Origin: an uncultured Flavobacteriaceae bacterium
GTDB lineage: Bacteria; Bacteroidota; Bacteroidia; Flavobacteriales; Flavobacteriaceae
NCBI GenBank assembly: GCA_947494825.1
Contig: CANLWN010000004.1
Location: 62,001 to 126,000, forward strand
Reading direction: 5' to 3'
DNA length: 64,000 bases
Shown: one piece after another, positions 1 through 64,000 of the stretch
How positions within the stretch are numbered: the first letter of the stretch is position 1
How the letters are laid out: each line of letters opens with the position of its first letter
Program-made: the position numbers and the translations under genes
Notes under the pieces: generated by a model
The model's database searches: none
What the model was told of the DNA's origin: nothing
What the model saw: the letters and a program-made list of their open reading frames with translations, nothing else

Positions 1-869
1 GCGTCAGGGTAATCGATAGGGAAACACATGAAACCTTGGCGTTCAAGGCCAAGGTAATTTTCCTTTGCGCTTCCGCCATGGCTTCGGTAGGTATCCTACT
101 GCAATCCAAATCCAAGCGTTTTCCCAACGGCCTAGGCAATGATTCCGATGCGCTTGGCAGAGGTATTATGGACCATCATTACAAATTGGGCGCTACGGCA
201 AAAGTGGAGGGCCATTTGGATAAATATTACAAGGGACGAAGGCCCAATGGGTTTTACATTCCCCGCTTTGTGAACCTCAATGATAAGACGAAACGAGAAG
301 ATTACTTACGTGGTTTTGGCTACCAGGGCGGGGCCAGTAGGCAGGATTGGACAAGTGCGGTAGCCGAATTAGGGTACGGCCAGTCCCTAAAGGATCATAT
401 CCTGGAACCTGGAGGCTGGCAGATCGGCGCCACCGGCTTTGGGGAATTCTTACCCTATGATGATAATCGCGTTCGTCTAAGTCACGATAAAAAGGATCAG
501 TGGGGATTGCCGCAGTTGGACTTTGATGTGGAGTTTAAGGAGAATGAATATCGTATGCGGGAGGCCATGGTCCAGGAAATTATGGCCATGTTCGCTGCCG
601 CAGGATTCAAGGATATAAAACCATTTGAAGAAACTACGGGTCCAGGACTTGGCATTCATGAAATGGGCGGTGCCCGTATGGGTAGGGATCCCAAAACCTC
701 CGTGCTGAACGAAAACAATCAAATTCATGCCGTTTCAAATGTATACGTAACGGACGGTGCCTTTATGACCTCGGCCAGCTGCGTGAACCCGTCCTTGACC
801 TATATGGCATTTACCGCGCGAGCGGCGGCCCATGCGGCACGGAATTTTAAAGCAGGAAAATTCTCTTAA
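1..869 (+). CDS. GMC family FAD-dependent oxidoreductase, C-terminal part (5' end outside window)
   Basis: The reading frame is open from base 3, so the gene begins upstream of the window; an internal TTG at 36 is not a true start. The visible part is the C-terminal third of a GMC oxidoreductase. It shows the motif HEMGGARMG (His codon at 657) and the late CVNPSLTYMAF motif (Asn codon at 786), which supply the catalytic His/Asn pair of the family. It is closely similar along its whole length to the complete GMC enzyme at 6609-8321, so the two are paralogues. Role inferred: FAD-dependent oxidation of a sugar or sugar derivative, as part of the locus that follows. The substrate is not readable from sequence. 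Confidence 0.9.
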   Translation, partial: VRVIDRETHETLAFKAKVIFLCASAMASVGILLQSKSKRFPNGLGNDSDALGRGIMDHHYKLGATAKVEGHLDKYYKGRRPNGFYIPRFVNLNDKTKREDYLRGFGYQGGASRQDWTSAVAELGYGQSLKDHILEPGGWQIGATGFGEFLPYDDNRVRLSHDKKDQWGLPQLDFDVEFKENEYRMREAMVQEIMAMFAAAGFKDIKPFEETTGPGLGIHEMGGARMGRDPKTSVLNENNQIHAVSNVYVTDGAFMTSASCVNPSLTYMAFTARAAAHAARNFKAGKFS

Positions 870-882
870 AACAGATACGTTT

Positions 883-1341
883 ATGGATAACGCTTCAGCA
901 AGAAATATGTGGGGTGACTATTTGGACGCCCATTTGGAAGATGCCTTTGCACCGGCACCCAAAGTGATTCATTTTTGCGATAATGAAAAAGATGCCAATA
1001 CCTGCGCCAAATTGGTGAGTAAAGGCATCAAGAAAGCTACTTCTCATTCCCTACTGGGCCTACAATGTAGAAAGGAGGCTCTCCCCAAACTGGGTGAGTT
1101 TATGGTAATTACGGACTGGGCCGGCAAGGCACAGTGTATTGTACGGACCACCTCGGTACAGCTAAAGCCCTTTTTCAGCATAGATGAGGCCCATGCCCGG
1201 CTAGAAGGAGAAGGGGATAGGAGCCTTGACCATTGGAAAAACACACATTGGGAATATTATACCCGTGAACTGGAACCCTTTAACAAGGTCCCCCGGGAAA
1301 GTATGATCGTGGTGTGCCAGACATTCGAGAAAGTATTTTAA
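883..1341 (+). CDS. ASCH domain protein
   Basis: A 152-residue protein of the ASCH family, a PUA-like beta-barrel fold linked to RNA binding; one bacterial member has been shown to be a ribonuclease. Family features seen are the lysine-rich segment SKGIKKATSHSLL, the central GEFMVITDWAGKAQC strand pair and the C-terminal ESMIVVCQTF. I place the start at ATG 883, 13 bases after the GMC stop; a longer frame from 832 would overlap the GMC gene without family support. It is co-directional with the truncated GMC gene and may be its last operon member. The cellular target is unknown. Confidence 0.8.
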   Translation: MDNASARNMWGDYLDAHLEDAFAPAPKVIHFCDNEKDANTCAKLVSKGIKKATSHSLLGLQCRKEALPKLGEFMVITDWAGKAQCIVRTTSVQLKPFFSIDEAHARLEGEGDRSLDHWKNTHWEYYTRELEPFNKVPRESMIVVCQTFEKVF

Positions 1342-1344
1342 ACA

Positions 1345-1368
1345 GGAAAGCCGCAAGACGCGGCTTCC
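1345..1368. terminator. Hairpin between convergent genes
   Basis: Stem GGAAAGCCGC / GCGGCTTCC with one bulged A and loop AAGAC, placed 3 bases after the ASCH stop and 28 bases from the convergent Gfo/Idh/MocA stop. Downstream on the plus strand is CCCCTTTA, a short T run. Likely a terminator for the plus-strand gene and possibly bidirectional. Confidence 0.6.
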
Positions 1369-1395
1369 CCTTTATAAAAAGTAATTTAATTTCTT

Positions 1396-2535
1396 CTAGG
1401 CATCCATGGATACCCAAACATTTCCCTGTTTATTGGATTCCACGGTAGCTTCTATAAAGTTAAGGCCGCGCACCCCGTCCTGCATGGTAGGGAATTCCCC
1501 ATCATTGTAGTTTTCACCGCGAATGGCTCTTGCCACCCCTAAATAGATGTTGGCCATGGCATCGAAAATTCCCTCCGGATGTCCTGGGGGAAGCTTGGTC
1601 CCTTCCAAGGACAGCTTGCTGTTGTAGGCATGGCCAGGTTTATACACCTGAGCAGGTTCCGTATCGCTTAATCGATAGAGAAAATTAGGCCGTTCCTGCT
1701 CCCAGCGGAAAGCTGCCTTTTCACCATAAATATTAATGGCCAGTCCATTTTCTTCCCCGGTGGCCACCTGACTGCTCCGTATAAGCCCTTTCACATGGTC
1801 GCCCATTCTGATGAGCACGGTCCCATCCACATCCATTTTATTGTCTTCGTACAAATAGTTGAAATCGGCCAGAAGTGTTTTTACCTGAAGTCCGGTGGTG
1901 TACTCGATCATGTTGAAGGCATGCACTCCTATATCGCCCATACAGGAACTAATCCCTGCCTTTTTTGGATCCAAGCGCCATACGCTGGAGCGTTTTTCCT
2001 TATCGTGGATAATAGTATTGATCCAGCCCTGGTAATAGCAGGCATCTACCTTGTGGATTTTTCCCAGGGCGCCGGCTTTGATCATTTCGCGCATTTGGCG
2101 CACCATGGGGTACCCGGTATAGGTATGGGTAACCGCAAATACCGTCCCTGCACGCTCCCAAGTGGCCTGCAAGATCTTGGCTTCCTCATAGGTCGTGGTC
2201 ATGGGCTTTTCACAGATAACATGAAACCCGTTCTCCAGTAACTTTTTCGCCATGGGAAAATGCAAAAAATTTGGTGTTAGGATGGCGCATACCTGAATAC
2301 GCTCTTCCTCGGGAAGTTTTAATTCTTCTTCCACCATAGTATCAAAATCGGTATAGATACGGTTGGTAGGAACATCGATTTCCTTTGCAAAGGCCATATT
2401 AGCCTCAAAATCGGGGTTAAAAACAGCCCCTACGATTTGATAGTTGTCATTGATATGTGAGGCGACCCTGTGCAGTACCCCAATAAGGGAATCGCCACCG
2501 CCACCAAGGACGCCCAATCTGATTTTCTTTGCCAT
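1396..2535 (-). CDS. Gfo/Idh/MocA family oxidoreductase (cytoplasmic)
   Basis: A 379-residue NAD(P)-dependent dehydrogenase. The N-terminal Rossmann motif is a glycine-rich GVLGGGGDS and the diagnostic EKP motif follows (ICEKPMTTTYEEA), then the long C-terminal alpha/beta substrate domain with DIGVHAFNM. There is no signal peptide, so it acts in the cytoplasm. It is the last gene of the five-gene minus-strand operon 6473 to 1396, 20 bases after the MFS gene. In known keto-sugar routes such enzymes reduce or oxidise sugar carbons; here the likely role is interconversion of an oxidised sugar delivered by the two upstream carriers. The substrate is inferred from context only. Confidence 0.88.
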   Translation of the reverse strand: MAKKIRLGVLGGGGDSLIGVLHRVASHINDNYQIVGAVFNPDFEANMAFAKEIDVPTNRIYTDFDTMVEEELKLPEEERIQVCAILTPNFLHFPMAKKLLENGFHVICEKPMTTTYEEAKILQATWERAGTVFAVTHTYTGYPMVRQMREMIKAGALGKIHKVDACYYQGWINTIIHDKEKRSSVWRLDPKKAGISSCMGDIGVHAFNMIEYTTGLQVKTLLADFNYLYEDNKMDVDGTVLIRMGDHVKGLIRSSQVATGEENGLAINIYGEKAAFRWEQERPNFLYRLSDTEPAQVYKPGHAYNSKLSLEGTKLPPGHPEGIFDAMANIYLGVARAIRGENYNDGEFPTMQDGVRGLNFIEATVESNKQGNVWVSMDA

Positions 2536-2555
2536 AAATTAAAAATTGTGTTTAG

Positions 2556-3734
2556 TTATGCTTCTTCCAAAGTCTTCTTCTCTTGCTTTTTCATATATAT
2601 ATTGAGCCCCACAAACAGTACAATAAGTATGGCGGGCAGGATAGACATGGTCCTTAGGGCTTCCCCAGCACTTGCGTTGTCCATAAGATTGCCCATTATA
2701 GGTAACACCACCGATACCGATAGCATTCCGGCACCTCCCATTATGGAGAGTCCCAGGGCCCCGGTCTGTGGTAGATACTCCGCAACGAAGCCGAGCATGG
2801 TGGGCCAAAAAAAAGTGACCCCTACCGCAAACACGGCCGCAGCCGCAAAGGTCATTCCACCACTGGTGATCGTCAGCAACCAAAGTCCTATAAAAGTAAA
2901 GATTGCCGAGAACAACAACATTCCTGCGGGTTTTAACCTGTGCACAACCTGCCCCGCAAAAGCCCTGCCCATAGCCATGATACCATTAATAAATGCCAGT
3001 ACCAACAGCGGGACCGCAACCGATTCCTTCAATAACGATTCTATGCGTTGGGTGGTTCCCAACTCCGAAGCAGCGGTTAGGAACATGCATACGACCATAA
3101 AAATGAAAAGCGGTTTGCCCAAACTGGATATCATTTTGCTATTGCTCACCCCAAGTTGTACCCTTTCGGTCAGTGGAAAAGCCTGGCCCAAGAACATAAT
3201 GCCATATATCACCAAAGGAATGAACAGCACGGCCACCATAACCTGCCAGCCCAAGCCCATTACATCCATGACCAGCCATCCAACCAACGATCCTATTACG
3301 ATTCCTCCAGGGAACCAGACATGAAAACGATTTAACATTTTGGTCTTCTGCTTGGGGTACATGGAAGCGATCATCGGATTCAAGGCCGCCTCCACCATAC
3401 CATTACCTATTCCAACAAATAGCGTTGCAAGGAACAGGGAGGTCATATCCTTGGCGAGGATGGTCCAAATAATACCAATGGCATGGGCAATAAAGGCAAT
3501 CCATGTTATTTTTTTAATCCCAAGCGAATCTACCAATGGTCCGCCGATAATCATGGCTAAGGTAAATCCCCAAAAAGCCGGGGTAAACGCATATCCTATC
3601 TGCTCTAACGTAAGGCCCACCCCTTCAGGGCCAAAAACAGTTTCCAGGCGTGCACGTATAGCAAAAGTCATTGCTGTAACCAGCAGTGCCATACAGGAGG
3701 CGATAAAAAGTCTTTTCGTGTTGATCTCATTCAT
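2556..3734 (-). CDS. MFS transporter
   Basis: A 392-residue integral membrane protein with about 12 hydrophobic segments, the typical length of sugar-type major facilitator carriers. The loop between TM2 and TM3 has GGPLVDSLGIKK, the MFS motif-A position, and the centre contains NRFHVWFPGGIVIGSLVGW, like glucose/fucose-type carriers. It sits between the nucleoside-type symporter (45 bases upstream) and the Gfo/Idh/MocA gene, in the same operon. Probable job: uptake of a sugar, oxidised sugar or related monomer across the inner membrane. Specificity cannot be assigned. Confidence 0.85.
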   Translation of the reverse strand: MNEINTKRLFIASCMALLVTAMTFAIRARLETVFGPEGVGLTLEQIGYAFTPAFWGFTLAMIIGGPLVDSLGIKKITWIAFIAHAIGIIWTILAKDMTSLFLATLFVGIGNGMVEAALNPMIASMYPKQKTKMLNRFHVWFPGGIVIGSLVGWLVMDVMGLGWQVMVAVLFIPLVIYGIMFLGQAFPLTERVQLGVSNSKMISSLGKPLFIFMVVCMFLTAASELGTTQRIESLLKESVAVPLLVLAFINGIMAMGRAFAGQVVHRLKPAGMLLFSAIFTFIGLWLLTITSGGMTFAAAAVFAVGVTFFWPTMLGFVAEYLPQTGALGLSIMGGAGMLSVSVVLPIMGNLMDNASAGEALRTMSILPAILIVLFVGLNIYMKKQEKKTLEEA

Positions 3735-3779
3735 AATCTATAGCTTTATTGGTTGTAACTTTTTGGTTGGGTGACCTTT

Positions 3780-5009
3780 TTAGGATTTGTACGTAATTTT
3801 TTCGTTCTTGAAGGTCAGGGCAAAGAAGAGCAGTACAAATAGGGCAAATCCGGCCGGATACATCCAAACAATGTTCCATTGGTGACCCGCCTCTTCCAGA
3901 ATGTATGCATTGGCAATCTTGCCTGCGATCCAAAAGCCGATCAACATGCCTACACCATAGGTGGCCAAGGTAATAAGGCCTTGGGCGGCACTTTTAATCT
4001 TTTCACCGGCCTTGCTGTCCGTATAGATTTGCCCAGAGACAAAGAAAAAATCATAGCAGATCCCGTGAAGGGCGATCCCCATTACAATCATAAAGAACAG
4101 CTCTCCTGCATTGCCATATGCAAAGAGCAAATACCTTAAAGTCCAGGCCAGCATCCCTGCCATTATCGTCTTTTTAAAGCCGTATTTCTTAAAGAAGAAC
4201 GGAAGCAATAGCATAAAGAGCACCTCCGAAATCTGTCCGACCGAGGCCCATGCCGTAGACCCTTCCACTTTGGATTCGGTTAGGAAGGGGCTTATATTCT
4301 GATAATAAAAGGCTAGGGGAATACAGATGAGTACCGAGGAGATAAAGAATATGAGAAAGTTTTTGTCCGTAAGCAATTTCAAAGCGTCCAGGCCCAGAAT
4401 ATCCGAGAGGGTCACTTTCTGGCCCTTGGCCACCTTGGGAGGTGTTTTTGGCAAGGTAAAACTGAACAGCCCCAAAATAGCCGAGGCCACAGCAGTCATC
4501 AAAAAGGTATTGGACAACAATCCGTTTTCTATGTTTTGCAACGCATCCCACTTAAAGGCCAAACTGATCAGAAGTCCGGCCACAATCCACCCCATAGTGC
4601 CAAATACCCTAACAAAGGGAAATTGCTTGGCAGGTTCCTTCATCTGGTTAAAGGCAACCGAATTTACCAGTGCCAAGGTGGGCATATAAGCAATCATATA
4701 CCCCAGTACATACGGGTAAAAAACGGAGAAATCCGTAGTCTGCGACATTTGGTACATCAGAAAAGCGCCAACAAGATGCAATAGTCCCAGAATCCGCTCT
4801 GCATTAAAAAAGCGGTCGGCTATCAGCCCAATAATGAAGGGGGCCACGATTGCCCCCCAGGACTGTGTGGAAAAGGCCTGTGCTATTTCCCCGTCATTGG
4901 CGCTGAGGTTGTTCCCCAGAAAAGTGCCCAAGGTAACGAACCATCCGCCCCAGATAAAGAATTCCAAAAACATCATTACGGAAAGTTGAACCTGTATCTT
5001 TAATTTCAT
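3780..5009 (-). CDS. Nucleoside:H+ symporter family (NupG-like) MFS permease
   Basis: A 409-residue protein with about 12 membrane segments. The N-terminus MKLKIQVQLSVMMFLEFFIW, followed by a GGWFVTLGTFL stretch, is characteristic of the Nuc_H_symport family. In Bacteroidota many members lie in sugar loci with Gfo/Idh/MocA enzymes and isomerases rather than in nucleoside loci, which fits here. It is 10 bases downstream of the dinB-like gene and in the same operon. It may carry a keto-sugar or glycoside rather than a nucleoside; that is inference from neighbours. Confidence 0.85.
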   Translation of the reverse strand: MKLKIQVQLSVMMFLEFFIWGGWFVTLGTFLGNNLSANDGEIAQAFSTQSWGAIVAPFIIGLIADRFFNAERILGLLHLVGAFLMYQMSQTTDFSVFYPYVLGYMIAYMPTLALVNSVAFNQMKEPAKQFPFVRVFGTMGWIVAGLLISLAFKWDALQNIENGLLSNTFLMTAVASAILGLFSFTLPKTPPKVAKGQKVTLSDILGLDALKLLTDKNFLIFFISSVLICIPLAFYYQNISPFLTESKVEGSTAWASVGQISEVLFMLLLPFFFKKYGFKKTIMAGMLAWTLRYLLFAYGNAGELFFMIVMGIALHGICYDFFFVSGQIYTDSKAGEKIKSAAQGLITLATYGVGMLIGFWIAGKIANAYILEEAGHQWNIVWMYPAGFALFVLLFFALTFKNEKITYKS

Positions 5010-5019
5010 CTGCCTTCCC

Positions 5020-5463
5020 TTATCGTTTGTAATGAATATAGTCCATCGGAATAGGTTCGATCCCGTTCATCCTGAAATCCTTGGAGATCTGAGCCCTGTG
5101 ATGGGTAGAATGATTGATGACATGAAACAGAATATCCCCAAGGGTGTTTGTAAACAACCGCCCCTCTGTAGTCTCATAGTCAATGCGCCTATCAAAATCA
5201 TCGGCATTCGTGGTAATCTCAAAAGAACTGCGCTGGTTCTCATAATGAATGTCGCCCCATTCTTTGACCTCGTGTATCTGCCATACCTCATAAAGCGATT
5301 TCTTCTCCAAAATTCTCGCATTCCAAAGATGATGGGCATTGAGTATGTGGCTAAAAAGTTTTACGCTTTCCTCCGGTACCTCCTTTAGCCCGGCGCATAA
5401 CTCAATAAGTTTTTTATTGCAGTAATAGTTATAATCAAACAACTGATTAAAAAAAACTTTCAT
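5020..5463 (-). CDS. DinB family putative metal-dependent protein
   Basis: A 147-residue four-helix-bundle protein. Potential metal ligands are the His pair in LNAHHLW and the C-terminal HVINHSTHHRAQI, the usual three-His arrangement of the DinB/YfiT family. Many members are thiol-dependent transferases or have no known role. It lies inside the sugar operon, 11 bases after the isomerase and 10 before the symporter, so it is cotranscribed with uptake and dehydrogenase genes. What a DinB protein does in a sugar locus is not evident. Confidence 0.82.
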   Translation of the reverse strand: MKVFFNQLFDYNYYCNKKLIELCAGLKEVPEESVKLFSHILNAHHLWNARILEKKSLYEVWQIHEVKEWGDIHYENQRSSFEITTNADDFDRRIDYETTEGRLFTNTLGDILFHVINHSTHHRAQISKDFRMNGIEPIPMDYIHYKR

Positions 5464-5474
5464 AGGTTGGTTTC

Positions 5475-6473
5475 TTAGCCTATTTCCTTGGCCGCTTTAA
5501 GCAATAGGTCCTTTGTGGCCAATATGCCCTCTTCCTCTCCGATTTTACCTCCTTCATATTCTACACCAATATATCCACTGTAACCCGCATCCTTAACAAT
5601 CTGCAGCATCTTTACATAATCGATCTCTGTTTCGTCGCCGTTTGCATCAAAATCGTGCGATTTTGCACTTACCGCTTTCGCGTGGGGCATCAATTCCTCT
5701 ACACCCTTATAGATGTTATAGGTTTCCACACAGGCGCTCCTCCAATCCGTAGGGTCCTCTTTTCGGATACAGAAATTTCCAAAATCCGGGAGGGTGCCAC
5801 AATTGTCCATACCCACTTCGGTCATTACCTCGGCGAGCATAGCAGCATTGGAAGAGAGTCCGCCGTGGTTTTCAACAATGATATTGATGTTTTTGTCCTT
5901 GGCATAGGTGGCCAGTTGCGAAAGTCCGTCCACGGAACTTGCCATCCACTCTTCGGGCACCGTACTTCCGGCAAGATTGACCCGGATGGAATGGCAACCC
6001 ATGGCCGCTGCAGCATCGACCCACTTGTAGTGGTTTTCCACCGCCTTTTTTCGTTCGATCGCATCGGCCGTGGCCAGATCTCCCTGACGGTCTATCATGA
6101 TGATCAGGTTCTCCAGGCCATGTTTTTTACTTTCCTCATTGCATTTGGCCACAAAAGCGTCCATGGCTTCCTGGGAATATCCGGCAGCGTCCAGTTCCGT
6201 GTGGTACAAATAGCTAACGTACTCCAGGCCGGAAAAACCCCAAGCCTTGGCCTTCTCGGCAAAGGAGTAAGGGTCTACGCCTTCATCCATGATCATTCTA
6301 TGAATGGACCATTGCGCCAATGACAATTTAAAAAAGGGTGCCGCGACTTCCGCCTGGACCTGCTCGGCCTCCCCTTCCTCTTTCTTCTTGGTCTCCTTAC
6401 ATCCATAAATCCCCAAAAGGGATATTGCTAATCCAAACTGGGAACTGTTCCGAATAAAATTTCTTCTTTTCAT
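5475..6473 (-). CDS. Exported sugar phosphate isomerase/epimerase-like TIM-barrel lipoprotein
   Basis: 332 residues. The N-terminus MKRRNFIRNSSQFGLAISLL carries a twin-arginine type signal that ends in a lipobox (IYGC), so the enzyme is probably a TAT-exported lipoprotein. After a Glu/Ala-rich linker comes an AP-endonuclease-2-type TIM barrel; VENHGG and VEYEGG contribute acidic metal ligands of the sort used by xylose-isomerase-like enzymes. It is the first gene of the minus-strand operon, divergent from the GMC gene. Periplasmic enzymes of this group act on oxidised sugars or glycosides in characterised loci; the exact reaction here is unknown. Confidence 0.85.
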   Translation of the reverse strand: MKRRNFIRNSSQFGLAISLLGIYGCKETKKKEEGEAEQVQAEVAAPFFKLSLAQWSIHRMIMDEGVDPYSFAEKAKAWGFSGLEYVSYLYHTELDAAGYSQEAMDAFVAKCNEESKKHGLENLIIMIDRQGDLATADAIERKKAVENHYKWVDAAAAMGCHSIRVNLAGSTVPEEWMASSVDGLSQLATYAKDKNINIIVENHGGLSSNAAMLAEVMTEVGMDNCGTLPDFGNFCIRKEDPTDWRSACVETYNIYKGVEELMPHAKAVSAKSHDFDANGDETEIDYVKMLQIVKDAGYSGYIGVEYEGGKIGEEEGILATKDLLLKAAKEIG

Positions 6474-6508
6474 TTTGGTGTTTTTGTCGAATTTCGATAT
6501 TGTGATTT

Positions 6509-6524
6509 ACTACAACGTTGTAGT
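6509..6524. promoter_or_regulatory. Perfect 16-bp palindrome, candidate operator
   Basis: ACTACAACGTTGTAGT is identical to its reverse complement and sits in the 135-bp gap between the divergent isomerase operon and the GMC operon. The central AACGTT core resembles LacI-family operators. No LacI gene is in the window. The position suggests joint control of both sugar operons. Confidence 0.5.
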
Positions 6525-6608
6525 GCGGGTACCCTAATAATTATAGTGTTTAAATGTAGAAAATTAATTCTATATTTAATAAATTTATGAAATAAACAAT
6601 TTTAATGC

Positions 6609-8321
6609 ATGAGTAAATTCTATTACAATGAGGAGCAGGAATCGTACGACGCGATTGTTGTAGGGACGGGGATCAGCGGCGGCTGGGCCGCCAAGGAATT
6701 ATGTGAGAAGGGACTAAAAACTTTGGTCTTGGAACGTGGTCGGATGGTAAAACATATAGAGGACTATCCGACCGCCCATATGGATACCTGGGACTTTCCC
6801 AACAATGGGGAACCCACCAGGGAGGAACAGGCCAAGCAATTGGTGCAGGCCAGGACGGGATATACGACCAAGACCCCCCATAACTTTTGGTTTGTGAACG
6901 ACCTTGAACATCCCTATAACGAGACCAAGCGTTTCGATTGGATGCGGGGCTATCATGTGGGCGGCCGTTCCATTATGTGGGGACGCCATAGCTATCGTTG
7001 GAGCGATATCGATTTTGAGGCCAACAAGCGAGATGGACATGGCGTAGACTGGCCCGTGCGATATAAGGATATTGCTCCTTGGTACGATAAGGTTGAGTCC
7101 TATATCGGAGTGGCAGGTGAAAACCTGGGCCTTCCTCAATTGCCAGACGGGCAGTTTGAGCCCATGATGGAATTAAATTGTGTAGAACAACACGTAAGGG
7201 AAAGGGTGTCGGAAAATTTTGACGGCAGGGTAATTACCGCGGGTCGCGTAGCCCATATTAACAGTAATAAGGCCTTTGAGGGGCGTACCCGATGTCAGTT
7301 TCGAAACCGCTGCATCCGCGGCTGTCCTTTTGGGGCTTACTTTAGCAGTAACTCTTCTACTTTGCCCGCTGCGGAACGCACTGGAAATATGACATTGCGC
7401 CCAGATTCCATTGTACACGAGGTCATCTATGATCCGGATACCAAAAAGGCATCGGGGGTAAAGGTTATTGACCGACTCACCAAGGAAACCTTTGAGTTTA
7501 AGGCCAAGGTTATTTTCCTTTGCGCCTCCAGCATTGCATCCACGGCCATATTGATGCAGTCCAAATCCGATCGCTTCCCCAACGGGATGGGCAATGATTC
7601 CGATCAACTGGGCAGAAATATTATGGACCATCATTTAGGGGTAGGAGCTGCAGGAAAATACGATGGCTTTGAGGACAAGTATTATAAAGGGCGTAAACCC
7701 AACGGTATTTATGTGCCCCGTTTCAGAAACCTGGGCGGGAACTCCAACCAAAAGGATTTTATTCGCGGCTACGGTTATCAAGGCGGAGCCAGAAGAGGTA
7801 ATTGGGACGATACCGTTGCCGAGCTTTCCTTTGGAAAAGGCCTCAAGGAGGCTATATTGAAACCGGGAGGATGGCAGTTTGGAATGGGCGGTTTTGGCGA
7901 GGTCCTTCCCTACCAGGACAACAGAATGACACTCGATTATGATAAATTGGACGGCTGGGGTCTCCCAACGGTGACCTTTGATGCCGAATACAAGGAAAAT
8001 GAATGGAACATGCGCAAGGACATGAAGGAACAGGCCGTTCAAATGCTGACCAAAGCAGGCTTACGGGATGTAGAACCTTTTGATAACCCCAAGGCGCTGG
8101 GTATAGGAATTCATGAAATGGGAACCGCCCGCATGGGCAGGAATCCGAAAACTTCGATCCTCAACGGACACAACCAAGTCCATGCCGTACCCAACGTTTA
8201 CGTCACCGATGGTGCTTTTATGACATCGGCAGCCTGCGTAAACCCATCGCTGACCTATATGGCCTTTACGGCCAGAGCTGCCGAACATGCGGCACAAGAA
8301 CTTAAAAAAGGAAATATATAA
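6609..8321 (+). CDS. GMC family FAD-dependent sugar oxidoreductase, catalytic subunit
   Basis: A complete 570-residue enzyme. The FAD-binding motif VVGTGISGGWAAKEL is near residues 17-31. The catalytic pair is His502 in HEMGTARMG and Asn545 in CVNPSLTYMAF. A cysteine trio (C229, C235, C239) in CQFRNRCIRGCPFG resembles the iron-sulfur cluster site of bacterial FAD-glucose dehydrogenase. It lacks a signal peptide; in related enzymes the small subunit carries the TAT signal and exports the complex. Its stop overlaps the next ATG (TAATG), so translation is coupled to that small subunit. The pair most resembles glucose/glucoside (often 3-) dehydrogenases; the substrate is inferred. Confidence 0.92.
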   Translation: MSKFYYNEEQESYDAIVVGTGISGGWAAKELCEKGLKTLVLERGRMVKHIEDYPTAHMDTWDFPNNGEPTREEQAKQLVQARTGYTTKTPHNFWFVNDLEHPYNETKRFDWMRGYHVGGRSIMWGRHSYRWSDIDFEANKRDGHGVDWPVRYKDIAPWYDKVESYIGVAGENLGLPQLPDGQFEPMMELNCVEQHVRERVSENFDGRVITAGRVAHINSNKAFEGRTRCQFRNRCIRGCPFGAYFSSNSSTLPAAERTGNMTLRPDSIVHEVIYDPDTKKASGVKVIDRLTKETFEFKAKVIFLCASSIASTAILMQSKSDRFPNGMGNDSDQLGRNIMDHHLGVGAAGKYDGFEDKYYKGRKPNGIYVPRFRNLGGNSNQKDFIRGYGYQGGARRGNWDDTVAELSFGKGLKEAILKPGGWQFGMGGFGEVLPYQDNRMTLDYDKLDGWGLPTVTFDAEYKENEWNMRKDMKEQAVQMLTKAGLRDVEPFDNPKALGIGIHEMGTARMGRNPKTSILNGHNQVHAVPNVYVTDGAFMTSAACVNPSLTYMAFTARAAEHAAQELKKGNI

Positions 8322-8980
8322 TGGATAGAAGAAAAGCACTTAAAAATATGGGATTAACGTTGGGGTACGCCGTGGCGACACCAACCTTGATCAGTATTAT
8401 GCAAAGCTGTAAAGAACAGGCCGTGGCCGAGTGGACACCCAGTTTTTTTAGCAAAGATGAAGGTGCCATTATTACCCATCTGGTGGATATCATTCTTCCA
8501 AAAACGGACACCCCATCGGCCTCTGAAGTCCAGGTAAACATTTTTATAGACAAGTTTGTCAATGAGGTGATGGAAGCGGAGCAACAAGGGTTTATGAAAA
8601 TGGCTATGGGTAAATTCACGGACAAAGCACTACAAGATTCCGGAAAGGAAACGATAGCAGATCTTGGATCAGAGGACCTGGAACCCGTTTTGGCCGGTGC
8701 GCTTAAGATAAGCAAGGAACAGGAGAAGGAACACAAGGAGGCCATTGAGGCCTTTATGATCGCCATGCAGGAAAGCGAAGGCGCCGAAGGAGGAGGCCAA
8801 CTCAGCGATGAGGTGGCAAGATATGCCTTTGCGGACAACCTGAGGGGGGTCACCATTTGGGGCTATAAAACCTCGGAATATATTGCAGAGGAAGTACTGG
8901 CCTATTTGCCCGTACCCGGCGAGTATATCGGTTGCGGTGACGTTGATGAACTTACCGGCGGAAAAGCCTGGTCCCTATAA
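8321..8980 (+). CDS. Gluconate 2-dehydrogenase subunit 3 family protein (small subunit of the GMC enzyme)
   Basis: 219 residues. The N-terminus MDRRKALKNMGLTLGY is a twin-arginine signal ending near a lipobox-like ISIMQSC. The mature part has the fold-typical stretch ITHLVDIILPKTDTPSASE and the C-terminal EYIGCGDVDEL. This family is the third, non-FAD subunit of membrane-associated sugar dehydrogenases and acts as export chaperone and structural partner. One-base start/stop overlap with the GMC gene indicates equal expression. No cytochrome c subunit follows, so the electron acceptor must be encoded elsewhere. Confidence 0.9.
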   Translation: MDRRKALKNMGLTLGYAVATPTLISIMQSCKEQAVAEWTPSFFSKDEGAIITHLVDIILPKTDTPSASEVQVNIFIDKFVNEVMEAEQQGFMKMAMGKFTDKALQDSGKETIADLGSEDLEPVLAGALKISKEQEKEHKEAIEAFMIAMQESEGAEGGGQLSDEVARYAFADNLRGVTIWGYKTSEYIAEEVLAYLPVPGEYIGCGDVDELTGGKAWSL

Positions 8981-9908
8981 CAACACTGTTCTGAAAAGAC
9001 GGAATTTTATACAAAAAACGGTCCTTTCCGGTGGAGCCATTTCACTGGGAGGGACTTTTGCTTTTGGAAGGCGTCCCTTTTCAAAAAAACAGGGGTTCAA
9101 TTTAAAATACGCCCCGCATCTGGGCATGTTTGAGCATCTAGCCGGCAAAGACCCAATTGCCCAGCTACATTTTATGGCCGATCAAGGTTTTACCGCTTTT
9201 GAGGACAACGAAATGCGCAATAGGCCTGTGGACCTGCAAGAGCAAATGGCCAGTACGATGACAACCCGAGGGCTGGAGATGGGTGTTTTCGTTGCGCATA
9301 AAATCTATTGGAAGGAGCCCAATCTGGCTTCCGGCGATATCGAAAAGCGGAACGAGTTTCTCCTTGATATCAAAAAGGCGGTGGACGTGGCCAAACGCGT
9401 AAATGCCAAATGGATGACGGTGGTACCAGGACATACGGACCTCCGTAAATCCCTAGGGTACCAGACCGCCAACGTGGTGGAATCATTGAAACAGGCTTCG
9501 GCCATCTTGGAACCTCATGGACTCACCATGGTCCTTGAACCCTTGAACTTTAGGGACCACCCCGGACTTTTCCTTACCAAATCGCCACAGGCCTATGAAA
9601 TCTGTAGAGCGGTGGACTCCCCTTCCTGCAAAATTCTATTCGATATTTACCACCAGCAGATACAAGAGGGCAACCTGATTCCCAACATGGAAAGCTGCTG
9701 GGATGAAATAGCCTATATCCAAATAGGGGATAATCCCGGGCGCAAGGAACCTACCACCGGGGAAATTAACTACCGCAACCTTTTTAAATTTATCCACGCC
9801 AAAGGGTTCCAAGGTATTTTGGGTATGGAACACGGCAATTCCAAACCGGACAAAGCGGGGGAGCAAGCCGTTATCGATGCCTATAAAAAAGTGGACGATT
9901 TTCTTTGA
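8946..9908 (+). CDS. Hydroxypyruvate-isomerase-like TIM-barrel enzyme, TAT-exported
   Basis: About 320 residues. It has a twin-arginine motif (KRRNFIQK) and a hydrophobic stretch (VLSGGAISLGGTFAFG), then a TIM barrel of the hydroxypyruvate isomerase/AP-endonuclease-2 group. Likely metal and catalytic acids are Glu in LEPLN, Asp in LFDIYHQQ and Glu in GMEHG. I use ATG 8946, which overlaps the previous gene by 35 bases; CTG 8991, just before the twin arginines, is the other candidate. It closes the plus-strand sugar operon. It belongs to a different subfamily from the isomerase at 5475-6473, so the two probably catalyse separate steps. Confidence 0.8.
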   Translation: MNLPAEKPGPYNNTVLKRRNFIQKTVLSGGAISLGGTFAFGRRPFSKKQGFNLKYAPHLGMFEHLAGKDPIAQLHFMADQGFTAFEDNEMRNRPVDLQEQMASTMTTRGLEMGVFVAHKIYWKEPNLASGDIEKRNEFLLDIKKAVDVAKRVNAKWMTVVPGHTDLRKSLGYQTANVVESLKQASAILEPHGLTMVLEPLNFRDHPGLFLTKSPQAYEICRAVDSPSCKILFDIYHQQIQEGNLIPNMESCWDEIAYIQIGDNPGRKEPTTGEINYRNLFKFIHAKGFQGILGMEHGNSKPDKAGEQAVIDAYKKVDDFL

Positions 9909-10202
9909 TTTCCGGCGACCATAGTAATCCCTTAGTTATCAAAACCCTGATTTCCAGTATTTTTTTCTTTTTTAACGTTCCTTTTAGAAAGGTTTCCATA
10001 GGGTCTTCCGTCCTATTATAAAGAAGGCCGCACTTATACTATAATGGTCTATTTGGCCTTTCTATTTGTAAATACACTTAGGGTATTTTGCTTATTTCAG
10101 AAAATAAGCGATAATTCTTTACGATTTTAACATTTTTAGAAATCTATTTCGTCTATTGTTAACGTAAATATAATATAGCCCTAAACTATAGAGAACACAC
10201 AC

Positions 10203-10289
10203 ATGGACAATTATGTCATCTTTTTGGTGATTTACAGTACGTTATTACTGTTTTCGTATGGGGTTGCGAGAATCTATTTAAAAAAATAG
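10203..10289 (+). CDS. Possible 28-residue membrane micro-protein
   Basis: ATG 10203 to TAG 10289 encodes one hydrophobic helix (IFLVIYSTLLLFSYGVA) and a basic tail (RIYLKK), the make-up of a single-span membrane peptide. There is no clear ribosome site and no neighbour in the same transcript. It could be a chance ORF or the remnant of a transporter N-terminus. Confidence 0.3.
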   Translation: MDNYVIFLVIYSTLLLFSYGVARIYLKK

Positions 10290-10469
10290 GTTCCTCCCCA
10301 CTTACCATCCCCAAATTTTCCCCAATGAGCAGTTAGGGCCACTTGGTTTGTGCTTTTTCCACAGCAACCCTGCTCCCCCAACACCATTTCCTTCATAAGG
10401 CATAGTACGCGCAATACGCCTTGTTACCGGTACAGTGCTAATGGGTAGCTGCCCAATAAAGAAAGAAGC

Positions 10470-10500
10470 GAAAACCCCGGTGCTTGGTACCGGGGTTTTC
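10470..10500 (-). terminator. Strong hairpin terminator after nrdA
   Basis: Perfect 12-bp inverted repeat GAAAACCCCGGT / ACCGGGGTTTTC with a 7-base loop, 29 bases past the nrdA stop on the minus strand, followed there by a pyrimidine-rich CGCTTCTTTCTTTATT. Good intrinsic-terminator geometry. Confidence 0.75.
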
Positions 10501-10528
10501 TTAATAAACACTATTATATTGAAATTAA

Positions 10529-13018
10529 CTAAGATCCACACATCAAACAATCATCATCTGCCTGACCTTCCTTTGCCCTGGCGATCATTTCTTTCATCTC
10601 CTCAGGGGTCATGGGCTGTATGTCCGTTTCCTGCTGTTGCGCTATTGGGGTGGTCTGCACCGGCATGGCTACTGCAGCCTCAGTCGCTGGTGGTATGGCT
10701 GCACCAACCTCGGCCTCTGCAGCTACACTGATGGGAACTTCCTTTTTCTTGGTATTGTCCAAGGTAAATTTAATGGCATCTACCGCCGCCTTGGTGCGCA
10801 GATAGTACATCCCGGTTTTTAACCCGCTCTTCCATGCGTAAAAATGCATGGAGGTCAATTTTCCATAATTGGCGTTTTCCATGAACAGGTTCAGGGACTG
10901 GCTTTGATCTATAAAGTACCCGCGCTGTCTGCTCATGTCAATGATATCCTTCATGCTCAGTTCCCAAACGGTCCTGTACAGCTCCTTGATATCCTGTGGG
11001 ATACCATCTAGGTGCTGTATGGAGCCATTGGCACGCATCAATTCCTGTTTTAGGTTCTCGTTCCACAAACCAAGGCGTACCAAATCTTCCAAAAGATGTT
11101 TGTTCACAACAATAAATTCTCCCGAAAGCACCCTTCGCGTATAGATATTGGACGTATACGGTTCAAAGCATTCATTATTGCCCAATATCTGCGAGGTGGA
11201 AGCGGTAGGCATGGGTGCTACCAAAAGGGAGTTTCGCACCCCGTGTTTTTTTACATTTTTTCGCAATTTGTCCCAATCCCAACGTCCGGAAAGCTCCTCG
11301 TCCTTTATGCCCCAAAGGTTGTGCTGAAATTCCCCTTGTGAAATGGGAGAACCTTCGTAAGAAGAGTACACGCCTTCCTCTTTGGCCGCTTCCATGGAAG
11401 CGGTGACCGCAGCAAAATAAAGGGTCTCAAAAATCTCTTGGTTCAAGCTTTTCGCCTCATCACTGGTAAAGGGCAAGCGCAACATGATGAAGGCATCTGC
11501 CAAGCCCTGTACCCCCAAACCTATGGGTCTGTGTCTCATATTGGAGTTTTCGGCCTCCTTTACCGGGTAGTAGTTTCGATCAATGACCCGATTCAGGTTC
11601 TTTGTGACCCGCTTGGTAACCTTAAAAAGTTCTTTGTGATCAAATGCCCCGTTCTTTACGAACATGGGCAGGGCAATGGAAGCCAAATTACAAACGGCAA
11701 CCTCGTCAGGAGAGGTATATTCCAATATTTCCGTGCATAGATTGGAGGATCGTATGGTTCCCAGGTTTTTTTGATTGCTCTTGCGGTTGGCTGCATCCTT
11801 GTACAACATATAGGGGGTACCCGTCTCTATCTGGGATTCCAAAATCTTTTCCCAAAGTTCGCGGGCCCTTACCGTTTTGCGGCCTTTGCCCTCTGCCTCG
11901 TACTTAAGGTAAAGCTCCTCGAACGCCTCACTGTGGTTGGTGAACAGCCCTGGGCACTCGTTGGGGCACATCAGGGTCCACTCGCCATCGGCCTCTACCC
12001 TTTTCATAAAAAGATCCGGAATCCACATGGCATAGAACAAGTCCCGTGCGCGCATTTCTTCCTTCCCGTGGTTCTTTTTCAGATCCAAAAATTCAAAAAT
12101 ATCTGCATGCCAGGGTTCCACGTAAATTGCAAAGCTTCCCTTGCGTTTGCCACCACCCTGGTCCACGTATCGGGCCGTATCATTAAAAACCTGTAACATG
12201 GGCACAATGCCGTTAGAGGTTCCGTTGGTACCCGCAATGTAGGAACCTGTGGCCCTAATATTATGGATAGAAAGTCCTATACCGCCAGCAGACTGTGAGA
12301 TTTTAGCCGTCTGCTTCAAGGTGTCGTAAATGCCGTCTATGCTATCGTCCTTCATGGCCAATAAAAAGCAGGAGGACATTTGCGGTTTTGGGGTGCCCGA
12401 GTTAAAGAGGGTGGGTGTGGCGTGGGTAAAATACTTTTTGGACATGAGTTCATAGGTCTCAATGACCGCGTCCAGGTCGTCCAAATGAATGCCCACGGAA
12501 ACCCGCATCAACATATGTTGGGGGCGCTCCGCAATCTGCCCGTTCAGTTTTAACAAATACGAGCGCTCCAAAGTTTTAAAACCGAAATAATCGTAGCCAA
12601 AATCGCGGTTGTAGATAATGGTGGAATCGAGCGTTTCCGCGTTCTCGGAAATCACCTTGTAGACCTCATCCGATAGCAAAGGTGCCTTTTTGCCCGTTCT
12701 GGGATTTACGTACTTGTACAGGTCCTTCATAGTTTCCGAGAAGGACTTTTTTGTGTTCTTATGTAGATTGGAGACAGAAATACGGGCGGCCAATTTTGCG
12801 TAATCGGGATGGGTGGTGGTCATGGTAGCAGCTATCTCCGCGGCAAGGTTGTCCAGTTCGGAGGTCGTAACCCCGTCGTACAATCCCTCAATAACCCGCA
12901 TGGTGACCTTTAAGGGGTCTACCAGCCCATTGAGTCCATAACATAATTTTCGTACTCTGGCGGTAATCTTATCGAACATTACCAGCTCTTTTCTTCCATC
13001 TCTTTTTACTACATACAT
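10529..13018 (-). CDS. nrdA: Ribonucleoside-diphosphate reductase, alpha subunit (class Ia)
   Basis: 829 residues. An N-terminal ATP-cone ([18 protein letters not shown]) for allosteric control is followed by the barrel with the reducible Cys in [11 protein letters not shown], the thiyl Cys in SSNLCTEI and its partner in [10 protein letters not shown]. The substrate-site signature [15 protein letters not shown] is present. The C-terminus CLMCGS is the mobile CxxC that receives electrons from thioredoxin or glutaredoxin. Before it lies an unusually long Ala/Pro/Gln-rich linker. It reduces ribonucleoside diphosphates together with NrdB, encoded 127 bases upstream on the same strand. Confidence 0.97.
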
Positions 13019-13102
13019 GTTGCTACAATTGTTTTGGTGATACGTCGGGTTCCTTCAAATCAGAATGTTAAAAAATTAACACTTTGTATTATGGTCGTAA
13101 AA

Positions 13103-13123
13103 ACCCCTCAGGGGTGAAGGGGT
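13103..13123. other. Small hairpin in the nrdB-nrdA gap
   Basis: ACCCCT / AGGGGT with a 9-base loop inside the 127-bp spacer between nrdB and nrdA. It could tune the ratio of the two subunits by partial termination or RNA processing; there is no clear T run. Confidence 0.35.
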
Positions 13124-13145
13124 CAATTCGTTAAAATGCCTTGGT

Positions 13146-14132
13146 TTAAAAATCCGCGTCGAAGCTGATTTTCTGGGCGTCTGTGTCTTTTTCTTTGTTG
13201 AGCACACCTGCCTTTTGATATTCGGAAACCCTTTTCTCGAAGAAATTGGTCTTCCCTTGCAGGGAAATCATATCCATAAAGTCAAAAGGATTTGTGGAGT
13301 TGTAGACCTTAGCACAGCCCAATTCCACCAACAACCTGTCTGTCACAAATTCCAAATACTGGGTCATAAGTTTGGCATTCATTCCGATAAGGCTTACCGG
13401 AAGTGACTCGGTTATAAATTCCCTTTCTATGTTCAGGGCATCCACCAGAATGTCTGTTATACGCTCTTTGGGCACCTGATTCACCAAATGATGGGTATGT
13501 AGGTGTACCGCATAATCACAGTGCATCCCCTCATCCCTTGAAATCAATTCATTGGAAAACGTGAGGCCGGGCATCAACCCTCTCTTTTTTAACCAAAAAA
13601 TGGAACAAAAGGCTCCAGAAAAGAAAATGCCTTCTACTGCTGCAAAAGCGATCAAGCGTTCCGCAAAACTTGGAGAATCGATCCATTTTAGGGCCCAATC
13701 TGCCTTTTTCTTGATGGCGGGGAAATTTTCAATGGCCTTGAAAAGAATGTTTTTTTCCTTTTCATCCTTTACATAGGTGTCGATCAAAAGGGAATAGGTT
13801 TCCGAGTGGATATTCTCCATCATGATTTGGAAGCCATAGAAAAATTTAGCTTCGGAGTATTGCACTTCGTTTACAAAGTTCTCGGCTAAATTTTCATTGA
13901 CGATACCATCCGAAGCGGCAAAAAAAGCAAGGATATGTTTTATGAAATAGCGTTCATCCGTATTGAGCTTATCGCTCCAATCCACCAAATCCTGTTGAAG
14001 ATCTATTTCTTCGGCAGTCCAAAAGCAAGCCTCGCATTTTTTGTACCATTCCCATAAATCGTGGTGCTGAATGGGGAATATTACAAATCTATCTTCATTT
14101 TCTGCTAGGATGGGCTCTACGGCTGTTGACAT
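13146..14132 (-). CDS. nrdB: Ribonucleoside-diphosphate reductase, beta subunit (class Ia)
   Basis: 328 residues, the normal length of NrdB. Di-iron ligands are visible in VDWSDKL, in [10 protein letters not shown] (Glu, His and, four residues after the His, the radical Tyr) and in [14 protein letters not shown] (Glu and His of the second half). Presence of that Tyr marks a tyrosyl-radical class Ia enzyme rather than the Tyr-less subclass. The C-terminal acidic/hydrophobic tail would dock to NrdA. It is first in the nrdB-nrdA transcription unit. I found no NrdR-box pair upstream. Confidence 0.96.
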
Positions 14133-14701
14133 GGTTCTTTTATGGTTTTAGTGTTCTTGTGTGCTTATTTAGGTTGAAACTTACCTTGCGGTAGGGACTA
14201 ACAAAGATTGGAAAATGTGTTCGATTTCTAAAGCCTGTTTTACGTTTTAAGTCACAAAGTTTTTAACACAAGATGTTGAAATCTAGGTTCGCAAGTGATG
14301 TTTATTGTGGTTGTCCGAGGATTGCATTTTGTATTAATTCTGCCCCTGGGATGAACAGAAAAAAATAAACCAAAAAGTATAATAAATGATACTCTTTGGT
14401 CTTAATGCTTTGGCACTTACGCCTACTTCAGAAATGTACTACCAAACTGTACGGCCCATCCGATGAATCAAAATTTATAATCACTAAAATTGAACTTGCT
14501 GATTTAGGTAGTTCCCCCGAAACCTAATAACCGAGCAAATTTCCCTAACAAACAAGTTGGTAAGGCTGTCCAATTTCTTGTAATTCCATCAGTTGGGATA
14601 GTTATCACACACAAGGACATGTTGTGATGTACAACATGCCGTTCCCAAGGCCGTACGTAATAGTCTGGCAGTTTCATAATATAGTCAATGGCAATAGCTC
14701 T
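14133..14701. other. 569-bp intergenic region with one inverted repeat
   Basis: Contains the leader of nrdB (right side of that gene) and the 3' flank of the hypothetical gene at 14702. One perfect 8-bp inverted repeat, CATGTTGT-GATGT-ACAACATG, lies at 14618-14638. It may be the terminator or mRNA end of the 15506-14702 gene pair; no T run follows. Nothing else was recognised. Confidence 0.5.
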
Positions 14702-15301
14702 TTATTTTTTTTCATTTTGTCGTATCGCAGTAAAATTTCCGGTCAGGTTGATCGTTTTACCGTTTGCGTTCTGCAACCTTATTTCCATGGAACCCTGCAA
14801 ATAATCAGCTTCTATGGAACGAATGCTTATTTTTCCCCTTTGTGCAAAAAAGGGCAATTCGCCCCATTTCTTGACGTTGGCGAATCCGAAGACCCCATCA
14901 AAGTAATTCAAAAAGCCGTCTATGCTACCTGGCACCCTATAGGTGCCGGCCGTAATTGGTTCCGATTGGTTTTGTTGTGAAATCAAAAAACCCAGGTCAT
15001 GGTGCGATTCCCCATCATTGCCTTTTAGGTTTAACTTCAAGGTAGCGAAGGGCGTTCCGTCGCTGGCCGTTTCCTGTGCAATCTCAAAGGCTACTCCCCC
15101 GGTGAGTTCCACATTAAAGTCCCCGGTTGCCCTAATCGAATAATTGCCCGCTATAGGGCTGTCCCCCAGCATGGCTGAAGCATCCTCATGTGTAGTATAG
15201 GAAGTAAAGAGTGTGAGAATGGCAACCCAAAGACCTATATTGGCGATTCGGGTCATTCCATATAACAGGGCCGGTTCTTTTTGTATCAATGCGGTCACCA
15301 T
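14702..15301 (-). CDS. Hypothetical exported protein
   Basis: 199 residues from the first ATG; Met16 (MTRIANIGLWVAILTLF) gives a more convincing signal-peptide start. The rest is beta-rich and ends in repeated polar strands (SMEIRLQNANGKTINLTGNF). I do not recognise a family. It lies one base after the 67-codon gene on the same strand, so the two form a pair of unknown exported or membrane-anchored proteins. Confidence 0.6.
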   Translation of the reverse strand: MVTALIQKEPALLYGMTRIANIGLWVAILTLFTSYTTHEDASAMLGDSPIAGNYSIRATGDFNVELTGGVAFEIAQETASDGTPFATLKLNLKGNDGESHHDLGFLISQQNQSEPITAGTYRVPGSIDGFLNYFDGVFGFANVKKWGELPFFAQRGKISIRSIEADYLQGSMEIRLQNANGKTINLTGNFTAIRQNEKK

Positions 15302-15302
15302 T

Positions 15303-15506
15303 TTATTTCACTATTTGGGTTTCCTTCGTCGTTTCTCCCCCGGCTAGCAAATCATGGCCCTCATTTTGCTCCAAGGCAATTTGATCATTTGCGCTAAAAA
15401 CAGCTCGGTCCGTTTCATCCGTTAACGCTGCTATAAGCAATGTAATCACCAATAGGGCAAAGAGAAAAATACATTTTTTCATGGCATCGGTTTTAGCGTT
15501 CTTCAA
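15303..15506 (-). CDS. Small hypothetical membrane or exported protein
   Basis: 67 residues with one hydrophobic helix (CIFLFALLVITLLIAALT) after a short basic N-terminus, then an acidic polar tail. The start may be Met9. It is upstream of, and one base from, the 199-codon hypothetical gene, suggesting cotranscription. No homologous family recognised. Confidence 0.5.
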   Translation of the reverse strand: MKNAKTDAMKKCIFLFALLVITLLIAALTDETDRAVFSANDQIALEQNEGHDLLAGGETTKETQIVK

Positions 15507-15890
15507 AAAATCCCGATTGTAGGGAATTTAAATCATAATCAGCAATACGCGTACAGCTTATTATAATTTGGTCATTTTAGGTCTTACTAAAGTAGGATGA
15601 TCAGGGCCTTTGAAATTGCACAGATGTATAAATGGTAATAAATGCTGTATAAACGGCAAAAATATGTGGGATGCAGCACAATATGTATATGTTTGATTGT
15701 CAATGTGTTATATAATTTTCAACACCTTATCACTTAAACTGCCAAAGCTTAGGGCCCCCACCCAAAAATTTCCATGCTGCCTGTCCTACAGCATTTTTTG
15801 CCAACCACACGCCAAACGGCCCCATTGGCACATTTTTTTTGAATGCATTCCCCCCTATACTCTAATTTTGACTAACTTAACCCTGTAGTT
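15507..15890. other. 384-bp divergent intergenic region
   Basis: Lies between the divergent small hypothetical gene and the LytTR regulator. The right end carries a good flavobacterial promoter (listed separately). The rest is AT-rich; a 63-codon frame at 15697-15888 has no coding character. No RNA gene recognised. Confidence 0.5.
15838..15870 (+). promoter_or_regulatory. Bacteroidota-type promoter of the LytTR gene
   Basis: TTTG at 15838-15841, 21-base spacer, TAATTTTG at 15863-15870, matching the TTG-N17-23-TAnnTTTG pattern. Predicted transcription start is about 13 bases before the ATG at 15891. Confidence 0.55.
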
Positions 15891-16625
15891 ATGTTAGAAG
15901 CAGTTATAGTAGATGATGAAATTAAGGCCCTCCAGAGTCTTTCATGGGAGCTGACCAACTTTAGCGATGAAATCAACGTGGTTGCCTCCTTTACGGACCC
16001 TTTTGAGGCCCTGGCGCATTTGGAAAAGAATTCGCCCGACTGTCTCTTCTTGGACATTGAAATGCCCACCATGGATGGTTTTCAGTTTATTCAAAAACTG
16101 AACAATAAAAATTTTCCCGTGGTCATCACCACCGCCTACAACCAGTACGCCATAAAAGCCCTAAAGAACGAGGCGATAGATTATCTCCTAAAACCCATTG
16201 ATACGGACGATCTGAAAGACACCATCGTAAAAATCAGAAAATACAACTCCAAAAATTATACGGCGGAGCGCTTGGAAAAGATTTTGCTGAACTTCAATTC
16301 CAATTCCATACATAAGAAAATTACCATCAACACGGATGGCAAACTGGTCTTTCTGGAAAGTGATGATATCCTATATGCCGAATCGGATGGTAATTACAGT
16401 ACCATTTATTTGGCGGACGGACATAAAATTGTACTTACCAAAAAACTAAAGGAAGTAAACGAGCTCCTACCCCAGGATTCTTTTTTCAGAATCCACAATT
16501 CCTACATAATCAACCTCAATAAAATAAAAGAATTTCTTAAAACAGATGGATATGTTGTTTTGCAGTCCAATCACAAAATACCGGTATCCAGGCAAAAAAA
16601 ATCCGATTTTTTGGATTTGCTCTAA
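15891..16625 (+). CDS. LytTR family response regulator
   Basis: 244 residues. The receiver domain (about 1-120) has the acidic pocket D8/D9, phospho-acceptor D55 in LFLDIEMPTMDG, Thr in ITTAY and Lys in YLLKPI. The LytTR DNA-binding domain fills the C-terminal 100 residues (ILYAESDGNYSTIYL, FRIHNSYIINLNKI). The histidine kinase gene follows after 24 bases, so they form a two-component pair. LytTR proteins bind direct repeats at promoters; the targets are unknown. Confidence 0.94.
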   Translation: MLEAVIVDDEIKALQSLSWELTNFSDEINVVASFTDPFEALAHLEKNSPDCLFLDIEMPTMDGFQFIQKLNNKNFPVVITTAYNQYAIKALKNEAIDYLLKPIDTDDLKDTIVKIRKYNSKNYTAERLEKILLNFNSNSIHKKITINTDGKLVFLESDDILYAESDGNYSTIYLADGHKIVLTKKLKEVNELLPQDSFFRIHNSYIINLNKIKEFLKTDGYVVLQSNHKIPVSRQKKSDFLDLL

Positions 16626-16649
16626 TCCCGCTTTAAGCAATTTTCCCTA

Positions 16650-18608
16650 ATGATCAGGAAATTCCCCCTAAAGAAAAACGCAATTCCCAGGAGGTCCCTT
16701 CTTTCCCTGCTCATTTTTCTTTCCTTCCATTTTGGAAATGCACAGAACATCCCTCAAGAATTTGTAGATCAGGTAGACTCGCTCATCCAAGCCGCCCCAC
16801 GCACTTATCGCGAGCTCGATGCCGTGCTAAGGCCCAATAGGCGGGATACGCTGCTCATGTACTATTTTGTAAGGGCCAGTGCGGAACAAAACTATTTGGA
16901 CGGGCAATCCTACGCCCTAAACCAACTGGGCACCAAATACCGAAACATCTCACAATACGTAAAGGCGGTAAGTTTACACAAGGAAGCCTTGGAGGCGGCC
17001 ATTGAAGCCGATAATATTGAATTTCGCGTTTTTAGCCTCAACATGCTCGGGGTGGTCTATAGAAGAAACGATGCCATAAAGACCGCACTGGACTACAACC
17101 AAGAAGCCTTGGAACTGGCAGAGACCATTGAAAATCCTTCCATTGGAATAAAGAGGAGCATCAATGTATCCCTGAACAGCATCGGTAACATTTACCAAAC
17201 GCTGAAACAGTACGATTTGGCAATCGCACAATTCAGAAGGTCCATGAAACTGGAAGAAGAGCTCGGCAATATCCGTGGCTTGGCGGTAAACTATCAGAAC
17301 ATCGGGGAATGCTTGGAAGAACAGGGCAAACTGGAGGAAGCACTGGAAAGTTACCAGATCGCGCTGGAATACGACAAGGAAATCGCCTCCGAAGTAGGCC
17401 AGGTCATCTGTTTGAACAGTATTGCGCAGGTGTTCATTAAACAAAATAAGCCCCAAGAGGCGCTCCAAATCCTGGAGCCGGCCCTGGTGGCTTCCGAAGC
17501 CACCCGCGACATGCATGTTACTTCCCTGGTTTACGTTAACTTGGGTTGGGCCCTGATGCATTTAAAACAATACGATGCCGCGGAAAAAAGACTGCTCCAA
17601 GGTTTGGACATCGCCAACAAGTACAACTTCCCCAGAAGCATCTCCAAGAGTTATACGCTGTTATCTGACCTGGCCGATCGCAAGGGCGACTTTAAAAACG
17701 CCTTTGAATACTACAAAAAAGCCGAGCTATTTGATGAAAAAGTGACCAACGAGCTCAACCTGCGCTATGTGAACGATATGATCATCCGCTATGATACGGA
17801 GAAAAAAAGCAATCAAATTGAAGTTCTGGCCAAAGAAAATGAGATCGTTAAATTAAAATTGCGAAAGAACCGCACGTCCCTGCTGGTAGGCGGTTTTGCC
17901 CTAGCCTTGATGGCCGGAATACTCTATATTCTGTACCGACAATATCAGCTTAAGAACGAAAAAAAGGTATTGACCTTGGAACAAAGTATGCTGCGAAGCC
18001 AAATGAATCCGCATTTTTTGTTCAATTCCCTGAATTCCATCAAACTTTACATTATCAACAACGAACAAAAGAACGCGGTACATTACCTGAACAAGTTTTC
18101 AAAACTGGTGCGCAAGATCCTTGAAGCCTCTTCCCTAAAAGAAATCCCCTTGGCAGAGGAACTGGAAACCGTGGAGCTCTATATGAACATTGAAAATATC
18201 CGCTTTTCCAATGAAATCAATTTTGAGATCCATATTAGCGATGACCTGGACCCACACACCATCAAAATCCCCTCCCTAATATTGCAGCCCTTTTTGGAAA
18301 ATGCGCTATGGCATGGCCTTTCGTCCAAGGAGGGGGACAAGTCTGTATCCATTCACATTGACCGAGGGGACCAGCAGTTTATTGATATTTCCATTATGGA
18401 TAACGGTGTAGGGCGGGAAGTGGCCGAAAAAATCAAGCAAAGAAAGGTGCTAAAACGGAAATCTGTCGGGATCGATATTACCAAGGAACGTTTGGCCAAC
18501 TTCTCCAAGGATTACGAAAATTCCTTTGATGTGAAAATTGTAGACCTTTATGATGAAGACGGCGAGCCCCAAGGGACAAAGGTGGTGTTGCGGATTCCTA
18601 CTGTTTAG
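16650..18608 (+). CDS. TPR-containing sensor histidine kinase (His_kinase/LytS type)
   Basis: 652 residues: a signal peptide (LLSLLIFLSFHFGNAQ), roughly 320 residues of tetratricopeptide repeats in the periplasm, a coiled segment, one membrane helix (LLVGGFALALMAGILYILY, about residues 411-430), then a short coil and the His_kinase core. The phospho-His is in SQMNPHFLFNSLNSIKLY; the ATPase has FLENALWHGL and DNGVGR. TPR repeats outside the cell are the common flavobacterial sensor form, probably sensing a protein partner. The 3' end overlaps the convergent DUF3109 gene by 11 bases. Confidence 0.93.
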   Translation: MIRKFPLKKNAIPRRSLLSLLIFLSFHFGNAQNIPQEFVDQVDSLIQAAPRTYRELDAVLRPNRRDTLLMYYFVRASAEQNYLDGQSYALNQLGTKYRNISQYVKAVSLHKEALEAAIEADNIEFRVFSLNMLGVVYRRNDAIKTALDYNQEALELAETIENPSIGIKRSINVSLNSIGNIYQTLKQYDLAIAQFRRSMKLEEELGNIRGLAVNYQNIGECLEEQGKLEEALESYQIALEYDKEIASEVGQVICLNSIAQVFIKQNKPQEALQILEPALVASEATRDMHVTSLVYVNLGWALMHLKQYDAAEKRLLQGLDIANKYNFPRSISKSYTLLSDLADRKGDFKNAFEYYKKAELFDEKVTNELNLRYVNDMIIRYDTEKKSNQIEVLAKENEIVKLKLRKNRTSLLVGGFALALMAGILYILYRQYQLKNEKKVLTLEQSMLRSQMNPHFLFNSLNSIKLYIINNEQKNAVHYLNKFSKLVRKILEASSLKEIPLAEELETVELYMNIENIRFSNEINFEIHISDDLDPHTIKIPSLILQPFLENALWHGLSSKEGDKSVSIHIDRGDQQFIDISIMDNGVGREVAEKIKQRKVLKRKSVGIDITKERLANFSKDYENSFDVKIVDLYDEDGEPQGTKVVLRIPTV

Positions 18609-19170
18609 CATGTGCCTTGGCAACCTCTTCCAGTTCACCGTACCAGGCTTTCCCAAACTTGCGGATCAGGGCGTCCTTCACAAATTTATAAATGGGCACC
18701 TTTAGGCTTGCTCCCAGATGGCAGGCGGGATCGCATATTTCCCATTTATGGTAGTTCACTGCGGTAAGTTGGGTGTATTCTTTTACCCGTACCGGATAGA
18801 GGTGGCAGGAAACCGGTTTTTTCCATCCTATAACTCCGTTGTTATACGCTTCCTCTATACCGCATTTGGCGGTGCCGTTTTCTGAAAAGACCACATAGGC
18901 ACACTCACTTCCATCTACCAGGGGAGTTTCCCACTCTCCGTCTTCGCCCTTGACAAAGGCTCCCTGGGCTTCAATGGCCGCTCTGCCCTCTTCCCTCAAA
19001 AAAGGCTTTACGTCCTGATAGATATCGATCAAAATCTGGGTCTCCCTGTCTTCCAGGGGAGCACCGGCCTCACCATCCACACAGCAAGCCCCTTTGCACG
19101 CACTTAGATTGCACACAAAATCCTGCTCCAAAATCTCCTCGGATAGTATGGTTTTTCCTAATTGAAACAT
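18598..19170 (-). CDS. DUF3109 family cysteine-rich protein
   Basis: 190 residues with conserved cysteines in the N-terminal FVCNLSACKGACCVDG block, then SECAYV, AKCGIEEAY, PVSCHLYPVR and WEICDPACHLG. The pattern is that of DUF3109, related to the YkgJ-type CxxxCxxC proteins thought to bind a metal or Fe-S cluster. No signal peptide, so cytoplasmic. The reaction is unknown. A TATCTTTG -7 element on the minus strand (19189-19196) lies 19 bases ahead of its ATG. Confidence 0.85.
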   Translation of the reverse strand: MFQLGKTILSEEILEQDFVCNLSACKGACCVDGEAGAPLEDRETQILIDIYQDVKPFLREEGRAAIEAQGAFVKGEDGEWETPLVDGSECAYVVFSENGTAKCGIEEAYNNGVIGWKKPVSCHLYPVRVKEYTQLTAVNYHKWEICDPACHLGASLKVPIYKFVKDALIRKFGKAWYGELEEVAKAHAKQ

Positions 19171-19188
19171 ATGCTATGTCAATGAGTG

Positions 19189-19196
19189 CAAAGATA
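19189..19196 (-). promoter_or_regulatory. Promoter -7 element for the DUF3109 gene
   Basis: Minus-strand TATCTTFG-type element: the plus strand reads CAAAGATA, giving TATCTTTG on the minus strand. It is 19 bases before the ATG. No clear TTG was seen at the -33 position, so this is a half-match. Confidence 0.4.
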
Positions 19197-19263
19197 CTTG
19201 ATCGGCTGCTAAACCGCAGGATTTATTTTCCATTTAAAACATCCAAAAACCCGCTTTATAACG

Positions 19264-19271
19264 TAAATTTG
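19264..19271 (+). promoter_or_regulatory. Promoter -7 element for marC
   Basis: TAAATTTG, 23 bases before the MarC ATG. No good -33 TTG was found. It shares a 124-bp divergent gap with the DUF3109 promoter. Confidence 0.4.
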
Positions 19272-19294
19272 CCGCGAAATTTAATACAAGTCGG

Positions 19295-19867
19295 ATGAGT
19301 TTCAATTTTAAGGAGATCGCCACGGCCAGTATGGTCCTTTTTGCCGTGATCGACATCTTGGGCAGTGTTCCCGTTATTATTGGTCTGCGCAACAAGGTAG
19401 GGCACATACAATCGGAAAAGGCCTCCATAGTGGCCGCTTTTATCATGGTGGCCTTTTTGTTCGTCGGGGAGCGTATTTTGAGTTTGATCGGTATCGATGT
19501 TAATTCCTTTGCCGTGGCTGGTGCTTTTATCATTTTCTTTTTGGCCATAGAAATGATCTTGGGAATATCGCTCTACAAGGACGACGCTCCTGAAAGTGCT
19601 TCTGTGGTTCCCATCGCCTTTCCCTTGATCGCAGGGGCCGGCACCCTTACCTCTATCCTTTCACTACGTGCCGAATATGCCGTACAAAACATCGTAGTGG
19701 CCATCATTGTGAATATTATTTTTGTGTATCTTGTACTTAAATCCTCCCGAAGAATCGGAAACCTGCTGGGCAGGAGTGGCCTCGGGGTCATTCGCAAGAT
19801 TTTTGGGGTCATTCTGCTGGCCATTGCCGTAAAGCTTTTTGCTACGAACATCAATCAACTCCTTTAG
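19295..19867 (+). CDS. MarC family integral membrane protein
   Basis: 190 residues and six hydrophobic segments, the length of MarC/YchE/YhgN proteins. Family blocks include VIDILGSVPVIIGLRN near the N-terminus, FPLIAGAGTLTSILSL in the middle and a C-terminal GVILLAIAVKLFATNI. MarC proteins were once tied to multiple antibiotic resistance, but that link was not upheld and their function is unknown. A 67-codon membrane protein follows after 30 bases and may be cotranscribed. Confidence 0.9.
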   Translation: MSFNFKEIATASMVLFAVIDILGSVPVIIGLRNKVGHIQSEKASIVAAFIMVAFLFVGERILSLIGIDVNSFAVAGAFIIFFLAIEMILGISLYKDDAPESASVVPIAFPLIAGAGTLTSILSLRAEYAVQNIVVAIIVNIIFVYLVLKSSRRIGNLLGRSGLGVIRKIFGVILLAIAVKLFATNINQLL

Positions 19868-19897
19868 GCTTTTGGACCAAAATATAAAGTTGCTGTT

Positions 19898-20101
19898 ATG
19901 AACAAAACACTTTCTATACTTCTTGTACTCTTTGCGCTGGGGCTTATTGCGTATAACGTGACCTTGGTCGATTTTGAAAACCCCCTTCAGGGCGATAGCA
20001 TCATAGCCATTATTGGGATATTGGCCTCACTTTGCGCCATTGTGTTGCTGCTCATTTTCATTGCTTCCAAGAAAATTCAGAAAAAAGTGGACGAGGATTA
20101 G
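19898..20101 (+). CDS. Small two-helix membrane protein
   Basis: 67 residues with two hydrophobic helices (SILLVLFALGLIAYNVTL and IIAIIGILASLCAIVLLLIF) and a lysine-rich cytoplasmic tail. No named family recognised, although similar small proteins are frequent beside housekeeping genes in flavobacteria. It follows marC and overlaps the convergent protease gene by four bases. Confidence 0.7.
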   Translation: MNKTLSILLVLFALGLIAYNVTLVDFENPLQGDSIIAIIGILASLCAIVLLLIFIASKKIQKKVDED

Positions 20102-21723
20102 TTTTTCGCCTCGATCCGTTCGGCCTCCTGTTGGTTAACCGTAGGTCTGTCCAGGGCAATAACTTTCTGGAGCATAACATCTCCAGTACCTATAATCTGG
20201 GCATGGGTGTTTGGTGAGAACAACTGTTCTGCCAACACGGCCTTAAGATACAGTTTTATCTTATCCTCCATGGCGTAATAATCCATTTTCAATTTTCTGG
20301 CGATGAAATAGTCCACAAAGGACTCGAACAGGATATCGTCTACTTTGAAATTCTCGATAAATTCTCGCTGGGTATATCCGTCATAACGGGTACGGTCCTC
20401 TTCGAGATGGTCAAATATAAAACGTGCAAGGTACCCTCGGCTCTCCATGCTTTCCACGGCCTCTTCCTCATTGGTGCCAATGGGAACAAAAACGTCGGGG
20501 ATAATGCCGCCACCGCCATAGACCACCTTTCCCTTTGGGGTGGTAAATTTTAGGGAGTCGGCCACTTTTATGCTATCTACCGAAATCAGTTCCCCACTGT
20601 GGTACCGATCTGTAAATTTCTGATAATAATCCTTGCTCCCATTTTTATATGTTTTTTGGATGGAGCGTCCGGTAGGGGTATAATATCTTGAAACCGTAAG
20701 CCGTACCGCGGAACCATCGCCCAGTTCCATCTCGCGCTGTACCAATCCCTTTCCAAAGGAACGTCTTCCCACTATAGTACCTATGTCATTGTCCTGCAAC
20801 GCCCCGGCAATGATCTCGCTGGCTGAGGCCGATCGCTCATTGATCAGCACATAGATGGGCTTATCCTCAAAACTGCCTTTGTCCGTTGCATAGATCTTCT
20901 CTATTTTTCCCTTCTTGTTCTTGGTAAACAAAATGAGTTTGCCCTCCTTCAAGAATTCGTCGCACATTTGCTCGGCTATACCCAAATAACCTCCCGGATT
21001 ATCCCGTAGGTCCAGGGCCAATTTCTTTGCCCCTTGCCGCTGTAGGCTCCTCAGGGCCGCCTTAAACTCCTTGTAGGTAGTCTCTGCAAAACGGTTTACC
21101 TTTATATATCCCATTTCGGGGGTAAGCATATAATGGGCCTCCACGCTTTTAAGCGGAATACGGTCTCGTCTTACCGTTACCGTGAACAGTTTGTTTTCCT
21201 CTTTGCGGAACACCTTGAGTTTTACGGGGGTACCCTCTTTTCCCTTAAGCTTGTCCACGATGACCTCATCTGGCAATCTTTTTCCGTAAAGGGTATCCTT
21301 ATTGGCCATCAGAATGCGGTCTCCCGGTTGGATGCCTTTGAGAAAACTAGGGCCATTCTCAATAGTGCGTATTACGGCAATGGTATCGCGATATTTGTAA
21401 AAACTGATGCCGATGCCTACGAAGTCCCCTTTCATGTTCTCCGAAACCCGGTTCATTTCCTTTTTCGAAATATAGACCGAATGCGGGTCCAACTTGTCCA
21501 AAATATTATTCACCGTAACATCTACAATGCTATCGGTATCTATTTCGTCCACATATTCATAATCGATATAATCGATAAGTCGGTTAAGCTTGTCCTTTTT
21601 GGAGTTGGTGGTGAACAATTTTTCCGGCGAATCGTTAAAATGTAGCTTGCCCCCAATAAAGATTCCTAGGGCCAATGCCAAGGCAATAACGGTGGGCCAG
21701 ATATAGCTGTATATTCTTTTCAT
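20098..21723 (-). CDS. Carboxyl-terminal processing protease, S41 family
   Basis: 541 residues. An N-terminal membrane anchor or signal (YIWPTVIALALALGIFIGG), then a helical region, a PDZ domain with GIGISFYKYRD and GDRILMANKD, and the S41 core with the catalytic Ser in RSASASEIIAGALQD and Lys in RRSFGKGLVQ. It cleaves C-terminal tails of envelope proteins. It is last in a minus-strand set after the dCMP deaminase (13 bases). The long C-terminal part beyond the core (from about residue 400) is common in Bacteroidota members. Confidence 0.94.
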   Translation of the reverse strand: MKRIYSYIWPTVIALALALGIFIGGKLHFNDSPEKLFTTNSKKDKLNRLIDYIDYEYVDEIDTDSIVDVTVNNILDKLDPHSVYISKKEMNRVSENMKGDFVGIGISFYKYRDTIAVIRTIENGPSFLKGIQPGDRILMANKDTLYGKRLPDEVIVDKLKGKEGTPVKLKVFRKEENKLFTVTVRRDRIPLKSVEAHYMLTPEMGYIKVNRFAETTYKEFKAALRSLQRQGAKKLALDLRDNPGGYLGIAEQMCDEFLKEGKLILFTKNKKGKIEKIYATDKGSFEDKPIYVLINERSASASEIIAGALQDNDIGTIVGRRSFGKGLVQREMELGDGSAVRLTVSRYYTPTGRSIQKTYKNGSKDYYQKFTDRYHSGELISVDSIKVADSLKFTTPKGKVVYGGGGIIPDVFVPIGTNEEEAVESMESRGYLARFIFDHLEEDRTRYDGYTQREFIENFKVDDILFESFVDYFIARKLKMDYYAMEDKIKLYLKAVLAEQLFSPNTHAQIIGTGDVMLQKVIALDRPTVNQQEAERIEAKN

Positions 21724-21736
21724 AAATGGGGCATTA

Positions 21737-22174
21737 TTAAAAAAACTGCTCCTGCAAGGGCATATGGGTTACGGAAATACCTGCCTTTTCCAAGAAGTTC
21801 AGTCCTGAATTATCCTTGTACGCTCGCTGATATACCACACGTTTTATGCCAGATTGATGAATTAGTTTGCTGCATTCCCTGCATGGGGACAAGGTAATGT
21901 ACAAGGTGGCCCCTTCACAGGACTGGGTAGAGGAGGCTACCTTGGAGATTGCATTGGCCTCGGCGTGAAGCACATACCACTTGGTGTATCCTTCATCGTC
22001 TTCGCAAATATTCTCGAACCCCGTGGGCGTGCCGTTGTACCCATCGGAAATGATCATGCGGTCCCTTACGATAATAGCCCCTACTTGCTTGCGCTTGCAA
22101 TAGGATAGTTTTCCCCACTCCTGGGCCATCCGCAAATAGGCTTGGTCGTACTTCTGCTGTTTACTTTCCTTCAT
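21737..22174 (-). CDS. Deoxycytidylate (dCMP) deaminase
   Basis: 145 residues from ATG 22174; an earlier in-frame ATG at 22192 adds six residues with no family support. Zinc site: His in LHAEANAI with the catalytic Glu, and two Cys in SPCRECSKLI. The YNGTPTGFENIC block is specific for dCMP-type over cytidine deaminases. It makes dUMP for thymidylate synthesis, in line with the nucleotide metabolism genes elsewhere in the window. Situated between HupE and the S41 protease on the same strand. Confidence 0.93.
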   Translation of the reverse strand: MKESKQQKYDQAYLRMAQEWGKLSYCKRKQVGAIIVRDRMIISDGYNGTPTGFENICEDDEGYTKWYVLHAEANAISKVASSTQSCEGATLYITLSPCRECSKLIHQSGIKRVVYQRAYKDNSGLNFLEKAGISVTHMPLQEQFF

Positions 22175-22250
22175 CCACAATTGGCAAACCACTAAGATAC
22201 CCGCTTTGTAAAATTCCTACAACCCTAAACGGTTAATTTTTAGTGAAATT

Positions 22251-22835
22251 CTATAAAGGGAACGTACTAACCATCATTGGTATTGTCATAATCATGACAA
22301 TTATGGAGAAGAGCACGATAAAGACGGCCTGTTTCACCTTTACAATTGACTGTAGCACGTAAGCCAGCGCCAAAATCAAAAGAATGATCAGCACCTGTGA
22401 AAGTTCTATTCCAGTAGCAAATCCCAGCAGGGGCAAACCCTTGTTTTCCTCCTCTGCCATCAACATCTTGAAATAGTTGGAAAACCCAAAACCGTGGATC
22501 AATCCAAAAAAAGCGGTGGCCCAAAGATGAACACCCGCCTTCCCGACCTTTGTTCCCCTCTTCACATAAAATAGATTGAACAGGGCCGTGAGGAAAATGG
22601 TCACCGGAATGAGAAACTCTATCCAGTTCACCGCAACGGTTACAGTTTCGTACACCGATAGGGCCAAGGACAGGCAATGTGCCACGGTAAAAACGGTAGC
22701 CAGAATGACCACCTTTTTCCATTCCCTAAAGGTAAATGGAAGGGCCAGGGCCGCCAAAAATAAAATATGATCGTAAGCGCTAAAATCCAGTACATGATCC
22801 AAGCCCAACTCAATGTAAAACCAAAATTCCTGCAT
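22251..22835 (-). CDS. HupE/UreJ family membrane protein
   Basis: 194 residues with about six membrane helices. Family His/Asp motifs are present: GLDHVLDFSAYDH near the N-terminus, VFTVAHCLSLAL and GLIHGFGFSNYF. HupE/UreJ proteins are metal (nickel or cobalt) permeases or accessory proteins in hydrogenase and urease loci, but in flavobacteria they usually stand alone as here, so the transported ion is uncertain. Between the DjlA-like gene and the dCMP deaminase on the same strand. Confidence 0.88.
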   Translation of the reverse strand: MQEFWFYIELGLDHVLDFSAYDHILFLAALALPFTFREWKKVVILATVFTVAHCLSLALSVYETVTVAVNWIEFLIPVTIFLTALFNLFYVKRGTKVGKAGVHLWATAFFGLIHGFGFSNYFKMLMAEEENKGLPLLGFATGIELSQVLIILLILALAYVLQSIVKVKQAVFIVLFSIIVMIMTIPMMVSTFPL

Positions 22836-22874
22836 GTCTAATCGTTTATATTGTCTAATATAGGAGCGCTTTCC

Positions 22875-23612
22875 TTAGAGCCCTCTTTCATTTTGGATTT
22901 TCTCGTAGGCCTTCTGCACCTGCTTAAACTTTTCCTCGGCCCCTCTCTTTATTGCCTCATTTTCCGTATTTACCCTATCCGGATGGTATTTCTTCGCCAT
23001 GGTACGATAGGCTTTCTTTACTTCATCATCAGAGGCCGATTTTTGAATTTCCAAAATCTTATAGGCAGTATCCGCAGACTTGATGAACATGGCCTTGATA
23101 CTTTCAAAGTCGCTCCGCCCGACCCTTAAAAAGCCGGCTATTTCCCATATTTTATCTATTTCCGGCGTGCTTACCTGACCATCTGCCTGGGCTATTCCAA
23201 ACAAAAAATGCAAGAGCTGCAACCGAACTTCATATCGGGTACGTTGGTTGAGATAGGTGCAAATGCGCTGGGCGGACACCTCCCGATTTTTAATTACCTC
23301 ATTAAAGGTTCTAAAAATGGCATTGGCCCTTTCCTTCCCATAGGTGCTTAGGAAATACTGCCGCACATAATCGAGTTCGCGCTGGCTTACCTGGCCATCT
23401 GCCTTTATAACGATGGAACATAAGGACAACAGATTAAGCTCAAAATCGGCCGGGGACACCTTCTGCCGGGTAATATCCTGAAAAACGCTACCGCCTCTGC
23501 CCCGAGAGCCCCCGCTCAGATTGTCGATAAAGCTTCCCACCAAAAAGCCCAAAATAGCTCCAGGAAACCTAAAAAACATATATCCCAGGATGGCCGCAAA
23601 CCATTTAATCAT
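22875..23612 (-). CDS. DjlA-like membrane-anchored DnaJ/TerB co-chaperone
   Basis: 245 residues: an N-terminal membrane segment rich in Gly ([17 protein letters not shown]), a TerB-like helical domain (two similar halves with [10 protein letters not shown] and [10 protein letters not shown]), and a C-terminal J domain with the HPD triad in KKYHPDRV. This is the DjlA architecture: a J protein at the inner membrane that activates DnaK. First gene of a minus-strand group; a TATCTTTG element lies 33 bases before its ATG. Confidence 0.92.
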
Positions 23613-23644
23613 ACCTCCGATGCATTTTTTGATTCTTTGCCCGC

Positions 23645-23652
23645 CAAAGATA
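23645..23652 (-). promoter_or_regulatory. Promoter -7 element for the DjlA-like gene
   Basis: Plus strand CAAAGATA, i.e. TATCTTTG on the minus strand, 33 bases before the ATG. The -33 element is not clear. Confidence 0.4.
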
Positions 23653-23720
23653 TGATTTTAGGCAAGAAAAGAAGGGCCAACGAAAAGTTAAGGCCTATAA
23701 TAAAAATGCGACAAATTAGT

Positions 23721-23728
23721 TACCTTTG
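23721..23728 (+). promoter_or_regulatory. Promoter -7 element for the bacilliredoxin gene
   Basis: TACCTTTG, an exact TAnnTTTG match, 29 bases before the ATG at 23758. No strong TTG at the -33 position. Confidence 0.45.
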
Positions 23729-23757
23729 TACAATATTCAAAAAATAAAAGATAGACT

Positions 23758-24168
23758 ATGTATCCTGCGGAATTGGTAAAACCTATGAGAGAGGACTTGG
23801 CATCTGCCGGGTTTGAAGAATTATATACGGCCGAAACGGTCGAAAAAGCGATCAACCAAGAGGGAACTACCCTGGTGGTGGTAAACTCCGTTTGCGGTTG
23901 TGCCGCGGCCAACGCACGGCCTGCGGCAAAACTCAGCCTACAAAATGACAAAAGGCCGGAGCATTTAGTAACCGTGTTTGCGGGAGTGGATACGGAGGCC
24001 GTGGATGCGGCAAGGAACCTAATGGTTCCGTTTCCGCCCTCGTCCCCTAGTATGGCCCTCTTTAAGAACGGTGAGTTGGTGCACATGATAGAACGGCATC
24101 ATATCGAGGGAAGGCCTGCTGAGATGATCGCGGAGAACCTTACAGAGGCCTACAACGAGTTCTGTTAA
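23758..24168 (+). CDS. Bacilliredoxin (BrxA/BrxB, YphP/YqiW family)
   Basis: 136 residues with the family redox motif Cys-Gly-Cys in VNSVCGCAAANARPA and the conserved VFAGVDTEAVDAAR and PFPPSSPSMALFKNGE. Bacilliredoxins remove low-molecular-weight thiols from proteins in Firmicutes; Bacteroidota homologues are common and their thiol partner differs. A single-gene unit with its own -7 element and terminator. Confidence 0.93.
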   Translation: MYPAELVKPMREDLASAGFEELYTAETVEKAINQEGTTLVVVNSVCGCAAANARPAAKLSLQNDKRPEHLVTVFAGVDTEAVDAARNLMVPFPPSSPSMALFKNGELVHMIERHHIEGRPAEMIAENLTEAYNEFC

Positions 24169-24203
24169 GGGCCAACAGAAGAAAACGTAAAAGATTATTC
24201 TGG

Positions 24204-24229
24204 AAAACCGTTCCGTTAGGGGCGGTTTT
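24204..24229 (+). terminator. Intrinsic terminator of the bacilliredoxin gene
   Basis: Stem AAAACCG / CGGTTTT with a 12-base loop, followed by T-rich sequence (TTATTTTTG), 36 bases after the stop codon. Confidence 0.65.
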
Positions 24230-24242
24230 TTATTTTTGTAGC

Positions 24243-24980
24243 ATGCGAAAACTTTTGGCCTACCCACTTACCCTGCTCTATTTTATCTTCTTCGGGATGG
24301 TCTTGGTTCTATTTCATCCCATACAATGGATCTGCTTCAATCTTTTTGGGTACGAAGCGCATAAGCGAAGTGTAAGTATCCTTAACTGGTTCCTTATGCG
24401 GTGTACCCATATCCTGGGTACGCGCTACACCTTTCAAAATCCCCATAAAATTCCCAGCGACAGGCCGTTGATCATTGTGGTGAACCATCAGAGCATGAAT
24501 GATATTCCGCCCTTGATCTGGTATATGCGGGCGCACCATCCCAAGTTTATCAGCAAGATAGAATTGGGCAAAGGTATTCCAAGCGTCTCTTACAACCTAC
24601 GGCACGGGGGTTCGGCCCTGATCGACAGAAAGGATAGCAGACAAGCCTTGATCGAAATCTCCAAACTGGGAAAATACATTGAGAAAAATACCCGTAGTGC
24701 GGTTATTTTTCCCGAAGGGACCCGAAGTAGGGACGGGCATCCCAAAAAGTTTCAGACCACAGGCTTAAAGGTACTGATGAAACAGGCTCCCTCTGCGCTT
24801 CTGGTACCCATTAGCATTAACAATTCCTGGAAGATGTTGCAATACGGCAAATTTCCCTATGGCATTGGGTCCCATTTGCACTTTAAGGTACATCCCCCCC
24901 TGGAAAACGAAGGAGATCCGGATGCATTGATCTCGCAGGTAGAGCAACAAATAACCAACGGCGTAACCTCTTTTAAATGA
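24243..24980 (+). CDS. plsC: 1-acyl-sn-glycerol-3-phosphate acyltransferase
   Basis: 245 residues with an N-terminal membrane helix. The catalytic H(x4)D block is NHQSMNDIP; the phosphate-binding block is FPEGTRSRDG; later PISINNSW. This is the PlsC/LPLAT set of motifs in order, so it makes phosphatidic acid in the inner membrane. The next gene overlaps by 4 bases (ATGA), so the HD hydrolase is translationally coupled. Confidence 0.92.
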   Translation: MRKLLAYPLTLLYFIFFGMVLVLFHPIQWICFNLFGYEAHKRSVSILNWFLMRCTHILGTRYTFQNPHKIPSDRPLIIVVNHQSMNDIPPLIWYMRAHHPKFISKIELGKGIPSVSYNLRHGGSALIDRKDSRQALIEISKLGKYIEKNTRSAVIFPEGTRSRDGHPKKFQTTGLKVLMKQAPSALLVPISINNSWKMLQYGKFPYGIGSHLHFKVHPPLENEGDPDALISQVEQQITNGVTSFK

Positions 24981-25651
24981 CCAATACCGAAATTGTTGAA
25001 CAGACCATTGCTTTTGTCAAGGAAACGCTACAAGGCGCCGAAGGTGGTCATGATTGGTTCCATATTGAGCGTGTGTTCAAAAACACCATCCTCATTGCGA
25101 AAGACGAAAAAGTAGATATCCTAGTGGTAAGTCTGGGTGCTCTGTTGCACGATATCGCGGATGCCAAATTCCACGATGGCGACGAAAGCATAGGTCCCCA
25201 AATGGCCCGGACCTTTTTACATTCCCTGAAAATAGATTCCAAGGTCATTGCCCATGTGGTAAGGATCATTGAGAACATTTCTTTTAAATCCAGTTTAAGA
25301 AGCGAAAAATCCAAGGCCAACAATGCCGCTTTTTCTTCCATGGAATTACAGGTAGTACAGGATGCCGACCGCCTAGATGCGATCGGTGCCATTGGTATCG
25401 CGAGGGCCTTCAACTACGGAGGGTTCAAAAATAGGGAATTGTACAATCCCGAAATCCCATACCGTGCCGGGATGACCAAGGCAGCGTACAAGAAATCCAA
25501 CTCGCCCACCATCAATCACTTTTACGAGAAACTCCTTTTGCTCAAGGATTTGATGAACACGGAAACCGGCAAAAAAATTGCCGAGGAACGGCATCAATTT
25601 ATGCTCCATTACCTAAAACAGTTTTATAGCGAATGGGACGGTACCGCCTAG
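24977..25651 (+). CDS. HD domain phosphohydrolase
   Basis: 224 residues, with metal ligands of an HD domain in order: His in HDWFHIERV, His-Asp in ALLHDIADAKFHD, and Asp in VVQDADRLDAIGAIG. This layout matches the YedJ-type uncharacterised HD hydrolases that act on phosphate esters or nucleotides. Coupled to plsC by a four-base overlap; whether the two work in one pathway is unknown. Confidence 0.9.
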   Translation: MTNTEIVEQTIAFVKETLQGAEGGHDWFHIERVFKNTILIAKDEKVDILVVSLGALLHDIADAKFHDGDESIGPQMARTFLHSLKIDSKVIAHVVRIIENISFKSSLRSEKSKANNAAFSSMELQVVQDADRLDAIGAIGIARAFNYGGFKNRELYNPEIPYRAGMTKAAYKKSNSPTINHFYEKLLLLKDLMNTETGKKIAEERHQFMLHYLKQFYSEWDGTA

Positions 25652-25751
25652 TCTTGGGCCCAGCATAGGCACGTCCTTGCTTCGATAAGATCTGTATTTT
25701 CCCTCCTCGTTTTTTTTGTATCTTCATGCCTCATTCCTCAAACGAGCCAAG

Positions 25752-27176
25752 ATGAAAAGAAGAAAATTTATCAGAAATGTAGCGGCTTCTTCCGCTGCTT
25801 TCTCCATTGTACCCAGTTATGTATTGGGCAAAACCCATGTTCCCCCCAGCGATACGCTCTATATTGCGGCTTTTGGCGTCGGGGGGCGCGGTGCAGGGGT
25901 CATTCGCGATCTTACCCAAACGGGCAAGGTGAAGTTTGTCGCCTTTTGTGACGTGGACGAACGTATGGTACAGGCAAGCATGGAGCTGCACCCCGGCACC
26001 AAGATGTACAAGGATTTTAGAAAGGTGTACAAAAGGCATTTAAAGGAAATAGACGCGGTTATGGTGGCCACACCGGACCACACGCACGCCACCATTGCGC
26101 TTCCCTTTATGCGTGCCAAAAAGCACGCCTATGTGGAAAAACCCTTAACCCATAATATTTATGAGGCGCGCCTTATGACCCAGGTAGCCAAGGAAAATGG
26201 TATCGTTACGCAAATGGGCAACCAAGGCGCATCCAGTGATGGTAGCCGGCAGGCAAAGGAATGGATCAATTCTGGTGTTATCGGCAAGGTTGAGCGGGTA
26301 GACTGCTGGACCAACCGACCGGTATGGCCGCAGGGGGTACCGGTACCCAGCACTGCAGAGGCCGTGCCCAAGGGATTGGATTGGGACCTTTGGTTGGGAC
26401 CTGCCGCCAAAAGAGATTATAACTCGGCCTATTTGCCCTTCAAATGGCGCGGTTGGTGGGATTTTGGAACCGGGGCCCTGGGCGATATGGGCTGTCATAT
26501 AATGGAGACGCCCTTTGGCGTACTGGATCTTGGATACCCTACCGAAGCGGAAGCAAGTTGTACCACAAACTGGGTGGGCGACTTTAGGGAAGCCGACTAC
26601 AATGCCTCCTGCCCGCCTTCATCGATCGTGCGTTTAAAGTTTAACACGGAGGCCCATGGCGATATCGCCCTGAATTGGTACGATGGGGGCATTGTTCCCG
26701 ACCTGCCGGATGAATTAAAGGACGATGAAAGAATAGGCGATAGCGGAGGTGGGTCTATTTTTTACGGTACCAAGGGAATCCTGGTGTGCGATACCTATTC
26801 ACGTAATGCCAGATTGCTCCCTTCCGAGACCATGACGCTTTTCAATCCGCCAACGCCCCATTTGCCCAGAATAGTCGGGGATACCGGAGGGCACCAGAAC
26901 AATTGGGTGGAAGGTTGCCTGAACGGGACCGTTACCTCTTCGGATTTTGCCAAAGCAGGGCCCTTAACGGAGGCTGTGCTTATGGGTAATTTGGCCATAA
27001 AAGCATATCAGTATAAAACCCTCAAAGAGGGAAAACAACTTGGCGATTGGGACCCCTATAACTATCCTGGAAGAAGGAAGCTTCTTTGGGATGGTCAAAA
27101 TATGAAGGTGACCAACTACGACAAGGCCAATGAATGGGTGAAACGGGAATACCGAAAAGGTTGGGAACTGAAATAG
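25752..27176 (+). CDS. TAT-exported Gfo/Idh/MocA family oxidoreductase
   Basis: 474 residues from ATG 25752; the longer frame from 25716 adds 12 residues ahead of the signal. The signal is twin-arginine (MKRRKFIRNVAASSAAF). The Rossmann motif is GVGGRGAGVIRDL and the dehydrogenase motif is EKPLTHNIYEARLM. Exported, cofactor-loaded members of this family in Bacteroidota act on glycans or sugars in the periplasm, for example NAD-dependent glycosidases and epimerases. It stands alone, about 16 kb from the sugar locus, so its substrate may be different. Confidence 0.9.
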   Translation: MKRRKFIRNVAASSAAFSIVPSYVLGKTHVPPSDTLYIAAFGVGGRGAGVIRDLTQTGKVKFVAFCDVDERMVQASMELHPGTKMYKDFRKVYKRHLKEIDAVMVATPDHTHATIALPFMRAKKHAYVEKPLTHNIYEARLMTQVAKENGIVTQMGNQGASSDGSRQAKEWINSGVIGKVERVDCWTNRPVWPQGVPVPSTAEAVPKGLDWDLWLGPAAKRDYNSAYLPFKWRGWWDFGTGALGDMGCHIMETPFGVLDLGYPTEAEASCTTNWVGDFREADYNASCPPSSIVRLKFNTEAHGDIALNWYDGGIVPDLPDELKDDERIGDSGGGSIFYGTKGILVCDTYSRNARLLPSETMTLFNPPTPHLPRIVGDTGGHQNNWVEGCLNGTVTSSDFAKAGPLTEAVLMGNLAIKAYQYKTLKEGKQLGDWDPYNYPGRRKLLWDGQNMKVTNYDKANEWVKREYRKGWELK

Positions 27177-27204
27177 TAGGTTTACGGACCCTGTTTCAAC
27201 GCTG

Positions 27205-28458
27205 CTAAAGCCATTCCAATTTTTTTTCCAGATGTCTTTTTTCCAATTCGTTTTGGGTAAGGGCAATGGCCGTTTTTAGAGCCGATTTGCTAGCGTCATA
27301 ATCTTCAGATCCGGACAGGAGCTCTGCCCTGATGGCATGGTATAGGGCACTTTTGCTTAGATCGGTCTTTGCATCAAGCCGTTCCAACTCCTCCAATGCC
27401 TTTTCGGCACCGTGGACCATATAGTATGGAACAAGCCTGTTTAATTGTACGATCGGCGAATGTTGTTTTCGCACCTGAAGGTCGTACAACCTCAAAATGC
27501 TCTTCCAATCGGTATCTTCAAAGGAGGGAGCGATACAGTGGTAGTAGGAAACCGCCGCTTCCAAATGATAGCGGGAAGGCTGGTTGTCCGCTGTTCTCGC
27601 CTGCTCCAAATGTCTTGCCCCTATCTGCACCAATTCCTGGGAATACTTGGAACGGTCCTGGTGTTTTAGATCCACCAATTCCAGCTTCTCGTCCAGACGT
27701 GCCTCAAAGCGGGAGGCGTGGAAGCACATCAGGGCGATCAAGGCGTCCAAATTTGGATGTTCACAATAGCGGTTCCTAGAGAGGAGCACGGCCAAACGGA
27801 TGGCCTCGTAGCAAATGTCCCTTTTGATTATTTGCGATCCCGATGTCGCCGCATAGCCCTCCGAAAACAGAAGATAGATGACCTGGATTACCACAAACAA
27901 TCTGGATTGCAGACCAATTTCCACAGGAATATTGAGTGTGCTGATCTGTTCCTTTAATTTTTTCTTTGCCCGGGTAAACGACTTTGCAATGGTCTCCTCT
28001 TTCTTTAAAAGGGCCTCGGCAATTTCCCGGTTATTAAATCCACCGATCAGCTTTAGACTTAGAATAATCTGGTACTCCTGCGACAGGGAGGGATGGCAAC
28101 AGGCAAAAATCATCTTAAGCTGACTGTCGGAAATGGAGTGGTCCAATTGCACCTCATCCACCTCAGCGCCATTGGCACCAAAAAAATGGGCAAGGTCATC
28201 TGAAAAATCCAGTTTTTTGTCCCTTCGCAATTGATCGATCATTCTATTGTTTGCCACCCGTAAAAGCCAAGCCGTAGGGTTATCTGGGACCGCCGTATAG
28301 GCCCATATCTGCATGGCCTTGATCAGTGCCTCCTGCACTGCATCCTCTATCTCTTCCAATCGGACCGTTCCAAATTTATAGGTCAATAGGGCCGTCACCT
28401 TTCCATATTCCGTACGAAAAAGATGATCCACTACCTTGTTCCTGTCTTCTTTCTTCAC
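27205..28458 (-). CDS. ECF sigma factor with C-terminal TPR-like extension (ECF42/DGPF-linked type)
   Basis: 417 residues, more than twice the length of a plain ECF sigma factor. Regions 2 and 4 occupy the N-terminal 190 residues (RVANNRMIDQLRRDKK, GGFNNREIAEALLKKEETI). The rest is a helical DUF6596/TPR-like domain (LFSEGYAA, RDICYEAIRLAVLLSRN, YHLEAAVSYYHC, YYMVHGAEKAL). No anti-sigma gene is adjacent; instead a YciI/DGPF gene lies upstream on the same strand, the usual context of the ECF42 group, where the extension takes the place of an anti-sigma factor in control. Confidence 0.9.
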   Translation of the reverse strand: MKKEDRNKVVDHLFRTEYGKVTALLTYKFGTVRLEEIEDAVQEALIKAMQIWAYTAVPDNPTAWLLRVANNRMIDQLRRDKKLDFSDDLAHFFGANGAEVDEVQLDHSISDSQLKMIFACCHPSLSQEYQIILSLKLIGGFNNREIAEALLKKEETIAKSFTRAKKKLKEQISTLNIPVEIGLQSRLFVVIQVIYLLFSEGYAATSGSQIIKRDICYEAIRLAVLLSRNRYCEHPNLDALIALMCFHASRFEARLDEKLELVDLKHQDRSKYSQELVQIGARHLEQARTADNQPSRYHLEAAVSYYHCIAPSFEDTDWKSILRLYDLQVRKQHSPIVQLNRLVPYYMVHGAEKALEELERLDAKTDLSKSALYHAIRAELLSGSEDYDASKSALKTAIALTQNELEKRHLEKKLEWL

Positions 28459-28520
28459 GCTTTTAAACCAAAAAGCCCGAAAAACACATGGTTTTCCAGA
28501 CCTTTGGAATCTTTTGTTTT

Positions 28521-28871
28521 TTACATGTCCATGGAAAGAATTTCCCTGATCTCAATATTGCCCCCATAATCAAAAATAGGGCAGGCTTTGGAAATTTCCA
28601 CGGCTTTGTCCAGGCCATCCGCGGTAACGATCAAATAGCCTCCTACGACTTCGGCTCCCTCCGCGAAGGGACCGTTGGTGACAATCTCGCCCCGGTTTTT
28701 CACCATTTTTCCCTCGTCTGCCAAAGGAAGTCCATCTACCAATTGTCCCTTTTCCTGAAGTTTGCCCATCCAGCTGCCCCATGCTTGCATGTGCGCTTGC
28801 TTTTCCTCTTGGGAGAGCCCTCTATAGGCCTCGTCATGACCTCCCCTAAACAAATACAAAAAGTTACTCAT
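28521..28871 (-). CDS. YciI/DGPF family protein
   Basis: 116 residues: a small ferredoxin-like-fold protein with the YCII-related pattern (NFLYLFRGGHDEAYRGLS, GPFAEGAEVVGGYLIV, DLDKAVEISKACP-like ending). DGPF proteins accompany ECF42 sigma factors and are the usual target of that sigma. It is 62 bases upstream of the sigma gene on the same strand. Enzyme function unproven. Confidence 0.85.
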   Translation of the reverse strand: MSNFLYLFRGGHDEAYRGLSQEEKQAHMQAWGSWMGKLQEKGQLVDGLPLADEGKMVKNRGEIVTNGPFAEGAEVVGGYLIVTADGLDKAVEISKACPIFDYGGNIEIREILSMDM

Positions 28872-28953
28872 CTCAGTTGTTTTTTAAAAGTTAAACATTT
28901 TTATCTAAAGACGGAAAGCGGTTTCCAAATTGGACAATAAAAGGGACTATTCC

Positions 28954-30027
28954 TCAAAACAGTCGCATTTGCCCATCTTTGTATTGCTCATGCATGTCTG
29001 TATTCAATTTGGGAAAGACCTTATCCTTAAAATAGGTATGCCTGGCCAAACGTACCATTTCATGTATTTGTTGGGCAATCTTCCCCTCACCACGGTTCCT
29101 GATTCCAAATCTGCTGTCGTTCAAGCTGCCTCCATGGCAGGCCTCTATTTGATGGAGTACCTTATCGGCGCGATCGGGTAAGGTTTTTTTTATCCAGTCG
29201 CTAAAAATCTGACCAATGGCCCCGTTGAGGCGCACAATCGTAAAGGCGAAGGACAGGGCGCCATAATCTGCCGATGCTTTTGCCAGGTTCATGATCTCAT
29301 GGCTATTGATGCCAGGTATGATGGGCGCCAGCATCGCATTGACGGGAATGTTGTTCTCGGATAAAACCCGTATGGTCTCCAAGCGTTTCCTTATGGTGGT
29401 GGTCCTGGGTTCAAGGATGCGTCGGGTTTCCTCTGACAGCGAGGTTACGGAAACATTTACGCCTACCAATCCGTGCGCTGCCAATTCCTTCAGTAGGTCC
29501 AGGTCCCGTAAGATCAAGGCGTTCTTTGTGATAATACCCACGGGATGTCTGTATTTTAAGAAAACCTGCAAACACCTTCTGGTAATCTTGAATTTCTTTT
29601 CCGCAGGTTGATAGCAGTCCGTGTTTCCTGAAAGTACAATGGTCTTTGCGCGCCAATTCCTGCTTTTTAACTTTTGTTCCAACAAGGCCGGCGCGGCTTT
29701 TTTTACCAATATCCTTCGCTCAAAATCGAGTCCGGCACTATATCCCCAGTACTCGTGGGTATTTCGGGCATAGCAATAGATGCATCCGTGTTCACATCCC
29801 TGATAGGTGTTCATAGAGTAGAGCATGCCCACATCCGGGCTTGTTACCTTGTTTACAATACTCTTTGGAAAGACCGGAATGTATTGTGTTTTATTGGTTT
29901 CCGCCTCTTCGCCCTCCACTCTGCAAAATTCGAGGAAATCATCGCGCATTTCATACACGTGCTGAAGAAACTTATTGGGGGTGTTTCCTTGTGCTCCTCG
30001 TCCCTTTATGTAGTCTTTTGATTTCAA
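28954..30027 (-). CDS. PA0069 family radical SAM protein
   Basis: 357 residues. The N-terminal IKGRGAQGNTPNKF is the family signature and the [4Fe-4S] motif is CEHGCIYC (CxxxCxxC) with the following tyrosine-rich YARNTHEYWGY. SAM-site blocks are IVLSGNTDCYQPAE and VSVTSLSEETRRILEPR. Function unknown, but the family is widely conserved and often near DNA-repair genes. Its start is TTG at 30027 because the frame is closed just upstream (TAA); a 17-bp inverted repeat covers the region directly before it. Confidence 0.88.
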   Translation of the reverse strand: MKSKDYIKGRGAQGNTPNKFLQHVYEMRDDFLEFCRVEGEEAETNKTQYIPVFPKSIVNKVTSPDVGMLYSMNTYQGCEHGCIYCYARNTHEYWGYSAGLDFERRILVKKAAPALLEQKLKSRNWRAKTIVLSGNTDCYQPAEKKFKITRRCLQVFLKYRHPVGIITKNALILRDLDLLKELAAHGLVGVNVSVTSLSEETRRILEPRTTTIRKRLETIRVLSENNIPVNAMLAPIIPGINSHEIMNLAKASADYGALSFAFTIVRLNGAIGQIFSDWIKKTLPDRADKVLHQIEACHGGSLNDSRFGIRNRGEGKIAQQIHEMVRLARHTYFKDKVFPKLNTDMHEQYKDGQMRLF

Positions 30028-30068
30028 TTATTGGATTTATTCCAAATTTATGGAATATTTCCAATAAT
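30027..30068. promoter_or_regulatory. 17-bp near-perfect inverted repeat upstream of the radical SAM gene
   Basis: ATTATTGGATTTATTCC / GGAATATTTCCAATAAT, 15 of 17 positions paired, separated by AAATTTAT. It sits exactly before the TTG start and so could be an operator or an mRNA hairpin over the ribosome site. No regulator gene is adjacent. Confidence 0.5.
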
Positions 30069-30081
30069 AAACAGAATTTAA

Positions 30082-30537
30082 CTATTGTTTTTCCAAAGTC
30101 AAAAATCGAAAATCAGCATAGGTAAGGGTCAATTGACCATTGGCAAAGGAAAGTGCAAATTCCTGGTTGTTGGTCGTGCTATTGACGCTCGCGTCCATTG
30201 CATCGAAGAAAATAGTCCCGTACGCCGTGTCCAGGGCATCTGTGGAGAGCAATCCGGTAAAGCTCAGGACGTTGTTCTGTATGGCATAGTCCCCTGCAAA
30301 ATCGTTGGCCGATGTGCTGCCTACAAAGGAATCTACCCCGTCAAAAACAATGGAGATGATTTCACCTTCCAAAGGAGCGCTGGTAGGACCCTGGGGACTG
30401 GAATTATGGATGGCTACTACATGCCATTCCCCGGAAAGGGTAGGCGCCCCAAACAATAGAGGTGGACTGTTAACGTCCGTATCACATGCGTTAAATGCCC
30501 AGAACAGGCAGACTAATACTAAAATCCTTGTTTTCAT
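30082..30537 (-). CDS. Hypothetical lipoprotein
   Basis: 151 residues with a lipoprotein signal (LVLVCLFWAFNAC, Cys about 18). The mature part is beta-rich, with GEWHVVAIHNSS and the C-terminal ALSFANGQLTLTYADFRFL, a lipocalin-like small barrel pattern often seen in flavobacterial META/lipocalin-type lipoproteins. No assignable activity. It follows the 517-codon secreted protein by 47 bases on the same strand. Confidence 0.7.
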   Translation of the reverse strand: MKTRILVLVCLFWAFNACDTDVNSPPLLFGAPTLSGEWHVVAIHNSSPQGPTSAPLEGEIISIVFDGVDSFVGSTSANDFAGDYAIQNNVLSFTGLLSTDALDTAYGTIFFDAMDASVNSTTNNQEFALSFANGQLTLTYADFRFLTLEKQ

Positions 30538-30584
30538 CGCGCTTTTTTCAACTAAGATGAAAAAGAGGGGACATGGTTGCTTCT

Positions 30585-32138
30585 TTAGAGAAACGACACT
30601 TGGACCAATTGTTTTTTGGTTCCCCGTTTGGCATAAAAAAGCATTTGGTCACTGCCATAGTTCATCAGGGGTTTGGATACCATCAAGGGCAACCTGGCCT
30701 CCTTGTCATCTATTATTTTCTTATAACTCATTTGCCCCTTTCCATCCAATTGTATAATAAACACGTTTCTATTTCGGCTGAGGCCCTGTTTAAAAATGAG
30801 CCGCTCGTTGTTCAATAACTGCGGATTCTCAGCGGCCGTGCTAATAAAGAAATAGGTATTGTCCCCTTTGGTGTAGGCACTATAGGAGGCATAGGCGCCA
30901 TCGCCCTGCGTAACCTCGGCCTTGTTGATATTACGGGCCCAGACCATATCTCCGGCATCGTTTAACTTGGCACTAACAATATCATTGTGGTGATATCGAT
31001 TTACCCGTACCCTTCCCCCGCTGGAGTTTGCCTGCACGCTAGAGGTCACAAAGTATTCCTCTGCGTTGAACAAAATATCATTATTGGCGGTAAAGCCCAC
31101 ATTTTTAAATACCAGGTTCTTGATTACCTTGTCATACTCCTTTCCGAACTTATCGAACATAAACTGCTGGGAAAAGGGATTGTACTTTTTCACATTGATC
31201 TCCAAGCCCCCGGGGTCCAGTTCAAAATAGCCCAGACCGTTATAGCGACTGTCCTTTCGGTCCGCATAGAATCCTATGCAAAGTAGTTTGCCGTTCCGCA
31301 AAATGGGTTTTAGGGCCTCGGAGTACTTCCCTGGGCCATCAAAGGTCTGCGTTTTTATCCCTTGGCCGGAGACCATGACCAACTCGTACTGAAATCTGCG
31401 TTCCAAGGCGCTAAAACGTTTCTTTTTAAAATAGGCCTTGCCGACCAGATAGGCCCGGTCCAGGTTTTTGGAAATTGCAATATTTTCGAAGGCGTAGTTC
31501 TTCTGCTCGATCTCGGCCGAAAAATCATGGCTCATAAGTTTTTGCAAACTTGCACTGAAGATATGGATATAGCGCTGATCGTTCTTTCTCTTTTTAAAAT
31601 GGGTACTGATGGCAAAGGCCGATTTGTCTTCGTTGAACAATACCGTTGTCGTGAAGCCCGATGAGAAGTTTCTATTGTAGTAGTTCTTGCCCAAGGGGTT
31701 GTTCACCTCCGCTGAAGGTATGGAGAGTAGGATTTCTTTCCTAAAGTTGAACTCCTCCAAGGGACTACGGTGTACAATGTATTCGTAAGACGTCTTCAGG
31801 TAGTTATATTCCAGAAAAAGAAGATAAAGCTGGCCGTTCTTTACATAGCCTTCTACCAAATCCCTGCCCCTTAATTTGTAGTTGTACTCCGATACGAGCT
31901 CCAGATCTTTGTTGTACCGTTCTATAAAATAACCCTTGGGCTTAAGGATTATTCCCGTGTAGTAAGACCTTACCAGGAGGGTTCCCCCGTCCTCCGCGTT
32001 GGAGATGGTCAACAGATTGGAGTATTTATACCTATCGTTATATTTTTCCCCAAAACTATATTTTACAGGGATTTCCTGGGCATTTGCCCCAACCATGGCC
32101 AAAAGAAGCAGTAGGGCGACCAGACTTTTTTTACACAT
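30585..32138 (-). CDS. Hypothetical secreted protein
   Basis: 517 residues with a signal peptide (SLVALLLLLAMVGANAQ). The sequence reads as repeated beta-strand blocks (VEGYVKNGQLYLLFLEYNYL, RAYLVGKAYFKKKRFS, SYSAYTKGDNTYFFIS), suggestive of a propeller-like or repeated sheet structure, but no named domain was recognised. Transcribed towards the lipoprotein gene. Cell-surface or periplasmic location inferred. Confidence 0.6.
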   Translation of the reverse strand: MCKKSLVALLLLLAMVGANAQEIPVKYSFGEKYNDRYKYSNLLTISNAEDGGTLLVRSYYTGIILKPKGYFIERYNKDLELVSEYNYKLRGRDLVEGYVKNGQLYLLFLEYNYLKTSYEYIVHRSPLEEFNFRKEILLSIPSAEVNNPLGKNYYNRNFSSGFTTTVLFNEDKSAFAISTHFKKRKNDQRYIHIFSASLQKLMSHDFSAEIEQKNYAFENIAISKNLDRAYLVGKAYFKKKRFSALERRFQYELVMVSGQGIKTQTFDGPGKYSEALKPILRNGKLLCIGFYADRKDSRYNGLGYFELDPGGLEINVKKYNPFSQQFMFDKFGKEYDKVIKNLVFKNVGFTANNDILFNAEEYFVTSSVQANSSGGRVRVNRYHHNDIVSAKLNDAGDMVWARNINKAEVTQGDGAYASYSAYTKGDNTYFFISTAAENPQLLNNERLIFKQGLSRNRNVFIIQLDGKGQMSYKKIIDDKEARLPLMVSKPLMNYGSDQMLFYAKRGTKKQLVQVSFL

Positions 32139-32161
32139 TGCTAGTAGGTTTTAAAGGCATG

Positions 32162-32944
32162 TCACTTACCGGGGAAATCTGCCTTCCGTTTTTCCAGAAA
32201 GGCCGTAGTGCCCTCTTTGAAGTCGGCCGTTCCAAAACAGTTCCCAAAGGCTTCTATTTCCGAGTCATACCCATTTATAGTATTCTTAAAACCCGCATTT
32301 ACCGCTTTTATTGCGTAGCCAATCGCAACTGGCGAATTATTCGTTATTCTACTAGCTATTTTCTTGCACAGCGGCAGTAGTTCTTCCTGAGGGACCACCT
32401 GGTTTACCAGACCATACGCCAAAGCCGTGGGCGCATCGATCATCCCCGCCGTCATGATAAGCTCCATTGCCCTGCCTTTTCCGATCAACTGGGGCAATCG
32501 TTGTGTGCCTCCATAGCCCGGAATGACCCCTAGGGAAACCTCCGGCAGTCCCATTTTGGCCGTATCACTGGCAAGCCTAAAATGACAAGCCATGGCGAGC
32601 TCCAGGCCACCTCCAAGGGCGAAACCATTCACTGCGGCAATTACCGGCGTGGCCAGGTTCTCTACCAAATTGAACAGCTTTTCCTGACCATTGGCGGCCA
32701 GTTGGGCCCCCTGCTTGACCGAAAAATTGGCAAACTCCGCGATATCGGCCCCCGCCACAAAGGCCTTTTCCCCGCTTCCGGTAAGTATTATGGCCCGGAT
32801 TTCCTTAGCCTTGTTCAAGGCTTTAAACGCATGGTGCAGTTCCTTGATGGTGGCCTTGTTCAAGGCGTTTAGTTTTTTGGGGCGGTCAATGGTCAGTACT
32901 GCCAACGGCTGCGCCATGGACAGTTGTATATTCTCGTATTTCAT
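32162..32944 (-). CDS. Enoyl-CoA hydratase/isomerase family protein (crotonase)
   Basis: 260 residues, standard crotonase length. Oxyanion-hole segments are KAFVAGADIAEFAN and NGFALGGGLELAMACH; the catalytic Glu pair is indicated by GLPEVSLGVIPGYGGTQRL. Cytoplasmic. Likely hydrates 2-trans-enoyl-CoA in fatty-acid or amino-acid breakdown. It is 19 bases downstream of the histidine kinase gene and 23 bases upstream of the secreted protein, all on the minus strand, with no obvious pathway neighbour. Confidence 0.92.
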   Translation of the reverse strand: MKYENIQLSMAQPLAVLTIDRPKKLNALNKATIKELHHAFKALNKAKEIRAIILTGSGEKAFVAGADIAEFANFSVKQGAQLAANGQEKLFNLVENLATPVIAAVNGFALGGGLELAMACHFRLASDTAKMGLPEVSLGVIPGYGGTQRLPQLIGKGRAMELIMTAGMIDAPTALAYGLVNQVVPQEELLPLCKKIASRITNNSPVAIGYAIKAVNAGFKNTINGYDSEIEAFGNCFGTADFKEGTTAFLEKRKADFPGK

Positions 32945-32963
32945 CGGTTTATCTTTGTCTATT

Positions 32964-34550
32964 TTAATTATCCTTTAAGGGGGTATTTTCAGAAAACGGG
33001 CCAAAAACGGGTTTCGAAAGCTCCTTTTCCTTGGGGAATTTCACCGTAAATACCGTGCCCTTTTCTGGCTGGGAGGTAAAATGGATGCTACCTTTGTAGG
33101 TTTCCACAATATTCTTTACCATCCCAAGGCCCAATCCCATACCGCTTGATTTTGTGGTAAACTTGGGTTCAAAAATCTTTTCCTTGAACTCATCGGCTAT
33201 TCCCACGCCATTATCCGCCACGGCTATCTTTACATAACCGTTCTCCGAGGATACTGAGACCAAAATGCGGGGCGATGCCACGTTGCGAAGCGCCTGTGTG
33301 GCATTTTTTACCAGGTTGGTCACCACTCGGATCAATTGCGTTCGGTCCAATTTGGCAATGATCTCCTCTTCATCGGATATAAAGTGGATGTAGTTCTCAT
33401 TAAAAATATCCAAGGCCAGCTTTACGATCTTTACCACGTTAAGTGTCTCGTTCTGCTGGGCGGGCATTTCCGCGAAATTGGAAAAGGCGGAAGCGATGTT
33501 GCTCATGGTATCGATCTGCTGAATAAGGGTCTTTGAATATTCTGCCACTTTTTGGGTAATGGCAGGGTCTTTGGCGTTAAATTTTTGCTCAAAGCTCTGA
33601 ACACTGAGGCGCATGGGCGTCAAAGGGTTCTTTATTTCGTGGGCCACTTGTTTGGCCATCTCCCGCCACGCCTGTTCCCTTTCACTTCGAGCAAGTTTGG
33701 CGGCACTCTGTTCCAACTCATCGATCATTCCGTTATAGGAATCGATGAGTTTGCCTATCTCATCACTGGGGTCGTCCACGATAATCTTTTCGTTCCTCTT
33801 GGTCAAATCGGTCTGGTTCAACTTATCCGAAATATTTTGCAGGGAACGGGTGATATATTTTGATATAAAATACGCAAGGCCAATGGCTATGATCAGCATC
33901 AAAAGATATACCCCGGTAAGCCGCAACAAGAACTCCCGCAGTTCCATATTGCTAAACGAGTTGTCCTCAAAATAGGGGAGATTCAATATGCCGATGGACT
34001 TAAATTTAGCGTCCGTGATATAGGTATACGATGCCTGATATTGGTCGCCAGCCAAAGAATTCTCCTCCACGTAGCGCTTGCCCGGACTTGCAGAGAGGCG
34101 GTTGAGCACTTCGGCATCCAGACAGACAGAAATGGAGTCATTGACAAAGCTGGGCCGTGAACTAATGATCAGTTGGCCTTCCAGATCGTAGATGTTGAAA
34201 TTCACATTTTGCACATCGGCTATCTGATAAATTTCATCCTTGAATATATACGCCAGATTTTCCGTGGTGCGCGGGTAGGTGGTTTTTTGCAGGGTATAAT
34301 CAACACTCTGTTTAATTTGCCCTTCCTTGCGTTCCAAACGTTCCTGATGATAATCCTTGGACTGTTCCCTATACTGGTAAATAGTAACCCCGGCGATCAG
34401 GACCGAAGCGATGAGCACCAGTAAGATCATGGCGATAAAAATGCGGGACCGTAGTGAAAACTTCCTGAACAAAGGTGTATAATTTAGTGCTAAAGATAGC
34501 AAATATCGCGCCAAGACAATTGCAGTCCTATGGCAAACATCAAATACCAA
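32964..34550 (-). CDS. Membrane sensor histidine kinase with HAMP domain
   Basis: 528 residues from ATG 34550; the first 16 are unlikely coding and TTG 34502 is another possible start. Two membrane helices ([20 protein letters not shown] and [20 protein letters not shown]) bracket a periplasmic sensor. Then a HAMP domain, the H-box in [20 protein letters not shown], and an ATPase with [16 protein letters not shown] and GMGLGLGMV. The order and NtrY-like H-box suggest an orphan-type kinase; no receiver gene is adjacent in the window. Confidence 0.9.
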
Positions 34551-34613
34551 ATTCCCAAGTTGTGCCCAGGAATTTTTGTCGAGGTGATTTTCAAAAAACT
34601 AGGTGCTCACTGG

Positions 34614-35165
34614 CTAGGCTTCGGGATTTTTGTCCCGTACACGCTTGTAGAATTTTATGCCCAACATCAGGAGAATTGCCAGGGCAAGGATTCCAACCAC
34701 TCCAAAAATCCAGTTGATAGCGCTTTTTAGGGACACTAAAAAGACCACCGCAAAGAGAATCAAGGTAGCGCCCTCATTCCAGATTCGCATAAAACGGGAA
34801 CTGTATTTCACCTCATCGCGCTGTAGTTGTAAAAAAATCTGATGGTTTTTAAGGTGATAGGCCACCAGTAACACGACAAAGACCAGTTTTACGTGCATCC
34901 AGCCCTGTTGCAGCCAAGCAGGGAACAATACCAAAAGCCAAACCGCAAATAGGGTAGCAAGCACGGCCGAGGGCCAGGTGATGATATACCACAACCGCTT
35001 GCTCATTAATTTCAGTTGCCGTGTTAATATCCCATTTTCGGGAGCCGGTTTTTCAGAAGCCTCAATATGGTAGATAAAAAGACGGGGGATATAGAAAAGG
35101 CCAGCAAACCAGGTAATCACAAAGATGAGATGCAGGGCCTTTATGTAATTGTAATATTCTGTCAT
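34614..35165 (-). CDS. hemJ: HemJ/CopD family membrane protein, probable protoporphyrinogen IX oxidase
   Basis: 183 residues from ATG 35165, which leaves the CAAAGGTA promoter element outside the gene (an upstream ATG would overlap it). Four to five hydrophobic helices begin with YIKALHLIFVITWFAGLFYI, the typical HemJ (UPF0093) opening with a His in helix one; RLFIYHIEA follows. HemJ catalyses the penultimate heme step without flavin. Copper-resistance CopD membrane proteins are related, but the short length and the hem genes elsewhere in the window favour HemJ. Call is by similarity pattern, not tested. Confidence 0.7.
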   Translation of the reverse strand: MTEYYNYIKALHLIFVITWFAGLFYIPRLFIYHIEASEKPAPENGILTRQLKLMSKRLWYIITWPSAVLATLFAVWLLVLFPAWLQQGWMHVKLVFVVLLVAYHLKNHQIFLQLQRDEVKYSSRFMRIWNEGATLILFAVVFLVSLKSAINWIFGVVGILALAILLMLGIKFYKRVRDKNPEA

Positions 35166-35183
35166 GGGCAAACCACTTTGCTG

Positions 35184-35191
35184 CAAAGGTA
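35184..35191 (-). promoter_or_regulatory. Promoter -7 element for the HemJ-like gene
   Basis: Plus strand CAAAGGTA, giving TACCTTTG on the minus strand, 18 bases before ATG 35165. Supports that start over the earlier one at 35186. Confidence 0.45.
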
Positions 35192-35241
35192 CTCTTTAGG
35201 ACGTTTTCGTTTCGCGAAACGATGTAATTATCCAGGCGTTC

Positions 35242-38200
35242 CTACTCTTCCACAAACAAATAATTGAGGTTTAGGGCATTGAAGGCCTGGTTAAACTCCT
35301 GGATCTCCTTATCCACCAGGGCATCGAAGGCTTTAAGCTGGATATTGATCGCCGCAGTCAGTTCGTCCTTTACCGCCACGTCCTGATCGGTAGGGGGAAA
35401 ATCGTCCAAGGCTACCAAACGGTTCAAATGCCCCAGTTTATTGGTGAGCTTGATAGGGAAATTCAGGGGGTCTTGACGACTGCGGTTTTTGGTCTGGTAG
35501 AGCGCTTTTTCAATTTCGCCAAAGGACTTCTTCATTTCCTTGGCCTTGTCCACCAAATCTTTGGTGTGTACATTTTCACTGTACTGTTTGGTAAAGGCAT
35601 CCAACTGTTCCCCTATTTTCCGGATCTTTTTGATCGACTGGTGCGCCCGATCTACCGTAGCATTGACATCACTGATGAAATCATATTGCTTTTTCATGTC
35701 TGCCACGGACACTTCGGCCCGTGGATCGGGAAGTATGGTAAAGCGCTCCGTTACCGAAACGCCGTTAACGTCCAGGTGTACGTTGTAGTCGCCCGGTACC
35801 GCCTTGGCCCCGTTGAGATTGGCAGACCATAGGATCATTCCCTTAAGCTTTTCAGCACCCTTGCCACGGGTATCCCAAACAAAGGTATTGCCCCCTTGCT
35901 TAAGCGTCAACTTCTTGTCCTTCTCCTTGGCCTTATTGCTATACGTGGCCAAAGTATCCCCCGTCAAGGAGGTAAAGGAGAGGCGAATACTGTCCTTTTC
36001 GCTGAGTTCCTTTACATAAAAATGGGTGATGACCCCATTGGGATGGTTTTGTCCTTCGGTCTTGGAGGGCTTCTCCGCAGCACTTCCCTTGGTGCGATAG
36101 GAAGCTTTTGGTTGGTAGAGGATCACTCCTTTGCCCTTTTTAGCGTCGTCCAGTTGATGCAGTACCGTGAGGTCGTCCATAATCCATACGCTACGCCCCT
36201 GGGTGGCCACGATGAGATTGTTGTCCTTTACCGCCAGATCGGTTATAGGTACTATCGGTAGATTTAACTGAAAAGGCTGCCAATTGGCACCATCATCAAA
36301 GGAAACGTACATTCCGGTTTCCGTTCCGGCATAGAGCAAGCCCCTGCGCTTAGGGTCTTCCCGAAGTACCCGGGTAAAGTGTTCCTCGTTTATACCATTC
36401 GTTATTTTTTTCCAGGTCTTTCCATAATCGGTCGTCTTATAGAGGTAGGGTCTAAAGTCGCCCAACTTGTACCGCGTGGCCGCCAGGTAGCAGGTGCCTT
36501 CGTCAAAAGCCGAAGGCTCAATGCTGTTCACCATGGACCATTCCGGCAGGTTGGCCGGGGTTACGTTTTCCCATTGCTGCCCTCCGTCCTTGGTCACATG
36601 GACCAGGCCGTCGTCACTGCCTACCCAAAGTAGGCCTTCTTTCAACGGACTCTCATTGGCGGCAAAAATGGTACAGTAGTATTCTACCCCTGTATTGTCC
36701 TGGGTGATGGGTCCCCCGCTTGATACAAGTTTGCTAGGGTCGTTTCGCGTAAGGTCATCGCTCAATAATTGCCATTGCTGCCCTTCATTTTCGCTGAGAT
36801 GAACATGGTTGGAAAAGGTGTACAACTTTTTGGGATCGTGCTTGCTAAAAATGATGGGGAAGTTCCATTGAAAACGATACTTCATCCCTTCGGCCCCGTA
36901 GCCCATTGGGTTATCGGGCCATACATTGATACCGCGAACGGTGCCTGTTTTATGATTTACACGGGTTAGAAAGCCCCCATAACTGCCGCCATAGACAATA
37001 TCATCATCTGTAGGGTCCACGGCTATATGGGCCGATTCCCCTCCTGCCGTTGCTTCCCAATCATCCTCGTCAATGCTGCCCCCGTCGCTACGATGTTTGA
37101 TGCGGACGGTGGAATTGTCCTGTTGGGCCACATAGATCCGATAGGGAAAATGATTGTCCGTGGTTACCCGATAGAACTGTGCCGTTGGTTGGTTGTAATA
37201 GGTACTCCAGGTTTCGCCTCCGTCATAGGACACTTGGGCGCCCCCGTCATCGCCTATGATCATTCGCTTGGCATTTTCAGGGGAGATCCACAGATCGTGA
37301 TGATCCCCGTGCGGTGCGTTAAAGGTGTTAAACGTTTTTCCGCCATCCGTGGACTTATGATAGCGTACATTCAGGACATAGACCACATCCTCGTCCTCTG
37401 TATCGGCATATACCCGTGTATAGTACCAGGCCCTTTGACGTAATTTGCGCTCTTCATTGACCAAGGTCCATTTCTTCCCGCCATCCTCGCTGCGGTAAAG
37501 ACCTCCTTTCTCCTTGTTTTCCACAATGGCCCAGACCCGTTCCGAATTCTTGGGGGACACCGTTACCCCAATGATTCCCAGGGTGTCCTTTGGGAAACCT
37601 TCATTTTTGGAAATCTCTGTCCAGCTCTCCCCACTGTCCGTACTTTTCCACAAGGCCGATCCCTCACCTCCACTACTGAGGTTATAGGGCGTACGTTTGG
37701 CCCGCCATGTGGAGGCGTACAGAATTCTTGGGTTATTGGGGTCCAAGACCAAATCTACCGCTCCGGCCTGTTCGTTCACGAACAGGGTCTTACGCCAGGT
37801 CTTTCCCCCGTCGGTACTTTTATAGACCCCCCGATCCGAAGTGGGTTTGTAAATATTACCAAGCACCGCGGCATAAACAATGTTATGGTCCTTGGGATGT
37901 ATCCGGATGCGAGGTACGTGCCGACTCTTCGTTAGGCCCATCGCCGTCCAAGATTTTCCAGCATTCTCCGTTTTCCAAATGCCATAGCCAGAAGACACAT
38001 TGCCACGCAATGTTTTTTCACCACCCCCTACATAAATGACATTGGGGTCGCTCTGTGCCACCTCTATGGCACCGATGCTTCCTCCAAAAAATCCGTCAGA
38101 GATATTGCCCCAACTTCTACCGCCGTCCTCTGTTTTCCATACCCCGCCCCCGGTAGCGCCAAAGTAAAAGAGATTGGGTTCTCCAGGCACACCGGTTACG

Positions 38201-38379
38201 GCGGCGGATCGTCCACCACGGAAGGGGCCTACCAATCGGTATTGCAAGCTGCTGTATAGTGCTTCGGGATATTGCGGGGCAACTTGATCGGTTTTCTTCC
38301 TTTTTTGGGCCGATAAGGAGGTTGGGACAAGGAATGCCATCAGCAGGAAAACGCTGATTTTGACGAGAAGTGGTCTCAT
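35242..38379 (-). CDS. Secreted BNR/VPS10-repeat protein (glycosyl hydrolase-like beta-propeller)
   Basis: About 1045 residues from ATG 38379, which begins a signal peptide (LLVKISVFLLMAFLVPTSLS). The sequence is a large double beta-propeller with repeated BNR/Asp-box units (GVWKTEDGGRSWG, YKSTDGGKTWRKT, YRSEDGGKKWTL and others) of the VPS10/sortilin type, and a C-terminal helical part after a short beta domain. Such proteins are abundant in flavobacteria and annotated as WD40/YVTN/BNR-like glycosyl hydrolases, but catalytic activity is unproven. Confidence 0.88.
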   Translation of the reverse strand: MRPLLVKISVFLLMAFLVPTSLSAQKRKKTDQVAPQYPEALYSSLQYRLVGPFRGGRSAAVTGVPGEPNLFYFGATGGGVWKTEDGGRSWGNISDGFFGGSIGAIEVAQSDPNVIYVGGGEKTLRGNVSSGYGIWKTENAGKSWTAMGLTKSRHVPRIRIHPKDHNIVYAAVLGNIYKPTSDRGVYKSTDGGKTWRKTLFVNEQAGAVDLVLDPNNPRILYASTWRAKRTPYNLSSGGEGSALWKSTDSGESWTEISKNEGFPKDTLGIIGVTVSPKNSERVWAIVENKEKGGLYRSEDGGKKWTLVNEERKLRQRAWYYTRVYADTEDEDVVYVLNVRYHKSTDGGKTFNTFNAPHGDHHDLWISPENAKRMIIGDDGGAQVSYDGGETWSTYYNQPTAQFYRVTTDNHFPYRIYVAQQDNSTVRIKHRSDGGSIDEDDWEATAGGESAHIAVDPTDDDIVYGGSYGGFLTRVNHKTGTVRGINVWPDNPMGYGAEGMKYRFQWNFPIIFSKHDPKKLYTFSNHVHLSENEGQQWQLLSDDLTRNDPSKLVSSGGPITQDNTGVEYYCTIFAANESPLKEGLLWVGSDDGLVHVTKDGGQQWENVTPANLPEWSMVNSIEPSAFDEGTCYLAATRYKLGDFRPYLYKTTDYGKTWKKITNGINEEHFTRVLREDPKRRGLLYAGTETGMYVSFDDGANWQPFQLNLPIVPITDLAVKDNNLIVATQGRSVWIMDDLTVLHQLDDAKKGKGVILYQPKASYRTKGSAAEKPSKTEGQNHPNGVITHFYVKELSEKDSIRLSFTSLTGDTLATYSNKAKEKDKKLTLKQGGNTFVWDTRGKGAEKLKGMILWSANLNGAKAVPGDYNVHLDVNGVSVTERFTILPDPRAEVSVADMKKQYDFISDVNATVDRAHQSIKKIRKIGEQLDAFTKQYSENVHTKDLVDKAKEMKKSFGEIEKALYQTKNRSRQDPLNFPIKLTNKLGHLNRLVALDDFPPTDQDVAVKDELTAAINIQLKAFDALVDKEIQEFNQAFNALNLNYLFVEE

Positions 38380-38526
38380 AAATTTTAAATTAGAATTAGT
38401 CCCGTCTAAAGTAAGCAAAAAGAAGGGAATCATAAGCTTATTTGGTGTGCGAGTTCGGCACAAAATAGCTACCTTGAAAACTCAAATGTTAAAGCCGTAT
38501 CTCCTGATTCCCTTAAAAAATAAACG

Positions 38527-38955
38527 ATGAAAATAGCGCTATTGACCGAGGCTGAACTAAATTCTGTAATCGCCCATGAAATCTCCGAGCTATTCGGGCA
38601 GCTTAGTCCCCAAAAACAGCCCTTGCCCATTGCACAGGTGGTACATGTGGACAACCCCATACATCTCGCCTATGCAGAAGCTGGGGGAAGGATCATAGGA
38701 ATGGCCTCGCTCTGTACCTATCGTGTACTATCGGGGTATAAAGGTTGGATCGAGGATGTTGTGGTCCATGCCGATGCCCGAGGAAAGGGAGCAGGGAAAC
38801 AATTGATCCAAAAACTCCTGGAAGTGGCTAGGGACAAAAAGCTGACCGAAATCCTTCTCTTCACCGAAACCCATAGAAAACCGGCCATTCAGCTCTACCA
38901 CAACTTGGGTTTTACCAGAAAAAACAGCGAGCCGTATTCGTTCAAGCCATATTAA
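38527..38955 (+). CDS. GNAT family N-acetyltransferase
   Basis: 142 residues. The acetyl-CoA-binding motif A is IEDVVVHADARGKGAGKQLI, with the R-x-x-G-x-G loop; the C-terminal half has KPAIQLYHNLGFTRK, the motif B tail. Substrate not predictable. A small -7-like TACCTTGA lies upstream at the gap with the divergent BNR gene, but it is not an exact match. Single-gene unit. Confidence 0.88.
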   Translation: MKIALLTEAELNSVIAHEISELFGQLSPQKQPLPIAQVVHVDNPIHLAYAEAGGRIIGMASLCTYRVLSGYKGWIEDVVVHADARGKGAGKQLIQKLLEVARDKKLTEILLFTETHRKPAIQLYHNLGFTRKNSEPYSFKPY

Positions 38956-39069
38956 ACCCCGTATGACATTTGAACCATGTTCGTCTATTTCGTATCAACG
39001 ACATTCCAATGAAAAGAAGATGGGGTAAAGGACTCGATCTAAGTCCAGTTAGCCAAATAAAATTGTGGC

Positions 39070-40452
39070 CTAGGCCCCTGTTAAATTTCTCTTGATTTCC
39101 CTATGAAGAAAATAGCCGGTTACCAGGGTAGCCAGCACATCGGCAATGGCAAAAGAGCTCCAAACGCCCAGTTCTCCCATAAAGTTGGGGAGAATTATAA
39201 CAAGTGGTATAAAAAAGAAGCCCTGACGTGTCAGGGTCAGCAACAAGGCCGGAACGGCTTTACCCACTGCCTGAAAATAAGCCGCTCCAATAAGCTGTAG
39301 CGCTATGATGGGAGTGGCGGCAAAGACCCAGCGCATGGCGGCAGGGGTATGTTCCAAAACAAACGTCTTAACGGCAAGTTCTTCTGGCGGCAAATCCGGT
39401 CCACTGTCCAAGAACAGGGAGGCGATCTCTGCAGGAAAGACCATAAGCCCTATGAACACCAGGGTAGCCACAAAGGCCGCATATTTTATCGCGGTATAAA
39501 TGGATTGTTTTACCCTGGCGAATTTTTGGGCCCCATAATTAAAGCCCGCAATGGGCAAAAAGCCCTGGGTGACCCCAAAAACGGGGAACAGGGCAAACAT
39601 GAGCATACGCCCTATGATGGCATACACGGCAACCATGGCCTCCCCGCCCAAATTAAACAAAATATTGTTCAGCAAGAGATAGGTGATACTGGTGACCGCC
39701 TGTCTGGCTAGGGTAACGAAGCCCAGGGAACCTATTTCCCTTAGAATGGGCATATGTAGGCCAAAATCGGCCAAGCTGATCTTAAGTTCGGAATTCTGGG
39801 AAAGAAAAAACCAGAAAATATAGCCAAAACAGAGGATATAGCTACCCGTAGTGGCCCAGGCAGCACCTTGCATACCCCAGTCCATGATATAGATAAACAC
39901 ATAGTCGAGCAACAGGTTCCCGACCGATGGTATGATCATGGCGGTCATGGCAAATCTGGGCTTGCCCTCGGCACGTATCACCGTATTGCCCATCATACAC
40001 AGGGCCAAAAAAGGAATCCCGTACAAAACAATGGTATAGTAGATCTTAGCGGGGTCAAAAATGGCACCCTTCCCTCCGAAGGCCGGAATAAGTGTATTTA
40101 CATAATACAGCCCAAGAACTACCATGGAAATGGTCACCAAAAGCGTCAAGGTAATTTGGTTCCCAAAGGTTTTCAAGGCCTTTCCCTTATTCTCTGCGCC
40201 AAGAGCGCGCGAGATAATACTGGAGCCTCCTATGCCGATGGCCATGCCCAGGGCAGCAATGAAAAAAGAGACGGGGAGTACAACATTGATGGCGGCAATG
40301 GCTATGGAGCCGATCCAATTTCCGACAAAAATAGAATCGACCAACACGTTTAGGGACATCACCAGGATTCCTATAGAGGCCGGGACCGCCTGTTTAATAA
40401 GAAGTTTGCCAATAGGCTCCGAACCGAGTTGTTCTGCCGAGACCTTGGCCAT
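39070..40452 (-). CDS. MATE family multidrug efflux transporter
   Basis: 460 residues from ATG 40452, which overlaps the ferrochelatase stop by one base (TAATG); the longer frame from 40482 has no family support. Twelve hydrophobic segments in two halves. Family motifs: GLNVLVDSIFVGNWIG-like opening (SLNVLVDSIFVGNW), GGSSIISRALGAENKG and the second-half GVTQGFLPIAGFNYGAQ. Exports cationic compounds using Na+ or H+. Translation is coupled to hemH, an unusual pairing that suggests export of toxic porphyrins or simply shared transcription. Confidence 0.92.
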   Translation of the reverse strand: MAKVSAEQLGSEPIGKLLIKQAVPASIGILVMSLNVLVDSIFVGNWIGSIAIAAINVVLPVSFFIAALGMAIGIGGSSIISRALGAENKGKALKTFGNQITLTLLVTISMVVLGLYYVNTLIPAFGGKGAIFDPAKIYYTIVLYGIPFLALCMMGNTVIRAEGKPRFAMTAMIIPSVGNLLLDYVFIYIMDWGMQGAAWATTGSYILCFGYIFWFFLSQNSELKISLADFGLHMPILREIGSLGFVTLARQAVTSITYLLLNNILFNLGGEAMVAVYAIIGRMLMFALFPVFGVTQGFLPIAGFNYGAQKFARVKQSIYTAIKYAAFVATLVFIGLMVFPAEIASLFLDSGPDLPPEELAVKTFVLEHTPAAMRWVFAATPIIALQLIGAAYFQAVGKAVPALLLTLTRQGFFFIPLVIILPNFMGELGVWSSFAIADVLATLVTGYFLHREIKRNLTGA

Positions 40453-41483
40453 TAGGAGGGTAGCGTTTCCTTGGCTTGCCAATCATTGATCCACTCCGCC
40501 ATTACGGACACCCAGGCGTCATCGTCATTTAAACAGGGAATATGTTTGTACGCTTCCCCGCCGGCCTCCAGAAACTGCTCTTTTCCTTCCATGGCGATTT
40601 CCTCTAGGGTTTCCAGGCAGTCCGACACAAAGGCCGGGGTAATGACCACTAGGCGTTTTTTACCTTCCTTGGCCAGGCGTTCAAATTCAAAATCGGTATA
40701 GGGCTTTAGCCAGGGGTCCCCAGCCAAACGGGATTGGAACGAGCTGCTCACCTTGGCATCGGGCAAGCCCAATTTAGCCTTAACGGAATCGGTGGTATCA
40801 TAGACCTGGTGTCTGTAGCAGCTATGGTGGGCCACGGAATTCACCTGACAACAATTGCCATCTATCTTGCAATGGAATTTTGTGGGATCCGATTTACGTA
40901 TATGGCGTTCCGGTATGCCATGATAGGAAAAGAGGATGTGATCGTATTCAAAGTTGGAGAGCCCCTCGGCAATTTTATCGGAAAGTGCTTTAATATAAGC
41001 GGCGTTCTTATAAAAGGCTGGCAGCGTAGTAATCTGCATTTCTGGAAAGTGGGCTTCTTTTTCTTCCATGGTCTTTACTACCACGGTCTCATAGGACGAC
41101 ATGGCGTAATGGGGGTACAAGGGCACCAATAACACTTCGTTGACCCCCTTATCCCTTAGCTCCCCCAATGCCTTTTTTATGGACATGGAACCGTAGCGCA
41201 TTCCCAAGGCCACGGGCATCGCTGTTTTTTGCTGTACCTTACGGTGAAAACGTTCCGAAATGACAATCAAGGGAGAGCCTTCGTCCCACCAAATCTTTTT
41301 ATAGGCCTTTGCCGATTTTTTTGGCCGTGTTCGCAAAATAATTCCCCGCACCAAAATATTGCGCAACCATTTGGGTGCATCAATGACCCGTTCATCCATT
41401 AAAAATTCATCCAGATAAGGTTTTACATCCTTGGGAGTGGGGCTGTCAGGAGAACCCAAATTGACCAGCAAAATTCCTTTCAT
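40452..41483 (-). CDS. hemH: Ferrochelatase
   Basis: 343 residues. The N-terminus GILLVNLGSPDSPTPKDVKP is the family signature. The metal-inserting His lies in LFSYHGIPERHIRKSDP and the second active-site region is PAFVSDCLETLEEIAMEG. It inserts Fe2+ into protoporphyrin IX, the last heme step. It is on the minus strand about 8 kb from the plus-strand hem operon, so the genes are not all in one unit. A perfect GAACATATGTTC palindrome lies 52 bases upstream. Confidence 0.97.
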   Translation of the reverse strand: MKGILLVNLGSPDSPTPKDVKPYLDEFLMDERVIDAPKWLRNILVRGIILRTRPKKSAKAYKKIWWDEGSPLIVISERFHRKVQQKTAMPVALGMRYGSMSIKKALGELRDKGVNEVLLVPLYPHYAMSSYETVVVKTMEEKEAHFPEMQITTLPAFYKNAAYIKALSDKIAEGLSNFEYDHILFSYHGIPERHIRKSDPTKFHCKIDGNCCQVNSVAHHSCYRHQVYDTTDSVKAKLGLPDAKVSSSFQSRLAGDPWLKPYTDFEFERLAKEGKKRLVVITPAFVSDCLETLEEIAMEGKEQFLEAGGEAYKHIPCLNDDDAWVSVMAEWINDWQAKETLPS

Positions 41484-41534
41484 TTAGGGTGGTTTTCGAA
41501 TTGTATTCTTCTGCGTAAAAATACTACATGCAGG

Positions 41535-41546
41535 GAACATATGTTC
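41535..41546. promoter_or_regulatory. 12-bp palindrome upstream of hemH
   Basis: GAACATATGTTC, identical to its reverse complement, in the 219-bp gap between hemH and the divergent TraB/GumN gene. It could be a regulator site; a chance occurrence cannot be excluded. Confidence 0.35.
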
Positions 41547-41702
41547 AAAATAGGAGAATAGTTTTCAATTTGGTCATAAGGAATATTGATGGCGTTCCGG
41601 ACTTCCTCTTTTGTGCAAGTGGGCTTAATATCTTGTTAATTGTCCGATAAGTTTTTGTAGCTCCCTTTTTTTGGGGCATTTTTATGTATACAAACACAAG
41701 AA

Positions 41703-44700
41703 ATGCGCCTAGTTTTTATTCTTTGTTTCACCTTACTTTCCTTTTCTGGACAGGCACAGGAAGCGAACAGTCTACTATGGGAAATTTCGGGGAATGGACT
41801 GAGGCAAAGTTCTTATCTCTACGGCACCATGCACGTAAGTAAGAAAATTGCATTCCGCTTGGATGATGTGTTTTACGAGGCACTGGACCAAAGCGAGATG
41901 GTGGCCCTGGAGTCCGATCCGAGCACTTGGCTCGATAGCGATGAAAGTCTGGGCAATTCTGGCTATAATGCACGCAACGGATTTGTTCCAAAAGGATTTT
42001 ACACTTATCCTTTTGCTATGAGGAATCCTAGAAAGGAAGATCTGGCGGCCTATCTTGCTTTTGAAGACCGTCTGGTAAACAATATTTTATACCGCACCAG
42101 CGAATTTTCCCAAAATTTTGAGGAAGAGACCTACCTGGATATGTTCATCTATCAGGCCGGACGGAAATTCGGAAAGCCCATAGTAGCCTTGGAGGACTTA
42201 GAAGAGTCCACCGCCCTGGTGGGCCGGGCCAGCTTAAATGCAATGAAGCAAAAGCCCGATGAATGGTTGCAAAAAAAGATGCAGCAACGAGATCCCTTGT
42301 TCATTATGCAGGATGCCTACCGGGAACGCAACATCAATCTCTTGGATTCCATTGATCGAGCCATGTACACGGAACACTATCTAAAGAACATGTTGTACAT
42401 CCGAAACCTGAATATGGTAGAACGGATGGATTCGGTGATGCACACCGGAAAGGTGTTCACGGGTATTGGGGCTGCCCATTTGCCTGGCCAAAAGGGGGTT
42501 ATCGCCATGTTGCGAAAGCTGGGATATACCGTTAGGCCCCTGGTATCGAGGTCCACGAACAAAGGCCTGGAACTCAAGGAAAAATTTGAGGCCAAGGTAA
42601 AGGAAAATATCTATGCGGCCACGGGTCCTGACGATGGTTTTTTCACCATAGACCTGCCCAATAAACTCTATCCCGTATCCGAACATGTGAATACTACCTA
42701 TATCTCCCCTGACCTGGCGAACGGCAGTTATTTTATGGTAAACCGTATTCCCAGCTTTTCCTTTCTGAAGAAGGATGTACAGTATAGCGTGTCGGATATC
42801 GATCAATTGTTGTTCGAGAACATTCCGGGAAAAATAATCGGAAAGGAACCTATAACAAAGAACGGTTTTCCTGGCTTGGACATAAAAAACCAGTTGAAAA
42901 ATGGGGACCACCAACGGTATCATATTTATGTGACCCCTTTGGAGATTCTTATATTTAAGATGGGAGGCGAAGGTGATTTTGTCACCAAGCATTCGGACAC
43001 CATTTTTAACAGCATTACCTTTAGGGCCTCGGATAAAAAGCAGGTATTGGTTGCTTCGGGCTTTGGGGATTTTGAGATTCAAATGCCCTCCTTACATGTC
43101 TTTACCAATCAATTTAGGCACGGAAACCGATTGGTCCAAGGATATGATCCCGAAAGTGGTTCCTATTTCTTCCTGAGGAAGGCGTCCCTTAATGATTTTA
43201 AGTTTATCGAGGAGGACAACTTTGAACTGAAACAGATACAAAGCCGTTTTTATCAAGACCTCAAGCTAAGCCCTAGCTATGATACCGCAAAAATGGATGA
43301 ACTGACCTCCGTGGCCGTCTTTGATTCCACATCGCAAAAAAGGCTTCATCTTAAGACCACTTTTCGACGGGGCGAGTATTACCTGATGGGAGCGCTTACC
43401 AAAAAGAAGGCCGAGGCTATTGCTTTTTTCGATTCTTTTAAATTGAAAGAGCCCTCCTATAAACAGCATTTTGAAAAAGTGACCGATACCGCCCTCTATT
43501 TCAGTACGCACAGTACGGTTAAACCTCCAAAGTTCGTGGAAGGTAGCAGCAACCACTACAACAGCAGGAACAGACCCAAACCCTATGAGGCCTTCAGCAA
43601 AAAAACCGTTTACCAGAACAAGAACAACGAGGCGGTTTCGGTAGAACTTAACAAATCACATGATTATGCCATGTTCCCCGATATAGACTCCGTATGGGCC
43701 TTTCGTAAAAAAATATATGCCAGTAAAAAATTTATGGTTAGGAATGAGGCTAGTCGTCGAACGCCCGATGGCTTTTACGAGCTTCAATTGACCCTAACGG
43801 ACACTGCCAGCAATAGGGGTATCCTCATAAAGAACATGGTGAAAGGGGGATTGCTCTATGAGTTGAGGGCCCGTGTGGATACGGTCTATGGACCTAGCCG
43901 TTTTGTAAGCAGTTTCTTTGAGCATTTTACGCCAAAGGACACCATGATAGGAAGTAGTATGCTAAAGGACAAGGTTCCGGAATTCTTCACCGCCTTGCGC
44001 AACAAGGACAGCATAGCCTTGAGCGGACATCGATTCCTCATTTTTGACAGGAAACATATCGATTCCCTTAAGTACTATATATCCGAGTTTAATTTTGAGG
44101 AAAATCAACGTGTTGTACAGTCCTACTTGATCCAAAAGCTAGGAGATTTGAACGACCCGGGGACCGCTCGGTTTTTTCGGGAATTTTATGCCAAATCCTA
44201 TAACAACTCATACGCACAGACCAAGGTGCTGCAGGCAGTCTCGAGAAAAAAGGACGAAGCTTCCACGGTCTTGTTCCTGGAGTTGATGTCCAAGGACCTC
44301 CCTTTGATTTCCAACACCTTTGAAATAAAGAAAATATTTAAACCCTATCAGGACAGCCTGCCCCTGGCCAAAAACCTGTTTCCGGAAATATTGGACTATA
44401 GCGGTATTGCGGAATACAAATCACCTATTTTTTCCCTGCTCGCCAAACTAAAGGTCCAAGGACTCATAAAACCGAACAGCTATAAAAAATATCGAAAACA
44501 GATCTTAAACGATGCGAAGATCCAATTAAAACGTCAATTGGGAAGGCAGAGCACAACAACCAATCAAAGACGTTACAATCCAACCAATAACGCTGCAACC
44601 CATGGGGTGCTCGAGGACTATGTGATCCTACTACATCCTTTCATCCGGGAAAAAGGTGTTAAGCAATTTTATGACCGCTTGCAATCCGTAAAAGATCCAA

Positions 44701-45227
44701 GAATCCAAAGTGCCTTTATCGCCCTACAGGCGGAAGCCGGAAGCTATATACCGAAAAGTATATTAAATACTTTGGCGACCGACATCAACGGGAGGGCCAT
44801 CTTGTTCAATGACTTGAAGGGCGTGGGCAAACTGGCACTTTTTCCGTCCGCATTCCGCAACCAAAAAGCACTGGCCGAGTCTAGTCTGTTCAGCACTAAA
44901 AATTATGTCAAAACAAAAGATTCCATCGTTTTTTTGGAACAAAGGCCACTGTCTTACAAGGGAAAGAATTATACCGGGTTTTATTTCAAGCTAAAGGACG
45001 TACAGGAGTACGATAATAATTTCAAGATGCACTTGGTCGTCTTTGAAAACGCCAAGGGGCTACAGACCAAACCTTTTTACAAAAACAAGGGACTTCGTAT
45101 TGAGGATACCGATACCGATATAGAGGTCCTGGATTTGGTAACTGAGGAATTTCTGCTAAAGGACAGACAAAGGGCAGTGGTATATAGGCCCAATCAATAT
45201 GGGGGCTATTACTCCTTTGGTTATTAA
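41703..45227 (+). CDS. Very long secreted TraB/GumN family protein
   Basis: 1174 residues with a signal peptide (LVFILCFTLLSFSGQAQ). The N-terminal 290 residues hold the TraB/GumN pattern: LYGTMHVSKKIAF, ALESDP and later the FTGIGAAHLPGQKGVIAML block, including the His of GAAHLPG. Typical GumN proteins are about 300 residues. The following roughly 880 residues are unassigned, beta-rich, with a repeated FRxGEYYLMG-type unit and a HEAT-like helical C-terminus. Putative metalloprotease by family, function unknown. Confidence 0.85.
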   Translation: MRLVFILCFTLLSFSGQAQEANSLLWEISGNGLRQSSYLYGTMHVSKKIAFRLDDVFYEALDQSEMVALESDPSTWLDSDESLGNSGYNARNGFVPKGFYTYPFAMRNPRKEDLAAYLAFEDRLVNNILYRTSEFSQNFEEETYLDMFIYQAGRKFGKPIVALEDLEESTALVGRASLNAMKQKPDEWLQKKMQQRDPLFIMQDAYRERNINLLDSIDRAMYTEHYLKNMLYIRNLNMVERMDSVMHTGKVFTGIGAAHLPGQKGVIAMLRKLGYTVRPLVSRSTNKGLELKEKFEAKVKENIYAATGPDDGFFTIDLPNKLYPVSEHVNTTYISPDLANGSYFMVNRIPSFSFLKKDVQYSVSDIDQLLFENIPGKIIGKEPITKNGFPGLDIKNQLKNGDHQRYHIYVTPLEILIFKMGGEGDFVTKHSDTIFNSITFRASDKKQVLVASGFGDFEIQMPSLHVFTNQFRHGNRLVQGYDPESGSYFFLRKASLNDFKFIEEDNFELKQIQSRFYQDLKLSPSYDTAKMDELTSVAVFDSTSQKRLHLKTTFRRGEYYLMGALTKKKAEAIAFFDSFKLKEPSYKQHFEKVTDTALYFSTHSTVKPPKFVEGSSNHYNSRNRPKPYEAFSKKTVYQNKNNEAVSVELNKSHDYAMFPDIDSVWAFRKKIYASKKFMVRNEASRRTPDGFYELQLTLTDTASNRGILIKNMVKGGLLYELRARVDTVYGPSRFVSSFFEHFTPKDTMIGSSMLKDKVPEFFTALRNKDSIALSGHRFLIFDRKHIDSLKYYISEFNFEENQRVVQSYLIQKLGDLNDPGTARFFREFYAKSYNNSYAQTKVLQAVSRKKDEASTVLFLELMSKDLPLISNTFEIKKIFKPYQDSLPLAKNLFPEILDYSGIAEYKSPIFSLLAKLKVQGLIKPNSYKKYRKQILNDAKIQLKRQLGRQSTTTNQRRYNPTNNAATHGVLEDYVILLHPFIREKGVKQFYDRLQSVKDPRIQSAFIALQAEAGSYIPKSILNTLATDINGRAILFNDLKGVGKLALFPSAFRNQKALAESSLFSTKNYVKTKDSIVFLEQRPLSYKGKNYTGFYFKLKDVQEYDNNFKMHLVVFENAKGLQTKPFYKNKGLRIEDTDTDIEVLDLVTEEFLLKDRQRAVVYRPNQYGGYYSFGY

Positions 45228-45232
45228 AAGCG

Positions 45233-45240
45233 TATCTTTG
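45233..45240 (+). promoter_or_regulatory. Promoter -7 element for the DUF1460 amidase
   Basis: TATCTTTG, 17 bases before the ATG at 45258 and only six bases after the upstream stop. No -33 TTG at proper spacing. Confidence 0.4.
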
Positions 45241-45257
45241 CTGGGAATCGCGGACCT

Positions 45258-46103
45258 ATGAAACAACTCATTTTACTTGGTGCCTTTTTGTTGTTGGCCA
45301 ATACTTCCATTGCCCAGCAAATCGTATGTTCCCCCGCTGATAAAAATGCCTTCCAGGCAAAAATCCATGAAGTAAACACCCTAGCGGACCAGGACGACTT
45401 TGGCGCTACGCTGGTTGCCATAGGCAAAACCTTTTTGGGAACACCCTATGTGGCCAAAACCCTGGAAGTGGGAGAAAAAGAATCCTTGGTCGTTAACCTG
45501 CGCGGCCTGGACTGCACCACCTTTGTGGAAAACGTACTGGTGTTTGGTCTTATGCTCAAGGATGAAAAGCACGACTTTGATTCCTTTACCAAAACCTTGG
45601 AAAAAGTACGCTATAAAGACGCCCGACTGGATGGGTACGCTTCCCGTTTGCATTACTTTTCAGAATGGATCGCGAATAACGGGGCCAAGGGCCTATTGAA
45701 GGATGTCACCGCCGAAATAGGCGGTACGGAGAGCAATAAAGACATCAATTTTATGAGCACGCATCGCGAGCTATATCCCTTTCTAAAGGATGATGAGGAG
45801 AATTTCAAAAAAATAAAGGCCTCGGAAACCGAACTGAACGACCAGGTCATTTGCATCCTGGCACGGGATCAGGTGGCGGTCCAGGAGCATTTGATAAAAT
45901 CCGGGGACATCATTGCCCTGACCACTTCGATCAAGGGCCTTGACATTACGCACACGGGCATTGCCACTCGCGAAAAGGATGGTCGGATCCACTTGTTACA
46001 CGCCTCCTCCTCCGGGCAAGTGGAAGTATCCCGTCTTCCGTTGTCGGATTACCTGCAACGGATCAAAAAGAATACCGGCATTATGGTGGCCCGGCCCAAT
46101 TGA
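45258..46103 (+). CDS. DUF1460 N-acetylmuramoyl-L-alanine amidase-like protein
   Basis: 281 residues with a signal peptide (LILLGAFLLLANTSIAQQ). The likely catalytic Cys is in GLDCTTFVENVL and the His in LDITHTGIATR, the NlpC/P60-like dyad of DUF1460. These are periplasmic cysteine amidases that cut peptidoglycan stem peptides. It follows the TraB/GumN gene with its own -7 element. Confidence 0.9.
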   Translation: MKQLILLGAFLLLANTSIAQQIVCSPADKNAFQAKIHEVNTLADQDDFGATLVAIGKTFLGTPYVAKTLEVGEKESLVVNLRGLDCTTFVENVLVFGLMLKDEKHDFDSFTKTLEKVRYKDARLDGYASRLHYFSEWIANNGAKGLLKDVTAEIGGTESNKDINFMSTHRELYPFLKDDEENFKKIKASETELNDQVICILARDQVAVQEHLIKSGDIIALTTSIKGLDITHTGIATREKDGRIHLLHASSSGQVEVSRLPLSDYLQRIKKNTGIMVARPN

Positions 46104-46107
46104 AGTT

Positions 46108-46887
46108 TTATTCCCTATTCAAACAATAAAGAATACCTCCAAGCAAGTGCTTTTGAAAATTGAGCTCATCATACGAGGCCTTGGTATGGCCTCCTCCGGT
46201 ATAGAACGCCCTGCCACCATCAAACTCATGGTACCAGGCAATTGGATGGTTTTCCCCATTGGTACCGCCTTCGTAACTACTTTCATCCAAGTTGATGAGC
46301 ACCTTTAGGTCCGGATTGATATTCTTATAGTTATACCATTCATCCTTGCGGACCCAGGTATCCTCCAAATGTGCCGTGGCCGGATGTGCTTTATCCAAAA
46401 CGTCCATTTTGGCCTGTCTAACATTGGGGTTGTTGGGATGACTCTCAAAATAGGCGCCTACCAATTTTCCGTACCAGGGCCAGTTGTATTCGGTATCACT
46501 GGCCGCATGGATTCCCATAAAACTCCCGCCCGACCTTATATATCCTTCAAAGGACCTTTGTTGATCGTTCCCCAGCACATCCATAGTAGTACTCAAAAAT
46601 ATGACCAGGGCATACTTGTCCAGGACATCGGGATTAAATTGTTCGGCATCTTCGGTATGGGTAATCTCAAAGTTATGGGCTTTGCTGAGTTCTTTCAAGG
46701 TGGCCACTCCCTTTTCTATGGAACCATGTCGGTATCCGGCGGTTTTGGTAAAGACCAATATTTGATCTGGTGTGAGCGCGGGCTTTTTGCTAGACATGGC
46801 CGTATCCTGATCTTCACATTGCGGTCCAAAGGCCATAAAAAGTGTGCAGACCAAGGCAAGGCCTAAAATTTTCGATACTAATTTCAT
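46108..46887 (-). CDS. ThuA domain exported protein
   Basis: 259 residues. Signal region MKLVSKILGLALVCTLFMAF. The ThuA core begins LVFTKTAGYRHGSIEKG and has GIHAASDTEYNWPWYGKLVG and LEDTWVRKDEWYN-type blocks ending in AWYHEFDGGRAFYTGGGH. ThuA-like proteins act in trehalose and related sugar loci and have a class-I glutamine amidotransferase-like fold. Standing alone here. An AACGTTGTA half-site like the operator at 6509 is found 34 bases upstream, hinting at shared control. Confidence 0.88.
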   Translation of the reverse strand: MKLVSKILGLALVCTLFMAFGPQCEDQDTAMSSKKPALTPDQILVFTKTAGYRHGSIEKGVATLKELSKAHNFEITHTEDAEQFNPDVLDKYALVIFLSTTMDVLGNDQQRSFEGYIRSGGSFMGIHAASDTEYNWPWYGKLVGAYFESHPNNPNVRQAKMDVLDKAHPATAHLEDTWVRKDEWYNYKNINPDLKVLINLDESSYEGGTNGENHPIAWYHEFDGGRAFYTGGGHTKASYDELNFQKHLLGGILYCLNRE

Positions 46888-46916
46888 AGGGTTTTAGGTG
46901 TTTTTGTTGTCAAAAT

Positions 46917-46925
46917 AACGTTGTA
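46917..46925. promoter_or_regulatory. AACGTTGTA half-site ahead of the ThuA gene
   Basis: Matches the right half plus core of the perfect palindrome at 6509-6524. The left half is degenerate, so binding is speculative. Confidence 0.2.
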
Positions 46926-47064
46926 AAAAGACCAATATTCTTAAAAAAGCTTGTCTTGGTCACCCCTAAAGATAGGGGAGATTTTCGGTATCCGCCAAAA
47001 CCTTTGTGCAAGAAAGGTTCTAGCCGCCAAGGCATAGCGGTTCTTTGTTTGACCTTATCGTGCG

Positions 47065-47595
47065 TTACGCTTTTGGCAAATAGGCCTCCGGAATAGGGTT
47101 TTCCTGCGATTCTTGGGTCCAGTAGATATTAATGATCCACCAGCGTTCCCCATCATGCAGCAACTGAATGCTATTGATGCCCCGCATAAAAGGCTGGGTA
47201 TCCGCCTCACTCTTAAAGGCTTCATAGGTGCTGAACACCTGACTAATATTTCCGAAGCTATGTACGGCTCTATGAATTTCCTTTTCAAAGAAACCGTTTT
47301 CCACAAGCCATTTTCCCGAACCGGCAATGTAATCGTCCGGCGTCATATACCGAGCAATATACGTGCCCGCTTGGTTTTTTCCAGACGGAATCAGTTTTGC
47401 ATCCGGGTGGAACAAAAATTTCATGAGTTCCCAATCCCGTTCCTGGCCCTTCTCACCAGAAATCACCGCATAAAGTGTAGCTATGGTACTGTCCATGGTT
47501 TGCACCTTATCGGCATACTTTTCGACCGTTGTTTGGGATCTGGCCGTTAGGGCCAAGGCAATTAATACGAGGGTTAGGCAAATTGATTTTTTCAT
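47065..47595 (-). CDS. Secreted NTF2-like protein
   Basis: 176 residues from ATG 47595, which begins a signal peptide (MKKSICLTLVLIALALTA); the longer frame from 47649 would overlap the GyrI-like gene. The mature part is short, with WELMKFLFHPDAKLIPSG and the C-terminal RGINSIQLLHDGERWWI, a SnoaL/NTF2-like pattern. Function unknown; could bind a small hydrophobic ligand. Confidence 0.72.
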   Translation of the reverse strand: MKKSICLTLVLIALALTARSQTTVEKYADKVQTMDSTIATLYAVISGEKGQERDWELMKFLFHPDAKLIPSGKNQAGTYIARYMTPDDYIAGSGKWLVENGFFEKEIHRAVHSFGNISQVFSTYEAFKSEADTQPFMRGINSIQLLHDGERWWIINIYWTQESQENPIPEAYLPKA

Positions 47596-47641
47596 AAGAG
47601 TATATTTGAATCCCCCTAAGGTACTATAAGTTTGGTTTAGA

Positions 47642-48286
47642 CTAACCAATATGGGGTTGTTTGTCTCGCACCTGGAACCGCAGCACCGTCTTCAATTTTT
47701 CCGGGGCCACCTTTCTAAAATCGGATAGGTAGATTTCCCGGTGGGCTTTTGATGGCCGGATAAGGGTATTCTTTGCGGCAAACGCTTCCATACGCTTAAA
47801 ACTTTCCGGTTCGTCGTCATAGCTTCCCAAATGCATCATCTGAATGCATTTTCCATCCGATATTTTTTCGAACTTTACCTTATCCAAAAGGGCATGTGGC
47901 TTTTTCTTCCAGGTTTGATCCCATATTTTTTCCGCAAACGACGCATCCACAAAGTCGGGCTGCCGGATCATCAGTTTAAAAACCAAATCGTCTTTATCGA
48001 TGGTACCCTCAAAAGTCTTCTTGGCTTCTTCCTTGATATCCCAGATGCCTTCAAGCGGATAAACCGTATAATCGAAATGACCTTCGGGGGGTAAGCCCTT
48101 TTTGGCGCCCATTTTTACCCCGTACGATAGGGCATATAATACGCCTATATATTCAGAAAAGAAATCGCTGTTGGGATTGCCCTCTCCGGCCAGGGTAAAA
48201 AATTTGTATTCAGGGATTTCAAGTAGTTCAGGTTCATTTTTTGGGAGGTAGATTCCCTTTTCCCTTTTCCTCCATTCGTGTTTCAT
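47642..48286 (-). CDS. GyrI-like small-molecule-binding domain protein
   Basis: 214 residues from ATG 48286. GyrI-like/AraC effector-binding fold: EIPEYKFFTLAGEGNPNSD, a central DYTVYPLEGIWDI, and FVDASFAEKIWDQTWKK. No HTH. Members often sit beside AraC regulators and sense drugs or metabolites; an AraC-type regulator lies 81 bases away on the same strand. Cytoplasmic. Confidence 0.82.
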   Translation of the reverse strand: MKHEWRKREKGIYLPKNEPELLEIPEYKFFTLAGEGNPNSDFFSEYIGVLYALSYGVKMGAKKGLPPEGHFDYTVYPLEGIWDIKEEAKKTFEGTIDKDDLVFKLMIRQPDFVDASFAEKIWDQTWKKKPHALLDKVKFEKISDGKCIQMMHLGSYDDEPESFKRMEAFAAKNTLIRPSKAHREIYLSDFRKVAPEKLKTVLRFQVRDKQPHIG

Positions 48287-48367
48287 GGGTTCTGTGCTTT
48301 GCGTTGCCCTAAAGGTATGGCGCATGGGTGACAGCCCTATGTCAACTGTATGGGGTTCCTTTGTTTA

Positions 48368-49258
48368 TTAGGCATTGGTAAGTGACATCAAGTATTTTTT
48401 CGGCGTGGTATTGTACTTTTTTTTGAAGGCCGAAATGAAATGACTGGACGTGCTATAGCCCACTTTTAGACCCACCTCGTTTACGTTGTGCCGACCTGTT
48501 TCCAACATCTTGCGCGCATATTCCATCTTATAATCGAACAAAAAGCTGTAGACAGAATCGCCGTAGATTTGTTTGAAGCCTTCCTTGAGTTTTTTTAAAC
48601 TCAGTCCAATTTCCTCGGCCAGTTCGGAGAGGGTTGGTGGCTCTGCCATCCGTGAAATGATAATTTCCTTGGCCTGCCTGATGCGTCTTACGTTGTCCTC
48701 GTCTACCAAAAAAGGGCATTGCTCCATATCGGCATCCTCATTTTTGTTGAAATAGAGCGAGATCAGCTCGTATACCTTTCCTTTAATGTAGAGTTCCTTG
48801 ATGGAAGGATGCAGGTTGTAGTTCATAATTTGGCTAAGGATTACGGCGATGGCCGGACTCACCCCTTCCTGGGCATAGTATTTCTTTTCCTTGTTCGCGG
48901 CCGTGAGAAACGGGATATAATCGGCCTCTGCCGAGAACAGTGCATGAAACTTCCTTATGGTCATGACGACGGAAACCATCCACGTATTTGGGTTGAGCTC
49001 CACATTCATGGGCAAGTCGATCTGGGTATTGTACAGGAGTAAGGAATGCTCCTCCGAAACGTCCAGGGCATACCGTCCCTGGTTAAATACAAACTTGGCG
49101 CTACCCTTAAGACAGAAATGAAACTGGATAAAAGAACTGTCGATCTCCCGGCCTACCTTGCGAACGACCGTACTATCATTTTGAATCTTTAGGACGTAAA
49201 ATCCCTCGGCAATAAAAACCTCCTCGAAAGAACCTTGAGCGATATTTTTGGATTCCAT
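48368..49258 (-). CDS. AraC family transcriptional regulator
   Basis: 296 residues from ATG 49258; the longer frame from 49330 begins in the promoter region. The N-terminal half is a sensory beta domain of cupin type; the C-terminus has two helix-turn-helix units (LSELAEEIGLSLKKLKEGFK and KVGYSTSSHFISAFKKKY). It is divergent from hemA with a 204-bp gap holding repeats. An AraC gene at this place beside the heme genes is a recurrent flavobacterial arrangement and suggests control by iron or a heme precursor. Confidence 0.88.
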   Translation of the reverse strand: MESKNIAQGSFEEVFIAEGFYVLKIQNDSTVVRKVGREIDSSFIQFHFCLKGSAKFVFNQGRYALDVSEEHSLLLYNTQIDLPMNVELNPNTWMVSVVMTIRKFHALFSAEADYIPFLTAANKEKKYYAQEGVSPAIAVILSQIMNYNLHPSIKELYIKGKVYELISLYFNKNEDADMEQCPFLVDEDNVRRIRQAKEIIISRMAEPPTLSELAEEIGLSLKKLKEGFKQIYGDSVYSFLFDYKMEYARKMLETGRHNVNEVGLKVGYSTSSHFISAFKKKYNTTPKKYLMSLTNA

Positions 49259-49324
49259 TTTTTTCGTTTGTGTTTCTTTTTTATTTAGAACCTTTCTAAA
49301 TAAATAGATCGGAAAAGCCCGCCC

Positions 49325-49352
49325 TTGCACAAATTTAGGTATTTTAGTGCAA
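49325..49352. promoter_or_regulatory. TTGCAC / GTGCAA repeat in the araC-hemA divergent region
   Basis: Inverted repeat TTGCAC-N16-GTGCAA; read in direct orientation TGCACAAATTTAG is followed 22 bp later by TGCAAGTTTTAG, i.e. on the same face of the helix. Plausible AraC-type operator. A minus-strand -7-like TAAATTTG (plus CAAATTTA at 49330-49337) overlaps it. Confidence 0.45.
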
Positions 49353-49408
49353 GTTTTAGCACCAAAACTGCATCTAAACCGATAACGATACTAAAAGTAC
49401 CTGTAGCG

Positions 49409-49440
49409 TTGTTTTTTTTGTTATTGAAATGCTATTTTTG
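49409..49440 (+). promoter_or_regulatory. Promoter of the hem operon
   Basis: TTG at 49409-49411, 21-base spacer, TATTTTTG at 49433-49440, 22 bases before the hemA ATG. Both elements fit the flavobacterial consensus. Confidence 0.6.
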
Positions 49441-49462
49441 AACTCGCATTGTAAAAACCCAT

Positions 49463-50719
49463 ATGCAACAATACCATATTTCCAAGCACAGTTCTTTTTA
49501 TACCATCGGTCTTAACTATAAGAAGGCCGATGCCGAGGTCCGTGGAAAGTTCAGTTTAAGCGAAGCGGCCATGCACACCTTGCTGACACAGGCTAAGAAC
49601 AACGATATTGATGGCTTGCTCATTACCTCCACCTGCAACCGTACGGAACTCCATGGCTTTGCCCAACACCCTTTTCAGTTGATCAAGCTGCTTTGCGATA
49701 ATACCCAAGGTTCTGTGGAAGAATTCCAGGAAGTTGCCTACGTCTACAAGAACAAGGAAGCCATAAACCACTTGTTTCGCGTGGGCACAGGTTTGGACAG
49801 CCAGATTTTGGGCGATTTCGAAATCGTGGGCCAACTAAAACAGAGCTTCTACCGCTCAAAAAAATACGGTTTGGCCAATCCGTTTCTGGAACGTTTGTGC
49901 AATGCGGTCCTCAGGGCCAGCAAACGAATAAAAACAGAAACCGAACTGTCATCCGGGGCCACTTCGGTAGCTTTCGCTTCAGTGCAGTACATCTTAAGGA
50001 ACGTTCCGGAAATATCCAGCAAGAACATTCTGCTCTTCGGAACCGGCAAAATTGGAAGGAACACTTGCGAGAACCTGATTAAGCATACCAAGAATTCGCA
50101 TATTACCCTAATCAACAGGACCAGGGACAAAGCAGAAAGAATCGCGGGGAAGTTCAATCTGATCGTAAAGGACTATGGAGACCTGCAGACAGAAATCAGG
50201 TCTGCCGATGTACTTATCGTAGCCACCAGCGCACAGTCGCCCACGATTTCCAAAGAGCTGATCTACACTAAAAAACCCTTGCTGATCTTGGACCTGTCCA
50301 TTCCCAAAAACGTTTCAGATCAGGTATCGGAATTGGAAAATGTTACCCTTATTCATTTGGACCATCTATCCCAAATGACCGATGAGACCCTGGAAAAACG
50401 AAAAAAACATATTCCGCAAGCGGAAGAAATCATAGACGAGATCAAGGACGATTTTATCAAATGGTTGGAGACCCGGAAATTTGCACCTGTGATAAAGGCC
50501 TTGAAGCAAAAGTTGAAGACCATGAAGGACGAGGAATTGGATTTTCAGTCCAAAAAACAATTGGGTTTCAATCAAGAACAGGCCGATATTATTTCTAACC
50601 GCATTATCCAAAAGATCACCACCCAGTTTGCCAACCACCTCAAAGAAACCGATGTTGATGCCGATAGCAGTTTGGCACTTATCCAAAGGGTCTTTCAACT
50701 AGAAGTCGATTCCAAATGA
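49463..50719 (+). CDS. hemA: Glutamyl-tRNA reductase
   Basis: 418 residues. The catalytic Cys58 is in ITSTCNRTELHG; GLDSQILGDFEIVGQLKQSF is the family signature; the NADPH domain has LLFGTGKIGRNTC; the helical dimerisation domain closes the protein. It makes glutamate-1-semialdehyde from charged tRNA-Glu, the first committed heme step. First gene of the operon, coupled to hemC by a four-base overlap. Confidence 0.97.
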   Translation: MQQYHISKHSSFYTIGLNYKKADAEVRGKFSLSEAAMHTLLTQAKNNDIDGLLITSTCNRTELHGFAQHPFQLIKLLCDNTQGSVEEFQEVAYVYKNKEAINHLFRVGTGLDSQILGDFEIVGQLKQSFYRSKKYGLANPFLERLCNAVLRASKRIKTETELSSGATSVAFASVQYILRNVPEISSKNILLFGTGKIGRNTCENLIKHTKNSHITLINRTRDKAERIAGKFNLIVKDYGDLQTEIRSADVLIVATSAQSPTISKELIYTKKPLLILDLSIPKNVSDQVSELENVTLIHLDHLSQMTDETLEKRKKHIPQAEEIIDEIKDDFIKWLETRKFAPVIKALKQKLKTMKDEELDFQSKKQLGFNQEQADIISNRIIQKITTQFANHLKETDVDADSSLALIQRVFQLEVDSK

Positions 50720-51633
50720 GCAAGCTGATCCGCATTGGCACCCGCGACAGTGAATTGGCACTGTGGCAGGCAAATACGGTTAAGGATATGCTGCAGTCCT
50801 TGGGCCATAGGGCCGTATTGGTCCCCGTAAAATCCGATGGGGATAAACTCCTGAACAAACCGCTCTACGAATTGGGCATCACCGGGATTTTTACCAAAAC
50901 CTTGGATGTAGCCATGCTTAACGGCAGCATTGATATTGCCGTACACTCCCTAAAGGACGTGCCTACGGCCCTACCCAAGGGAATTGTGCAGGCGGCGGTT
51001 CTGGAACGGGCCAAGGTGCAGGATATCCTGGTACACAAAGGCTTGGATTTTTTGGATGGAGAAGGCATCATCGCTACCGGAAGCCTTAGAAGGAAGGCAC
51101 AGTGGTTGAGCAAGTATCCCAGTCACCAGGTAGTAGACCTCAGGGGCAATGTCAATACACGCTTGCAAAAATTAAAGGATAACGAGGCTTGGAACGGGGC
51201 CGTTTTCGCCGTAGCCGGTTTGGAACGTATAGACCTTCTGCCAAAAAATGCCGCCACGCTGGATTGGATGATTCCCGCCCCCGCGCAAGGCGCTATGATG
51301 GTGGCCGCCATGGAAAATGATAGGCATTGTAGCGAGGTATTGTCCCAGATCAACCATCTGGACACGGAAATCTGCACCACCGTGGAGCGTGAATTTTTGA
51401 GAACCTTGGAAGGGGGCTGTACTGCACCCATAGGGGCATTGGCCCATATCCATGGTGGCACCCTGCACCTTAAAGGGGCTTTATTCAGCTTGGATGGCCG
51501 TAAAAAAATAGTCGTTGAAAAAAATACTGCGGTTGCCAACGCAAAGGACTTCGGAATAGTATGCGCTCAGGAGGTATTGCAGCAGGGCGGAAGCGAGCTC
51601 ATGCGGGAAATAAAAAATGAAATGAATGTATAA
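50716..51633 (+). CDS. hemC: Porphobilinogen deaminase (hydroxymethylbilane synthase)
   Basis: 305 residues. RIGTRDSELALWQAN, IDIAVHSLKDVPT and ATGSLRRKAQW carry the substrate-binding basic residues; the dipyrromethane cofactor is bound by Cys235 in LEGGCTAPIGA. It polymerises four porphobilinogens. The last ten codons and stop are repeated 148 bp downstream (51748 on), directly before the DUF559-hemD fusion. Confidence 0.97.
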   Translation: MSKLIRIGTRDSELALWQANTVKDMLQSLGHRAVLVPVKSDGDKLLNKPLYELGITGIFTKTLDVAMLNGSIDIAVHSLKDVPTALPKGIVQAAVLERAKVQDILVHKGLDFLDGEGIIATGSLRRKAQWLSKYPSHQVVDLRGNVNTRLQKLKDNEAWNGAVFAVAGLERIDLLPKNAATLDWMIPAPAQGAMMVAAMENDRHCSEVLSQINHLDTEICTTVEREFLRTLEGGCTAPIGALAHIHGGTLHLKGALFSLDGRKKIVVEKNTAVANAKDFGIVCAQEVLQQGGSELMREIKNEMNV

Positions 51634-51658
51634 CGGTTCCCGTTCCAAAGGGAGAGGG
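51600..51658 (+). repeat. hemC-tail repeat, copy 1 (original)
   Basis: 59 bp from the end of hemC through its stop and into CCAAAGGGAGAGGG. It matches copy 2 at 51748-51806 with 5 mismatches; the weaker match runs on past the ends for about 25 bp (GGGGATGTATGAAACAACAA versus GGGGATATGAACAACAA). Confidence 0.85.
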
Positions 51659-51747
51659 GATGTATGAAACAACAAGATTCTTCGCTTCCCGCTTGCCTGG
51701 GGCACGGCGCTCTGAATGACAAACAAGACATAGGGTTAGAACAAGCC
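51659..51747. repeat. Spacer resembling a dispersed intergenic repeat
   Basis: The segment CAAGATTCTTCGCTTCCCGC ... GCGCTCTGAATGACA has the look of palindromic-type intergenic repeats widely scattered in Bacteroidota genomes (often ending in GAATGACA). Assigned by general resemblance only. Confidence 0.45.
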
Positions 51748-51806
51748 CATGCAAGAAATAAAAAATGAAATGAATGTATAACGGTTCCTTCTCCAAAGGG
51801 AGAGGG
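51748..51806 (+). repeat. hemC-tail repeat, copy 2
   Basis: Encodes MQEIKNEMNV then stop, against MREIKNEMNV in the true hemC end. Its 3' part enters the left terminal repeat of the DUF559 module. Confidence 0.85.
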
Positions 51807-51819
51807 TCAGGGAGAGGGG
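51783..51819 (+). repeat. Left terminal repeat of the DUF559 module
   Basis: GC-rich repeat with a small palindrome TTCTCC-AAAG-GGAGAG and a second GGGAGAGGGG; it is also readable in frame ahead of ATG 51822. Confidence 0.6.
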
Positions 51820-51821
51820 AT

Positions 51822-52955
51822 ATGAACAACAAAATCCAAATAGCGCGTCAATTGCGGCAAGAACAAACCAAGGCAGAAAAAAAGCTATGGGATTATCTGC
51901 GTAATCGACAGTTTCACTACCTAAAATTTAGGAGACAGCACCCGCTAAAGGAATATATTCTGGACTTCTTCTGTGTAGATTATGGCATTGTCATTGAGTT
52001 GGATGGAGGATACCATCAGCAACCTCAGCAGCTAGAAAAAGATGAATTAAGGGATATACATCTAAGACAGTTAGGTTATTATGTGCTGCGTTTTGAAAAC
52101 AAATTGGTATTCAAACAACCAGAATTAATTTTTAAGGGTATTGAAGATGCGGTAAAAAAACAATCCGGTTTTTACACCGAGCGGAAGAATCAGTTGGAAA
52201 AAAGAAAAAAGCTTGGAAATAAACCCCTCACCTCGGTCCTCTCTCAGGGGAGAGGAAGCTATACTGTACTCACCACAAAAAAACTTACGCTTCCACAGCA
52301 GGAGTTACTGCTCAATGCGGGGGTTTCCTTTGTGGCCTATGATGCCATTGAAATCGAATATGTCGACTTTGATTTTAACCCACTGACGGAAAACGCCATT
52401 TTTACGAGCCAGAATGCGGTAAGGGCTTTCCTGAAAAAAACGGCGCATGCACAGGAAGGTCTCCCAAAGGTTTTGAACTGCTTTTGTGTCGGGGAAAAAA
52501 CGAAAACATTTTTGGAGGAAAATGGCCAAAAAGTAATAAAAACGGCGAAAAATGCCTTGGAATTGGCCCAAATGATCCTAAAAACGCACAAAACAGCCTC
52601 TTTTCTGTTTTTTTGCGGCAACAGAAAAAGGGCGGAACTTCCAAACATCCTGACCCAAAACGATATTGAATTCACCACCGTGGAAGTGTACAGGACCCAT
52701 TTACGACCCAAAAAAATGCAGGGAACCTATGACGGCATCCTGTTTTTTAGTCCAAGTGCCGTAGAAAGTTTTACCGCTGTGAACGGGCTTCAAAACGCAA
52801 TCGCCTTTTGCATTGGGGGTACAACGACCTCGGAAGCAAAAAAACATACGAAGAACATAGTCATTGCCAACAAACCCACCGTGGAAAATACGCTGGTGCA
52901 AGTGGTAAAATATTTTAACGCCTCGGCGATGGCCGGGACCAAAAAACAAGAATGA
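51822..52955 (+). CDS. hemD: Fusion: DUF559 endonuclease-like domain + uroporphyrinogen-III synthase (HemD)
   Basis: 377 residues from ATG 51822 (ATG 51774 is in frame but reads the left repeat). Residues 1-110 are DUF559: [20 protein letters not shown], then the Vsr/PD-(D/E)XK-type acids D48 (YILDFF), E59 and D61 (VIELDGG) and H65, all kept. A repeat-encoded linker (about 112-145) leads to HemD from Ser at 52257 ([21 protein letters not shown]). HemD closes hydroxymethylbilane to uroporphyrinogen III. The HemD part has no usable start codon near its N-terminus. It overlaps hemE by four bases. Confidence 0.85.
52224..52259 (+). repeat. Right terminal repeat of the DUF559 module
   Basis: CCCCTCACC ... 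CCTCTCTCAGGGGAGAGG, a 6-bp stem with a 6-base loop; reverse complement resembles the left end. It is translated as the linker between the nuclease and HemD. Confidence 0.6.
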
Positions 52956-53980
52956 GCTTAAAAAACGATCTATTCCTTAAGGCCTTAAAGGGAGAAACAG
53001 TAGACCGCCCCCCTGTTTGGATGATGCGCCAAGCAGGACGCTACCTACCCGAATTCATGGAAATTCGGGAGAAATACGACTTCTTTACCCGATGCAGAAC
53101 ACCCGAGCTTGCTTCGGAAATTACGGTTCAACCCATCCATAGGTTCGGCATGGACGCGGCCATCCTGTTCAGTGATATCCTGGTGGTCCCCCAAGCCATG
53201 GAGATCGAGGTACAAATGAAACCCAACTTTGGCCCCTACCTCCCTAGTCCTATCCGGACACAAAAAGATGTGGACGAAGTGGTGGTGCCCAACGTACATG
53301 AGACGCTGGACTATGTAATGCAGGCCATACAAATGACCAAGGAAAAATTGCAGGATGAAATTCCACTTATCGGTTTTGCAGGCTCTCCGTGGACCTTGCT
53401 GTGCTATTGTGTACAAGGGCAGGGAAGCAAGACCTTTGACCGCGCCAAGGAATTTTGTTTTACGCAACCTGTTGCAGCGCATGGGCTATTGCAGAAAATT
53501 ACGGATACCACCATAGCCTATCTCAAGGCCAAGGTACAGGCAGGGGTAAATGCCGTGCAGATATTCGATTCCTGGGGCGGCATGTTGTCCCCGGTGGATT
53601 ACCAAGAATTTTCCTGGTCCTACATCCAACAGATTATAGACGCCCTAAAGGAAGAGGTTCCTGTAATCGTCTTTGGAAAGGGCTGTTGGTTTGCGCTGGG
53701 CGATATGGCCAAATCGGGCGCGGCCGCCCTAGGGGTAGATTGGACCTGCTCGGCGGAAAATGCCCGTTACCTCAGCGGAGGGAAGATTACGCTCCAGGGA
53801 AATTTTGATCCGGCCAGACTGCTATCGCCTCCGGCGGAAATCAAAAAAATGGTGACCGAGATGATCCATGCCTTTGGCAAGGACCGGTATATTGTGAATC
53901 TGGGCCATGGGATTCTCCCCAATGTGCCAGTGGAAAACGCAAGGGCCTTTATCGAAGCCGTTAAGGAATACCGATTGTAG
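52952..53980 (+). CDS. hemE: Uroporphyrinogen decarboxylase
   Basis: 342 residues. N-terminal [17 protein letters not shown] is the family signature; [14 protein letters not shown] holds the catalytic Asp; [12 protein letters not shown] and [11 protein letters not shown] are later active-site blocks. It removes four carboxyl groups to form coproporphyrinogen III. ATGA overlap with the fusion gene, so it depends on translation through the DUF559-HemD frame. Confidence 0.97.
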
Positions 53981-54472
53981 ATGAACATCAAGGTCTTGGT
54001 AAAGCTGGTAACGTCCAAACATATGGGGAAACTGCTTCGCCTTTGCCTACAACATCCGCTCTTTGTGGGGCCCAGCTTTATGGCCACTAAAAAGTGCGTG
54101 AAAATCTCGAACAAGCTATACGGTAATCTGCACCACAAAAACGGTCCGGAGAACGCCTTTCGACATGCATTATGGAATTATCTGATCGCAAAAAAATGCT
54201 ATCGATGGCGCCCTAAAACGGAGAAAATTCTCTTTTGGACCGCAGCTATTACCCATTTGCACGAGTTGTTCTCGCCCAACAGTGAGCTGGCCAAGGCCAT
54301 GGACCTACACAATAACAAGGTAGGCAGGGAACTTTTTCTAGCAAACATGGACAAAGAAATAGCCGAGGTTGTACTACTTTTGGAAGAGATGACCCTAGCA
54401 TCCCAAAAAGTAACCGAACTCGGGGAAATTCGCCAGTACGGTACAAAACTGATCCACATCGTGGAGGTATAA
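53981..54472 (+). CDS. DUF6973-type hypothetical protein
   Basis: 163 residues, starting immediately after the hemE stop. Conserved-looking blocks are ENAFRHALWNYLIA, THLHELFSPNSELAKAMDLH and NNKVGRELF, rich in His, Glu and Asp and likely metal-binding helices. It matches the DUF6973 pattern as I recall it. Role unknown; position inside the hem operon between hemE and hemF is repeatedly seen in flavobacteria, by recollection. Confidence 0.7.
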   Translation: MNIKVLVKLVTSKHMGKLLRLCLQHPLFVGPSFMATKKCVKISNKLYGNLHHKNGPENAFRHALWNYLIAKKCYRWRPKTEKILFWTAAITHLHELFSPNSELAKAMDLHNNKVGRELFLANMDKEIAEVVLLLEEMTLASQKVTELGEIRQYGTKLIHIVEV

Positions 54473-55018
54473 ATGGGAAAGATCATTATCATGGAAATTG
54501 AACCTTTTACCTTGGACCCACTGCAGCAGGAAGATGCCGCTAGCCTGTCTTTGTTGATGGTTTCGAATGCGGAGCGTTTTGAGCGGTTTTTCCCTAGGAC
54601 CTTGGCCCAAAATACAAGTACCTCCGATTCCCTTACTTTCATCCAAACCAAAAAAGTGGAGGCGCGAACTAAAAAGGAGTTTACCTTTGCCCTTAGGGAT
54701 TCTGGAAACAATACTATTGCTGGCTTGGTCATCATAAAGGAACTGAACTGGACCAAAAAACAGGGCGAACTTGCCTATTGTATTGGCCAACGCTATGAGG
54801 GCAGGGGTTGGATGACCCAAGCCGTAGGGCGGCTGTCGCGATTGGCGGTTTCCGAATGGGGGCTAAAAACGCTACAAATCATTGTACACGCTGAAAATGT
54901 CGCAAGTATTGCCGTAGCAAAAAAAAGTGGTTACCGCTGGCAGCGCACTTTGCACAAGGCGTACACCCCACCAAAAGAACGAGCCTTGGACATGGAACTA
55001 TATGAACTACACATATGA
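54473..55018 (+). CDS. GNAT family acetyltransferase (RimJ/RimL-like)
   Basis: 181 residues from ATG 54473; ATG 54491 is an alternative. RimL-type features: the N-terminal LDPLQQEDAASLSLLMVSN, a CoA loop QRYEGRGWMTQAV and the late NVASIAVAKKSGYRWQ. Likely acetylates a protein N-terminus or small molecule. It begins right after DUF6973 and overlaps hemF by four bases, so it is transcribed with the heme genes without a known heme role. Confidence 0.85.
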   Translation: MGKIIIMEIEPFTLDPLQQEDAASLSLLMVSNAERFERFFPRTLAQNTSTSDSLTFIQTKKVEARTKKEFTFALRDSGNNTIAGLVIIKELNWTKKQGELAYCIGQRYEGRGWMTQAVGRLSRLAVSEWGLKTLQIIVHAENVASIAVAKKSGYRWQRTLHKAYTPPKERALDMELYELHI

Positions 55019-55920
55019 AAGACGAGTTTTACAAATACATACAACAATTGCAAGATACCATTACCTCCAAGCTGGAGGCCGTTGACGGTCAGGCCAGTTT
55101 TCAAGAAGATCTCTGGAAACGTGCCGAAGGCGGTGGAGGACGCACACGCGTTATAGAAAATGGCAAGGTGTTCGAAAAGGGAGGGGTCAATATTTCGGCA
55201 GTGCACGGTCCCCTCCCCAAAAGTATGCAGGCTTATTTTGGGGTACAGGAGGCCGATTTTTTTGCCTGTGGGCTTAGCCTGGTCCTTCACCCCAAAAGTC
55301 CCATGGTGCCCACGGTGCATGCCAATTGGCGCTATTTTGAGATGTACGATACGGACGGAAAACTGGTAGATCAGTGGTTTGGGGGAGGGCAAGATCTTAC
55401 CCCCTATTATCTATTTGATGAGGATGCCGAGCACTTCCATTCCATTTGTAAACATACCTGTGATGCCCATCATCCCGATTTTTACGCGGCCTATAAGGAG
55501 AAATGCGATGCCTATTTTTGGAATTCGCATAGAAACGAGGCGCGCGGTGTGGGCGGCCTGTTCTTTGATTATTGCAAACAAACCGATGAAATGAGCATGC
55601 AGGACTGGTACAATTTTGTTGCCGAGGTCGGCGATAGCTTTCTGGAAGCCTATGTTCCGATTGTGGAAAAAAGAAAGGACCTCCCTTTTGACCAAGCGCA
55701 GCGCGACTGGCAGGAAATTAGGCGGGGAAGATATGTGGAATTTAATCTGGTCCACGATAAGGGCACCCTGTTCGGACTAAGGACCAACGGACGTATTGAA
55801 AGTATTCTGATGAGCCTGCCGCCCCATGTGCAATGGCGGTACGATTACCATCCCGAAGCGGGCAGTGAGGAAGATCGTTTGTTGCGGGTATTGCAAAAAC
55901 CCAAGGAATGGGTGGTCTAG
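55015..55920 (+). CDS. hemF: Oxygen-dependent coproporphyrinogen III oxidase
   Basis: 301 residues. Family blocks in order: GGGRTRVIENGKVFEKGGVN, VHANWRYFEMY, GGGQDLTPYYL and KKRGEARGVGG-type (NEARGVGGLFFD), RRGRYVEFNLVHD. It decarboxylates two propionates using O2, with no radical SAM HemN in the window, in line with an aerobic life style. Coupled to the GNAT gene. Confidence 0.97.
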   Translation: MKDEFYKYIQQLQDTITSKLEAVDGQASFQEDLWKRAEGGGGRTRVIENGKVFEKGGVNISAVHGPLPKSMQAYFGVQEADFFACGLSLVLHPKSPMVPTVHANWRYFEMYDTDGKLVDQWFGGGQDLTPYYLFDEDAEHFHSICKHTCDAHHPDFYAAYKEKCDAYFWNSHRNEARGVGGLFFDYCKQTDEMSMQDWYNFVAEVGDSFLEAYVPIVEKRKDLPFDQAQRDWQEIRRGRYVEFNLVHDKGTLFGLRTNGRIESILMSLPPHVQWRYDYHPEAGSEEDRLLRVLQKPKEWVV

Positions 55921-55949
55921 TGTTCGGTTAACAGCTTACAGTTTACAGT

Positions 55950-56170
55950 ATGGTTGATTACAGAAATTATCTGGTTTGGCAAAAATCCGATCAATTGGTT
56001 TTGGATGTTTATCCAATCACCAAACGCTTCCCCAAGGACGAGCGGTTTAATTTGGTATCTAAAGAACTTAATTTTATGAGCGACGACATTTTTAAAGACC
56101 TCTCATCAAAAATTGTACAGATAAAAAAATGCTCGCCTCCCTAATCCGGAAAATTGAAGCAACAATATGA
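55950..56170 (+). pseudogene. Decayed four-helix-bundle (23S rRNA intervening-sequence type) ORF
   Basis: The start matches the family (MVDYRNYLVWQKSDQLVL ... TKRFPKDERFNLVS), then the middle 60 or so residues are missing. The C-terminal helix (KKMLASLIRKIEATI, ending TGA 56170) is present only after a frame change at an A-run near 56120-56127; the unshifted frame stops at 56144. A 10-bp direct repeat GTTAACAGCT flanks it at 55927-55936 and 56195-56204. Remnant of a small scattered ORF between hemF and phzF. Confidence 0.7.
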
Positions 56171-56212
56171 CACACAAACCGTACACTTTGAACCGTTAAC
56201 AGCTAACTACAT

Positions 56213-56996
56213 ATGAAACAAAAAATTTATCAGATCGATGCTTTTGCCGACCGTGTTTTTTCGGGAAATCCGGCGGCGGTATGTATTATGGACCAATGGA
56301 TCGAGGATGGGTTGATGCAGCAGGTTGCCATGGAAAACAATTTGGCCGAGACCGCATTTGTCGTGAAAAACAATGATGAGTACCATATTCGCTGGTTTAC
56401 CCCAGCGGTGGAAGTGGATCTCTGCGGACATGCTACGCTCGCCTCAGCCTATGTTCTATTTCAGTATTACAAGGTCGCCGAGCAGCAGATCCGTTTTTAT
56501 TCCCATAGGAGTGGGCCGCTCCTCGTGGAAAAGGATGATAAGGGGTATTTGATCATGGATTTTCCTACCGACGAATTGACACCGATCGCACCGCTACCCG
56601 AACTAAACGCCGCCTTGGGAAAAACCCCAATGGATACCCTAAAGGGCAAGACCGATTATTTGCTTATCTATGCCAGTCAAAAAGAGGTAGCGGACATGCA
56701 GCCCAACTTTTTTGAACTCAGCAGGCTCGATGGCCGTGGCGTTATCGTATCGGCAAAAGGGGACGAGGTAGATTTTGTCTCCCGTTTTTTCGCCCCGCAA
56801 TCGGGAATCGACGAAGATCCCGTTACCGGATCCGCGCACACTACCCTGACCCCGTACTGGTCCCGACAACTGAACAAGACCCGACTGACCGCTAAACAAA
56901 TTTCGGCACGAGGGGGCAATCTGCATTGCGAATACCTGGGCGATCGTGTCAAGATTTCCGGGAAGGCCGCACCGTATCTCATAGGGGAAATTGAAC

Positions 56997-57001
<5 letters not shown>
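56213..57001 (+). CDS. PhzF family isomerase/epimerase-like protein
   Basis: 262 residues. The catalytic Glu is in NNLAETAFV; diaminopimelate-epimerase-like folds give VDLCGHATLAS in the first half and DEDPVTGSAHTTLTPYW in the second. PhzF relatives are mostly of unknown substrate. Cytoplasmic. It follows the decayed ORF and precedes hemB, which has its own promoter. Confidence 0.9.
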
Positions 57002-58016
<1,015 letters not shown>

Positions 58017-58120
58017 ACAGATATCCGTGCCCCTGCATTGATAAAATTGGATTATCTTACTTATCCTATTCGAAGACCCAGTGCGCATATCGGCAAATCA
58101 ATGGGTCAAAACGTGTAACC

Positions 58121-59470
58121 GTGGACAACAAAGTAGCGTGCCATACCATTATACTGATCGGAATAATTCTGTTCCATAGCTTATGTTATGGACAAAGTAC
58201 TGCTGCTGAACGTATTGAAAATGTGCCGCTTACCTACGCTTCTCCGCGTGAAGTTGGTCTGGATTCCATCTACATTTACGCCCGTGTAGACTCCATTATG
58301 CATCATGCCATCGAAAACAAGGCCTTCCCCGGGGCGCAGTTGCTGGTGGCCCAAGATGGAAAGATCTTTTTTCACGAAACCTATGGCTACCACACCTATG
58401 ACAGTGTTCAAAAAGTAGGGGTAGACGATCTTTATGATGTGGCCTCGGTCACCAAAATTACCGCCCCCCTGCCAGCGCTTATGAAATTGGTAGACGAAGG
58501 AAAATTGAACCTGGATGCGCCCTTCAGCGACTACTGGAGCTCCTGGAAAAGTAAAAGCGAAAAGAAAGAACTAACGCTCCGGGAAATCCTGGCCCATCAA
58601 GCTGGTTTGGAACCTTATATCGTTTTCCTAAAAGAGGTTTCCAAAAAACCGGGGAAATTAAAAGCCCGATGGGTTAGGACCGTCGCCTCCAAAAGGTTTG
58701 CGCTTCAGGCATACGACCATCTTTTTATTAAACGGGGATTTGTAAAAAGAATGTACCGTAAAATTGACCGGTCCAAGGTGGCAGCAGAGCGGAAATACAA
58801 GTACTCGGGATTGAGTTTCCTTCTCTATCCCAGACTGATTACCGAGATGACCGGTATGGATTATGAACAGTATTTGACCCGACATTTTTACCGTCCCTTG
58901 GGTGCCCTTACCATGGGCTTTACCCCTAAAACGAAAAATATTGCAAATACGATCGTCCCTACTGAAAAGGATACCTTCTTTAGAAAATCCCTCACCCACA
59001 GCTGGGTCCATGATGAGAACGCCGCACTTATGGGCGGTGTCTCCGGAAATGCCGGCCTTTTTGCTACGGCCAATGATCTCGCCAAAATCATGCAAATGTA
59101 TGTGCAATATGGTACCTATGGCGGTGTTCGCTATCTCTCGGAAAACACGGTCCGTGAGTTCACCAAGGTGCAGTTTCCGGAAAACGAAAACAGACGGGGG
59201 CTGGGTTTTGACAAACCCCTGCTCAACAATTCGGAATTATCCATTACCGAGGCCTATCCAGCTCCTGAAGCAAGTCCCGAAAGCTTCGGACATAGTGGTT
59301 TTACGGGGACTTTTGTATGGGCAGACCCAAAAAACCAATTGGTATTTATTTTTCTATCCAACCGGGTCTATCCCACAAGGGACCATCGCAATTTATACGA
59401 TTTGCACGTTCGCGCCGCTTTGCATCAGGTCTTTTACAAAGCACAATTAACCGGTTCGGGGCGGCTGTGA
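58121..59470 (+). CDS. Secreted class C beta-lactamase-like serine hydrolase
   Basis: 449 residues from GTG 58121 with a signal peptide (HTIILIGIILFHSLCYGQ). The Ser-x-x-Lys motif is ASVTKITA; the Tyr motif is YKYSGLSF (YSG in place of YxN); a late GHSGFTGTFVW supplies the HxG. Acts on peptidoglycan or small esters in the periplasm rather than necessarily on beta-lactams. Stand-alone gene after hemB. Confidence 0.9.
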   Translation: MDNKVACHTIILIGIILFHSLCYGQSTAAERIENVPLTYASPREVGLDSIYIYARVDSIMHHAIENKAFPGAQLLVAQDGKIFFHETYGYHTYDSVQKVGVDDLYDVASVTKITAPLPALMKLVDEGKLNLDAPFSDYWSSWKSKSEKKELTLREILAHQAGLEPYIVFLKEVSKKPGKLKARWVRTVASKRFALQAYDHLFIKRGFVKRMYRKIDRSKVAAERKYKYSGLSFLLYPRLITEMTGMDYEQYLTRHFYRPLGALTMGFTPKTKNIANTIVPTEKDTFFRKSLTHSWVHDENAALMGGVSGNAGLFATANDLAKIMQMYVQYGTYGGVRYLSENTVREFTKVQFPENENRRGLGFDKPLLNNSELSITEAYPAPEASPESFGHSGFTGTFVWADPKNQLVFIFLSNRVYPTRDHRNLYDLHVRAALHQVFYKAQLTGSGRL

Positions 59471-59510
59471 TCTTTTTTTTATCCTTACTTTAGTACTTTA
59501 AAGCTTATTC

Positions 59511-60632
59511 ATGGGACTGCTTATCCTTTATGCACTTGTTTCCATCTTTTTTTCCTTTCTATGTTCTATTTTGGAAGCTGTGCTGCTCAGTATCACACCT
59601 ACCTTTATCAACATCAAGAAAAAGGAGGGAAAGAAATATGCGGCCGGGCTCGAAAAGCTAAAAAAGGATGTGGACAAGCCTTTGATCGCTATCCTCACCT
59701 TAAATACTGTTGCCCATACCGTGGGTGCCATTCTAGTTGGTGTACAGGCCAAGGTGGCCTATGCCGAACTTTATGGAAGTTCGGAGCGAAATTTTTTGGG
59801 CATCACCTTTACCGAGGACGTTATGGTGGGTGTAGTCTCTACCCTAATGACCATTTTGATCTTGGTGGCCTCCGAGATTATTCCAAAGACCATAGGTGCT
59901 ACCTTTTGGAAACAGCTGGCCAACTTTACCACCAAAGCACTGAATGTCATGGTCTGGGTGCTGAAATGGACCGGGCTCCTGTGGGTCCTGCAGCTGTTCA
60001 CCCGACTCATTGGAAGCAAGGAGCACCATGGAAGCGTACTTAGCCGGGAAGATTTTACGGCTATGGCCGATATTGCCCATGAAGAAGGTGTTTTTCAGAA
60101 ATCGGAATCCACGGTTATAAAGAATTTGCTCCGCTTCGATGAAGTGTTGGCCAAGCACATCATGACCCCTAGAACGGTAATGAAAATTGCACCTGAAAGT
60201 CAGACCATCCAGGATTTTTTTGACGGTAATCCGCAGCTTCGCTTTTCACGGATCCCGGTTCATGGGGATAGTATGGATACCATTACCGGTTATGTGCTGA
60301 AGGATACCATCATGGAAGAGATTATCAACAAAAAGGGAGGGGTGGCCCTGTCTAGCATAAAGCGGGATATCCTTATCAACAACAGGGATACCCCCATACC
60401 CCAACTTTTTGAGACCCTGATCGCCACACGGGAGCATATCTCGCTGGTAGTGGACGAATACGGTACGGTAAGCGGCTTGGTCACTATGGAAGATGTCATT
60501 GAAACCCTGCTGGGACAGGAAATTATGGATGAAAGCGACAATGTGGAAGATCTGCAGTTGCTGGCGCGGAAAAATTGGGAGAATAGGGCAAAGCGACTTG
60601 GTATAATTGAAGAAAACACGAAGCTGGACTGA
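59511..60632 (+). CDS. CNNM/CorC-type transporter with CBS domains
   Basis: 373 residues: an N-terminal DUF21 membrane domain of about four helices (ALVSIFFSFLCSILEAVLLS, ILTLNTVAHTVGAILVG, ILILVASEIIPKTIGATF) and a CBS pair (HIMTPRTVMKIAPESQTI, HISLVVDEYGTVSGLVTMED). Members affect Mg2+ or Co2+ efflux; the old haemolysin name is misleading. Its end overlaps the ogt gene by one base (TGATGG). Confidence 0.92.
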   Translation: MGLLILYALVSIFFSFLCSILEAVLLSITPTFINIKKKEGKKYAAGLEKLKKDVDKPLIAILTLNTVAHTVGAILVGVQAKVAYAELYGSSERNFLGITFTEDVMVGVVSTLMTILILVASEIIPKTIGATFWKQLANFTTKALNVMVWVLKWTGLLWVLQLFTRLIGSKEHHGSVLSREDFTAMADIAHEEGVFQKSESTVIKNLLRFDEVLAKHIMTPRTVMKIAPESQTIQDFFDGNPQLRFSRIPVHGDSMDTITGYVLKDTIMEEIINKKGGVALSSIKRDILINNRDTPIPQLFETLIATREHISLVVDEYGTVSGLVTMEDVIETLLGQEIMDESDNVEDLQLLARKNWENRAKRLGIIEENTKLD

Positions 60633-61105
60633 TGGAAACCGCACATATGGCAACCCCTTTGGGGATCGCAAAATTGGAAGGGGATGAACACGGCCTTTGC
60701 GCTGTTTCCGTTTTGAACAGCGATCTGCCTTTGGACCCCATTATCCCTGAGGTATTGGAGGATGCGGTCTATCAGCTACAGGAATATTTTGAAGGCAAGC
60801 GAAAAGATTTTAGCCTTGTGTTGAATCCGCAGGGCACAGCATTTCAAAAAAGGGTATGGGAAGCATTGCAACATATTCCTTTTGGAAGAACGGTCTCCTA
60901 TCTGGAACTTTCCAAAACATTGGGTGATGTCAAGGCCATCCGAGCCGTAGCGGCGGCAAATGGCAAAAACCCCTTATGGATCATTATTCCTTGCCATCGG
61001 GTCATAGGCAGTGATGGCTCCCTCACGGGATACGCAGGTGGACTGCATCGAAAAAAATGGCTTTTGGAGCATGAAAGTCCGGTACAGCAGCAGCGGCTTT
61101 TCTAA
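60632..61105 (+). CDS. ogt: Methylated-DNA-[protein]-cysteine S-methyltransferase
   Basis: 157 residues. The acceptor Cys is in IIPCHRVIG, with the DNA-binding helix FGRTVSYLELSKTLG before it and GYAGGLHRKKWLLEHE after. It removes methyl groups from O6-methylguanine and is consumed in the act. Coupled to the CorC-like gene by start/stop overlap. Confidence 0.95.
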   Translation: METAHMATPLGIAKLEGDEHGLCAVSVLNSDLPLDPIIPEVLEDAVYQLQEYFEGKRKDFSLVLNPQGTAFQKRVWEALQHIPFGRTVSYLELSKTLGDVKAIRAVAAANGKNPLWIIIPCHRVIGSDGSLTGYAGGLHRKKWLLEHESPVQQQRLF

Positions 61106-61126
61106 GTTTAAGCACTGTTCGGCCCG

Positions 61127-61942
61127 CTAATTATCGCAAGTAATCGCACTGGGTTGGCTGCTTTCCGAAATAGCGGCAGACTGTTCAATGGGTTCTTTAA
61201 AAAGTACAAAGGTATCAACAGCATGCCCACTGGACCGGGCCGAGATTTCCATAGTATAAATTCCTGGAGCATCAAAGGTCACAAATATATTGTGGGCATT
61301 GTTATCAAATGTCCTGGCCTGCCATTTAAACCCAAGATCATTTCCGCTTCGGTAAATCTTGAACCAACCATCACTTGTGGCACCCGCCGGATGGGGTGTT
61401 TTACCACTGCCTTTGGGGTATACGATACTATTTCCATTTTGCGCGAAGAAATCATCGGCATCCCCAAAACGAAGCCAGGTATCGTTATGATCAGAACCAC
61501 TGTTCCCAATAGTAACAGCAGATTTCCAAAGGAACTGGTAGGTCCCGGGATTTTCAATTTGAATCCTAAATTGGGCCAATCCGTTTCCCGGCTGACCCAG
61601 ATATTGTGTTCCCGACCAAACCATATATCCTTCGCCGGAAAATCCGTCCTCCTCGGTTTTAAGTTCCCAGTCGCCCGAAAAGTCGGCATTTTCGAATTCT
61701 ACGGAAACCAGTCCGTCTTTTTCGCCAAAAATAAAACTTCCGGGGTCGGTACAGGTATTTGGTTCAGATTCTTCATTCCCTCCCGATTCATTACCATCAT
61801 TTGTAGGGTCCTCCTGGGAATCTTGCACGTCATTGGGATCCTCCATATCCGAATTGGAACAGGAAAGAGCAAAACACAGGAACATACAGATTGCCACATG
61901 CGGAAATTTAACAAGGCGTAGGTAAAGGATAGGAAGATTCAT
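61127..61942 (-). CDS. Lipoprotein with carbohydrate-binding-like domain
   Basis: 271 residues. Signal with lipobox (CFALSC, Cys about 29), then an acidic Asp/Glu/Ser/Asn linker typical of flavobacterial surface lipoproteins. The mature domain (FENADFSGDWELKTEEDGF, PGTYQFLWKSAVTIGNS, WLRFGDADDFF, PGIYTMEISARSSGHAVD) is a beta-sandwich seen as a C-terminal module in glycoside hydrolases, so carbohydrate binding is plausible but unproven. Confidence 0.72.
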   Translation of the reverse strand: MNLPILYLRLVKFPHVAICMFLCFALSCSNSDMEDPNDVQDSQEDPTNDGNESGGNEESEPNTCTDPGSFIFGEKDGLVSVEFENADFSGDWELKTEEDGFSGEGYMVWSGTQYLGQPGNGLAQFRIQIENPGTYQFLWKSAVTIGNSGSDHNDTWLRFGDADDFFAQNGNSIVYPKGSGKTPHPAGATSDGWFKIYRSGNDLGFKWQARTFDNNAHNIFVTFDAPGIYTMEISARSSGHAVDTFVLFKEPIEQSAAISESSQPSAITCDN

Positions 61943-62228
61943 ATTTTTAGTGCTTGATATGGTGAAATCTTAATAATACCAACGCATCTTTGCCTTGGAT
62001 ATTGAAAAAAAGGACCGACTTTCGATGAACGAACAACTTGTTTACATTGGACGTTCAAATTGTGGGGCACGAGGCCGGATTATCTCTGGTATATTATATT
62101 TTGGTTATCTTTAATTGGCGATTAAAACGCACATTTCCTCCCTGCATTAAACTTTTACTGGCTTGCGTTATCCGATTCAGGATTCGTCTCGCTTAAACTA
62201 GGACAGTACGTCCTTAAAATGAGCAAAC

Positions 62229-62942
62229 ATGTTGCACCGTATAATTTTGGAGGACCTACTATTTTTGGACATAGAGACGGTCCCGGAACAGGAGACCTAT
62301 GATAAACTGGAAGATATCCAAAAGGAACTTTGGGAGCAAAAGTCCAAGTACCAACGCAAGGATGAATTCACCGCTGAAGCCTTTTATGATAGGGCAGGCA
62401 TATGGGCCGAATTTGGAAAAATCATCTGCATCTCTGTGGGTTTCTTTAGTAGGAAGGATACGGTCCGGAATTTTAGGGTCACCTCCTACCACGGTGAGGA
62501 AATGCAGATATTAAAAGATTTTAAGTTGCTATTGGATACACACTTTAACGCGGCCAAGTATCTGCTCTGTGCCCATAACGGCAAGGAATTTGACTTTCCG
62601 TACATAGCACGCCGAATGTTGATCCACGGTATAGACCTGCCTTCCAAACTGGACCTTTTTGGGAAAAAACCCTGGGAAGTTCCCCATCTGGATACCATGG
62701 AGCTTTGGAAGTTTGGCGATTACAAACATTATACCTCCTTAAAACTCATGGCCCATGTATTGGGCATAGCTTCGCCCAAAGAAGATATAGATGGCAGTAT
62801 GGTTCGCGATGTGTACTACAAAGAAAAGGATCTGGACCGTATTGTACGGTACTGCGAGCTCGATGTCATTACCACGGCCCAAATATTTCTTAGATTGCGC
62901 AACGATGAACTTCTGGAGGAAACAGAGATAAAGCGGGTCTAG
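62229..62942 (+). CDS. PolB-like 3'-5' exonuclease
   Basis: 237 residues. DnaQ-like acids are in LLFLDIETVPEQE (Exo I), LCAHNGKEFDFPYIARRM (Exo II) and YCELDVITTAQIFLR (Exo III). This is the single-domain family related to the exonuclease of DNA polymerase B, without a polymerase. DNA or RNA repair role presumed. Its 3' end overlaps the convergent subtilisin gene by four bases. Confidence 0.9.
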   Translation: MLHRIILEDLLFLDIETVPEQETYDKLEDIQKELWEQKSKYQRKDEFTAEAFYDRAGIWAEFGKIICISVGFFSRKDTVRNFRVTSYHGEEMQILKDFKLLLDTHFNAAKYLLCAHNGKEFDFPYIARRMLIHGIDLPSKLDLFGKKPWEVPHLDTMELWKFGDYKHYTSLKLMAHVLGIASPKEDIDGSMVRDVYYKEKDLDRIVRYCELDVITTAQIFLRLRNDELLEETEIKRV

Positions 62943-64000
62943 TTTTTGTAGAACTTCTTGGACCGTATTCCATTGAGATCTTCCACGCAGATAATATACA
63001 GGCCAGAGGACAGCTGGGTAACGTCTACTTCAGTGTTCTGAAGACTTCCCTGGGCAATGGTCGTCCCGGAAGTATTTAAAATCCTATACCGCGCATTATC
63101 GGCAAAACTGTTTCCGTTGAGCCTTATTTTTTCCGTTGCCGGATTTGGATAGACCGAAATGGCCATCTCATCCGTTGCGGTGAGTGGCTCGTTGGCCGAT
63201 AAAGATCCTGTTTCGGTAGCGCTTCCCGAAAAGGAAAATACCATTACAGGCGTATAGGCCGAGGCAACGTTCTGGGTACAGATGGTTCGCAACTGGAGTT
63301 CGTAAACGGTCTCCAAGGTCAGGTTCTCCAGGCTAACGGAAGTAGCTGCGGTAAGGAGGGTCTCCCACTCGGTTTCCCCTTCAGCTTTGTACTGCACTTC
63401 AAAAATGGCATCCTCCTGAGGTTCCCAAGTCAATAAAATGCTGTTCTCGTCTGCTTGACCAATGGCGGCCTCCGTAGGAGCTTCGGTCTCGCAATCCACG
63501 ACCTTGATTCCGGAGACAATGAGGGAAAAATCCTGAAATTCGTGCTGCAGTGTTCCTTTATGGGTAACGCTAATGGTATACGTTCCAGGTTCTGGGCGCT
63601 GTAATTCGATGCGCTCATAGGGATCTACCAGATTATCTCCCTTAGTGGCCGGGGCGGCGGCGTTTACCGCGCTTAACTTCCAAGGATAATAGGTTTGGCC
63701 GTCTTTGGTGATACGGATATCCAAATCGTTTACCAAAGCGGGCGTAGCATCGTTTACGGCACCTCTATTGATATGGTCCGAGGCAGGATCCGTCCATGAA
63801 AGAGAAGCCATTAGGGGAGCGGTCCCATCCACTTTTACGGAAAAGGTGTAGGTCTCGCCTGTTGCCAGGCGATCTTCGGAAATCTCGGTACTGTACTCCT
63901 TGTTCGTGATAATTTCGGCCGCTCTTTTGGTGTTCATTACCCCCCATCCCATTTTATAGTCGGGCCCTAGGGCATCTACATCATCCGCACTGTGCAACAC
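62939..64000 (-). CDS. Secreted S8 (subtilisin) peptidase, C-terminal part, with fibronectin III and T9SS sorting domains
   Basis: The frame is open at the right edge, so the catalytic domain lies outside the window. Visible in order: the end of the peptidase domain (MGWGVMNTKRAAEI), a proprotein-convertase-like beta-sandwich (SLSWTDPASDHINRGAVND), a fibronectin III domain (ILLTWEPQEDAIFEVQYKAE) and a C-terminal Por sorting domain (ISVYPNPATEKIRLNGN ... GIRSKKFYKN) that directs type IX secretion. Extracellular protease. Confidence 0.88.
   Translation of the reverse strand: MLHSADDVDALGPDYKMGWGVMNTKRAAEIITNKEYSTEISEDRLATGETYTFSVKVDGTAPLMASLSWTDPASDHINRGAVNDATPALVNDLDIRITKDGQTYYPWKLSAVNAAAPATKGDNLVDPYERIELQRPEPGTYTISVTHKGTLQHEFQDFSLIVSGIKVVDCETEAPTEAAIGQADENSILLTWEPQEDAIFEVQYKAEGETEWETLLTAATSVSLENLTLETVYELQLRTICTQNVASAYTPVMVFSFSGSATETGSLSANEPLTATDEMAISVYPNPATEKIRLNGNSFADNARYRILNTSGTTIAQGSLQNTEVDVTQLSSGLYIICVEDLNGIRSKKFYKN

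Follow-up and report, generated by a model that had tools for sequence, protein, structure and literature searches.

The closest described relatives of the motifs considered here are the BoxC/PIT/TM_ECO repeats, for which the part of Holder et al. (2015, PMC4666352) available to us gives the consensus CCCTCNCCCN3-6GGGNGAGGGN3GGGNGAGGG. The same text describes the formation of a triplex by TM_ECO in vitro and the instability of BoxC loci in E. coli and, as far as that part extends, reports no mobility gene near these repeats (PMC4666352). DUF559 proteins have been described separately. The accessible portion of one study assigns YcjD to the PD-(D/E)XK superfamily and notes that a YcjD profile detected Vsr (PMC1189080), while that of another shows that a damage response in Caulobacter requires a DUF559-containing Vsr-like protein (PMC12907096). 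Among the open-licence full texts, in the parts available, no paper was found that connects DUF559 or YcjD with palindromic repeats, BoxC included.

A duplicated hemC end in a Flavobacteriaceae genome pointed to a candidate companion of the BoxC/PIT repeats, namely a DUF559 nuclease gene. By itself, the duplication is a modest scar; the association to which it pointed is the finding. At this locus, hemD is joined to a probably mobile module.

The duplicated hemC end and the module behind it

The locus lies in the window (the whole 64-kb stretch of DNA that was analysed) and comprises the following features.

50716..51633, + strand: hemC (porphobilinogen deaminase), an ORF with Pfam PF01379 and PF03900, whose last codons are the start of copy 1
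51596..51658, + strand: direct copy 1, the hemC 3' end together with the opening section of a BoxC-like palindrome
51639..51658, + strand: BoxC-like remnant in copy 1, with hairpin arms retained with mismatches and the third purine strand absent (sequence, DNA fold)
51659..51675, + strand: GATGTATGAAACAACAA, which to judge from a local alignment is probably what remains of the DUF559 start
51676..51721, + strand: spacer palindrome GATTCTTCGCT...TGAATGACA, a dispersed repeat whose pattern matches at 20 places of the genome, this one included
51744..51806, + strand: direct copy 2, the hemC 3' end (outside any hemC frame) together with the opening section of the left BoxC-type motif
51774..52955, + strand: fused ORF DUF559-HemD, 393 aa, or 377 aa if read from an inner ATG at 51822
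51787..51819, + strand: left BoxC/PIT-type motif, a hairpin and third purine strand with 3 mismatches to the fixed BoxC positions
51822..52199, + strand: DUF559 domain (PF04480) of the Vsr-like nuclease family, Pfam E 3e-33; nearest solved sequence 3HRL, E 5e-18
52224..52255, - strand: right BoxC-like motif, inverted relative to the left one and degenerate (8 mismatches to BoxC), which forms the fusion linker by read-through
52260..52955, + strand: HemD domain (uroporphyrinogen-III synthase), Pfam PF02602, E 1.5e-33, without an ATG of its own near the beginning

The duplication of the hemC end is real. Two 63-bp direct copies, 148 bp apart from start to start, differ at 6 of 63 positions; the preliminary description had the coordinates, the spacing and its own count of 5 differences in 59 bases right. 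It had also read correctly that copy 2 re-encodes the HemC C-terminus with one change and its stop (MQEIKNEMNV-stop, compared with MREIKNEMNV-stop), a peptide that sits behind in-frame stops in copy 2. Within the 64-kb window, no exact direct repeat at a distance of up to 500 bp is longer than the 34-nt core of this pair; the runner-up has 14 nt only. When the region was searched against the genome with a 241-bp query, the hemC-end copy was found at no further place; besides itself, the query matched three other places, all of them through the spacer repeat only. An artefact of assembly is scarcely credible here, as both copies are located inside one 596-kb contig, are not identical (6/63) and enclose an unrelated spacer.

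Past copy 1, the order is a 17-bp DUF559-like stretch, the 46-bp palindromic repeat, 22 bp and copy 2. The 17 bp directly after copy 1 resemble the start of the DUF559 ORF, and the sequences downstream of both copies are alike (TATGAAACAACAA and TATGAACAACAA); additionally, 12 bp (TCAGGGAGAGGG) follow copy 2 and are absent after copy 1. The preliminary description had seen the DUF559 start after both copies, and this resemblance stands, with homology of the stretch after copy 1 being probable and not certain because 80 of 20,000 shuffles equal it. Likewise, its statement that the left end of the module appears twice was supported, one of the two being probably a remnant. A duplication that reaches further up into hemC was rejected, the 22 bp between the spacer repeat and copy 2 showing no likeness to hemC (19,378 of 20,000 shuffles were equally good).

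In Pfam, the module ORF matched DUF559 (114.4 bits, compared with a curated cut-off of 20.6), HEM4 and, weakly, MTES_1575, and nothing else. To judge from their letters, the edges of the module resemble inverted motifs of the BoxC/PIT intrastrand-triplex type. In the left edge, CCTTCTCCAAAGGGAGAGGGTCAGGGAGAGGGG, a third purine strand comes after a hairpin; the computed DNA fold gave a hairpin with an unpaired third strand, at an energy not clearly better than that of shuffles (z -0.83), and for the right motif a fold that shuffles equalled. Searching the own genome for a 14-mer from the left motif with at most 2 mismatches was uninformative (56 matches vs 53 for the reversed control). The perfect BoxC consensus was found at the same hemC/hemD site in locus L155. 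A target-site duplication of the DUF559 module was considered and rejected, as TATA at both ends of the window module amounts to just 4 bp and an occupied and an empty genome of another genus (G166 and G351, below) show replacement. Separately, the own-genome DUF559 module L003 was seen to have the same 22 nt, ATAAATGAAAAAACTCCGGTAA, on either side.

The hemC/hemD junction in related genomes

A search with the DUF559-HemD protein found DUF559 directly before hemD in at least 10 of 397 genomes of the family, 9 of them fused, including the window, and 1 adjacent, a count that is taken from the matches listed and may miss unfused DUF559 neighbours of hemD. Thus, among the matches listed, 9 other Flavobacteriaceae genomes carry DUF559 at this junction, and 8 of these have it as an in-frame fusion to HemD. 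In L214, which is one of the fused cases, hemD yet retains its own ATG. No DUF559 match was present in 108 other hemC loci (105 distinct). The left junction repeats itself in 2 of the 10 modules at the hemD site: the window (52 nt, 94%) and L214 (63 nt, 90%), where the tandem repeat consists of palindrome and spacer without hemC coding DNA. The other 8 of 10 modules are without such a repeat, which counts against the explanation by BoxC and DUF559 given below.

An occupied and an empty site could be compared in another genus, where G166 has the module, G351 does not and the hemC ends of the two are nearly identical. Aligned by eye, the module replaces a short intergenic stretch of about 20 bp that includes the hemD start codon, and no target duplication was seen in this comparison.

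These sites bear on the origin of the second copy, for which the preliminary description had offered either two events or repair copying. Repair copying is plausible. Two separate insertions, which would have left one full and one remnant module, are very improbable, even with the probable second DUF559 start after copy 1 in their favor. They are unsupported because insertion alone would not copy the hemC end again and because a self-comparison of left junctions found a second hemC end in none of the 9 other occupied sites among the matches listed; at G166/G351, moreover, the module took the place of its target without duplicating it. The duplication is most probably a lineage-specific copy of the left junction of the module and not the product of two insertions; the genus of the window genome is represented by this genome only.

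Other arrangements of the two genes were also observed. In Psychroflexus curvus (L084, about 4910-5400), a 492-bp gap between hemC and hemD holds palindromes of the same style and no DUF559 match, and is perhaps an emptied module. The two genes are about 2.44-2.56 kb apart in L076, L079, L080 and L097, and in L014, L020, L023 and other relatives HemC and HemD form one continuous frame of about 530 aa.

DUF559 loci in other genomes

Direct repeats (at least 60 bits within 700 bp) were detected at 30 of 49 free-standing DUF559 loci of Flavobacteriaceae vs 1 of 26 controls, at 10 of 30 Pseudomonadota loci vs 0 of 21 controls, and in 2 of 7 named records. Controls were places in 20 stretches per group from the same genomes, at least about 20 kb away from a DUF559 match, with intergenic centres where present. 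The Flavobacteriaceae set was reduced from 66 to 65 loci, L206 having no tblastn match; one of the two DUF559 genes of L184 was used, and the weak own-genome match L005 and some weaker matches were left out. The Pseudomonadota set of 30 loci is a part of all matches; its assignment to this phylum follows from its being drawn from the phylum of the Tateyamaria genome G420 (locus L142). In an earlier set of controls, 2 of 137 random places and 1 of 79 intergenic ones had repeats; L084 accounts for two of these three hits and the window itself for the third.

These counts are also the point at which an ordinary tandem duplication, unrelated to the module and arising by chance slippage with later decay, can be weighed. 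Short tandem duplications arise in many genomes, and the single event seen here cannot be tied to a cause; the difference between controls and DUF559 loci in both groups makes this account improbable. The repeats at L084, which has no DUF559 match, and at the control L308 do show that such repeats do not need DUF559 nearby. Among the 16 fused Flavobacteriaceae loci, only 2 had direct repeats and 14 were without a strong flanking repeat, which again goes against the BoxC/DUF559 explanation. At L161, the local copies of the repeated unit agree at 97-100% with one another and at 80-81% with two further sites of the same genome, and a dispersed repeat therefore seems to have been locally duplicated there.

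With a strict criterion (at most 5 mismatches within 250 bp), BoxC was found beside DUF559 loci outside Flavobacteriaceae on the left in 19 of 37, on the right in 24, on both sides in 15 and at one or both flanks in 28, and many of these motifs were free of mismatches; controls gave 0/324, 0/370 in shuffles and 4 of 74 distal windows. Against the BoxC/DUF559 explanation, strict BoxC is rare in Flavobacteriaceae (6 of 65 at either flank), where most of the palindromes are variants. Due to this misfit, a looser test for polypyrimidine/polypurine hairpins within 300 bp was used for comparison, which detected them at 36 of 49 free-standing and 11 of 16 fused Flavobacteriaceae loci (control 1/26), at 30 of 30 Pseudomonadota loci (control 1/21) and in 5 of 7 named records. 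Both the duplications and the BoxC or hairpin motifs are enriched beside DUF559.

The association was also visible between genomes. Of 200 genomes from the phylum of G420, 46 gave strong DUF559 hits (best E around 1e-14 or below); perfect BoxC was present in 24 of these vs 11 of the other 154 (Fisher p 1e-10, uncorrected for kinship), both searches being taken to cover the same genomes; in genomes of at least 4 Mb, the counts were 16 of 27 vs 6 of 51. The group without strong hits includes the 22 of 68 DUF559-matching genomes that had weak matches only. The reversed BoxC pattern matched once in all 200 genomes. One genome without a strong DUF559 hit holds 130 BoxC copies, and the 11 BoxC genomes of this kind either speak against a strict need for DUF559 or reflect relics or incomplete genomes.

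Fusion is not restricted to HemD: 16 of the 65 Flavobacteriaceae DUF559 loci are fused with or lie inside other genes (LeuS 6, HemD 4, MetH 2, RecG 2, HisD 1, pyridoxal-phosphate enzyme 1). Pfam confirmed the hosts LeuS (L145, L156), MetH (L158), RecG (L173), HisD (L147) and the pyridoxal-phosphate enzyme (L202); the remaining members were assigned via likeness of the flanking peptides, and the HemD ones via tblastn. In a 75-row tree of few columns and with bootstrap support that is unsettled, made without L191 and L204, the 10 DUF559 domains at the HemD site form one clade (100/100), as do the RecG pair and the MetH pair each, and the 6 LeuS copies do not resolve as one clade.

The individual fusions have some features that are recorded here in their own right. 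DUF559 lies in frame in LeuS, beside the editing domain, in L145, L146, L150, L153, L156 and L205 (the last looks decayed), in MetH in L158 and L163, and in RecG in L173 and L188. The copies in these three enzymes occur in several genera at similar positions, and the peptides that bound their DUF559 domains look palindrome-derived, e.g., PLSFGEGQGER.

In E. coli, the DUF559 gene ycjD is located between sapF and fabI and has matches in 3365 of 5426 complete genomes. In K-12, which carries both ycjD and BoxC, 39 nt of the ycjD 3' end are directly duplicated with a spacing of 106 and 90% identity. Inspected by eye, a BoxC-like palindrome follows each copy of the K-12 ycjD end, the second being degenerate, and a perfect BoxC comes next. 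This layout resembles that at hemC, with gene end, palindrome, gene end and palindrome beside a DUF559 gene. The stretch between the ycjD repeats has matches in 3309 of 5426 genomes, and in strain PSS-12 one repeat unit was lost and the repeat collapsed (E. coli loci L272 1478-1720 and L282 874-1018). E. coli strains without ycjD were considered as empty sites and set aside, since the one examined holds an RND efflux gene set there, described as eefRABCD in the available part of PMC12817139.

Proposed origin and comparison with known systems

We propose, with a probability of roughly 0.55, that the module and the copying of its junction are connected through a break or stall at BoxC, perhaps brought about by DUF559, and subsequent misaligned repair. 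A mobile module, consisting of the gene for DUF559 (a putative PD-(D/E)XK-type nuclease) between two inverted BoxC/PIT-type motifs, would have lodged between hemC and hemD with an in-frame fusion to HemD. Later, and in this lineage, the left junction (hemC end, BoxC and first DUF559 codons) would have been copied again in direct orientation. The most likely trigger would be a nick, a break or stalled replication at BoxC, possibly the work of the DUF559 protein, after which repair or re-replication started from a misplaced end. Copy 1 would then have decayed, its BoxC losing the third strand between GGGAGAGG repeats and its DUF559 part being truncated at the dispersed palindromic repeat, such that hemC now terminates in copy 1 and HemD would be read from the module behind copy 2. 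What the sequences show directly is the duplication, the fused frame and the left motif at this site, and the recurrence of DUF559 there in other genomes; mobility, the order of the events, nuclease action and the route of repair are inferred.

A different trigger would be the spacer palindrome itself. It lies between the two copies of the hemC end, and its entry or movement may have caused the duplication, as a long target duplication or through slippage, with BoxC and DUF559 as bystanders. The spacer pattern has 20 matches in the genome vs 0 for a reversed-pattern control, and of the 19 other sites 18 were examined, 4 of which (L325 twice, L328 and L334 once each) were in locally duplicated DNA, their left and right flanks sharing direct repeats that score 60 bits or more inside 300 bp; thus, BoxC need not be the trigger. 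However, copy 2 does not start at the spacer repeat, from which it is separated by the 22 bp mentioned above, the repeated units of L325 and L334 appear to contain the spacer element itself, and comparable duplications exist at E. coli ycjD and at L214, a comparison confined to the duplication itself. On this evidence, we regard the spacer palindrome as an unlikely cause, though one to be taken seriously. The spacer repeat thus represents a palindromic family besides BoxC, GATTCTTCGC...TGAATGACA (window 51676-51721, L324-L338), with some members in locally repeated DNA and members often close to an inverted-looking partner, GATTTGTCATTCCGAGCCTGCGAGGAATCT.

Returning to a break or stall at BoxC followed by misaligned repair, a broader proposal can be put forward tentatively, at somewhat less than even odds: DUF559 may be the missing companion of the BoxC/PIT repeats. 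The two would form a mobile class, built from a nuclease gene with a pair of inverted triplex motifs around it, that crosses phyla, moves via breakage provoked by the nuclease and repair, without a transposase, leaves duplicated flanks (hemC, ycjD), includes nuclease-free BoxC pairs as non-autonomous members and can lodge in frame (HemD, LeuS, MetH, RecG). If true, the modules in frame in these four proteins could not leave without harm, and there would be a reason for the presence of DUF559 domains within housekeeping enzymes of Flavobacteriaceae.

Compared with the BoxC/PIT/TM_ECO repeats, the edges of the window module show a similar hairpin with a third purine strand (degenerate in the right motif), the arrangement in inverted pairs and the local instability; triplex formation is published for TM_ECO, and the computation for the window motifs covered hairpin folds. 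No mobility gene near the BoxC/PIT repeats is reported in that paper (PMC4666352), whereas the window motifs flank a DUF559 nuclease gene. E. coli YcjD has in common with the window module the DUF559 family, an adjoining BoxC and a duplicated 3' end; its gene is free-standing and unfused, in contrast to the window DUF559, which is fused to HemD. REP/REPIN elements with their RAYT, as described in the available part of PMC3116915, are similar in having a companion gene and short palindromes that form inverted pairs, in being dispersed and in clustering locally. According to the same part of that source (PMC3116915), the companion of REP/REPIN is a tyrosine transposase, whereas here it is DUF559 and the palindromes are polypurine/polypyrimidine. 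No tyrosine (Y1) REP-associated transposase was found among the Pfam matches of the module ORF.

An insertion sequence with target-site duplication is bordered on either side by a short direct copy of its target, which the G166/G351 pair, with its replacement of about 20 bp, did not show. Vsr-like homing enzymes of the EDxHD type exist, and homing endonuclease genes share with the DUF559 modules site-bound lineages (HemD, RecG, MetH), a sporadic distribution and conserved host genes; as is expected of homing genes, DUF559 occupies the same site in different genomes, with one nuclease lineage each for the HemD, RecG and MetH sites. Inteins with a homing endonuclease contain a splicing domain, whereas DUF559 is retained in the host protein as an additional domain, and Pfam identified no intein splicing (Hint) domain in the window fused ORF or in 6 other fused proteins. 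Finally, Rickettsia palindromic elements are palindromic DNA that is translated in frame within host proteins, and they are not known to carry a nuclease gene. In the window module, the right motif is likewise translated in frame, but it belongs to a module in which a nuclease gene is present.
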